A DNA stretch of 32,287 nucleotides. It comes from Desulfobacteraceae bacterium. GTDB taxonomy: Bacteria > Desulfobacterota > Desulfobacteria > Desulfobacterales > SKZT01. The stretch covers positions 1 to 32,287 of the forward strand of contig JAABTQ010000035.1 in the NCBI GenBank assembly GCA_011389745.1, read 5' to 3'. A model generated the notes under the pieces. The model was not told the origin of the DNA. It saw only the letters and a list, made by a program, of their open reading frames with translations, and did not search any database. A program made the translations under genes and the position numbers. Shown piece by piece: positions 1 to 32,287 of this stretch; position 1 is the stretch's first letter; each line of letters opens with the position of its first letter.

Positions 1-198
1 ACAAATGCAAGGCATATGCCTGAAAATTTTGAGTTAATAGAAGATGAACCAAATTTAATTTTTGCATGGCTCATCCCGATCTATCCGGAAGAGCAAGCAT
101 TCTGCATGAAATACGGTTGGTCAAATTTTGAGAATCACATGAATACACACTCAAATCCAAGATACTGGGGGGCTTTCGTGTTTGTGAGGGAGCCGTGA
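1..198 (+). CDS. C-terminal fragment of a SUFU-like (suppressor of fused domain) protein, cut by the window edge
   Basis: The frame is open from base 1 to a TGA at 196-198, so this is the 3' end of a gene that starts outside the window. The visible 65 residues contain the pattern 'WLIPIYPEEQAF...GWSNFE', which resembles the C-terminal strand and helix of small bacterial suppressor-of-fused domain proteins (typically 'WL(L/V)PI...E...G...fE'). Bacterial members are often found as immunity-like or accessory proteins; the role here is unknown. The assignment rests on one short motif and could be wrong. Its neighbourhood of toxin-antitoxin and decayed genes fits an accessory island. Confidence 0.45.
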   Translation, partial: TNARHMPENFELIEDEPNLIFAWLIPIYPEEQAFCMKYGWSNFENHMNTHSNPRYWGAFVFVREP

Positions 199-223
199 TT
201 CCATGTGCATGTCTTATTCTGAA

Positions 224-541
224 TCAAGCCGATACAGCCACTTCAATTTTTGACAATTCGTCTTTCATCCTTTGTTCGGCATGCCAAAGATCATATGCTT
301 GCTGCATGCGCAACCAAAGTCCGGGGCCATTACCGGCGAACTTTCCAATCCTGAGCGCCATCTCCGTTGTGATTGGATGGGTACAGGCTAATACACGATG
401 CAACTGCTGTCTTGAAATGCCTAATCTTCGTGCAGCTTCACTCACGGAAAGTCCGAGCGCAGGAAGGATATCTTCACGCAAAATTTCACCGGGATGAATC
501 GGCGGACGATTTAAAGGACGTTTAGTGTAATATTCTACCAT
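224..541 (-). CDS. higA: HigA-family addiction-module antitoxin (HTH)
   Basis: A 105-residue protein with the HigA/VapI signature 'HPGEILREDILPALGLS' followed by an Xre-type helix-turn-helix ('SVSEAARRLGISRQQLHRVL', about residues 32-51) and a C-terminal 'WLRMQQAYDLW' segment; length and order are typical of HigA. Members bind and neutralise the HigB mRNA interferase and repress their own operon. The gene lies 8 bp downstream of the toxin gene on the same strand, in the toxin-first order usual for higBA. A GAGGTAA Shine-Dalgarno (complement of 545-551) overlaps the toxin stop codon, which suggests translational coupling. The gene looks intact. Confidence 0.9.
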   Translation of the reverse strand: MVEYYTKRPLNRPPIHPGEILREDILPALGLSVSEAARRLGISRQQLHRVLACTHPITTEMALRIGKFAGNGPGLWLRMQQAYDLWHAEQRMKDELSKIEVAVSA

Positions 542-549
542 AATTTACC

Positions 550-825
550 TCAATGATACTGTTCAAGATCGACCCGCAAAGCTTCACCCTCTTCCCACTC
601 AAAGGTGATACACCACTGGCCATTGACATGGATACTGTAACGTTTGGGTACTCCATGAAGGCCGTGAAAATTGAATCCAGGTACATTCAAATCGGTTAAA
701 ACCTCTGCCTGATCCAAAGCTTCAAGGCGTCTCAGGCAACGTGATTGCAAATCCTGACGTACCCGGCGGGTTCGTCCGTTTTCAAACAATTCACTCAGCC
801 CTTTATGTTTGAAGCTTTTAATCAT
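550..825 (-). CDS. higB: HigB-family mRNA interferase toxin (RelE/ParE superfamily)
   Basis: A 91-residue RelE-fold toxin with the family landmarks: N-terminal 'MIKSFKHKGLSELFENG', a central Leu-rich helix ('CLRRLEALDQA'), 'PGFNFHGLHG', and the C-terminal core 'RYSIHVNGQWCITFEW...VDLEQYH'. HigB proteins cleave mRNA on the ribosome; the terminal YH and the Arg residues are consistent with an active member. Start chosen as the ATG at 825, which gives the canonical family N-terminus. There is almost no 5' leader: the best -10 element ends only 7 bp upstream, so the transcript may be leaderless. First gene of the higBA operon, in toxin-antitoxin order. Confidence 0.88.
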   Translation of the reverse strand: MIKSFKHKGLSELFENGRTRRVRQDLQSRCLRRLEALDQAEVLTDLNVPGFNFHGLHGVPKRYSIHVNGQWCITFEWEEGEALRVDLEQYH

Positions 826-832
826 ATATCAT

Positions 833-860
833 ATAGTAACATATTTTGTTACAGGGTCAA
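833..860 (-). promoter_or_regulatory. higBA promoter with embedded palindromic operator
   Basis: On the minus strand a -35 TTGACC (855-860) and a -10-like TACTAT (833-838) are 16 bp apart just upstream of higB. A perfect 6-bp inverted repeat GTAACA-N5-TGTTAC (836-852) fills the spacer and overlaps the -10. This is the layout expected of a HigA autorepression operator. The elements are seen in the sequence; HigA binding is inferred. Confidence 0.6.
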
Positions 861-1109
861 CGATTTTATATGATCTATATTCAGAATCGGAATTTTGTTC
901 GAATTTTTCGGTTTTACGATGGCAGAAAATTATTATATTTCGTATCCTTTTTTCATCGGAGTTAAACTTTTAGGCTTGTTTCTGCCCGGTATTCGTTCTC
1001 ACTTACTTAGCCGGCATAGGGGGTACGAAGAAGTTTTCAGTGAGAGCAAATTTTAAGCCACTTTTAAACACTATCTACAACTACTTTTTACCGGAAGGAA
1101 GGCTTAAAC

Positions 1110-1641
1110 GTGGAAAAACTGCATTGGGGTCTTGTTCCCCAATGGGCCAAGGATATTTCCACCGGTTATAAAATGATCAACGCCCGTTCAGAACCCATAG
1201 CCACCAAATCCAGTTTCCGGGATGCATTCAAGAAACGAAGGTGCCTGATTCTCACTGATGGCTTTTACGAATGGGCAGGTAAAAAAGGAAATAAGCAACC
1301 CGTTTTTATCACCTTGTCGGATGAGAAGCCTTTCGCGTTCGCTGGATTAAGGGAAACATGGCATGATAAAGACCACCAGGATGCTCTTATCGCTCCTGTA
1401 CCATCATCACACGGGAAGCCGGCACCTCTGCCTGAAATATATTCATGATCGGATGCCGGCTATTTTGCATCCGGAAACATATGAGGCCTGGCTGGACCAA
1501 GAAAAACAAGACGCAAAGGGCTTACAGGAAATCCTGACAGAAAGAACGATTACCGAGTTTAATTTTAGACCGGTATCCAGGCAGGTCAATTCCGTCAAGA
1601 TAAACGATCCATTAAACATCGCAAGCATCCCGCTATCGTGA
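1110..1641 (+). pseudogene. SOS-response-associated peptidase (SRAP/YedK/HMCES-like), degenerate
   Basis: Three reading frames taken in order give a SRAP domain. Frame 1 (from 1110) reads 'WGLVPQWAKD...MINARSEP...FRDAFKKRRCLILTDGFYEW...PFAFAGLRETW'; a second frame at about 1394-1432 gives 'SCTIITREAGTS'; a third from about 1434 gives 'IHDRMPAILHPETYEAWLD...VSRQVNS'. SRAP proteins crosslink abasic sites through the N-terminal Cys2. The equivalents of the conserved Asn (INAR), Glu (FYEW) and His (IHDRMP) are present, but the MCGR N-terminus with Cys2 is absent: the frame is closed by TAA at 1065-1067 and no MCGR is visible upstream. With at least two frameshifts and a lost catalytic end, it is a dead gene. 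Confidence 0.8.
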
Positions 1642-1768
1642 ACTAACTGATTTTGTTCCCGTGTGTGTTTCGCAGTTTACAGGTAAATCCCAAAAATTTG
1701 AGAAAATCATTGATACAGTTCATGAAATCTTTGAGCTTGTCTGACGGTTCCTGGTCGGTCTGTAGCCC

Positions 1769-2079
1769 TCAAGATGAAAACATCACAACCGATCTTGTCG
1801 GAAATTTTTGATAAGGCAGCTTTTCCGGCATCATCCCAGTCAATCTCTCAGTTTTTGGATCACTCCTGCCATAGAACTTTTCAAATTCATTTATACCTAA
1901 AACCTCCGTCAGTTCTATCTGCGCCTGTTCAAAATTGCACTTTTTCCGAAGCATGATCAGGTTATAAATATCACACTCGGCATTACAGGCTCCAAAACAG
2001 TGAAATCGGACATCTCCTTTTTCCTTTACATAGACCTGAAACTGTCTTTGGTATCATTGTGGAAGGGACAAGGCAGCAT
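1769..2079 (-). pseudogene. CHC2 zinc-finger (DnaG-primase-type) remnant, frameshifted
   Basis: Read on the minus strand from an ATG at 2079, the first frame gives 'MLPCPFHNDTKDSF'. After a one-base shift at about 2036-2043 the next frame continues 'QVYVKEKGDVRFHCFGACNAECDIYNLIM...FEQAQIELTEVLG' to a TGA at 1769-1771. Together these match the CHC2 zinc ribbon of primases (CPFH...SF.V......HCFGC...D...). The last Cys sits in FGAC rather than the usual FGC, an extra residue. No TOPRIM or helicase part follows in either frame. It looks like a relic of a phage or mobile-element primase. The recognition is by motif only. Confidence 0.55.
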
Positions 2080-2179
2080 AATTGAATTTAATGGGAATAT
2101 TTTGGAAATCTATGCTTGAAAAAATACCTTGAATTGATTAAATCTAAATAACAACTTAATTTATTCATGGAGACATTAC

Positions 2180-2929
2180 GTGAAAATAAGTCGGCAAGAA
2201 ATTGTGGTTTCATTTGAAATAGATTTATCTATTGTTCTGACTTGTGGACAAGCCATAAAAAATATCCAAAAAAAATTAGGGGGAAAAATACTATCGATCA
2301 ACACACCTGAAGATGCGCCTCCTTTTACACCAAGAATTATACTAAATTTGAATGATACCATTATGCATCTGGGGTTGGATCGCGTCCACATAATAACCAT
2401 TCCCCCTTCTCATGTGTCGGACGAAATAGAGAAATCTTCAAAATTCACATTTCAACGTGTTAATTCATTGTTATCAGAGCTACGGCCTTCAATTCCGAGA
2501 TATCTCTGGGCAGGGATTATTTCAACAATTGAATTTCCGGAGAAAGGCATGAAAAACACATCAGCCATAGAAGCAACAACTCCTGTCTTTGATAAACTAA
2601 TAAAAATTAATAGAAAAAACAAAGAATTAAGTTCATTTCAGCTTCAATATGGTATTAAGAAAGATCAATATTTTGTGACATATACGATTGGGGGATACGA
2701 CATAAGGAATTTTAAACTTAAACCTCCTAAGCAGCCTGGATTTTACGTGATCAATCCCGCAGAGTATCCTTTAATGGAATGCGGAATAAGAATATTGTTG
2801 GATATCAATAACAAGGCAAACAAACAAAACAACGACCTTATCAATGATATCGAAGAAATCCTGATAGAAAAGAAAAAATTGGTAGATAATATATTAGAAG
2901 ATTTAAATCTGAAGGGGGTTTTACCATGA
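2180..2929 (+). CDS. Unrecognised 249-aa protein, first gene of an AT-rich three-gene cassette
   Basis: I do not recognise this family with confidence. The GTG start at 2180 follows a GGAG at 2169-2172 with suitable spacing. The protein is soluble-looking, with no signal peptide or membrane helix: beta-rich stretches ('PRIILNLNDTIMHLGLDRVHIITIPP', split by turns; 'FQLQYGIKKDQYFVTYTIGGYDI') followed by a helical, Lys/Asn-rich C-terminus (about residues 205-249). 'GIRILLDINNKAN' near residue 200 weakly recalls TIGR04255-type proteins, but I would not assign that. Its stop overlaps the next start (ATGA), implying co-translation. Base composition is clearly more AT-rich than the kinase block, which suggests horizontal transfer. 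Confidence 0.6.
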   Translation: MKISRQEIVVSFEIDLSIVLTCGQAIKNIQKKLGGKILSINTPEDAPPFTPRIILNLNDTIMHLGLDRVHIITIPPSHVSDEIEKSSKFTFQRVNSLLSELRPSIPRYLWAGIISTIEFPEKGMKNTSAIEATTPVFDKLIKINRKNKELSSFQLQYGIKKDQYFVTYTIGGYDIRNFKLKPPKQPGFYVINPAEYPLMECGIRILLDINNKANKQNNDLINDIEEILIEKKKLVDNILEDLNLKGVLP

Positions 2930-3288
2930 GAGGTTGTTACCCGAAGCAAGAAGAATATACCAGCAAGCCAACTAATATCATACCTTACCCCTCTGTCAAC
3001 ACTTCCTCAAGCGCTGATCCAAACCTTGAATCATTAATCTTTGAAGGCCTTTCTAATCCGGAAATAAAAAAACATTTAAAGGGAATTATAGAAGGGGCCA
3101 TAATGGATGCTTACATAAAAACACATATGTCTAAATTTGAAGGCATTGATGATCCCTTCGATGCCATATACATTTCAGAATTAAAGGCCGACGAAGTACA
3201 AAAACAAGATATTGAAAGAATAATGAAATATTCGAAAATCACCGATCTTTCGGATACACTGACTTTTGATGATGAGTGGAACGATTGA
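2926..3288 (+). CDS. Unrecognised 120-aa acidic protein, second gene of the cassette
   Basis: Starts at an ATG overlapping the preceding stop by 4 bp (ATGA), so it is almost certainly translated with it. The protein has a low-complexity Pro/Ser-rich N-terminus (about residues 8-32), a helical middle ('LESLIFEGLSNPEIKKHLKG') and a strongly acidic C-terminal end ('TFDDEWND'). No signal peptide, membrane helix or catalytic motif is visible. Its small size and acidic tail would suit an adaptor or antitoxin-like partner for one of the flanking products, but nothing proves this. The next gene begins inside its last codons. Confidence 0.6.
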   Translation: MRGCYPKQEEYTSKPTNIIPYPSVNTSSSADPNLESLIFEGLSNPEIKKHLKGIIEGAIMDAYIKTHMSKFEGIDDPFDAIYISELKADEVQKQDIERIMKYSKITDLSDTLTFDDEWND

Positions 3289-3849
3289 CATGTTTTTGGC
3301 ATGTGATGAAATTGAAAAACAGAGCCTGCGACAGGGCGATATAGTGAGCCAAATTCATTTGTTTGGAGCTGTTAATATTAACAGCATTCATTATTCATCT
3401 CCTGCCAACCAACCTAATGAATATGCAAGTTGGAGTATACCAAACAGGCCAACATTTGGTGATGCTATGATCGTATCACATAGCTGTGAAATTGCACGGG
3501 AAAACAATGTTAAAGTTACAAGTATCATACTTGCACCGTTACGTGATTTACACAAGGCTACAGCTCGAAACAGAATAGATGAGCTTATTGAAAGTAATCT
3601 TATTGATCTAAACAACCCAGCGGCAAGTTTTTTAAAATATTTTTACCTTCACCGAATCCTGCCCTTGATTATTCTAATGGCGCTGTAGCAGATTTTTCGA
3701 AAATTTTTAGTGTCCGAAAACAAGGCTATGATTTTTTGCTTGAAAAAAAAGTAACCCAATTAACAAAAGAGGCATCATCGAGTATGGCTTTGAAGCTTGC
3801 TTTATATTTTTATCGAAACGGGATAAATTTAAATAAGGCTCTATGTTAA
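3269..3849 (+). pseudogene. Unrecognised protein, third gene of the cassette, interrupted by a -1 frameshift at a T-run
   Basis: The first frame starts at TTG 3266, ATG 3269 or ATG 3272 (a further ATG is at 3290) inside the end of the previous gene and runs to 3688. Coding character clearly continues in the -1 frame to a TAA at 3847-3849 ('PSPNPALDYSNGAVADFSKIFSV', then a Lys-rich helix), giving a conceptual protein of about 193 residues. Visible motifs are 'RQGDIVSQIHLF' near the N-terminus and 'AMIVSHSCEIA' about 45 residues later, the latter resembling an (I/V)xSxxC(D/E) turn seen in some uncharacterised proteins. The crossover region contains T TTT TTA (3628-3634) in the correct phase for -1 slippage, so either a one-base deletion or programmed frameshifting is possible. 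Function unknown. Confidence 0.5.
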
Positions 3850-3930
3850 TTTTGATATAAAATTTTCTTGACCTTTTCATATTTTTCCCCCTCCAAGAAC
3901 TTTTTATTACGCCTATTTTACACTTTTAGC

Positions 3931-6153
3931 ATGACCAATAGGAATGATAAGCATAGCCAGGACCTTATCCAAACCGACCCGGAGATACAAACCGAAAAAT
4001 TGCGTTGTATCACGGAAAATATGCAAGACTTGCAAGACCGTTATACCGAGCTGTACGACTTTGCACCTGTTGGTTATATTTTCATGGACGAACATGGCAT
4101 CATTCTTGAATCGAACCGCACTTTTGCAACCCTTATGGGGACATCCCGGGACTCATTAATCAATAAGACATTGGCACGTTTTATCCTCGGGGAAGACCAG
4201 GATGTTTATCATCTGTTTGAAAAAAAGCTCTCTGAAACAGGCGAAGAATCAGATTGCGAATTGCGTATGAAAACAGCCGACTCCGTTTCATTCTGGGTAT
4301 GCCTGAAAGGAAAACTTTATCGGGACAAAAAGCACGGAAAGCTTGTTCGCCGCATTATGGTGAGTGATATCAATAAGTACAGGCAGACAGAAAAAAAACT
4401 AAAAAAGAGCAATGATAATCTGAGCCGGATATTGGAAAATTCCCCTATTGTCATTTACAGTAAAGATCTTGATGGAAAATATACGATCATCAATAAAAAA
4501 TTTGAGGAGCTTTCCGGATTTAAAAAAGAAGACGTGATTCATAAGACGGATTTTGATTTATTTCCTGAAATTGCAGCTCAATCCGTGGAAAATGACCGAC
4601 ATGTCATTAAAAATGCTTCTCCTTTGGAAACAGAGGAAATAGCTCCGGTACACGGCCGGATGAGAACATTTTTAACTGCCAAGTATCCATTAATGAATTC
4701 AGTGGGGGAGCTTTATGGTGTATGTGGTTTTTCCATAGATATAGAAAAACGAAAACGGACGGAAGAGGCGCTCATTGAAAGTGAAGAGCGGTTCAGAATA
4801 TTTATGGAAAGATTACCGGGGGGAGTATTTGCGCACGACCTCAACGGACGGATTTTGTTGTGCAATGAGATGGCTTGTAAAAACACTGGTTATTCAAAAG
4901 AAGAATTGCTTGACATGTCGATAAGTGACATCGATCAGAACAGCATCAACAGAGATGACCGTACCCTTTTTTGGAACAGTCTGAATACGGGTCAGTGTGC
5001 AACTATTGAATCCACACACATCAGGAAGGATGGTTCGCAATATCCTGCCGAAATCCACATAAGCGCAGTCAGACTGCAGGGAAAGCCGATCATCCTGCCC
5101 ATCGCATTCGATATCACCAAACGGAAGCATGCTGAAACTGTTGCCGAAGAAGCTCACCAGAGATTACTGACAGTTCTCGACAGCATCAACGCCACAGTTC
5201 ACGTATCAGACATGGAGTCCTATGATATTTTATTTGTCAATCAATATGTTCGGGAAAACTTTGGAGATGTTGCAGGTAAAAAATGCTGGAGTGCCTTACA
5301 ATCAGGACAAATCGGTCCCTGTCCCTTTTGTACCAATCAAAAACTGGTCGATGATAGTGGCAATCCAAAAAGAATTTACCGGCGGGAATTGAAGAATATA
5401 AAAACCGGAAGATGGTACGACTCCCAGGATAGAGCTATAAAATGGGTTGATGGCCGTATGGTAAAGCTCGGAATTGGTTTTGATATCACTGATCGCAAGC
5501 GGGCTGAGGAGATGATAAAAATATCCCTGAGTGAAAAGGAGACATTGCTCAAAGAAGTTCACCATCGGGTCAAGAATAATATGCAGGTCATTTCCAGTCT
5601 TTTAAATCTTCAGATCATGAGAAACAAAAATGAGCAGATTAAAAAAGCGTTGATGGATTGCCAGGGGCGCATCAGTTCCATGGCCTCTGCTCATGAAATG
5701 CTGTACGCATCAGACAACCTGTCTCTTATTGATTGTCAGGCGTACATTTCTAAACTGACAAACGATATAATGCGATCTTACGAGACAGATCTGCATCGGG
5801 TTAAACTGACAGTCGATGCCGAAGGTATTACTCTTGGGATTCAACAAGCCTCGTCCCTGGGGTTAATTATTAATGAGCTCTTATCAAATGCTTTAAAATA
5901 TGGATTTCCCGAAAACATGCACGGTCGGATAATGATCCGTTTGAGAATGAGCGAACAAAATATTATGGAATTGGTTTTTAGCGACAACGGTGTCGGGATA
6001 CCACAAGATCTTGACTGGCGAAATACCAAAAGCCTCGGCCTCAATCTTATTGTTCTTTTGACCAAAAATCAGCTTCGCGGAAACGTAACCCTGAATGCAA
6101 GAGAAGGTGCCTGCTTTACCATCAGGTTTAATCGGGAAACAAATCAGACATAA
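3931..6153 (+). CDS. Four-PAS sensor histidine kinase (HisKA_2 family), cytoplasmic
   Basis: Taken from the ATG at 3931 (740 aa); a TTG at 3868 would add 21 hydrophobic residues, and neither start has a good Shine-Dalgarno. Four PAS domains are visible: about residues 38-150, 165-275, 285-400 and 412-525, each ending in an 'I(D/T)xRK' PAC motif. PAS4 carries C452 and 'PCPFC' (C464, C467), a cysteine set that could bind metal or sense redox. The kinase core begins near 539 with '[14 protein letters not shown]' (phospho-acceptor H544 or H545, HisKA_2 type), then N-box '[11 protein letters not shown]' and G-box 'SDNGVGIP'. No membrane helix and no receiver, so it must phosphorylate a separate response regulator that is not in this window. 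Confidence 0.85.
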
Positions 6154-6274
6154 AATTGATGAAATGACCGGGGAGTCACTTTTTCTTATGTTATCATTTC
6201 TATGAGGCCGTTTTAGTTGCAAAGGTCTTAGAATATCGAAACGATCCCCAATCATTTTCAGGAGGCAACCATTT

Positions 6275-6535
6275 GTGAAGAAACGCAAAATCACCCTATC
6301 ATACATTATTTTTTACATTCTTTTTCTTCCCGATACCTACCGATTGATCATTGGTCTTTTGGCTGCGTGGTTTTTTGCACCTTATGTTGTGGAGTCAAGG
6401 CAGATGCCGCGGGAAGGCGGATTTGTGATATGGGTGATGATTGCGACAATCGGATATGCAATGTCGACACGAATTGGAAATATGATATCCGATTGGATAA
6501 AAAATATTATTTTGCCTGTCCGGAAAAATGGTTGA
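6275..6535 (+). CDS. Small two-helix membrane protein, unrecognised
   Basis: An 86-residue protein starting at GTG 6275, chosen because a perfect AGGAGG (6260-6265) lies 9 bp upstream. Two hydrophobic segments are visible, about residues 9-37 and 50-66, separated by a short polar loop with 'ESRQMPREGG', and the chain ends in basic residues (KNIILPVRKNG). It stands alone between the PAS kinase upstream and the convergent REC-PAS kinase, whose stop is 8 bp away. No family is recognised; the strong ribosome-binding site is the best argument that it is real. Confidence 0.6.
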   Translation: MKKRKITLSYIIFYILFLPDTYRLIIGLLAAWFFAPYVVESRQMPREGGFVIWVMIATIGYAMSTRIGNMISDWIKNIILPVRKNG

Positions 6536-6543
6536 TGCGGATT

Positions 6544-8091
6544 TTACCAGACAGCTGTAATTTGGGTTCCTGCACCTGGTTTTGAATCTACAAAAAAAGA
6601 ACCACCGGAAACTTCCGTACGTTTTTTCATACTGGACAAACCTATTCCGATATTTTGACTTTTTATTACTGAAACATTTTCTGTTTCAAATCCGATACCG
6701 TTATCACGAATTGCCAACTGAATATGTCCTTCGTCTTTTTTTATGGAAATATGAACACTATCGGCACGGCTGTGCTTGGCAATATTATTGAAAGCCTCCT
6801 GAACAAGCCTGTAAATAATAATTTTTAAACGTTTTTCGATGTCCTGCTCAAAAAGATCAATTCTGGTTTTAACGCAAAGGTCAGGGTTACACTTTTCAAA
6901 GTCTTCACAAAGCCATTGGAGGGTTTTGAGGATTCCCACCTGATCGAGCATGGCGGGCCAGAGGCCGGAGCAGATATGCCGCACTTCATGGATAGCCTTC
7001 TGGACTGAGGGAATCAAAGCAGCTATAGATTTAGAAACCTCTTCAGATTCTTGCCCTGAAAGACTGTTTAAACAGTATTCCAGACTCATTTTGGCAAAAG
7101 TCAGGCTTTGTCCGACACTGTCATGAAGTTCACGGGAAATTCGCTCCCGTTCTTCCTCCTGAATCATCAACAGCCGTTCTGAAAGCAGCTGAAGTTCGGC
7201 TTCGGATTTTTCAAGGGCATTGACGGCTTTTTTTCGTATTTTTATTTCACGGTTTAGCAATTCAATTGCCGCCAATAGTTCGGAAGTACGATCATCCACG
7301 CGCTTTTCAAGCTCCTGGTGGGCATCCCTGAGGGCATTTTCCGCATTCTTACGTTCGGTAATATCCTCCAGGGAACCTTCATAATAAAAAAAACCCTGTT
7401 CAATATCGTGAATTTTTCGGATGTTGATTCTCATCCAGACAGTTTCGCCGTCCCAGCGGCGCATCCGCATTTCAACTCCATGGACAATCCCATCACAATG
7501 AATGATATCCTGCCATTTTTGTCGATCCACGGAATCAACATAAAGATTTTCAGCGCTATTTTCCAATAATGAAGGCTTGTCCGGGTATCCGAGAATTTTG
7601 ACCAGTGCTGTGTTGGCATCCAGAATCTTTCCGGTTGGAGTCGTACGAAAAATACCGACAGGAACCCCCTCAAACAGGTTTCTGTATTTTTGTTCATTCT
7701 CTTTGAGCATTTTTTCCATCTGATGCCGGTAAAAAGCCATTTCAATGTTTGTATGAAGCATCCTTGCATCAAATGGTTTTAAAATATAACCGAACGGTTC
7801 GGTTTTTTTTGCACGGCTTAGAGTTTCTTCATCAGCATAAGCAGTGAGATAAATTACCGGAATATCAAATTGTTCCCTGATCATTTCAGCAGCTTCGATG
7901 CCATCCATTTTCCCGGAAAGCCGAATATCCATAAGCACCAGGTTGGGTTGGGTGCTCTTTACGGTATTGATCGCCTCAATACCCGATGAAACACTGCCTA
8001 CAACTTCATATCCCAATTCTTTCAGTCTCTCCATCAATTCCATGGCAATGATGGTATCATCTTCCACAATGAGAATTCTAACCGGTTTCAT
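6544..8091 (-). CDS. REC-PAS-HisKA_3 hybrid histidine kinase (NarX/DegS-type core)
   Basis: A 515-residue soluble protein. An N-terminal receiver (1-120) has the acidic pair E10/D11/D12, phospho-acceptor D55, T83 and K105. A PAS domain follows (about 135-250, ending 'EDITERKNA'), then a coiled coil (250-312) and a HisKA_3 dimerisation domain with 'ERERISRELHDSVGQSL' (H323). The ATPase has 'EAFNNIAKHSRA' and 'IRDNGIGF'. HisKA_3 kinases normally phosphorylate LuxR/NarL-type regulators; none is present here. The start has a GGAG 8 bp upstream. It lies 35 bp downstream of the 886-aa kinase on the same strand, so the two are probably co-transcribed, and the receiver could accept phosphate from that neighbour. 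Confidence 0.88.
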   Translation of the reverse strand: MKPVRILIVEDDTIIAMELMERLKELGYEVVGSVSSGIEAINTVKSTQPNLVLMDIRLSGKMDGIEAAEMIREQFDIPVIYLTAYADEETLSRAKKTEPFGYILKPFDARMLHTNIEMAFYRHQMEKMLKENEQKYRNLFEGVPVGIFRTTPTGKILDANTALVKILGYPDKPSLLENSAENLYVDSVDRQKWQDIIHCDGIVHGVEMRMRRWDGETVWMRINIRKIHDIEQGFFYYEGSLEDITERKNAENALRDAHQELEKRVDDRTSELLAAIELLNREIKIRKKAVNALEKSEAELQLLSERLLMIQEEERERISRELHDSVGQSLTFAKMSLEYCLNSLSGQESEEVSKSIAALIPSVQKAIHEVRHICSGLWPAMLDQVGILKTLQWLCEDFEKCNPDLCVKTRIDLFEQDIEKRLKIIIYRLVQEAFNNIAKHSRADSVHISIKKDEGHIQLAIRDNGIGFETENVSVIKSQNIGIGLSSMKKRTEVSGGSFFVDSKPGAGTQITAVW

Positions 8092-8126
8092 GAGGATTTC
8101 TCCAAGAATCAGTAATTAAAATTCGA

Positions 8127-10787
8127 TCACACAGGCTCATTAAAAGTCATGACAAAACAAGCACCATCCTTACCGGAATATGTTAAGGTACCGTTTAATT
8201 GTTTTGCAAGGATATTAACCAATCGGAGCCCAAGGGTATCCGTATTTTGAAAATCCAGGTTTTCGGGCAGCCCAACGCCCTTATCCCTGACTGTCTGGGT
8301 ATAGGTTCCGGCCTCATCCCGAGTGAAAGAAATCACTATCTCACCTTGCTTTCCATCGGGATACGCATGTTTTAAAGCATTTGAAATCAACTCACTGATA
8401 ATTAAACCACATGGAATTGCCGTATTAACATTGAAAAAGATATTATCAATATGAATTTCCAGATGTATCGAGCCGTATCCTCCTCCGTAGGATTGGACCA
8501 GATAACCGGCCAGGCTTCGGACATATTCTGCAAAGTCTACCTCGGCCATGGATTTGGATTGATACAGCCTCTCATGGACCAAAGCCATAGATCGGATCCG
8601 GGTTTCGCAGTCTTTGAAAATGCCGGCCATGGTAGTATCCCTGACATTTTTAGATTGAAGATACATCAGGCTCGATATGACCTGAAGATTATTTTTAACC
8701 CGATGATGAATTTCTTTCAGCAGGACTTCCTTTTCCTTAAGAGAAGCATTGTTTTTTTCCGCCGACTCCTTTTTCTCTGTGATATCACGAATCATGCCGA
8801 TCATCCGGACAGGAATACCGTTTTCATTGCGGATTACAGCCCCTGTCATCAAGACCCATCTTATGGATTCATCAGGAAGTAGAATACGATGTTCGATGTC
8901 ATAGTGTTGGTTTTGTTCAATGGCTTTTTGGACCGCTTTATTCAAAAGCTCGCGATCTTCGGGATGAACCATGAAGAGAAAAAAATCGTAAGTGGGATCG
9001 ACATCGCCTTTTCGGCGACCGAGTATGTTCCATGCGGTGTCGGAGCAATAAAGCTTTCCGGTGGTCAGATCCAGATCCAGGCTTCCTATTCTGGCAGCAC
9101 GTTGGGCCAGGGCGTATTGTTCCCGGCTGTGCTTGAGAGCAGCTTCGGTATGCTGTCGCTCGAGTGAATTGCAAATAATTTCCCCTATCATTCGAAGCAA
9201 CCTGAGGTCTTCTTCATAAATTCTTCGGCTTTCTTTCAAAAAATCGAACCCCACAAACCCTTTCAGGCTCTCCCCAAAGATGAGAGGAATACAGATAAAA
9301 GAACGGATACCCTTAAACAGCCATTGGGCTTTTTCCGCTGTAGCCTCCCGTGGTAATTCTTCAATACATGGAATATGTACGACCTGCATCGATTGCAACT
9401 GGTTCATGAGCCACGGATTTGTCTGGTTGACCGGAAGCATCTGAATTTGATTTTCCCGGCATTCGATTCCCTCTCTGAGCCACTCATGTGTTTTTGTAAA
9501 AAAATCAGGGTCGCTGGTAATCCGGAAAACATAACTTCGATCCGCACCATAATATTGCCCGAATGTTTCCAATGCCCCGTAAACGGCCCCATCAATTTCT
9601 GCTGAAGAAATACTGATAAATTCACGACTCATGTCTGAGATCAATCGGTATGTCTCAATACGATGGCTCATTTGATCCGCCATGCTGTTAAATGCCTTTG
9701 CCAGGGCTCCGATTTCATCTTCACGATCCTGTTCGACATTCAGATAAAGTTCACCATCGGCGATGCGGGTAGCTGTATTTGCCAGTTCAGACAATGGATC
9801 TGCGATTCCGCGAGCAAAAACCATGGACAAAACACCTGCAATTATGAGGGCAAACGCACCCATGCCGACATTTAAGGCCAGCATAATGTATATGGGCGTG
9901 TAAGCTTCTAAACGATCCATTTCCGAAAGAAGCGCCATTTCGATTTTCGGAACCCATAGGTGAACACCCAGAACAGGAACGCCCCGGTAATCTCTATAAG
10001 TACCGGAACCGTTTTCATGGCGGTCAAGAGCCGCATTGATTCCCTCGCTGCTCATAACTACGTTTCCCGGAGAATATCCGGGCAATCGTAACTCGGTTAA
10101 AAGCATCCGATTTTTTCCGACCAGATAAGTTTCTCCGGTTTGTCCAAGACCTATACGTTCCGACATGATTTCCTCCAGTTTTGTCATGCCGGTTATGCCA
10201 CAAAGCACCCCGATAACTTCTTTCCGGAAATTACGTACCGGATGCACCGCTACCAACTTGTTGACCCCTTTATAGATAGAGGAAAAAGCATGGGGTTGAA
10301 TATGTACACCCGGATATTTAATCCCCTCTGAAAAATATGGCTGAAATCCCCGGAACTGTCCTATGCTTTCCTGATCCGTCGAAATTATTACATATCCGGA
10401 GGGAGAAAGCAAAAACACCTCCTCGAAACTCCGGATCGTTTGAAATATTTCATTTAAGTTTTGCCGGAAATTTATAAACTCTGATCCGTTGTTATCGGAA
10501 AAAAAATCATGGCGAAGTTCACCGAAAATTTCCTTCAAATGGGTGGCAGCGAAAATAATCCTAAGGTCTTTTTCGAGCGAATCCACCCAGGCATTGACTT
10601 GTGATGCCTTGAGTGACGCCACGGAAAACAGTTGTTTTTTAATCAATTTTTTTCCGTTGGAAAGATCGATGACCGTCGTGGTCAGAGTCACGGCAGAAGT
10701 GGGAAGCAAAACCAACAAAATAAAAACCACCAGCAGCCGCGATCTGATTGTACCCTTTTGAAGAAAATGTCTGATTGTTGACGCCAT
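8127..10787 (-). CDS. Membrane sensor histidine kinase: Cache-HAMP-GAF-PAS-HisKA_2
   Basis: An 886-residue transmembrane kinase. TM1 lies at about 18-38, followed by an extracytoplasmic double-Cache-like domain (about 40-295, with 'VFLLSPSGYVIISTD' and 'GQTGETYLVGKN'), TM2 (299-324), HAMP (325-375, 'DREDEIGALAKAFNSM'), GAF (about 385-555), PAS (about 565-680, 'WNILGRRKGD...MVHPEDRE...IRDITEKK') and a HisKA_2 core from 689 with 'KEIHHRVKNNLQVI' (H694/H695). N-box 'SELISNALKHAYP' and 'VRDKGVGLP' follow. The periplasmic Cache domain suggests a small-molecule ligand. It lacks a receiver, but the co-oriented REC-PAS-HisKA_3 gene begins 35 bp downstream. The ATG start has no strong Shine-Dalgarno. 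Confidence 0.88.
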   Translation of the reverse strand: MASTIRHFLQKGTIRSRLLVVFILLVLLPTSAVTLTTTVIDLSNGKKLIKKQLFSVASLKASQVNAWVDSLEKDLRIIFAATHLKEIFGELRHDFFSDNNGSEFINFRQNLNEIFQTIRSFEEVFLLSPSGYVIISTDQESIGQFRGFQPYFSEGIKYPGVHIQPHAFSSIYKGVNKLVAVHPVRNFRKEVIGVLCGITGMTKLEEIMSERIGLGQTGETYLVGKNRMLLTELRLPGYSPGNVVMSSEGINAALDRHENGSGTYRDYRGVPVLGVHLWVPKIEMALLSEMDRLEAYTPIYIMLALNVGMGAFALIIAGVLSMVFARGIADPLSELANTATRIADGELYLNVEQDREDEIGALAKAFNSMADQMSHRIETYRLISDMSREFISISSAEIDGAVYGALETFGQYYGADRSYVFRITSDPDFFTKTHEWLREGIECRENQIQMLPVNQTNPWLMNQLQSMQVVHIPCIEELPREATAEKAQWLFKGIRSFICIPLIFGESLKGFVGFDFLKESRRIYEEDLRLLRMIGEIICNSLERQHTEAALKHSREQYALAQRAARIGSLDLDLTTGKLYCSDTAWNILGRRKGDVDPTYDFFLFMVHPEDRELLNKAVQKAIEQNQHYDIEHRILLPDESIRWVLMTGAVIRNENGIPVRMIGMIRDITEKKESAEKNNASLKEKEVLLKEIHHRVKNNLQVISSLMYLQSKNVRDTTMAGIFKDCETRIRSMALVHERLYQSKSMAEVDFAEYVRSLAGYLVQSYGGGYGSIHLEIHIDNIFFNVNTAIPCGLIISELISNALKHAYPDGKQGEIVISFTRDEAGTYTQTVRDKGVGLPENLDFQNTDTLGLRLVNILAKQLNGTLTYSGKDGACFVMTFNEPV

Positions 10788-10820
10788 TGTGTTTTTCGGC
10801 CATTTTTTAATGGAAATATT

Positions 10821-10842
10821 GAAAATCCGGCAAAGGGTTTTC
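10821..10842 (-). terminator. Possible weak hairpin after the REC-HisKA-REC-REC kinase gene
   Basis: An 8-bp stem with one G-U pair (GAAAATCC, loop of 6, GGGTTTTC) sits in the 75-bp gap between two minus-strand kinase genes. No proper U-run follows on the minus strand, so termination would be inefficient at best and the two genes may still be co-transcribed. Confidence 0.25.
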
Positions 10843-10862
10843 CTTATTATTTTTAGAAATCA

Positions 10863-13109
10863 TCATTTCTCCGCCGGACTGTTTTGGGGATTTTTTTGAC
10901 CCCATTTTTCAATGACTAAAATAATTTCAGAGGGTTTGATCGGTTTTGCGATGTAGTCATTCATGCCGGCTTCAAGGCATTTTTCACGGTCACCTTTCAT
11001 TGCATAAGCCGTCATGGCAATAATAGGCACTTGATGGTTCAGAACCGGGGAAGAAGGATCCCGGATCACAGCAGTCGTTTCATAGCCTCCCATGACCGGC
11101 ATGGAAATATCCATAAAAACAAGATCGAAATTCTGTTCTGAAAGGATTATTATAGCTTCCTTTCCGTTGCCGACAACTGAAGCACGATATCCAAACTTTT
11201 CAATAATTTTTAATCCCAATTTTTGGTTCAGCAGATTATCTTCAACCATCAAAATTTTGACTTTGAGTTTTTTATCCTCTACAAGACTATGACGTGTCAC
11301 GATGGGTTTGGAAGGTTTTTTTACAGTGACATAGGGAATCCCCAAGGCGGTTTTAATGCATTCCTGCAGCTGATTTCGTTTGACGGGTTTTGTGAGATAC
11401 CCTGAAAAGCCGATATCATGGCAAGTCATTGCGTCCCCGCGCTTTCCGGCGGAAGTCAGCATAATGAGGGTGGTATCCGTGATATCCGGATCGGATTTGA
11501 TTTTGCGGCCAAGTGTGATACCGTCCATTCGCGGCATCAGCATATCGATAATGGCCATTTGAAATGGCCGGCACTGTGTAACGGCGGTTTTTAATTTCTC
11601 CAAAGCGATGACACCGTCGGGAGCCTCATCAAAATCGCAACCCCACGCTTTTAGATATTGCATCACAAAACGGCGATTCAATGGGCTGTCATCAACCACA
11701 AGTATCCGCTTATTGCGAATATCCGCAGGAATGACTGCTTCCCGATAAGATTCTTCAGCCTGTTTTCCCAGCTTAACCGTAAACCAGAATGTTGAGCCGA
11801 CTTCTTCCTGACTATCCACTCCGATCTCTCCCTTCATCATCTCGACAATTTTTTTCGAGATGGCCAACCCCAAACCGGTCCCTCCAAATTTGCGAGTCAT
11901 TGAAGCATCTACCTGGGAAAAGGATTTGAACAGTCGATCCCGGTCGGACCGGGCAATTCCCATTCCAGTATCATGGACCTCAAAGCGTATAATGACATGT
12001 TGACTTTGCTCCTGCACCAAAAACGCCTTTAAATTCACCTCTCCTTTTTTAGTAAATTTGATGGCATTACTGACCAGGTTGGTCAGTACCTGCCGGAGCC
12101 GACAAGGATCTCCTCTTAAAAAAGAAGGCACATCATGATGTATCAGACAGCCAAAATCCAATTTTTTTTCATCAGCTTTGATGGCCATCATATTCATGAC
12201 TTCCTCAACGGCAGTTCGAAGGTCAAAATCAATATTTTCAAACTCAAGCTTTCCCGCCTCGATTTTTGAAAAGTCAAGCACACTGTTGATGATGGATAAT
12301 AAAGCATCCGCACTGCTGCGAACTGTCTCGGCATATTCTTTTTGTTCGTCACTTAAAGCCGTGTCCAGGAGCAATTCAGTCATTCCTATGACACCGTTGA
12401 GAGGGGTTCGGATTTCATGGCTCATATTGGCCAGAAACTCGCTTTTGGTCCGACTGGCCTCCTCGGCTTCTTTTCTGGACTTGTCCAACAATTGTTTTTG
12501 TTCCAGAAGCATGGCCTCAGCCTGTTTTCGTTCAGCAATGTCTTGTTCCAGTTGCCGCTTGGTTTTTAAAAGGTCTTCGTTCGCATAAATCAGTTCATTG
12601 TTTTTCTGATAGGCGTTTTCATATGTTGAAAAAAGCAAATCAACGACTTGCATTCGGTCACTGTTAATCGTTCGCTTTTTGCCGCCATAATAAATCTCAA
12701 TACCCAATGAGGAGCGATATTGTTTTCGGAGTTCCTGATTTAAAAACACGGTCCTGATTCTTTCCAGGAGCAATTGCTCATCATAAGGTTTGGTCAGAAA
12801 ATTATTTGCGCCGCAATCCAGAGCCTTTAGTACATCCTGGATATCCGACAGAGATGTCAGCAGTACGACAGGAATGTCATTCATGCCGGGAGTAGCCTTA
12901 ATATGGCGACAAAGCTCAAAACCGTCCATGTCGGGCATATTGCTGTCACTGATCACCATGTCGGCGGGATTTTCGCTAAGATAGCCCAGTGCATTTTGCC
13001 CGTCGGTCGCAATGGAAACCTTGAAATTTTGCCTTTCCAGTATGGATTGAAGTTGAGTCGCCTGTGTCAAGCTGTCTTCCACAATCAGAATACTCATTTT
13101 TTCATTCAT
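10863..13109 (-). CDS. Soluble hybrid kinase: REC-coiled coil-HisKA-HATPase-REC-REC
   Basis: Started at the ATG at 13109 (748 aa), which places the receiver motif 'ILIVEDS' at the N-terminus behind a GGGGGAG; an in-frame extension to 13238 adds 43 residues without domain character. REC1 spans 7-125 (D55, K107). A coiled-coil linker (about 165-225) leads into HisKA '[16 protein letters not shown]' (H231), HATPase_c (about 330-450; 'HDTGMGIA', '[17 protein letters not shown]'), REC2 (466-590, D522, K574) and REC3 (616-735, D667, K722). All three receivers keep their acidic pocket, phospho-acceptor, Thr and Lys. No HPt domain is present, so a separate HPt would be needed for onward relay. BarA/TorS-like core, with no membrane anchor. 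Confidence 0.88.
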
Positions 13110-13400
13110 ATCTCCCCCAATAAATGGTTTGCCATAAACTCTCACTGTCCCGATAGTGTTTTTTAACACATTCGGGGCAATTACAGTGCAAACTTTTTTC
13201 ATGGGAATTTTCTGATATAAATCATCATTTGCTATCAACGGCCGCTTTTATCAATGATTAACCTTTGTCTTTTCAAGCTTGAAAGATAAAGCAGTTTGTT
13301 TTATTATTACTGCTCACCTCATTGATTTGGTTTTTGCGGCGTCTTAACACCTATCTATCCGAAGCAATCAGGTTTTTCAATCTTTTTTACGCCATATCTC

Positions 13401-13437
13401 TTATCAATATAGGATCTTGGAAAAGATTTTTTGATAA
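13401..13437 (+). promoter_or_regulatory. Inverted repeat in the ubiE/menG leader
   Basis: TTATCAA (13401-13407) and TTGATAA (13431-13437) are exact inverted 7-mers, with a nested near-match GATCTT/AAGATT between them. The element ends 25 bp before the ubiE start, so it could be a 5'-UTR hairpin or an operator. No known riboswitch or regulator site is recognised. Confidence 0.3.
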
Positions 13438-13462
13438 AACAATGAACAGGTGAATAAAATAT

Positions 13463-14275
13463 ATGACATTAAAAACGATCTGGCTGGAAGAAGAAAAACG
13501 AGAAAAAGTCCTTAACGAACCAAATTCCGGTCAAAAAAGGGCTTTTTTTGGTTATCACACGGTTGTGGAAGACGAAAAAACACAATGGGTGCTTCAACAC
13601 TTTAACTCGGTTGCCGACTGGTATGATTTTATGAATACCCTGCTTTCTTTCGGGATTCATTATCTGTGGAAAAGAACAGCTGTCAACATGATGAATCTGA
13701 AAGCCGGTGATCGGGTAATCGATGTATGCGGCGGCACCGGCGATCTGGCTGTGCTGGCAGGGCGAAAAATCGGTCCTGAAGGCCGGGTCATCATTTACGA
13801 TATCAATAAGGCTATGATGGATGCGGGGCGAAAAAAAGAATCCGTGTCCGGTTTTGGCAAAAAAATTCAATTTGTTCTGGGAAATGCCGAAAGCATTTCA
13901 TTTCCGGACAATTCGTTTGATGCGGCTATGGTGGGTTTTGGGATCCGGAACGTGACGAGAATGGAACGAGGATTTGCTGAAATGTACCGTGTTTTAAAAC
14001 CCGGCGGCATGTTGATGTGCCTCGAATTTTCCAAACCTGCCGCGCCTTTTTTTCGATGGCTTTATGATTTTTATTCTTTTCATATCATGCCGTTGGTGGG
14101 GCAGCTGATCGCAGGTTCAAGACAGGCATACACCCATTTGCCGGAATCTATCCGAACGTTTCCGCTTCCTGATAAACTATCGGAAATTCTCGAAAATATA
14201 GGTTTTTGCAATGTCTCCTACCGGAGGTTAACCAACGGTATTGCCGTAGTACACAAGGGCGTAAAAAGTCGGTAA
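13463..14275 (+). CDS. ubiE: Demethylmenaquinone/ubiquinone C-methyltransferase UbiE/MenG
   Basis: SAM-dependent methyltransferase of menaquinone (or ubiquinone) biosynthesis that methylates the quinone ring at the last or near-last step. Family landmarks in order: 'FGYHTVVEDEKTQWV...HFNSVADWYDFMNTLLSFGIHYLWKR', SAM motif I 'DVCGGTGDLAVLAG', 'YDINKAMMDAG', 'VGFGIRNVTRME', 'EFSKP', and the C-terminal 'NGIAVVHKGVKSR' (family 'GIVAIHKGYK'). At 270 residues it has about 27 extra residues before the FGY motif compared with typical UbiE. In an anaerobe with menaquinone the menG role is the more likely. It is a single gene between oppositely oriented signalling genes, with a weak Shine-Dalgarno (CAGGTG). 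Confidence 0.9.
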   Translation: MTLKTIWLEEEKREKVLNEPNSGQKRAFFGYHTVVEDEKTQWVLQHFNSVADWYDFMNTLLSFGIHYLWKRTAVNMMNLKAGDRVIDVCGGTGDLAVLAGRKIGPEGRVIIYDINKAMMDAGRKKESVSGFGKKIQFVLGNAESISFPDNSFDAAMVGFGIRNVTRMERGFAEMYRVLKPGGMLMCLEFSKPAAPFFRWLYDFYSFHIMPLVGQLIAGSRQAYTHLPESIRTFPLPDKLSEILENIGFCNVSYRRLTNGIAVVHKGVKSR

Positions 14276-14283
14276 AAATTATT

Positions 14284-14347
14284 TAGTGCCTGAACGAAAA
14301 GTCCATAATTCCCTCCCACTGGGAGGGCTATTTTAGTTCAAGCACTA
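14284..14347. terminator. Large palindrome, likely bidirectional terminator between ubiE and the TauE/SafE gene
   Basis: Outer arms TAGTGCCTGAAC (14284-14295) and GTTCAAGCACTA (14336-14347) pair with one mismatch. Inside is a perfect CCCTCCC-ACT-GGGAGGG hairpin (14311-14327) followed by TATTTTAG. It fills the space between two convergent genes and ends 2 bp from the stop of the minus-strand gene, so a bidirectional terminator is likely. The nested two-stem form is also typical of dispersed palindromic repeats. Confidence 0.6.
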
Positions 14348-14348
14348 T

Positions 14349-15038
14349 TTAACCAATAACAGTAAATAGAGCATCCGACGCCAGAGAAAATCCCATACCG
14401 ATCATTACGATACCGGACAAAATTTCGGAATGTTTCCGGTATCTTCGAAAAATACCCGATGCTCCGGTTCCGATCAGTAGGAGGCCGGGTAATGTTCCAA
14501 GGGCAAACGCCAAAAGCAACAGCCCCCCTTCCAGGCAACCCCGGGCGGCCAGAGCCCTGGCAAAAGCGGCAAAGGAAAGACCGCATGGCAACAGCCCCAT
14601 CATCAGGCCGATCAGAAAAATGCCTGTCATGCGTTTATGCACAAACGCCCATCGAAAAGCATTTCGGTAACCCGGGGCTTTATCAGGTGATGCCGCAGAC
14701 ATCCATGACGGCTCCTGAATAAAGCCGAGCCTGGATAAACCGAACCAAAAAAGAAAACCAGCGGCAACCATTGAGAAAATCACCTGTATTTTTACAATCA
14801 CCAAAAGCGGGTCCGAACCGATTTTCACGGCAATGCCTGCGAATCCGGCACCAAGTCCCCCCATCAGTGTTCCAACGGATATGTAGGTAATGGTTCGCCC
14901 AAGATGGTAAAACAGATGTGCTGAAAATTTTTGAGTCCGGCCAGGAATGGCCACAACCAGCGCACCGCACATGCCAATGCAGTGACCTGTTCCGGTCAGA
15001 CCCAGTAAAAACAGAGACAACATGTCGACATTGTTCAT
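14349..15038 (-). CDS. TauE/SafE-family (DsbD_2-like) membrane protein
   Basis: A 229-residue polytopic protein with about six membrane helices. It begins 'MLSLFLLGLTGTGHCIGMCGALV', the G-H-C-x-G-M-C-G signature of the PF13386-type 'sulfite exporter TauE/SafE' proteins that resemble the DsbD/CcdA transmembrane core; 'GLLPCGLSF' in the second half is the matching Cys-Pro-type repeat element. Such proteins are usually linked to cytochrome c or metal-centre maturation and reductant transfer across the membrane; the named sulfite export role is not established for this subgroup. The start lies 9 bp after the stop of the 1066-aa kinase on the same strand, so it may be read through from that gene. 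Confidence 0.8.
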   Translation of the reverse strand: MNNVDMLSLFLLGLTGTGHCIGMCGALVVAIPGRTQKFSAHLFYHLGRTITYISVGTLMGGLGAGFAGIAVKIGSDPLLVIVKIQVIFSMVAAGFLFWFGLSRLGFIQEPSWMSAASPDKAPGYRNAFRWAFVHKRMTGIFLIGLMMGLLPCGLSFAAFARALAARGCLEGGLLLLAFALGTLPGLLLIGTGASGIFRRYRKHSEILSGIVMIGMGFSLASDALFTVIG

Positions 15039-15047
15039 AGGCGATAG

Positions 15048-18000
15048 TTAGCAACCAACCCACTTGCGGATCATTTCAGCAATCATATCAGGAGTAATAG
15101 GCTTTGAGATATAGTCATCCATTCCCGCCGCAATACATTCCTCCTTGGCACCTTTCATGGCATGGGCCGTCATTGCCACAATAGGCACTTTGGGATTTAT
15201 GGTGCTTGAGGTGTCATTGCGAATGATTCGAGTGGCTTCATACCCGTCGAGAATCGGCATCTGGCAATCCATAAATACCAGGTTGTATGCAACCTGATTT
15301 AAGGCTTCAATAGCCTCCTGGCCATTTTTGGCAACGTCGGCCCGATATCCGATTTTACTAACAATTTTCAAGGCAATCTTCTGGTTGATCACATTATCAT
15401 CTACCAGGAGTATACGAACGTTTTGCTTTTGTTGTTCGGCAATGTCGTATTTTGTCATGATAAATTCCTTTGTGTCGGAGGCTTCGAATTGTTTGAGATT
15501 TAACACATTGGTCAGGCAATCGTGTAAAAGGGATTGCTTGATCGGTTTGGTCAAAAACGCGCTGAATCCTATTTTTTTTAAGTTTTTGATATCCCCTCTT
15601 TTTCCCACCGAAGCCATCATCACCAGTCTTGTATCAGCCAACGAGGGTTCACCCTTGACCATTTTACCCAGTTGTTCGCCACTGACCAAGCCTATTTGCA
15701 TATCCAGCACAGCGATATGAAAAGGCTCCTTATTTTTTTCCGCCGATCTGAGTTTTTCAATTGCCTCATCAGCACTTTGGGCTTCATCATAAAGGCATTT
15801 CCAGGATTTCAGCAATGTTTTTAAAAACATCCGGCTGGTTTTGTTGGTATCGATAATTAAAACCTTTTTATTTAAAACCGTCTCATAGTTTTCCGTAAAA
15901 ATTTGTTTTTGAGATATCATCTTTTCAAAATCAGCCGTAAACCAGAAAGACGACCCCTCGCCTTGCCGGCTTTTTACATTGATAGTACCGCCCATCATTT
16001 CCACAAGCTTTTGGGCAATGTTCAACCCCAACCCGGTGCCGCCGAATTTTCTGGCCATGGAAGCATCCGCCTGAGTAAACGGCTCGAATATGTATTGAAC
16101 ACGGTCTTCGGCAATCCCGATGCCTGTATCTTTGAATAAAAATTTTAAAGTGACGTGGCTTGAATCTTCATGTTCTAGAGTCGTGTGAATCAGAATTTCT
16201 CCTTTATGGGTAAACTTGATGGCATTGTTGGCCAGATTGATGAAAACCTGGCGCAACCGTCCGGGATCCCCTCGCAACAAGGAAGGCACCTCAGGTTCAA
16301 TCATAAAGACAAATTCCAGACCCTTTTCCTGTGCACGAAAAGCAAGCATATCAATGGTTTGTTCCAAAGTAACACGCAGATCAAAGTCCACGATTTCAAT
16401 ATCAAGCTTTCCGGCCTCGATCTTGGATATATCCAAAATATCGTTTATGATGGCCAGAAGCGAGTTCGCGCTGCTTTGTATGCTGGACACAAATTCATGT
16501 TGTTCATTATCAAGGTCCGTGTCAATCAGCAAAGAAGTCATGCCGATAACCCCGTTCATTGGGGTGCGTATTTCATGGCTCATATTGGATAAAAATTCGC
16601 TTTTGGAAATATTGGCCGCCTCAGCCTCCCCGGCCAGTTTATTTGCACGTTCGATGGCACGATTCAGTTCCGCGTTGATTTCCAGTAATTTCCTGTTTTG
16701 CCGTTCTATATTATTATTAGCGATCCTTAGAGCTTCTTCGGCTCTGAAACGCCTGGACGCCTCAATATAAGAATATGTCAGGTTTTCAACAACCTGAATG
16801 TCTTCACTGGTGTAAGGCTCCGGTTTGTTGGCCAGGGCGATCATACCGACCAGAATCCCTTCCTCCATTAAAGGAACCCCCAAAAACGATATGATTTTCG
16901 GGTGGCCGTCAGGCACCCCGACACTTTCAGGTACATTTTCCGGTTCGTTAAAAAATATTGATTTTTTTTCTTGGATCACCTTTCCCCATATGCCCCTGAC
17001 CGGCAAATCATTAATGGCTTTTAAAGAACCGGAATTTTTCATTCTGCACTTCGCCCATCCGGGGTCTGACATGGCCGTCGTATCAAGTTTTGCGTTCGGG
17101 TTGATCCTTCCAACCCACCCGAAAGCACTTTGGGTCAATGCTTCAGAAACGGTCAAAAAGGTTTTGGCAATTTCCGCTTCGGTTTTGCATTTGAATGCAG
17201 TATTCAGAACCCGGTTGATTCCTTCGAGAAGGTTACTCTGTTTAAGTATTTGTCTCTCGGCCCTTTCTCTGTTCACGATCTCCAGATGGGCTCGCCTGTA
17301 AAAAAAAGACAATGAAAATGCCACAATGAGATAAATGAACAAGAAAATCAAACTTGACGGCTTGAAAAACGGAGCAAATGCCTCCTGTTTGATTTCATCG
17401 AGATCCTTAAAAAGTACAAGACGCCATTGGGAAAGATTTTCCACCGGCAATTGGTGCATTAGATATTCGATACCATTCTTCGAAATAGCCCTGTTATCAG
17501 GTCTCATGCTCACTTCGTTCCATTGCCATGGCCCCTGGCCGAATTGCTTTGAATTTTTTATGGATTCGGCCCCTTCCTGTGATAAGGGAGAAAGTGTTTG
17601 AAACAGCCACGGAGGATACGAGGTTATAAAAATGATACCCTGAGGTGAAACCAGGCATGAAATGATGCCTTCTTCAAGTTTGAATTCCCTCTCAATGATT
17701 TCAACCGACGATTTTAAAACGGCAACTCCGCTGACATCACCGGTGTTATCAATATGCACCGGATAACTGTAATAAATGCCCCTTTCTCCGGATGTAACCC
17801 CCAATGCCATGTATGCATAGGGAGTTCCCTGAATCGCATTTTGGAAATAAGGTCTGAAGGCATAGTTTTTTCCCAAAAAACTATCGACATCGTTGCGATT
17901 GCTCGATGCAATCGTGTTCCCATGTTTATCCATCAAATAGCAGACACTGGTTTCCAAAGCATTGTTGAAAGTATCCAACACCTTGTTGACGTTGGCAAGA

Positions 18001-18248
18001 GTTTGAGAGTCGGGGCTGATTAATGCCTCTTTTAAAGGCTGCAAACCGGATAAGGCTTCTAACGAATTGAAATTTTCCTTAAAAACATGAGCCATCTGAT
18101 AACTTTTTTTTTCAGCAACTTTGATGATTTCGTTCCGGGCTGTTTCATGTGCGTGGTTAATGATGCTTGAATAGTAAATATAAGAAGCAAAGGATAGAGA
18201 AAGAACCACAAAACCGGAAATGAGCAGCAATATTTTTCGAAGACTCAT
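15048..18248 (-). CDS. Membrane hybrid kinase: Cache-GAF-HisKA-HATPase-pseudoREC-REC
   Basis: 1066 residues. TM1 (6-28), an extracytoplasmic double-Cache-like domain (about 35-290; '[16 protein letters not shown]', 'GIYYSYPV'), TM2 (about 298-317), GAF (about 345-500; '[23 protein letters not shown]'), coiled coil, HisKA '[16 protein letters not shown]' (H558), HATPase_c ('FKDTGIGIA', '[19 protein letters not shown]'), then two receivers. REC1 (about 793-915) is degenerate: the acidic pair is D800-T801 and the switch Thr is Ala (A879), although D849 and K901 remain. REC2 (943-1063) is intact (D950/D951, D994, K1049). No HPt. Phosphate probably passes only through REC2, with REC1 acting structurally. 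Confidence 0.88.
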
Positions 18249-18285
18249 TAGTTACTCCAGGTATTGAATAATTTTGAAAAAAACA

Positions 18286-18542
18286 TTATTCCAAAGCCCA
18301 CTTGTCCTTTTTATCAGTCGTAATGATTCGATATTCCAGTCGGGCGGGTTGGTTCAAAATCCCGGCTTTTTCGAATGTTGCCGAATCCGCTCCTGATCCT
18401 CCAGCATAATTAAATCATTTCAGGAAATCAACTGGATATTCAGCAATTCCTCACTTTTACAGCCGGTAAGCTTCCGGCATCCTTTGGAAATAATTGCATA
18501 GTCCATTTTGCAGTTAAATGGGTATGTAGCGATGGAATTCAT
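18286..18542 (-). pseudogene. PAS-domain remnant of a lost sensor protein
   Basis: The 420-bp gap between two kinase genes holds decayed coding sequence on the minus strand. From an ATG at 18542 one frame gives 'YPFNCKMDYAIISKGCRKLTGCKSEELLN', a PAS_3-type start, and meets a TGA at 18420-18422. After further decay a second frame gives 'RLEYRIITTDKKDKWALE' ending at TAA 18286-18288, the classic PAS_3 core before the PAC motif. The two halves belong to one PAS domain with an in-frame stop and a frameshift. The rest of the parent gene is gone. The segment lies just upstream of the 1066-aa kinase start. Confidence 0.6.
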
Positions 18543-18669
18543 TGCTTGACATTCAGTTTACCCTTATGGAAATATGGATTTCTAGTCGAAAATCCATATA
18601 AACAACCGAACACAATAAATATTCCATCGGGCTTTGCAGAAAAAACCATGACTGCCGGGAGGTATCTGA

Positions 18670-20748
18670 ATGGATCGTGTCCTTGTGGTGGATGATAACG
18701 AAAAAAACTTGTACCTTCTCGAAACCCTGTTGCATGCGCAGGGATTTCAAACCCGAACCGCCGCAAATGGTGAACAGGCCCTGGCCATGGCCAGGAAAGA
18801 ATGTCCGACTCTGATCATATCGGACATATTGATGCCGGTGATGGACGGTTTTATGTTATGCCGTCAATGTAAAAAAGACCCAATCCTGAAAAATGTGCCC
18901 TTTATTTTTTACACGGCCACCTATTCTGATCCTAAAGATGAAGCTTTTGCTATGGCTCAGGGGGCGGATCTTTTCATTGTTAGACCTGCAAAACCGGAAG
19001 TATTCGTGGATCAGATCCGGCAGGTGCTTGTCAAATACCAATCAGGGCAAATGAAAGGATCATTAATAACTCCGGAGGATGAATCCATCTTTTTGAAAGA
19101 GTACAATGTCACACTGATCCAAAAACTGGAGGACAAACTGGCGGAACTTGAGAGAACAAATGAGGCGCTGCGCAAAAGTGAAGAAAAGTACCACCTGATC
19201 ACCGATCATATGGCCGACACCATATGGACAATGGATCTGAATTTGCACTTTACCTATATCAGCCCGTCCATTATTCGCCTGCGGGGTTTTACTGTGGAGG
19301 AGGCCATGGAACAGACACTTGACCAGGTGTTGACCCCCGAATCCTTACAGATTGTACTTAACACGCTGGAAGAAGAAATGGCAAAGGAAGCAAGCCGAAC
19401 TGCAGATCCGGACAGAATCCGCACCCTGGAACTGGAGGAATACAAAAAGGATGGTTCCACTGTTTGGGTGGATAACCGCCTTTCTTTTTTGCGTGACCCT
19501 GATAGTAAGGCCGTTGCAATACTGGGAGTGACCAGGGAAATCACCGATAGAAAACGGGCTGAACAGGAAAACACGAATTTACAGCAACAATACTACCAGG
19601 CACAAAAAATGGAGGCTGTGGGTAAACTGGCCGGGGGAGTTGCCCATGATTTTAACAACCTTCTGTCCATTATCCTGGGTTACGGGGAAATAATGATGGA
19701 TGATTTGCCTTCCGGAGATCCGCACCATGAATTGTTGAAAGAGATTCTTGAGGCGGGGATGCGGGCCAAAAATTTGACCCGCCAATTGCTGGTTTTCAGC
19801 CGAAACCAGCCTCTTGAAATAAAACTGGTGGATGTCAATGCACTGGTGGCCGGATTTGAAAAGATGATTCGTCGGTTAATTGGTGAAGATATACGTTTGG
19901 AATTGGAGTTCACATCCAAAAAACCTGCCGTGGAAGCGGATGTTTCTCAATTGGAACAGGTATTGATGAACCTTGCTCTAAATGCAAGGGATGCCATGGA
20001 AGACGGCGGGGTGCTTACCATTGAAACCGATGTCGTTGAACTGGATGATTTATATGCCTTGAAAAAACCGAACATTGTCCCCGGAAAATATGTCATGGTA
20101 GCAATGACTGACACAGGCACCGGCATTGATCATAAAATACTCGACCGAATTTTTGAACCGTTTTTCACCACCAAGTCCAAGGAAAAAGGTACCGGCCTGG
20201 GGCTTGCAACCACCTACGGCATTGTTAAAAAGCACGAAGGCAATATCTGGGTTTACACCGAGCAAGGCCGGGGAACGACTTTTAAAATCTATCTTCCTCT
20301 GGTTTCAAAAGAAGTCATGCCGGAGTCGGAACCTGTTACGTGCACTGAGCCCATGGATGTTCCCGCTACAATTCTGGTGGTAGAAGACGACCCGGCAGTG
20401 CGAAAGATCGCCTGTTCCATTCTTGGAGGCAAGTGCTATGAAATACTTGATTCAGGAAACCCTGAAGAGGCCGTTGATATCGCACGGAACCATAAAGCAC
20501 CGATTCACCTGCTGCTGAGCGATATCGTGATGCCCGGTATGAAAGGACCGCAAGTTTATGAAAAAATTTCCCAATACCATCCGGATATCAAGGTGTTGTA
20601 TATGTCGGGATATTCGGAAAATTCCATTTTTCGCTACGGAATCGACTCCGACCATGCCGATTTTATCCAAAAACCTTTGACCGTCAAATCTCTTCTGGCA
20701 AAAGTAGCCGGTATGCTTGATAAATCCCTGAAAGGTGATAATTTGTAG
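18670..20748 (+). CDS. Soluble hybrid kinase: REC-PAS-HisKA-HATPase-REC
   Basis: 692 residues from an ATG with an excellent GGGAGG 7 bp upstream. REC1 (1-120) has 'VLVVDDN', D52 and T82, but Arg105 replaces the conserved Lys ('FIVRPA'). A PAS domain (about 172-295, ending 'EITDRKRAE') is followed by a NtrB-like HisKA 'GKLAGGVAHDFNNLLSII' (H326), HATPase_c ('NLALNARDAM', 'MTDTGTGID', 'KGTGLGLATTYGIVK') and REC2 (566-688; 'ILVVEDDPAV', D618, 'FIQKPL'). The core resembles PAS/HisKA kinases in which the C-terminal REC receives phosphate from the adjacent core. No membrane segment. It is the only member of the central block on the plus strand besides the haem sensor, and ends at a clear terminator. 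Confidence 0.88.
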   Translation: MDRVLVVDDNEKNLYLLETLLHAQGFQTRTAANGEQALAMARKECPTLIISDILMPVMDGFMLCRQCKKDPILKNVPFIFYTATYSDPKDEAFAMAQGADLFIVRPAKPEVFVDQIRQVLVKYQSGQMKGSLITPEDESIFLKEYNVTLIQKLEDKLAELERTNEALRKSEEKYHLITDHMADTIWTMDLNLHFTYISPSIIRLRGFTVEEAMEQTLDQVLTPESLQIVLNTLEEEMAKEASRTADPDRIRTLELEEYKKDGSTVWVDNRLSFLRDPDSKAVAILGVTREITDRKRAEQENTNLQQQYYQAQKMEAVGKLAGGVAHDFNNLLSIILGYGEIMMDDLPSGDPHHELLKEILEAGMRAKNLTRQLLVFSRNQPLEIKLVDVNALVAGFEKMIRRLIGEDIRLELEFTSKKPAVEADVSQLEQVLMNLALNARDAMEDGGVLTIETDVVELDDLYALKKPNIVPGKYVMVAMTDTGTGIDHKILDRIFEPFFTTKSKEKGTGLGLATTYGIVKKHEGNIWVYTEQGRGTTFKIYLPLVSKEVMPESEPVTCTEPMDVPATILVVEDDPAVRKIACSILGGKCYEILDSGNPEEAVDIARNHKAPIHLLLSDIVMPGMKGPQVYEKISQYHPDIKVLYMSGYSENSIFRYGIDSDHADFIQKPLTVKSLLAKVAGMLDKSLKGDNL

Positions 20749-20779
20749 GTGCGGATTGATCCGAGCACCTGAGTTTTTT
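20747..20779 (+). terminator. Rho-independent terminator after the REC-PAS-HisKA-REC kinase
   Basis: The stem AGGTGC-GGA / TCC-(GA bulge)-GCACCT with a TTGA loop is followed by GAGTTTTTT. It begins within the stop codon of the kinase gene and ends about 100 bp before the haem-sensor gene, so that gene probably has its own promoter. Confidence 0.65.
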
Positions 20780-20882
20780 CCGGATATGATCTGGACATAA
20801 ATAACTAAAGATTGTAAAATATTCCTGTTTTTGACATTAACAGACAACAGCCGCGTTTTCACAAAGTGGCATGAGCTAACAG

Positions 20883-22085
20883 ATGAATGCTGTGAGAAAA
20901 ATCCGCATCAACACTCGTTTAATGGTTACCGTTGGAACCATTTTTGCTATAGTGGCAGTTGTAACCATCAGTATTGTCGACTGGAAAATGAAACAACATG
21001 CTTTGACGGAAGCTGAGTCCAAAGCCAAAATAATGCTGGATCGCAACCTTGCCATACATACCTATTTCACCCACCAGCTCAAGCCTGCCTTGTTCAACAT
21101 GATCGAAAAAAGTCCGGCCATTGATACCGAAACCTATTTTGAACCTGTGTGGATGTCATCGACTTATGCGATTCGTGAGATGGAAAAATATTTTCAATCC
21201 CTCACAGATATGGATTATTATTACAAGGAAGGCGCTATAAATGCCAGGAGCCCTGAAAATGAGGCGGATGCTTACGAAAAAGCATTCATACAAAAGCTGA
21301 ACGAATCTCCCACACTTGAAACGCACGCTTCAGTACGGACTATTGAAAACCAGCCTTTTTTTGCGGTGCTCCGGCGGGGCGAAAAAATGGAACATAGCTG
21401 TCTCAGATGCCACAGCACTCCGGACGAGGCTCCTGGCGATCTCGTATCCATATATGGGCCTGAACGAAGTTTCAACAGGTCTGCGGATGAGGTGGTGACG
21501 GCAATTTCCATCAGAATACCCCTGGATGAAGCTTATGCTTCCGTAAATCAGCTGACCTTACGATTATCTGCCCTTTTCGCAATCGTTTTTATCGGGCTTT
21601 TTGCAATCGTGGCATTTTTGAACAACCGATTGGTGTTCATTCCCCTTAAAAATATACGCAAAAAAGCACTGCAAATTTCAACGGATCCTAAACACCTGGG
21701 AGAACAAATCGAACTTCCCGAGGGCAAGGAACTGGCAGAGCTGGTCATCGCTTTCAACGACATGTCAATCCAGCTTTTTGAGGATCGTACCCAATTGGAA
21801 AACCGTATCGATAAAAGGACCAGAGAATTAAAAATAGCCAACGAAAGGCTGCATCAAGAGATTGAAGAACGAAAACAGACAATCAGCGAATTGGAGCAAA
21901 CCCTGAATGAGGTGAAAATTTTGCGGGGAATTTTACCGATTTGTTCCTATTGTAAAAAAATCAGAGATGACAAAGGGTACTGGAATCAGCTTGAATTATA
22001 CCTCACGGAGCATTCCAGAGCAGAGCTTTCACATTCTCTGTGCCCGGAATGCGCAAAGAAATATTATCCAGACATAAAATTGTAA
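20883..22085 (+). CDS. Tll0287-like (DUF3365) c-haem sensor with HAMP and C-terminal four-cysteine knuckle
   Basis: 400 residues. TM1 (12-33), then a periplasmic Tll0287-like domain (about 40-222) carrying one c-type haem site, C173-L-R-C176-H177. TM2 (227-249), a HAMP linker (250-300) and a long coiled coil (300-345) follow. The C-terminal module 'ILPICSYCKKIRDDKGYWNQLE' ending 'LCPECAKKYYP' has C354-x2-C357 and C387-x2-C390, a probable zinc or iron knuckle that recurs at the ends of deltaproteobacterial signalling proteins and has no defined function. There is no kinase or methyl-accepting domain. It is probably a redox, gas or haem-ligand sensor that signals through the cytoplasmic knuckle. 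The short GAF gene follows at 35 bp. Confidence 0.8.
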   Translation: MNAVRKIRINTRLMVTVGTIFAIVAVVTISIVDWKMKQHALTEAESKAKIMLDRNLAIHTYFTHQLKPALFNMIEKSPAIDTETYFEPVWMSSTYAIREMEKYFQSLTDMDYYYKEGAINARSPENEADAYEKAFIQKLNESPTLETHASVRTIENQPFFAVLRRGEKMEHSCLRCHSTPDEAPGDLVSIYGPERSFNRSADEVVTAISIRIPLDEAYASVNQLTLRLSALFAIVFIGLFAIVAFLNNRLVFIPLKNIRKKALQISTDPKHLGEQIELPEGKELAELVIAFNDMSIQLFEDRTQLENRIDKRTRELKIANERLHQEIEERKQTISELEQTLNEVKILRGILPICSYCKKIRDDKGYWNQLELYLTEHSRAELSHSLCPECAKKYYPDIKL

Positions 22086-22120
22086 GATGAATAGCTCTAT
22101 CAGGAGGATTAAATTTTACC

Positions 22121-22438
22121 ATGGATCGAAATAGGACTTATCTTCAATTGTTTATGGCAACGTACTACATTCTAAAAGGAGAACCTGTGGTCATTCCTGA
22201 TGCCACAGTCGATTTGCACACCATCTACCACAAAGAAGCGGCCTCTGAAGGGGTTGGAAGTGTTCTGGCGGTTCCCATCATGGTTAAGGATGAAACCATC
22301 GGTATGATTCGGCTGCTGACATCGGAAGTCAGACATTTTTCACATGCCGATGTCAACTTTGCCATGGCTGTGGCGGAACAAAGCGGAATAGCGATCCAAA
22401 ACGCCATTGATTACCAGGCAATGCAAAATATTCCATAA
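22121..22438 (+). CDS. Short stand-alone GAF-domain protein, probably truncated
   Basis: 105 residues covering the C-terminal two thirds of a GAF domain: 'GEPVVIPDATVD...YHKEAASEGVGSVLAVPIMVKDETIGMIRLLTSE...FAMAVAEQSGIAIQNAIDY'. GAF domains are usually about 150 residues, so the first helix and strand are missing. An AGGAGG at 22102-22107 lies 13 bp upstream of the ATG, longer than ideal but strong enough to suggest translation. It could be the surviving tail of a larger sensor whose front was lost when it came to lie next to the haem-sensor gene, or a deliberate small partner for it. Convergent with the PAS-like kinase gene, 25 bp apart. Confidence 0.65.
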   Translation: MDRNRTYLQLFMATYYILKGEPVVIPDATVDLHTIYHKEAASEGVGSVLAVPIMVKDETIGMIRLLTSEVRHFSHADVNFAMAVAEQSGIAIQNAIDYQAMQNIP

Positions 22439-22463
22439 AAACCGGTATTGTAAACCAGGGCGA

Positions 22464-23666
22464 TTAATTTTGGGAAGGAAGGAGAATATGGAATGTAGAA
22501 CCGACATCGACCACGCTTTCCACCCATATTTTTCCACCATGCCCTTCAATGATTTTTCTGACGATGGCAAGACCCAGACCTGTGCTCTCCTCACCACCGG
22601 TTGTCTGGACCGAGGTTTTTTGAAAGGGATTGAAAAGCCGATCCAGTTGATCCTCGGGAATACCCTGGCCCTGGTCTTTAACCGATATCATCAGGGAATT
22701 GTCCCTTGATGCACTCACATGAACCTCGACGGTCGTTTCAGGATATGAAAATTTCAGGGCATTGCTGATGAGATTTTGTAAGACCTGTGATATTTTTCCA
22801 GGATCAATAACAAATTCCAGGTAATTTTCCTCTGATATGAATTTGATATCTATGTTTTTCCTATGGGCAATGGGTTTATTGAGTTGTACATTTTTCCGGG
22901 CCAATTCAACCACATCGGCAGGTACAGGTTCCAACTCCAGTTTTCCTGATTCAATTTTGGCCAGGTCCAGAAGATCATTAACCATTTTAAGCATAAATTC
23001 ACTGGTGGATTTGATGATGGTTACAAATTCCATTTGGGTTTCATCCAGAACATCAGCAGCTTCATCCTCCAAAAATTCAGCATACATCATGACAGCGCCT
23101 AGTGGGTTGCGAAGATCATGGGCCGCCATTCCCAGAAACCGGTTTTTTTGTTCATCCAATCTTTCCAGTTCTTTATTTTTTTTGACCAATTCCCGCTGTA
23201 AATTGGACAGTTCATTGTTCAGGCGGGTCAAATCATCATAAAAGCGGCTGTCTTTCTTAGCCTGTTCCCGGGTAATAACCGCGGAGGTTTTGACCAAATC
23301 CCTTAGCTGGTTGACCTGTTCATTGTTGATGCGCATCATTTCCTCATAGAGAGTCATGACGCCATTGTTGTCCATGGCCGCCACAATCAATATGTTTTCA
23401 GAAGTCAGAGCACCTGCAAAATGAAGTGTTGCGATATTATCCATAAGGGGCACATTAATCTGCCAATTGAACGCAGCACCATTTGACCGCATCTCTACAA
23501 GAAAATTCAATGCCTTATCCATATTTGGCCGATCAACGATCGATATAAATGGCCGTCCGATGGTTATCCGTTGACTGATTTCGAGATCATCCCGAAGAAT
23601 TTGTCGGATATTTCCCTGGCGATCACATAGGATCGCCAGGCCATAAGGTTTTTCATTCTGATTCAT
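22464..23666 (-). CDS. Histidine kinase paired with the cobalamin-binding sensor
   Basis: 400 residues, soluble. A PAS-like N-terminal domain (about 1-105, 'YGLAILCDRQGNIRQILRDDL', 'ENILIVAAMDNNG') leads into a long coiled coil (about 107-175), HisKA 'RFLGMAAHDLRNPLGAVMMYAEFL' (H183) and HATPase_c ('LQNLISNALKFSYP', 'VKDQGQGIPEDQ', 'STGLGLAIVRKIIEGHGG'). No receiver and no membrane helix, so sensing is cytoplasmic or by contact with a partner. It starts 11 bp after the stop of the B12-binding gene on the same strand and is almost certainly co-transcribed with it, which makes that protein its likely input. The cognate response regulator is not in the window. Confidence 0.87.
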   Translation of the reverse strand: MNQNEKPYGLAILCDRQGNIRQILRDDLEISQRITIGRPFISIVDRPNMDKALNFLVEMRSNGAAFNWQINVPLMDNIATLHFAGALTSENILIVAAMDNNGVMTLYEEMMRINNEQVNQLRDLVKTSAVITREQAKKDSRFYDDLTRLNNELSNLQRELVKKNKELERLDEQKNRFLGMAAHDLRNPLGAVMMYAEFLEDEAADVLDETQMEFVTIIKSTSEFMLKMVNDLLDLAKIESGKLELEPVPADVVELARKNVQLNKPIAHRKNIDIKFISEENYLEFVIDPGKISQVLQNLISNALKFSYPETTVEVHVSASRDNSLMISVKDQGQGIPEDQLDRLFNPFQKTSVQTTGGEESTGLGLAIVRKIIEGHGGKIWVESVVDVGSTFHILLPSQN

Positions 23667-23677
23667 GAATATTGACC

Positions 23678-24739
23678 TTACCTGATCATACTATTTGCCA
23701 CTTTGATGGCTTCCTGGGCATCTGCAGCAAATCCGTCCGCACCGATTTTTTTCCATAGGTCCGGAGACTGCCGAAACGGATATCCGCCTACCAGAATCTT
23801 GATATGTTTACCTGAATCCGTACTCCGAATGAGCCTGATCAAATCTTCCATTGTGGATTTATTAAAGGCAATGGTTGCTGAAAGTCCCAACACATCGGCT
23901 TTTTTTTCCGAGATGGATCCGATGATTGTATCTGTTGGCGTGTTGGCCCCCATATAATATGTATCCCAGCCTTCCATTTCAAAAAAATCCGCCACCATCC
24001 GGACTCCGATTTCATGGAGTTCCCCCCCCACGCATGCGGCCACAAGCCTTTTTCCGATTTTTTCAGTGGAAAAGATATACGGGTAAAGCCGGCTCATGAT
24101 CATCTGTGTGGCTGCGGTGCAAAAATGCTCCTGAGCCACGCTTATCCGATTGGTCTGCCAAAGCCGTCCGATTTCATACTGTGATTGTTGAAATACATTA
24201 AGATAGATGTCTTTAACCGGTGTACCTTTTTCAGCAGCATCCACTACCAGATCGGCGGCTGCATGACGATCCCCGTTCAACAGAGCCTCCAGGTATTGAT
24301 TGGCAAGGCCCGATAAAGGGGTGTTTTCATCTATATTGGGTGCCGGGTGCGCAACGGGCTGTTTCAATAATGACAGTCCGGCATCGATAAATTTGTGTAC
24401 CTCTTTGGACATTGTCTCATCAAGGTTGTCGTCAAGGATATCTTTCATGCACTCTAAAGTAAATGTCCAAATGTTTTGGGGCAAACCGAGGTTGTCGAAA
24501 AGGACCTGCACCCACTTCACGTAATCAGTAAAAAGGGTAATATCGGAAGCGGTTATGGCTTCACGAAGATAATCAAGATGATAGTGAACATCCTCCAGAC
24601 TTCTTTTTCGAATATCCGATTTTACGGGAATGTTCAAAAGATCCGGTTTTAAATTGTAAATTCGTTCCACGATATTTTCGGCCAGCATTTTTTCGTTTTC
24701 TTTGATGGTCCGACTGATCTGCTCGGCAAGTATTTGCAT
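23678..24739 (-). CDS. Cobalamin-binding sensor with CarH-type W-x9-EH cap, no DNA-binding domain
   Basis: 353 residues from the ATG at 24739, chosen because GGAGG sits 7 bp upstream; a 70-residue upstream extension in frame overlaps another gene and lacks a ribosome-binding site. An N-terminal helical domain (about 1-125) resembles the four-helix input domains of RsbR-like and stand-alone B12 sensors. The MetH-like helical cap (about 140-225) carries W194-x9-E204-H205, the same spacing as the W-x9-EH signature of CarH-type B12 photoreceptors. The Rossmann B12 domain (230-353) has E240-L-H242-E-I-G245 (His as lower ligand), S287 after 41 residues, and G318-G319. It lacks a MerR helix-turn-helix, so its output is probably the kinase gene 11 bp downstream. 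Light sensing is inferred. Confidence 0.85.
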   Translation of the reverse strand: MQILAEQISRTIKENEKMLAENIVERIYNLKPDLLNIPVKSDIRKRSLEDVHYHLDYLREAITASDITLFTDYVKWVQVLFDNLGLPQNIWTFTLECMKDILDDNLDETMSKEVHKFIDAGLSLLKQPVAHPAPNIDENTPLSGLANQYLEALLNGDRHAAADLVVDAAEKGTPVKDIYLNVFQQSQYEIGRLWQTNRISVAQEHFCTAATQMIMSRLYPYIFSTEKIGKRLVAACVGGELHEIGVRMVADFFEMEGWDTYYMGANTPTDTIIGSISEKKADVLGLSATIAFNKSTMEDLIRLIRSTDSGKHIKILVGGYPFRQSPDLWKKIGADGFAADAQEAIKVANSMIR

Positions 24740-24767
24740 GGGCACACCTCCGTTCTGATGTTTAATG

Positions 24768-25152
24768 TTATGATTTTCCGACATTAAAGTTGATTGACCT
24801 TGCCTTGACATAGACGACTTTTTCCGTATCCGGTTTTCCAAAATGGACCGGGGAATATTTATGCCATTCACGGGACATATACTTTTGCACAGTACTGAAA
24901 TCCTGGTATTCAGCGTCGATTCCTGGAATCTGCAATTCCTTGTTTTCATCGAATTCCTGCTTTAACATGGATCGGTCAAATAAAACCAGGGGATAAATGT
25001 CACAGCCTGTAATGGGAAGGCTGCTGACCATTTCAAGGTCTTTTTAAAATATCAAGGTTCTGATTCACCAGATTATACATCAGGTCAATGCGAAGGTTTT
25101 CAAGTCCGCAATTGTGAACCTGCATGTGACCGTATTGTAATTTTTGAAACAT
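24768..25152 (-). pseudogene. Unrecognised ORF upstream of the B12 sensor, split by a frameshift
   Basis: From ATG 25152 the minus strand reads 'MFQKLQYGHMQVHNCGLENL' and continues to a TGA at 25033-25035 (39 residues). Coding then continues in the +1 frame as 'DLEMVSSLPITGCDIYPLVLFD...SREWHKYSPVHFGKP' to 24768, giving about 128 residues conceptually. An extra A in a five-A run (complement of 25041-25045) is the simplest cause; the crossover also contains CCT TGA, a sequence at which +1 slippage can occur. No family is recognised and no Shine-Dalgarno is seen. It ends 28 bp before the B12-sensor start and probably shared its transcript. Confidence 0.4.
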
Positions 25153-25369
25153 CGCTTTATAATACTTGATGGAAAAGTTTCCATACTGTAAAAAAATGTG
25201 ACGGATCTTTTATATATTAAAGACACATTTTCCTCCAATGATAGAATAAAAATATTATAAAATCAAACGATTAAGAGAAACTTGTTTTTTAAATGCCGCT
25301 GGCATACAAGTTGCTCATATAAATCAACACATAAGGCGCGGTGTATTATATTTGAACGATTCCTTCTTA

Positions 25370-25464
25370 CAAGTAACATGGTTTTAAGTTTTAGGTTTTA
25401 AGTATTAAGTATTAAGTTGGGTATCTGCCAAGATCAGTGCTGACACCTGAAACCATATTACTTG
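25370..25464. repeat. Inverted-repeat element with TTAAGTA tandem units
   Basis: Arms of 17 bp (25370-25386 and 25448-25464) are inverted copies with 15 of 17 matches (CAAGTAACATGGTTTTA against its complement). Between them is an AT-rich stretch of short tandem units (TTTTAAG, AAGTATT) at about 25381-25417. It is the first of several palindromic modules in this gene-free gap. No transposase is present. Confidence 0.55.
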
Positions 25465-25507
25465 CAGGTTTGGGCCCGGCCCAGCCGAGTGGGATGCTTA
25501 TAAGTAA
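25458..25507. repeat. 50-bp imperfect direct repeat, copy 1
   Basis: Copy 1 starts TTACTTGCAGGTTTGGGCCC and ends AAGTAA. It matches the segment at 25609-25658 at 38 of 50 positions in the same orientation. Its ends (TTACTT / AAGTAA) are themselves inverted, so each copy may fold as a hairpin. The pair brackets the G/C-run palindrome. Confidence 0.6.
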
Positions 25508-25515
25508 CTCCTCAC

Positions 25516-25606
25516 AAGTCCCCCTTTGAAAAAGGGGGATTTAGGGGGATTTAATACGGCATCAGCTTGGCAAATCCCCCCGGCCCCCTTTTTCAAAGGG
25601 GGGAGC
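25516..25606. repeat. Nested G/C-run palindrome (MITE- or REP-like)
   Basis: A 19-bp block (25520-25538, CCCCCTTTGAAAAAGGGGG) recurs as its exact reverse complement at 25584-25602, and GGGGGATTT (25544-25552) pairs with AAATCCCCC (25572-25580). Each 19-bp block is also nearly self-complementary. The whole can form a long stem with a 19-nt loop. The style matches short palindromic elements dispersed in many bacterial genomes; on the transcript it could act as a terminator. Confidence 0.6.
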
Positions 25607-25608
25607 AG

Positions 25609-25658
25609 TTACTTGTCGGTTTGGGCCCTGCGTAGCCGTATGGAGCGCTTTTAAGCAA
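25609..25658. repeat. 50-bp imperfect direct repeat, copy 2
   Basis: Second copy of the element at 25458-25507 (38 of 50 identical, same orientation), starting TTACTTGTCGGTTTGGGCCC and ending AAGCAA. It ends about 57 bp before the start of the periplasmic binding-protein gene and may lie in its promoter region. Confidence 0.6.
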
Positions 25659-25715
25659 GTTCATGGCACATAAATGTGAAGGAGGAACCCAACCAACTAA
25701 TTTAAGGAGGAAACC

Positions 25716-26534
25716 ATGAGAAAAATCGTTCTTCGTTTTTTGAGAATCCCGGCAATCTTTATTTTTGCTTTCGCTGTATCATCCAGCACGGTTGTTTTTG
25801 CTCAGGAAACATTCACTTACAGTTGTTCAAATCAGATTTATAAAGCATTTGAAAAGGAAAATCTGGAGGCATTTACCAAGGCAACCGGCATAAATGTATC
25901 GGTTTATACCGCCTCGTCACAATCTGCTGTGAACCGGCTTATACACGGTTATAGTGATATTGCAAGCACAGCCCGGGAAATGTACCATCGCCATACCGAT
26001 TATGGTTATGAACAAATACCTGTTTGCAGAGATCCCCTGGCAGTGGTCGCTAAAAAGACATGCCAGGTGGAAAATCTTTCCGAAGAGGAACTTCGGGCCA
26101 TTTTAAGTGGAGAAATTACAAACTGGAAAGAAGTCGGCGGAGCTGATTTGCCCGTAATGGTTATTGTCCCTGACGAAAATACCGCCGCAAACAAGAATTT
26201 CAGAATGCTGGTCATGAAAGATAAAGAAATCAGACATGATTTTATCACTTACGATTCTACAATGGTGCTTGAGGCCATCAAATATTTTCCCTGTGGTGCT
26301 ATTTCTTTTATTTCGCGGGGAGCGGCAATCAAATACGAAGAAATAGGAGCAATCAAAATAAACGGCCTTTCTCCTTCGGATAAAGATTATCCGTATTTCC
26401 AGACATTTTACTATGTCACCAAAGGGGTCCCTTCCGATACCGCAAAAAAACTGATTGATTTTACAACTACTGGAAAAGGACGGGATATTATTTTGAAAAA
26501 CGGCATGATACCCGTTGAGCCGGTAAAACAGTGA
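25716..26534 (+). CDS. PstS-like periplasmic substrate-binding protein
   Basis: 272 residues with an AAGGAGG 5 bp before the ATG. A signal peptide spans residues 1-29 (hydrophobic core 'IPAIFIFAFAVSSSTVVFA', predicted cleavage A29-Q30). The mature protein has the PBP-like (PF12849) layout: 'YSCSNQIYKAFEKENLEAFTKATGI', 'RLIHGYSDIASTARE', 'PLAVVAKKTCQVENLSEEELRAILSGEITNWKEVGG', and 'FPCGAISFISRGAA', ending in the typical 'LIDFTTTGKGRDIILKNGMIPV'. Family members bind phosphate or related oxyanions for ABC uptake or signalling. No pstCAB genes are nearby and the canonical TGSG phosphate loop is not obvious, so it may be an orphan sensor-type binding protein with a different ligand. Confidence 0.8.
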   Translation: MRKIVLRFLRIPAIFIFAFAVSSSTVVFAQETFTYSCSNQIYKAFEKENLEAFTKATGINVSVYTASSQSAVNRLIHGYSDIASTAREMYHRHTDYGYEQIPVCRDPLAVVAKKTCQVENLSEEELRAILSGEITNWKEVGGADLPVMVIVPDENTAANKNFRMLVMKDKEIRHDFITYDSTMVLEAIKYFPCGAISFISRGAAIKYEEIGAIKINGLSPSDKDYPYFQTFYYVTKGVPSDTAKKLIDFTTTGKGRDIILKNGMIPVEPVKQ

Positions 26535-26914
26535 TCAATCTTTTCCCGTCATTTTCGGCAACATCAAAATTGTTGAAACTTAAGCAACTATCAATAAAAG
26601 GGGTAATAAATGGAGCAAAACTCCAGGGAAGAAAAAAAGAAAAACGTGAGAACGTTTATTCAGGAACCCGACCCTTTAAAAACTTGACGGATTGAAACAA
26701 ACATGCTTATTGTTTTGCGACATCGGGGGTAAAGATGTCAGAAATTTAATTTTGCTCAAATTTTTGTTGATTTGAAATTCTCCTTAAAGTAATTCACTTA
26801 TAATACGAAATTTGATAATATTGCATTTGAAACCAACTTTATCTTATTGGACAAGTATTAGAAAAAATCGGCAGCATCTTGTCAACTCAAACCTTAGCTT
26901 TAAGGAGGAAAAAA
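26535..26914 (+). other. 380-bp intergenic region before the PA2779-type operon
   Basis: AT-rich, with no recognisable gene. It contains a possible 25-codon reading frame at 26610-26687 (MEQNSREEKKKN..., highly charged) behind AAAAGGGG, which I do not consider supported. The end holds an AAGGAGG for the next gene. The promoter of the downstream operon is presumably here, but I see no convincing -35/-10 pair. Confidence 0.4.
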
Positions 26915-27316
26915 ATGATCAGAAATTTCAAGTACCTGGCTTTTTTCAAACAGACCGCCCTGGTGATGATTGTGGTGATGGGGATTTTGGGGATGGTGCC
27001 CAGGGTGGATGCCGCTTTTGTTCACTCTTTCGAATCCACGGATCATAAATTTCAGACCAATGACCTGGAAACAGTCCGTCATTTTTTAGAGACAAAAGCG
27101 GTCAAAAACCGTCTTGAAACATTAGGATACTCTCCGGAAGAAATTCAGGCTCGTCTTTCCAGTCTTTCCGACGAAGAAATTCATCAATTGGCAGGCAACA
27201 TCAACACCCTGACCACAGGAGGCGACGGTGTGGGTGTGGTAATAGGTATCCTGGTAATTGTCATGCTGGTTATATTAATCATAAAACTTTTGGACAGACA
27301 GATCATTATTCGATGA
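26915..27316 (+). CDS. PA2779-family membrane protein
   Basis: 134 residues from the ATG at 26915, chosen for the AAGGAGG immediately upstream (26902-26908). A signal peptide or first helix (about 12-33, ending 'PRVDA') is followed by a conserved helical region ('FQTNDLETVRHFLETKAVKNRLETLGYSPEEIQARLSSLSDEEIHQLAGNI') and a glycine-rich hinge into a C-terminal membrane helix ('GVVIGILVIVMLVILIIKLL'). This is the layout of the PA2779 family, which is regularly encoded next to a C39-like peptidase as here. Function is not established. Its stop overlaps the next ATG by 4 bp. Confidence 0.8.
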   Translation: MIRNFKYLAFFKQTALVMIVVMGILGMVPRVDAAFVHSFESTDHKFQTNDLETVRHFLETKAVKNRLETLGYSPEEIQARLSSLSDEEIHQLAGNINTLTTGGDGVGVVIGILVIVMLVILIIKLLDRQIIIR

Positions 27317-27903
27317 TAAGTGGTTGCAAGTCAAAAGGATGGGCCGAGCTCCGGAGAATCAAAATTCTGTGGTGGATATTATTGTTTATTTTTGGAGCAT
27401 GTTCCACTACGGATAAAGTTTTGAATCCCGAGGATCGGGAAATACTACCTCATCGGCTTATTGTAAATGTTCCTTTCTTCCCCCAGAGCGATTTTCAGTG
27501 CGGTCCATCCTCACTTGCGGGAGTTTTAAACTATTATGGGGAAAACATTTCTCCCTCGCAAATTGCACAAAAAATATTCATGGTAAAAGTCAGAGGGACC
27601 CTTTCCATCGATATGGCCTTATATGCCAGAGAACAGGGTTTTTACGCAGAGTGGTATACAGGCGACCTGAAAGATCTCCGGGAAAATATCGACAATAACC
27701 GCCCCTTAATTGCCATGGTTGATCTGGGTTTGGGACCGGTTCAAAAACCGCATTACCTCGTGGTGGTGGGATACGAACCCAAAGGCGTTATTGTCAATTC
27801 CGGGGCTCATCAACACAAGCTGGTACCCTGGGATCGTTTTCAAAACCAATGGAACCGTTCAAATTTTTGGACTCTTCAGATCCATCCTGAAACGCCGTCA
27901 TGA
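27313..27903 (+). CDS. PA2778-family C39-like cysteine peptidase, lipoprotein
   Basis: 196 residues. A positively charged N-terminus and hydrophobic segment lead to a lipobox 'IFGAC' (C30). The C39-like domain has catalytic Cys63 in 'FQCGPSSLAGVLNYYG', His147 in 'KPHYLVVVGY' and a following 'VIVNSGAH' (N162) that could complete the triad. It therefore probably cleaves a peptide at the cell envelope; the substrate is unknown, but the membrane protein encoded just upstream is an obvious candidate partner. Many homologues carry a fused TPR tail; here the TPR portion is a separate gene directly downstream, overlapping by 4 bp. Confidence 0.82.
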   Translation: MISGCKSKGWAELRRIKILWWILLFIFGACSTTDKVLNPEDREILPHRLIVNVPFFPQSDFQCGPSSLAGVLNYYGENISPSQIAQKIFMVKVRGTLSIDMALYAREQGFYAEWYTGDLKDLRENIDNNRPLIAMVDLGLGPVQKPHYLVVVGYEPKGVIVNSGAHQHKLVPWDRFQNQWNRSNFWTLQIHPETPS

Positions 27904-28397
27904 ATTTCACCGGAAAAAATATCTCTTTGTTTTTTTTTTCAACATGGGCTTTTTTTTTGTTCGCCGGCTGCAGTATTCCGCAAATCATTGTTTTAAAAGA
28001 CCCGCTCACCGCGCAGGAATACCTTCGCCTCGGAGTTTCCTATGAAAGCCGAAATCAGTTGGATCTTGCCCAGGTGCAATACCGGAAGGCGGCGGATCAT
28101 GATGTTCCTGAAGCATTTCTTTTCTTAGGTAATATCGCCTATCAACAAAAAAACTACAAAGATGCGGAAAAATTTTATCAAAAGGCCATAAAAAAAATGT
28201 CGGAGGATCCGCGTGCATATAATAATCTGGCCTGGCTATACTACGAGCAGGGCACGGATGATTTAATAAAGGCGGAACATTTGGCCAGAAAAGCATTGGA
28301 GCTTGCACCATCTGATCATCATTCCGTTTACCTGGATACCCTGGATAAAATTCTTTCAGCCCAGGAAGAAAAAAAATCCACCAAATCAAAAGATTGA
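27900..28397 (+). CDS. TPR-repeat lipoprotein
   Basis: 165 residues with a hydrophobic leader and lipobox 'LFAGC' (C24). Two to three tetratricopeptide repeats follow (about residues 36-140; 'AQEYLRLGVSYESRNQLDLAQVQYRKAADHD', 'AFLFLGNIAYQQKNYKDAEKFYQKAIKK', 'AYNNLAWLYYEQG'), ending in a Lys/Ser-rich tail. It starts 4 bp inside the peptidase gene (ATGA) and ends on a TGA whose last A is the first base of the next ATG. It is probably a scaffold acting with the C39-like peptidase at the same membrane, since homologous peptidases can carry TPRs in one chain. Confidence 0.82.
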   Translation: MNFTGKNISLFFFSTWAFFLFAGCSIPQIIVLKDPLTAQEYLRLGVSYESRNQLDLAQVQYRKAADHDVPEAFLFLGNIAYQQKNYKDAEKFYQKAIKKMSEDPRAYNNLAWLYYEQGTDDLIKAEHLARKALELAPSDHHSVYLDTLDKILSAQEEKKSTKSKD

Positions 28398-29311
28398 TGC
28401 AGTCGACCCAAAAGATCGTCATATCGGCATCACGCCGAACAGACATCCCGGCTTTTTACATGAACGACTTCATGAAAGCTATCCGCCGGGGTTTTTTCCG
28501 TGTCATCAACCCGTTTAATCAGAAAGAATCTCTGGTGATGGCTACACCGGAAAGGGTACACACCATAGTCTTCTGGTCAAAAGATTACACAAACCTTATT
28601 AAGGAACAATTTATAGAGTGTCTTCAAAAGATTGGTTATAACCTGTTTTTTAATTACACAATTAATTCACAGGACTCCACTTTGGAGTCTTGCCTTCCCA
28701 CGCTTGATCACAGGCTGTCCCAATTGGAAACCTTAGCCGGAATTGTGGGTCCTGATGCCATTTTCTGGAGATTCGACCCTATATGTTATTATCGCCGTGC
28801 AGATGGAAAAATATGCCACAACCGCCATGATTTTTTAAAGATCGCTGATGCGGCATCGGATATGGGTGTCCGGAATTGCATTACAAGCTTTTTAGATATT
28901 TATACCAAAGTTCAAAAACGATTGTCGTGTTTTTCGGGATTTTCTTTTATTGACCCGCCGTTTCCAAACAAAATAAGAATTTTGCAGGAGATGGCCGAAA
29001 ACCTTAAAAAACGCAATATCGCCTTAATGGTTTGCTGTGAAAAACAGCTACTGGAATTCATCCCGCCGGATTCCGGGATAAGGCAAAGCTCTTGTATTCC
29101 TAATCAATATCTGGCAAAATTATACGGATCGGACGTATCTTTACGAAAAGATTCAGGTCAGCGGATCAAATTGGGCTGCGGATGTCAAATTTCCGTGGAT
29201 GTGGGATCTTACCGGCACCAGCCCTGTTATCACAACTGTTTGTATTGTTATGCTAATCCAAGTGTAGCCTATAAAAAGTCAAATGATGAAAATTGGTTCG
29301 GTTCAAATTGA
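28397..29311 (+). CDS. DUF1848-family protein with C-terminal CxxxCxxC cluster
   Basis: 304 residues from the ATG at 28397, which overlaps the previous TGA by one base. The N-terminus 'IVISASRRTDIPAFYMNDFMKAIRRGFFRVINPFN' and 'VHTIVFWSKDYTNL' are the DUF1848 hallmarks, as is 'WRFDPICYY'. Near the end 'LGCGCQISVDVGSYRHQPCYHNCLYCYANP' contains C277-x3-C281-x2-C284, a radical-SAM-like cysteine triad placed at the C-terminus rather than the N-terminus. An iron-sulfur cluster is likely; the reaction is unknown. The last 29 bp overlap the dusB start, so the two are translated together. Confidence 0.82.
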   Translation: MQSTQKIVISASRRTDIPAFYMNDFMKAIRRGFFRVINPFNQKESLVMATPERVHTIVFWSKDYTNLIKEQFIECLQKIGYNLFFNYTINSQDSTLESCLPTLDHRLSQLETLAGIVGPDAIFWRFDPICYYRRADGKICHNRHDFLKIADAASDMGVRNCITSFLDIYTKVQKRLSCFSGFSFIDPPFPNKIRILQEMAENLKKRNIALMVCCEKQLLEFIPPDSGIRQSSCIPNQYLAKLYGSDVSLRKDSGQRIKLGCGCQISVDVGSYRHQPCYHNCLYCYANPSVAYKKSNDENWFGSN

Positions 29312-30266
29312 AAATGGCGTTGTTCTCGCTCCCATGGCCGGGATTACCAACCTTCCCCACAGACTTTTGGCCAAAGCTTCCGGAGCTTCTCTGGTTTGTT
29401 CTGAAATGGTGAGTGCCAACGGTCTGATTCGAGCCAGTCAAAAAACCCTTCGACTTCTTGACAGTCATGTTGATGAAAAACCTTTAATCGTGCAAATGTT
29501 CGGGCATGATCCCTTTGTGATGGCCGAGGCTGCATGCATAATTGAATCCATGGGTGCTGATATAGTGGATATTAATTTTGGATGCTCCGTTAAAAAAGTG
29601 GTTAAAACCGGCGCGGGAGTTGCGCTGATGAAAAACGCGGGACATGCGGAAACACTTTTAAAGACTGTCCGAAAGGCTATCCGGGTTCCATTAACTATAA
29701 AAATCAGAAGTGGATGGGATATTTCCGGAAAACAAGCCGTTGAAATCGCCAAAATAGCTGAAATTCAAGGTGTGGATGCCATCGTGGTTCATCCCCGAAC
29801 AGCATCACAAGGCTTTCGGGGTATGGCTGACTGGTCCCTGATTGCTAAAATAAAACAAACCCTCTCCATCCCGGTTATCGGCAATGGCGATATTAATACC
29901 TGGCAGGATGCGGTAAGAATGACTAAGGAAACCGGTTGTGATGCTGTGATGATCGGAAGATCCGCCATTGGAAATCCATTTTTACTTACCCAGACGGCAA
30001 TGGCATTAAAGGGTGAAAAACCCCCAGAGAATAATCCTGATCAGCAAATTGGAGCCATCAGAAAATACCTTAGGAGATCTATTGAATATCTCGGGGAAAA
30101 ACACGCTATGTATACCATGCGAAGCCGTTTAGGATGGTTTGTTAAAGGGCTTCCCCATAATTGCCGGTTCCGTGAATCCATCAGACAGTTGACCACCGAA
30201 TCCGAGGCATTGGATCTCATAAACTCCTACCAGAAGGATTTGGAAATATTTTTATCAAAACAGTAA
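29283..30266 (+). CDS. dusB: tRNA-dihydrouridine synthase (DusB-type)
   Basis: FMN-dependent reductase that converts uridine to dihydrouridine in the tRNA D-loop. 327 residues with the expected TIM-barrel motifs: 'LAPMAGITNLPHRLL', 'SEMVSANGL', 'VQMFGHDP', 'DINFGCSVKKVVKTGAGVALMKN' with catalytic C101, 'TIKIRSGWD', 'VHPRTASQGFRGMADW', 'PVIGNGDI', 'GCDAVMIGRSAIGNP'. The usual Cys-Pro after the catalytic cysteine is Cys-Ser (S102), a modest deviation. The C-terminal helical tRNA-binding part is present ('MYTMRSRLGWFVKGLP'). The start lies inside the DUF1848 gene (29-bp overlap; a second ATG is at 29286). Last gene of the operon, converging on the lipoprotein gene with a 5-bp gap. Confidence 0.92.
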   Translation: MMKIGSVQIENGVVLAPMAGITNLPHRLLAKASGASLVCSEMVSANGLIRASQKTLRLLDSHVDEKPLIVQMFGHDPFVMAEAACIIESMGADIVDINFGCSVKKVVKTGAGVALMKNAGHAETLLKTVRKAIRVPLTIKIRSGWDISGKQAVEIAKIAEIQGVDAIVVHPRTASQGFRGMADWSLIAKIKQTLSIPVIGNGDINTWQDAVRMTKETGCDAVMIGRSAIGNPFLLTQTAMALKGEKPPENNPDQQIGAIRKYLRRSIEYLGEKHAMYTMRSRLGWFVKGLPHNCRFRESIRQLTTESEALDLINSYQKDLEIFLSKQ

Positions 30267-30271
30267 TAGTT

Positions 30272-31261
30272 TTATCTTTTAAACTTAACCGGGTTTCCGA
30301 CCAGAATGTTTTCTCCGGATATGATTTCACCTATGGAAAATTTATCTTCCATCTTTGTGATCCTGATTTCTCCAATTTTTTTCCCGGGCAAAATAAATCG
30401 CTGCCCGCTCACATTTTCAACAACCTTCCCAAGGTCATGGACTTCAAGAACTTCATCACTTTTGATGCCGATAGCCTTTCCAAAGGATAAATATACCTGA
30501 TTGCCATCAACGGATGCCACATACCCGGTCCATGACTGAGACATAATGGCATTACAAATATTCGGGGCAATATCTTTTGCCAGTTTTTCAAGATTTTCAG
30601 TAAGAGTTCCAAAAAGTGCCGGTTGTCCTGTCTTGAAAGCCTGTATTTCCTCCGGAGCCATATCGATTATATCATGAATAAAACGGTCATCAAAGATTTT
30701 AGCGCCGGTTTCCACATCAAGTACTTCCATGGAAAACTGTATCTGAAGTCTCTCTTTTGTTTCCCGGAACCATAATATACCCTCATCCTCCTGAGCCAGA
30801 CTTAAATTTAAAATTCCACCGGTTATGATTGCGTTCAGGCCTGCTTCTCTGCCTTTATCCGCCATTGTCAGGTTATCAATACCCGCCGATGATGTCACAG
30901 CTTTCAAAGACTCGGGAAAACCCGGACTGCCGGGATCCAACAGGCGAACACCTGAGCAGGATTCGGATATATATTTAATGATCATCCCCTCAAAAACTTT
31001 TTCCAAAGCGAGCTTTTCAAAGATAGTCTCATTTTTAAATGGAATCAGTGATACAGTTCTGATTACACCGCTATCCGGACCTCCCACGAAAGGAACAATT
31101 TTTGTGGTGGCATTCACAGTAGCTTTGGTTGCCTTAACAGTTGCATCCTTGACATCCGTAACAGTGGAACATCCTGTAAAACATACCGAAATAAATAAAA
31201 AAACAAAAATTCTTAAGGTAATTTGAAAACTCCTTACCAATTTTAAACGTAACATGACCAT
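30272..31261 (-). CDS. CsgG/FlgT-like envelope lipoprotein
   Basis: 329 residues from the ATG at 31261, preferred because GGTGAGG lies 6 bp upstream; a GTG four codons earlier is possible. A hydrophobic leader ends in the lipobox 'CFTGC' (C31). The body has a CsgG-type layout ('VSLIPFKNETIFEKLALEKVFEGMIIKYI', 'AGLNAIITGGILNL') and a C-terminal SH3-like segment 'WTGYVASVDGNQVYLSFGKAIGIKSDEVLEVHD' like the end of FlgT. Such proteins are outer-membrane-associated assembly or secretion factors; no curli or flagellar genes are nearby, so the partner is unknown. The 244-bp upstream gap shows no clear promoter on this strand. Confidence 0.75.
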   Translation of the reverse strand: MVMLRLKLVRSFQITLRIFVFLFISVCFTGCSTVTDVKDATVKATKATVNATTKIVPFVGGPDSGVIRTVSLIPFKNETIFEKLALEKVFEGMIIKYISESCSGVRLLDPGSPGFPESLKAVTSSAGIDNLTMADKGREAGLNAIITGGILNLSLAQEDEGILWFRETKERLQIQFSMEVLDVETGAKIFDDRFIHDIIDMAPEEIQAFKTGQPALFGTLTENLEKLAKDIAPNICNAIMSQSWTGYVASVDGNQVYLSFGKAIGIKSDEVLEVHDLGKVVENVSGQRFILPGKKIGEIRITKMEDKFSIGEIISGENILVGNPVKFKR

Positions 31262-31460
31262 AATTGCCCTCACCTCACCTGATCTGCTGTCCGCAGTTTA
31301 TTTTTCACTCTGACCGGCATTTTCTCCCCTGATAAAATCCCCCATATCTATTGAAACCGACTCTTGTTTTACCACCTCTTTTAAAAAATAAAAATGGTTT
31401 TCTTATATATCCCTATAACCTTGACACTCTATCTTTTATCTGCTAGCCAAGACATGTATT

Positions 31461-31474
31461 TTGTGTATACACAA
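31461..31474. promoter_or_regulatory. Perfect 14-bp palindrome TTGTGTATACACAA
   Basis: A perfect inverted repeat without spacer, 43 bp upstream of the small-protein start and 200 bp upstream of the divergent lipoprotein gene. TTGT-N6-ACAA resembles operators of GntR-family regulators. TTGACA at 31421-31426 could be a -35, but no good -10 follows at the right distance. Regulator unknown. Confidence 0.5.
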
Positions 31475-31517
31475 TTTCAACTTTTTTTGACGGCAATTAA
31501 TGTGAAAGGTCAAAGTC

Positions 31518-31715
31518 ATGAGTTCTGATAAAATGGATAAGGTTGATGAACAAATCCTAAGAGCAGCCAAAGAAATCGTGGTCAAATTTATTGAAACCGG
31601 GCGGGTATCACCCACAACATTTCCTGAAAATTTCAGGACTATATACCTTGCCATAGAAGAAATGGTAAGCGGGCCGGTTTGCGATTTGTCTGAAGAAGAA
31701 AGCATTGTGGAATAA
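31518..31715 (+). CDS. Small conserved-looking protein (65 aa), unrecognised
   Basis: 65 residues with an AAAGGTC about 8 bp before the ATG. Largely helical ('KVDEQILRAAKEIVVKFIETGRVSP'), followed by 'FPENFRTIYLAIEEMV' and an acidic tail. The pattern of an N-terminal helix, a 'GRVSP..FPE' turn and a second amphipathic helix looks conserved rather than random, and the codon phase is clean. No signal peptide or membrane helix. It converges on nadE with a 16-bp gap. No function can be given; regulation by whatever binds the 14-bp palindrome upstream is plausible. Confidence 0.65.
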   Translation: MSSDKMDKVDEQILRAAKEIVVKFIETGRVSPTTFPENFRTIYLAIEEMVSGPVCDLSEEESIVE

Positions 31716-31731
31716 AATGGGTCCCGCGAAT

Positions 31732-32287
31732 CTAATACTTTTTAGAATGAAATCGCTGTGCCAGGGGATACCTTCGGCCATAGCCGAATGCTTTTGATGT
31801 AACCCGCAGTCCCGGAGCGGCCTGATAGCGTTTATACTCATTGCGGGTAACCCTTTGTAAAACATCCTCTACGATTTTTCTATCAAAACCCATTTCTACA
31901 AGGCCATCCACACCCGTTGCCTGTTCGACATAAGCCTTGAGAATGGGGTCTAAAACTTCATATGGCGGAAGGTCATCCTGATCGGTCTGATTCGGCTTTA
32001 GTTCAGCAGAAGGTGGTTTTTTGAGGATATTTACAGGAATCATCTCCTTATGCCGGTTGACATATTCGGAAAGCTCATAAACGGTGGTTTTGGGCACATC
32101 GGATATAACCGCAAGGCCGCCGCTCATGTCACCATAAAGAGTGCAATATCCCACGGCCAACTCAGACTTATTGCCCGTCGATAGAACAAGACTGCTAAAC
32201 TCGTTGGAAAACGCCATAAGAATAGTTCCCCTGATTCTGGCCTGTATGTTTTGTTCGGTAATTCCAATGTCGTTATGATTTAAAAAA
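31732..32287 (-). CDS. nadE: Glutamine-dependent NAD+ synthetase, C-terminal part (runs off the window)
   Basis: The minus-strand frame is open to the right window edge, so only about the last 184 residues are visible. They match the synthetase domain of NadE, which amidates deamido-NAD to NAD: '[26 protein letters not shown]', '[31 protein letters not shown]', and '[11 protein letters not shown]', then '[18 protein letters not shown]' and '[32 protein letters not shown]' as in glutaminase-fused bacterial and eukaryotic-type NadE. The ATG at 32217 is internal, not the start. Whether an N-terminal glutaminase domain exists cannot be seen here; the C-terminal signature favours it. Confidence 0.9.

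Follow-up and report, generated by a model that had tools for sequence, protein, structure and literature searches.

In work on the photoglobin family, Schneider et al. in 2022 reportedly predicted a light-sensing role in signal transduction systems for a globin-B12 bundle. Photocobilins, characterized in 2024 and exemplified by SasPcob (PDB 8J2W/8J2X) and AbDPcob/AbPcob (8J2Y), carry a CarH-type B12 domain and a fused phycobiliprotein-like globin, and their AdoCbl domain may stand at either end of the protein (PMC10979010). They are coupled to a fused diguanylate cyclase or to an unknown partner, and the function of those that are not fused to an enzyme has been called less clear (PMC10979010). 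The motifs GxxW, EH, GxxH, and GxxxP form the SignatureFinder signature of light-responsive CarH-type B12 domains, which has been tested by experiment (PMC11796333). In the BBAG-2/Myxococcales systems, a globin, a B12 protein, and a heme oxygenase are associated in genomes, and bilin binding has been shown for BBAG-2 (PMC10151467).

Here we describe a pair of minus-strand genes in a 32,287-nucleotide stretch of DNA, referred to as the window, from a Desulfobacteraceae bacterium (Table 1). We consider it probable that the pair is the light-sensing input of a two-component system, in which a photocobilin with the globin ahead of the B12 part controls the histidine kinase encoded downstream. As in the photocobilins, the CarH-type B12 signature is joined to a phycobiliprotein-like globin; in contrast to them, its presumed output is a histidine kinase encoded by a gene of its own. 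The Myxococcales systems differ in that the globin and the B12 domain are encoded by separate genes, and the text describing them names no histidine kinase (PMC10151467). The original prediction had called a B12 light switch or corrinoid sensor that controls a two-component kinase an unusual input in a presumed anaerobe. A B12 light domain with an output other than DNA binding is not new, as photocobilins that drive a diguanylate cyclase have been published (PMC10979010); the family has been known since 2022-2024, and it is the conserved kinase partner, together with the association with heme oxygenase, that makes this sensor worth an experiment.

Table 1. Features of the sensor-kinase pair (positions are those of the window)
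Feature	Position	Strand	Basis
Histidine kinase (soluble, 400 aa) with PAS-like domain, long coiled helix, HisKA, and HATPase	22464..23666	-	Pfam, model
H183, phospho-acceptor histidine	23118..23120	-	invariant in 32 partner kinases
Intergenic gap of presumed two-gene operon, 11 bp	23667..23677	.	sequence
Predicted photocobilin-type light sensor gene, 353 aa	23678..24739	-	ORF, Pfam, phmmer versus PDB, AlphaFold
B12-binding Rossmann domain, residues 230-353	23681..24052	-	PF02310, conservation, model
Four-helix bundle of the B12 cap (residues 143-222), containing G191xxW194 and E204H205	24074..24313	-	PF02607, model
E204-H205	24125..24130	-	sequence, alignment, 81/81
W194	24158..24160	-	alignment to 8j2w/8j2x; 81/81
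Photoglobin (phycobiliprotein-like globin) domain, residues 1-128	24356..24739	-	PF00502, model versus 4po5, profile A6
W76 (= SasPcob W296)	24512..24514	-	alignment; W in 81/81
S47-L48-E49-D50, where phycobiliproteins have the bilin motif CxRD	24590..24601	-	alignment; D50 = SasPcob D270
GGAGG, likely ribosome-binding site 7 bases ahead of the sensor ATG at 24739	24747..24751	-	sequence

Both open reading frames were found where they had been predicted, although the mechanical frame of the sensor extends past its ATG to 24949. The sensor is built from a photoglobin, followed by the four-helix B12 cap and the B12 Rossmann domain. When it was compared with all PDB chains by phmmer, photocobilins were the top matches (SasPcob, 1e-27; AbPcob, 1e-18), with CarH far lower at 28 bits, and a 37-member profile matched photocobilins at 1e-39 and 4e-33. 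Pfam assigned residues 146-218 to B12-binding_2 (1e-18), residues 231-345 to B12-binding (2e-24), and, at the N terminus, residues 8-120 to the Phycobilisome family PF00502 (22.9 bits versus a gathering score of 22.2). Structural comparison showed that the AlphaFold2 model of the sensor (pLDDT 94.2, pTM 0.88) has the fold of the CarH/photocobilin B12 module; the best matches of its B12 part were photocobilins (Z 26.8, 2.0 Å over 208-209 residues), while residues 1-128 superposed on allophycocyanin 4PO5 (Z 18.4, rmsd 1.8 Å, 128 residues). In addition, a profile of the N-terminal domain (A6) recovered allophycocyanins at 6e-10 and the SasPcob globin domain at 8e-5. Sequential Foldseek did not align the sensor globin domain to the SasPcob globin, presumably because the domain order differs, and the allophycocyanin match was recovered by VIA-align and profile searches. 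The N-terminal domain is therefore helical, as had been proposed, but it is not a domain private to this protein; it is a photoglobin, which places the protein in the known photocobilin family. By sequence and predicted fold, the 353-residue protein is a photocobilin with the globin first and the B12 part second, the reverse of the order in SasPcob.

All four light-response motifs are present, as G191RLW194, E204H205, G239ELH242, and G264ANTP268. The residues singled out in the original prediction (W194, E204, H205, E240, H242, G245, S287, G318, and G319) are exactly in place, and those of the cap, with their W-x9-EH spacing, align with the corresponding positions in CarH, CtMerR, and photocobilins. 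In the alignment and the model, the Rossmann domain contributes the predicted lower axial ligand H242, G264xxxP268, S287, and G318G319. With CarH/LitR (5C8D, 3WHP), the sensor shares the B12 cap and Rossmann fold, the W-x9-EH spacing, the lower-ligand His, and GxxxP. We nevertheless rejected an assignment to CarH/LitR, as the sequence score is low and the MerR helix-turn-helix is, as anticipated, missing, residues 1-128 being the globin; the TransRegCarH NCBIfam model scored 49.5 bits against a cut-off of 400. The equivalent of CarH His132, which serves the bis-His light state, is Q195 in the sensor and His in only 10 of the 81 homologues. A Gln also follows the pocket Trp in SasPcob, and a CarH-like bis-His light state is hence not expected. 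An assignment to the corrinoid proteins of methyltransferases was likewise discarded, given the adenosyl-pocket signature and scores of 68.8, 62.2, and 59.0 bits for the NCBIfam models MtbC, MtgC, and pyl_corrinoid, versus cut-offs of 370, 350, and 215.3, respectively.

Conservation was assessed in a set of 81 sequences from many phyla, consisting of the window protein and 80 homologues. The scan patterns used to fetch these homologues included [VI]SVAQEH[YF] and MVADFFE, and conservation is independent evidence only for residues that the patterns do not cover. W194, E204, H205, H242, G245, S287, G318, and G319 were found in all 81 sequences, and residue 240 was Glu in 68 and Asp in 13; the equivalents of W194 in CarH and photocobilins stack on the adenosyl group. 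D50 and W76 of the globin were also identical throughout (81/81), and since the fetching scan relied on peptides of the B12 part only, their invariance lies outside the fetching patterns. In a phmmer alignment, these two residues correspond to D270 and W296, which contact biliverdin in SasPcob (the numbering of the paper equals the chain index of 8j2w plus 6, because W61 has index 55). D270 contacts biliverdin, and W296 touches both ring D of the bilin and the corrin (PMC10979010). The likeness to SasPcob thus extends to the Asp, the Trp, and the Gln after the pocket Trp, whereas its B12 domain is only 29-30% identical to that of the sensor. D50 also occupies the Asp position of the phycobiliprotein C-x-R-D bilin motif, which reads SLED in the sensor. 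Unlike phycobiliproteins, the sensor has no Cys for covalent bilin attachment and is not light harvesting. In the attachment column, position 47, 52 of the 81 sequences have Ser, among them the window protein, and 16 have Cys, so that any bilin binding would be noncovalent, as in SasPcob. As a member of the photocobilin family, the sensor probably responds to red light besides green light.

The partner was recognized by Pfam as HisKA plus HATPase_c (model pLDDT 87). While no Pfam family matched its N-terminal ~97 residues, their strand/helix order in the model is PAS-like, and the PAS-like/HisKA architecture foreseen for this protein is borne out. H183, N298/N302 of the N box, D331xG333, and G363xG365 of the G box are invariant in 32 partner kinases, which are 28-54% identical to the window kinase in an alignment that includes the PAS-like N terminus. 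The original prediction had proposed a survey of the gene pair in other genomes, and in this survey, as in the alignment of the cap, it held up. Of the 76 public loci that extend far enough beyond the sensor, 69 carry a kinase gene directly downstream of it (same strand, with a start no more than 450 bp past the sensor stop). Beyond these 69, a Verrucomicrobiales locus (L121) encodes a single 1281-aa chain with the order globin-B12-PAS-HisKA-HATPase-REC-REC-Hpt and a second fused chain of 866 aa with the order globin-B12-PAS-HATPase, the globin in the 1281-aa chain being identified by phmmer and its other domains by Pfam. Carriers belong to the Desulfobacterota, Chloroflexota, Bacteroidota, Gammaproteobacteria, and Acidobacteriota and include a Lokiarchaeota bin and, among cultured organisms, Desulfoferrobacter suflitae (L062) and Methanohalophilus euhalobius (L133). 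The order-level homologue records are from Desulfobacteraceae/Desulfobacterales (for example, L073, L074, L096, L115, and L136), and the host is therefore likely a sulfate-reducer-like anaerobe. Within the order (146 relatives), 9 of the 14 best kinase matches adjoin a CarH-type B12 gene. The distance matrices of sensor and kinase are correlated (r = 0.50, a value reached in 0 of 5000 permutations), to which common descent contributes. It is most likely the histidine kinase that the sensor controls. No response regulator gene lies next to the pair in the window, and several relatives have a REC or REC-PAS gene after the kinase. A literature search returned no published photocobilin-histidine kinase pair, which is weak evidence, as subscription papers were mostly outside its coverage.

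Several related loci are arranged differently. At L035, L036, L037, L039, L041, and L049, the system is split, with a photoglobin gene of ~155 aa beside a sensor-related B12 gene of ~220 aa; the split globins of relatives have no Pfam match yet match the photoglobin profile, and these loci mostly adjoin genes for histidine kinases or hybrid kinases. At L038, L045, and L091, homologues of the B12 sensor adjoin GGDEF genes and no histidine kinase gene, which suggests that outputs have been exchanged. The contig itself is a signaling-rich region: sensor or hybrid histidine kinases with HisKA_2, HisKA_3, HisKA, and multiple REC domains are encoded at 3868-6153, 6544-13238, 15048-18248, and 18670-20748 of the window. 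The gene at 20883-22085 encodes a Tll0287-like (DUF3365) sensor domain with a weak match to HAMP. At its C terminus, the product has a Cys-rich motif (CSYCKKIRDDKGYW...CPEC), which is likewise found at the end of a REC protein in the B12-kinase locus of genome G144 (L055:8830-9447). Upstream of the pair, the intergenic sequence at 25500-25640 resembles an inverted repeat (CCCCCTTTGAAAAAGGGGG...CCCCCTTTTTCAAAGGGGG) and may be a small mobile repeat.

With regard to cofactor supply, the window genome encodes cobalamin adenosyltransferases at two sites and a heme oxygenase (C80:107108-107680). A bacteriophytochrome was considered as the client of this enzyme and rejected, as no PHY domain was found in the window genome. 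Within the order, heme oxygenase (PF01126) occurs in 4 of 146 genomes, all of which belong to the 24 genomes that have a homologue of the B12 sensor (hypergeometric P of 6e-4, with relatedness ignored), and in three of the four it lies beside the B12-sensor gene. A fifth heme oxygenase gene, incomplete at the end of its contig, is immediately adjacent to the sensor gene at L074. Heme oxygenase is missing from G001, a genome of the same genus that has no sensor. Across phyla, PF01126 is recognizable in only 7 of 50 carrier genomes. A homemade bilin can hence not be general, and many carriers must import bilin, use a divergent enzyme, or rely on B12 alone. Heme oxygenase requires O2, which sits awkwardly with presumed anaerobes. 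In two relatives, G144 (L055:5741-7072, plus strand) and G089 (L056:7776-9113, minus strand), the heme oxygenase continues into a photoglobin-like domain at its C terminus (hhalign probability 94, E 1e-7), and this fusion gene is immediately followed by genes for a stand-alone B12 protein, a histidine kinase, and a REC protein; a direct hand-over of biliverdin is possible. The heme oxygenase of the window genome is 55-56% identical to the heme oxygenase domains of these fusions. A DUF3786 gene directly follows the photocobilin gene in G034 (L034:4308-5402), and near the heme oxygenase on C80 of the window genome there is a frame that looks similar by eye, though not assigned by Pfam (L054:10670-11305).

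From what is known of the family, a mechanism can be proposed. In the dark, AdoCbl would be held base-off/His-on under a closed cap, with H242 below the cobalt and W194, E204, and H205 around the adenosyl group. The photoglobin probably carries a biliverdin-type linear tetrapyrrole, bound noncovalently beside the corrin with D50 and W76 as contacts. The Co-C bond would break either when B12 itself absorbs green light or when the bilin absorbs red light and passes it on to B12, and the loss of the adenosyl group would then move the cap helix and change dimer or kinase contacts. The altered sensor could, perhaps by touching it directly, raise or lower the activity of the soluble PAS-HisKA kinase, which would in turn phosphorylate a response regulator encoded elsewhere. 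The nearest precedent for the control of a kinase in trans is the protein contact through which photocobilins can influence a separate enzyme (PMC10979010).

Other explanations have to be weighed against this mechanism. The sensor might respond to green light through B12 alone, with a photoglobin that has lost bilin binding and serves as a structural or signaling relay. The lack of a recognizable heme oxygenase in most carriers and the Ser at the attachment position of the window protein would fit such a sensor, as would the weak binding of biliverdin by the AbDPcob globin (PMC10979010). However, D50 and W76 are invariant, SasPcob binds biliverdin although it, too, is without the Cys, and the window genome has a heme oxygenase 55-56% identical to those fused to globins beside B12-kinase genes, with no phytochrome to use its product. 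We regard the loss of bilin binding as somewhat unlikely. It is improbable that the protein instead reports corrinoid or AdoCbl status, so that AdoCbl binding or a redox or ligand state, and not light, sets the kinase output. The adenosyl-pocket W-x9-EH together with GxxxP marks light-responsive domains (PMC11796333), a corrinoid methyltransferase subunit of the same genome (L002) is without the W/EH cap residues, and a fused bilin-type globin in the homologues and heme oxygenase neighbors would be unexpected for a plain B12 sensor. Such a role would nevertheless agree with a fold common to methyltransferase corrinoid proteins (MtgC and MtbC being below cut-off), with hosts of which many may live in the dark, and with the finding that AbDPcob has a different activity in each of its apo, dark, and light states (PMC10979010).

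The O2 requirement of heme oxygenase, set beside presumed anaerobic hosts, could also mean that the protein senses oxygen or redox conditions, through AdoCbl/bilin chemistry or a globin-bound heme, the heme oxygenase link then reflecting oxygen exposure; the CarH photoresponse is reported to depend on redox chemistry (PMC10442372). This is highly improbable, given that the N-terminal profile matches phycobiliproteins and not heme globins and that the bilin contacts are conserved. Finally, kinase adjacency is absent for two of the six full-length homologues at the order level (G020 and G034), as might be expected if the kinase were an unrelated neighbor. As the pair is preserved across phyla (69 of 76 loci) and fused in the L121 chains, this idea is nearly refuted. 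We therefore favor a photocobilin that senses light with B12 and probably a bilin and that controls the kinase next to it.

More tentatively, and with somewhat more doubt than confidence, we propose that the pair exemplifies a phylum-spanning red/green light two-component system of many presumed anaerobic, nonphototrophic bacteria and some archaea. In this system, a photocobilin would control a dedicated soluble PAS-histidine kinase in trans, with the bilin coming, in some lineages, from a dedicated or photoglobin-fused heme oxygenase. The distribution of heme oxygenase hints at the members that should bind a homemade bilin, and the conserved kinase partner offers a concrete output for photocobilins, namely, light-dependent autophosphorylation. 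The pair may also provide natural red/green two-component parts for optogenetics. If true and proven, this would be a new photoreceptor-kinase pathway and an unexpected light sense for anaerobes, and one may ask why light would be measured by sulfate reducers and other presumed anaerobes, by Chloroflexota, and even by a methanogen.
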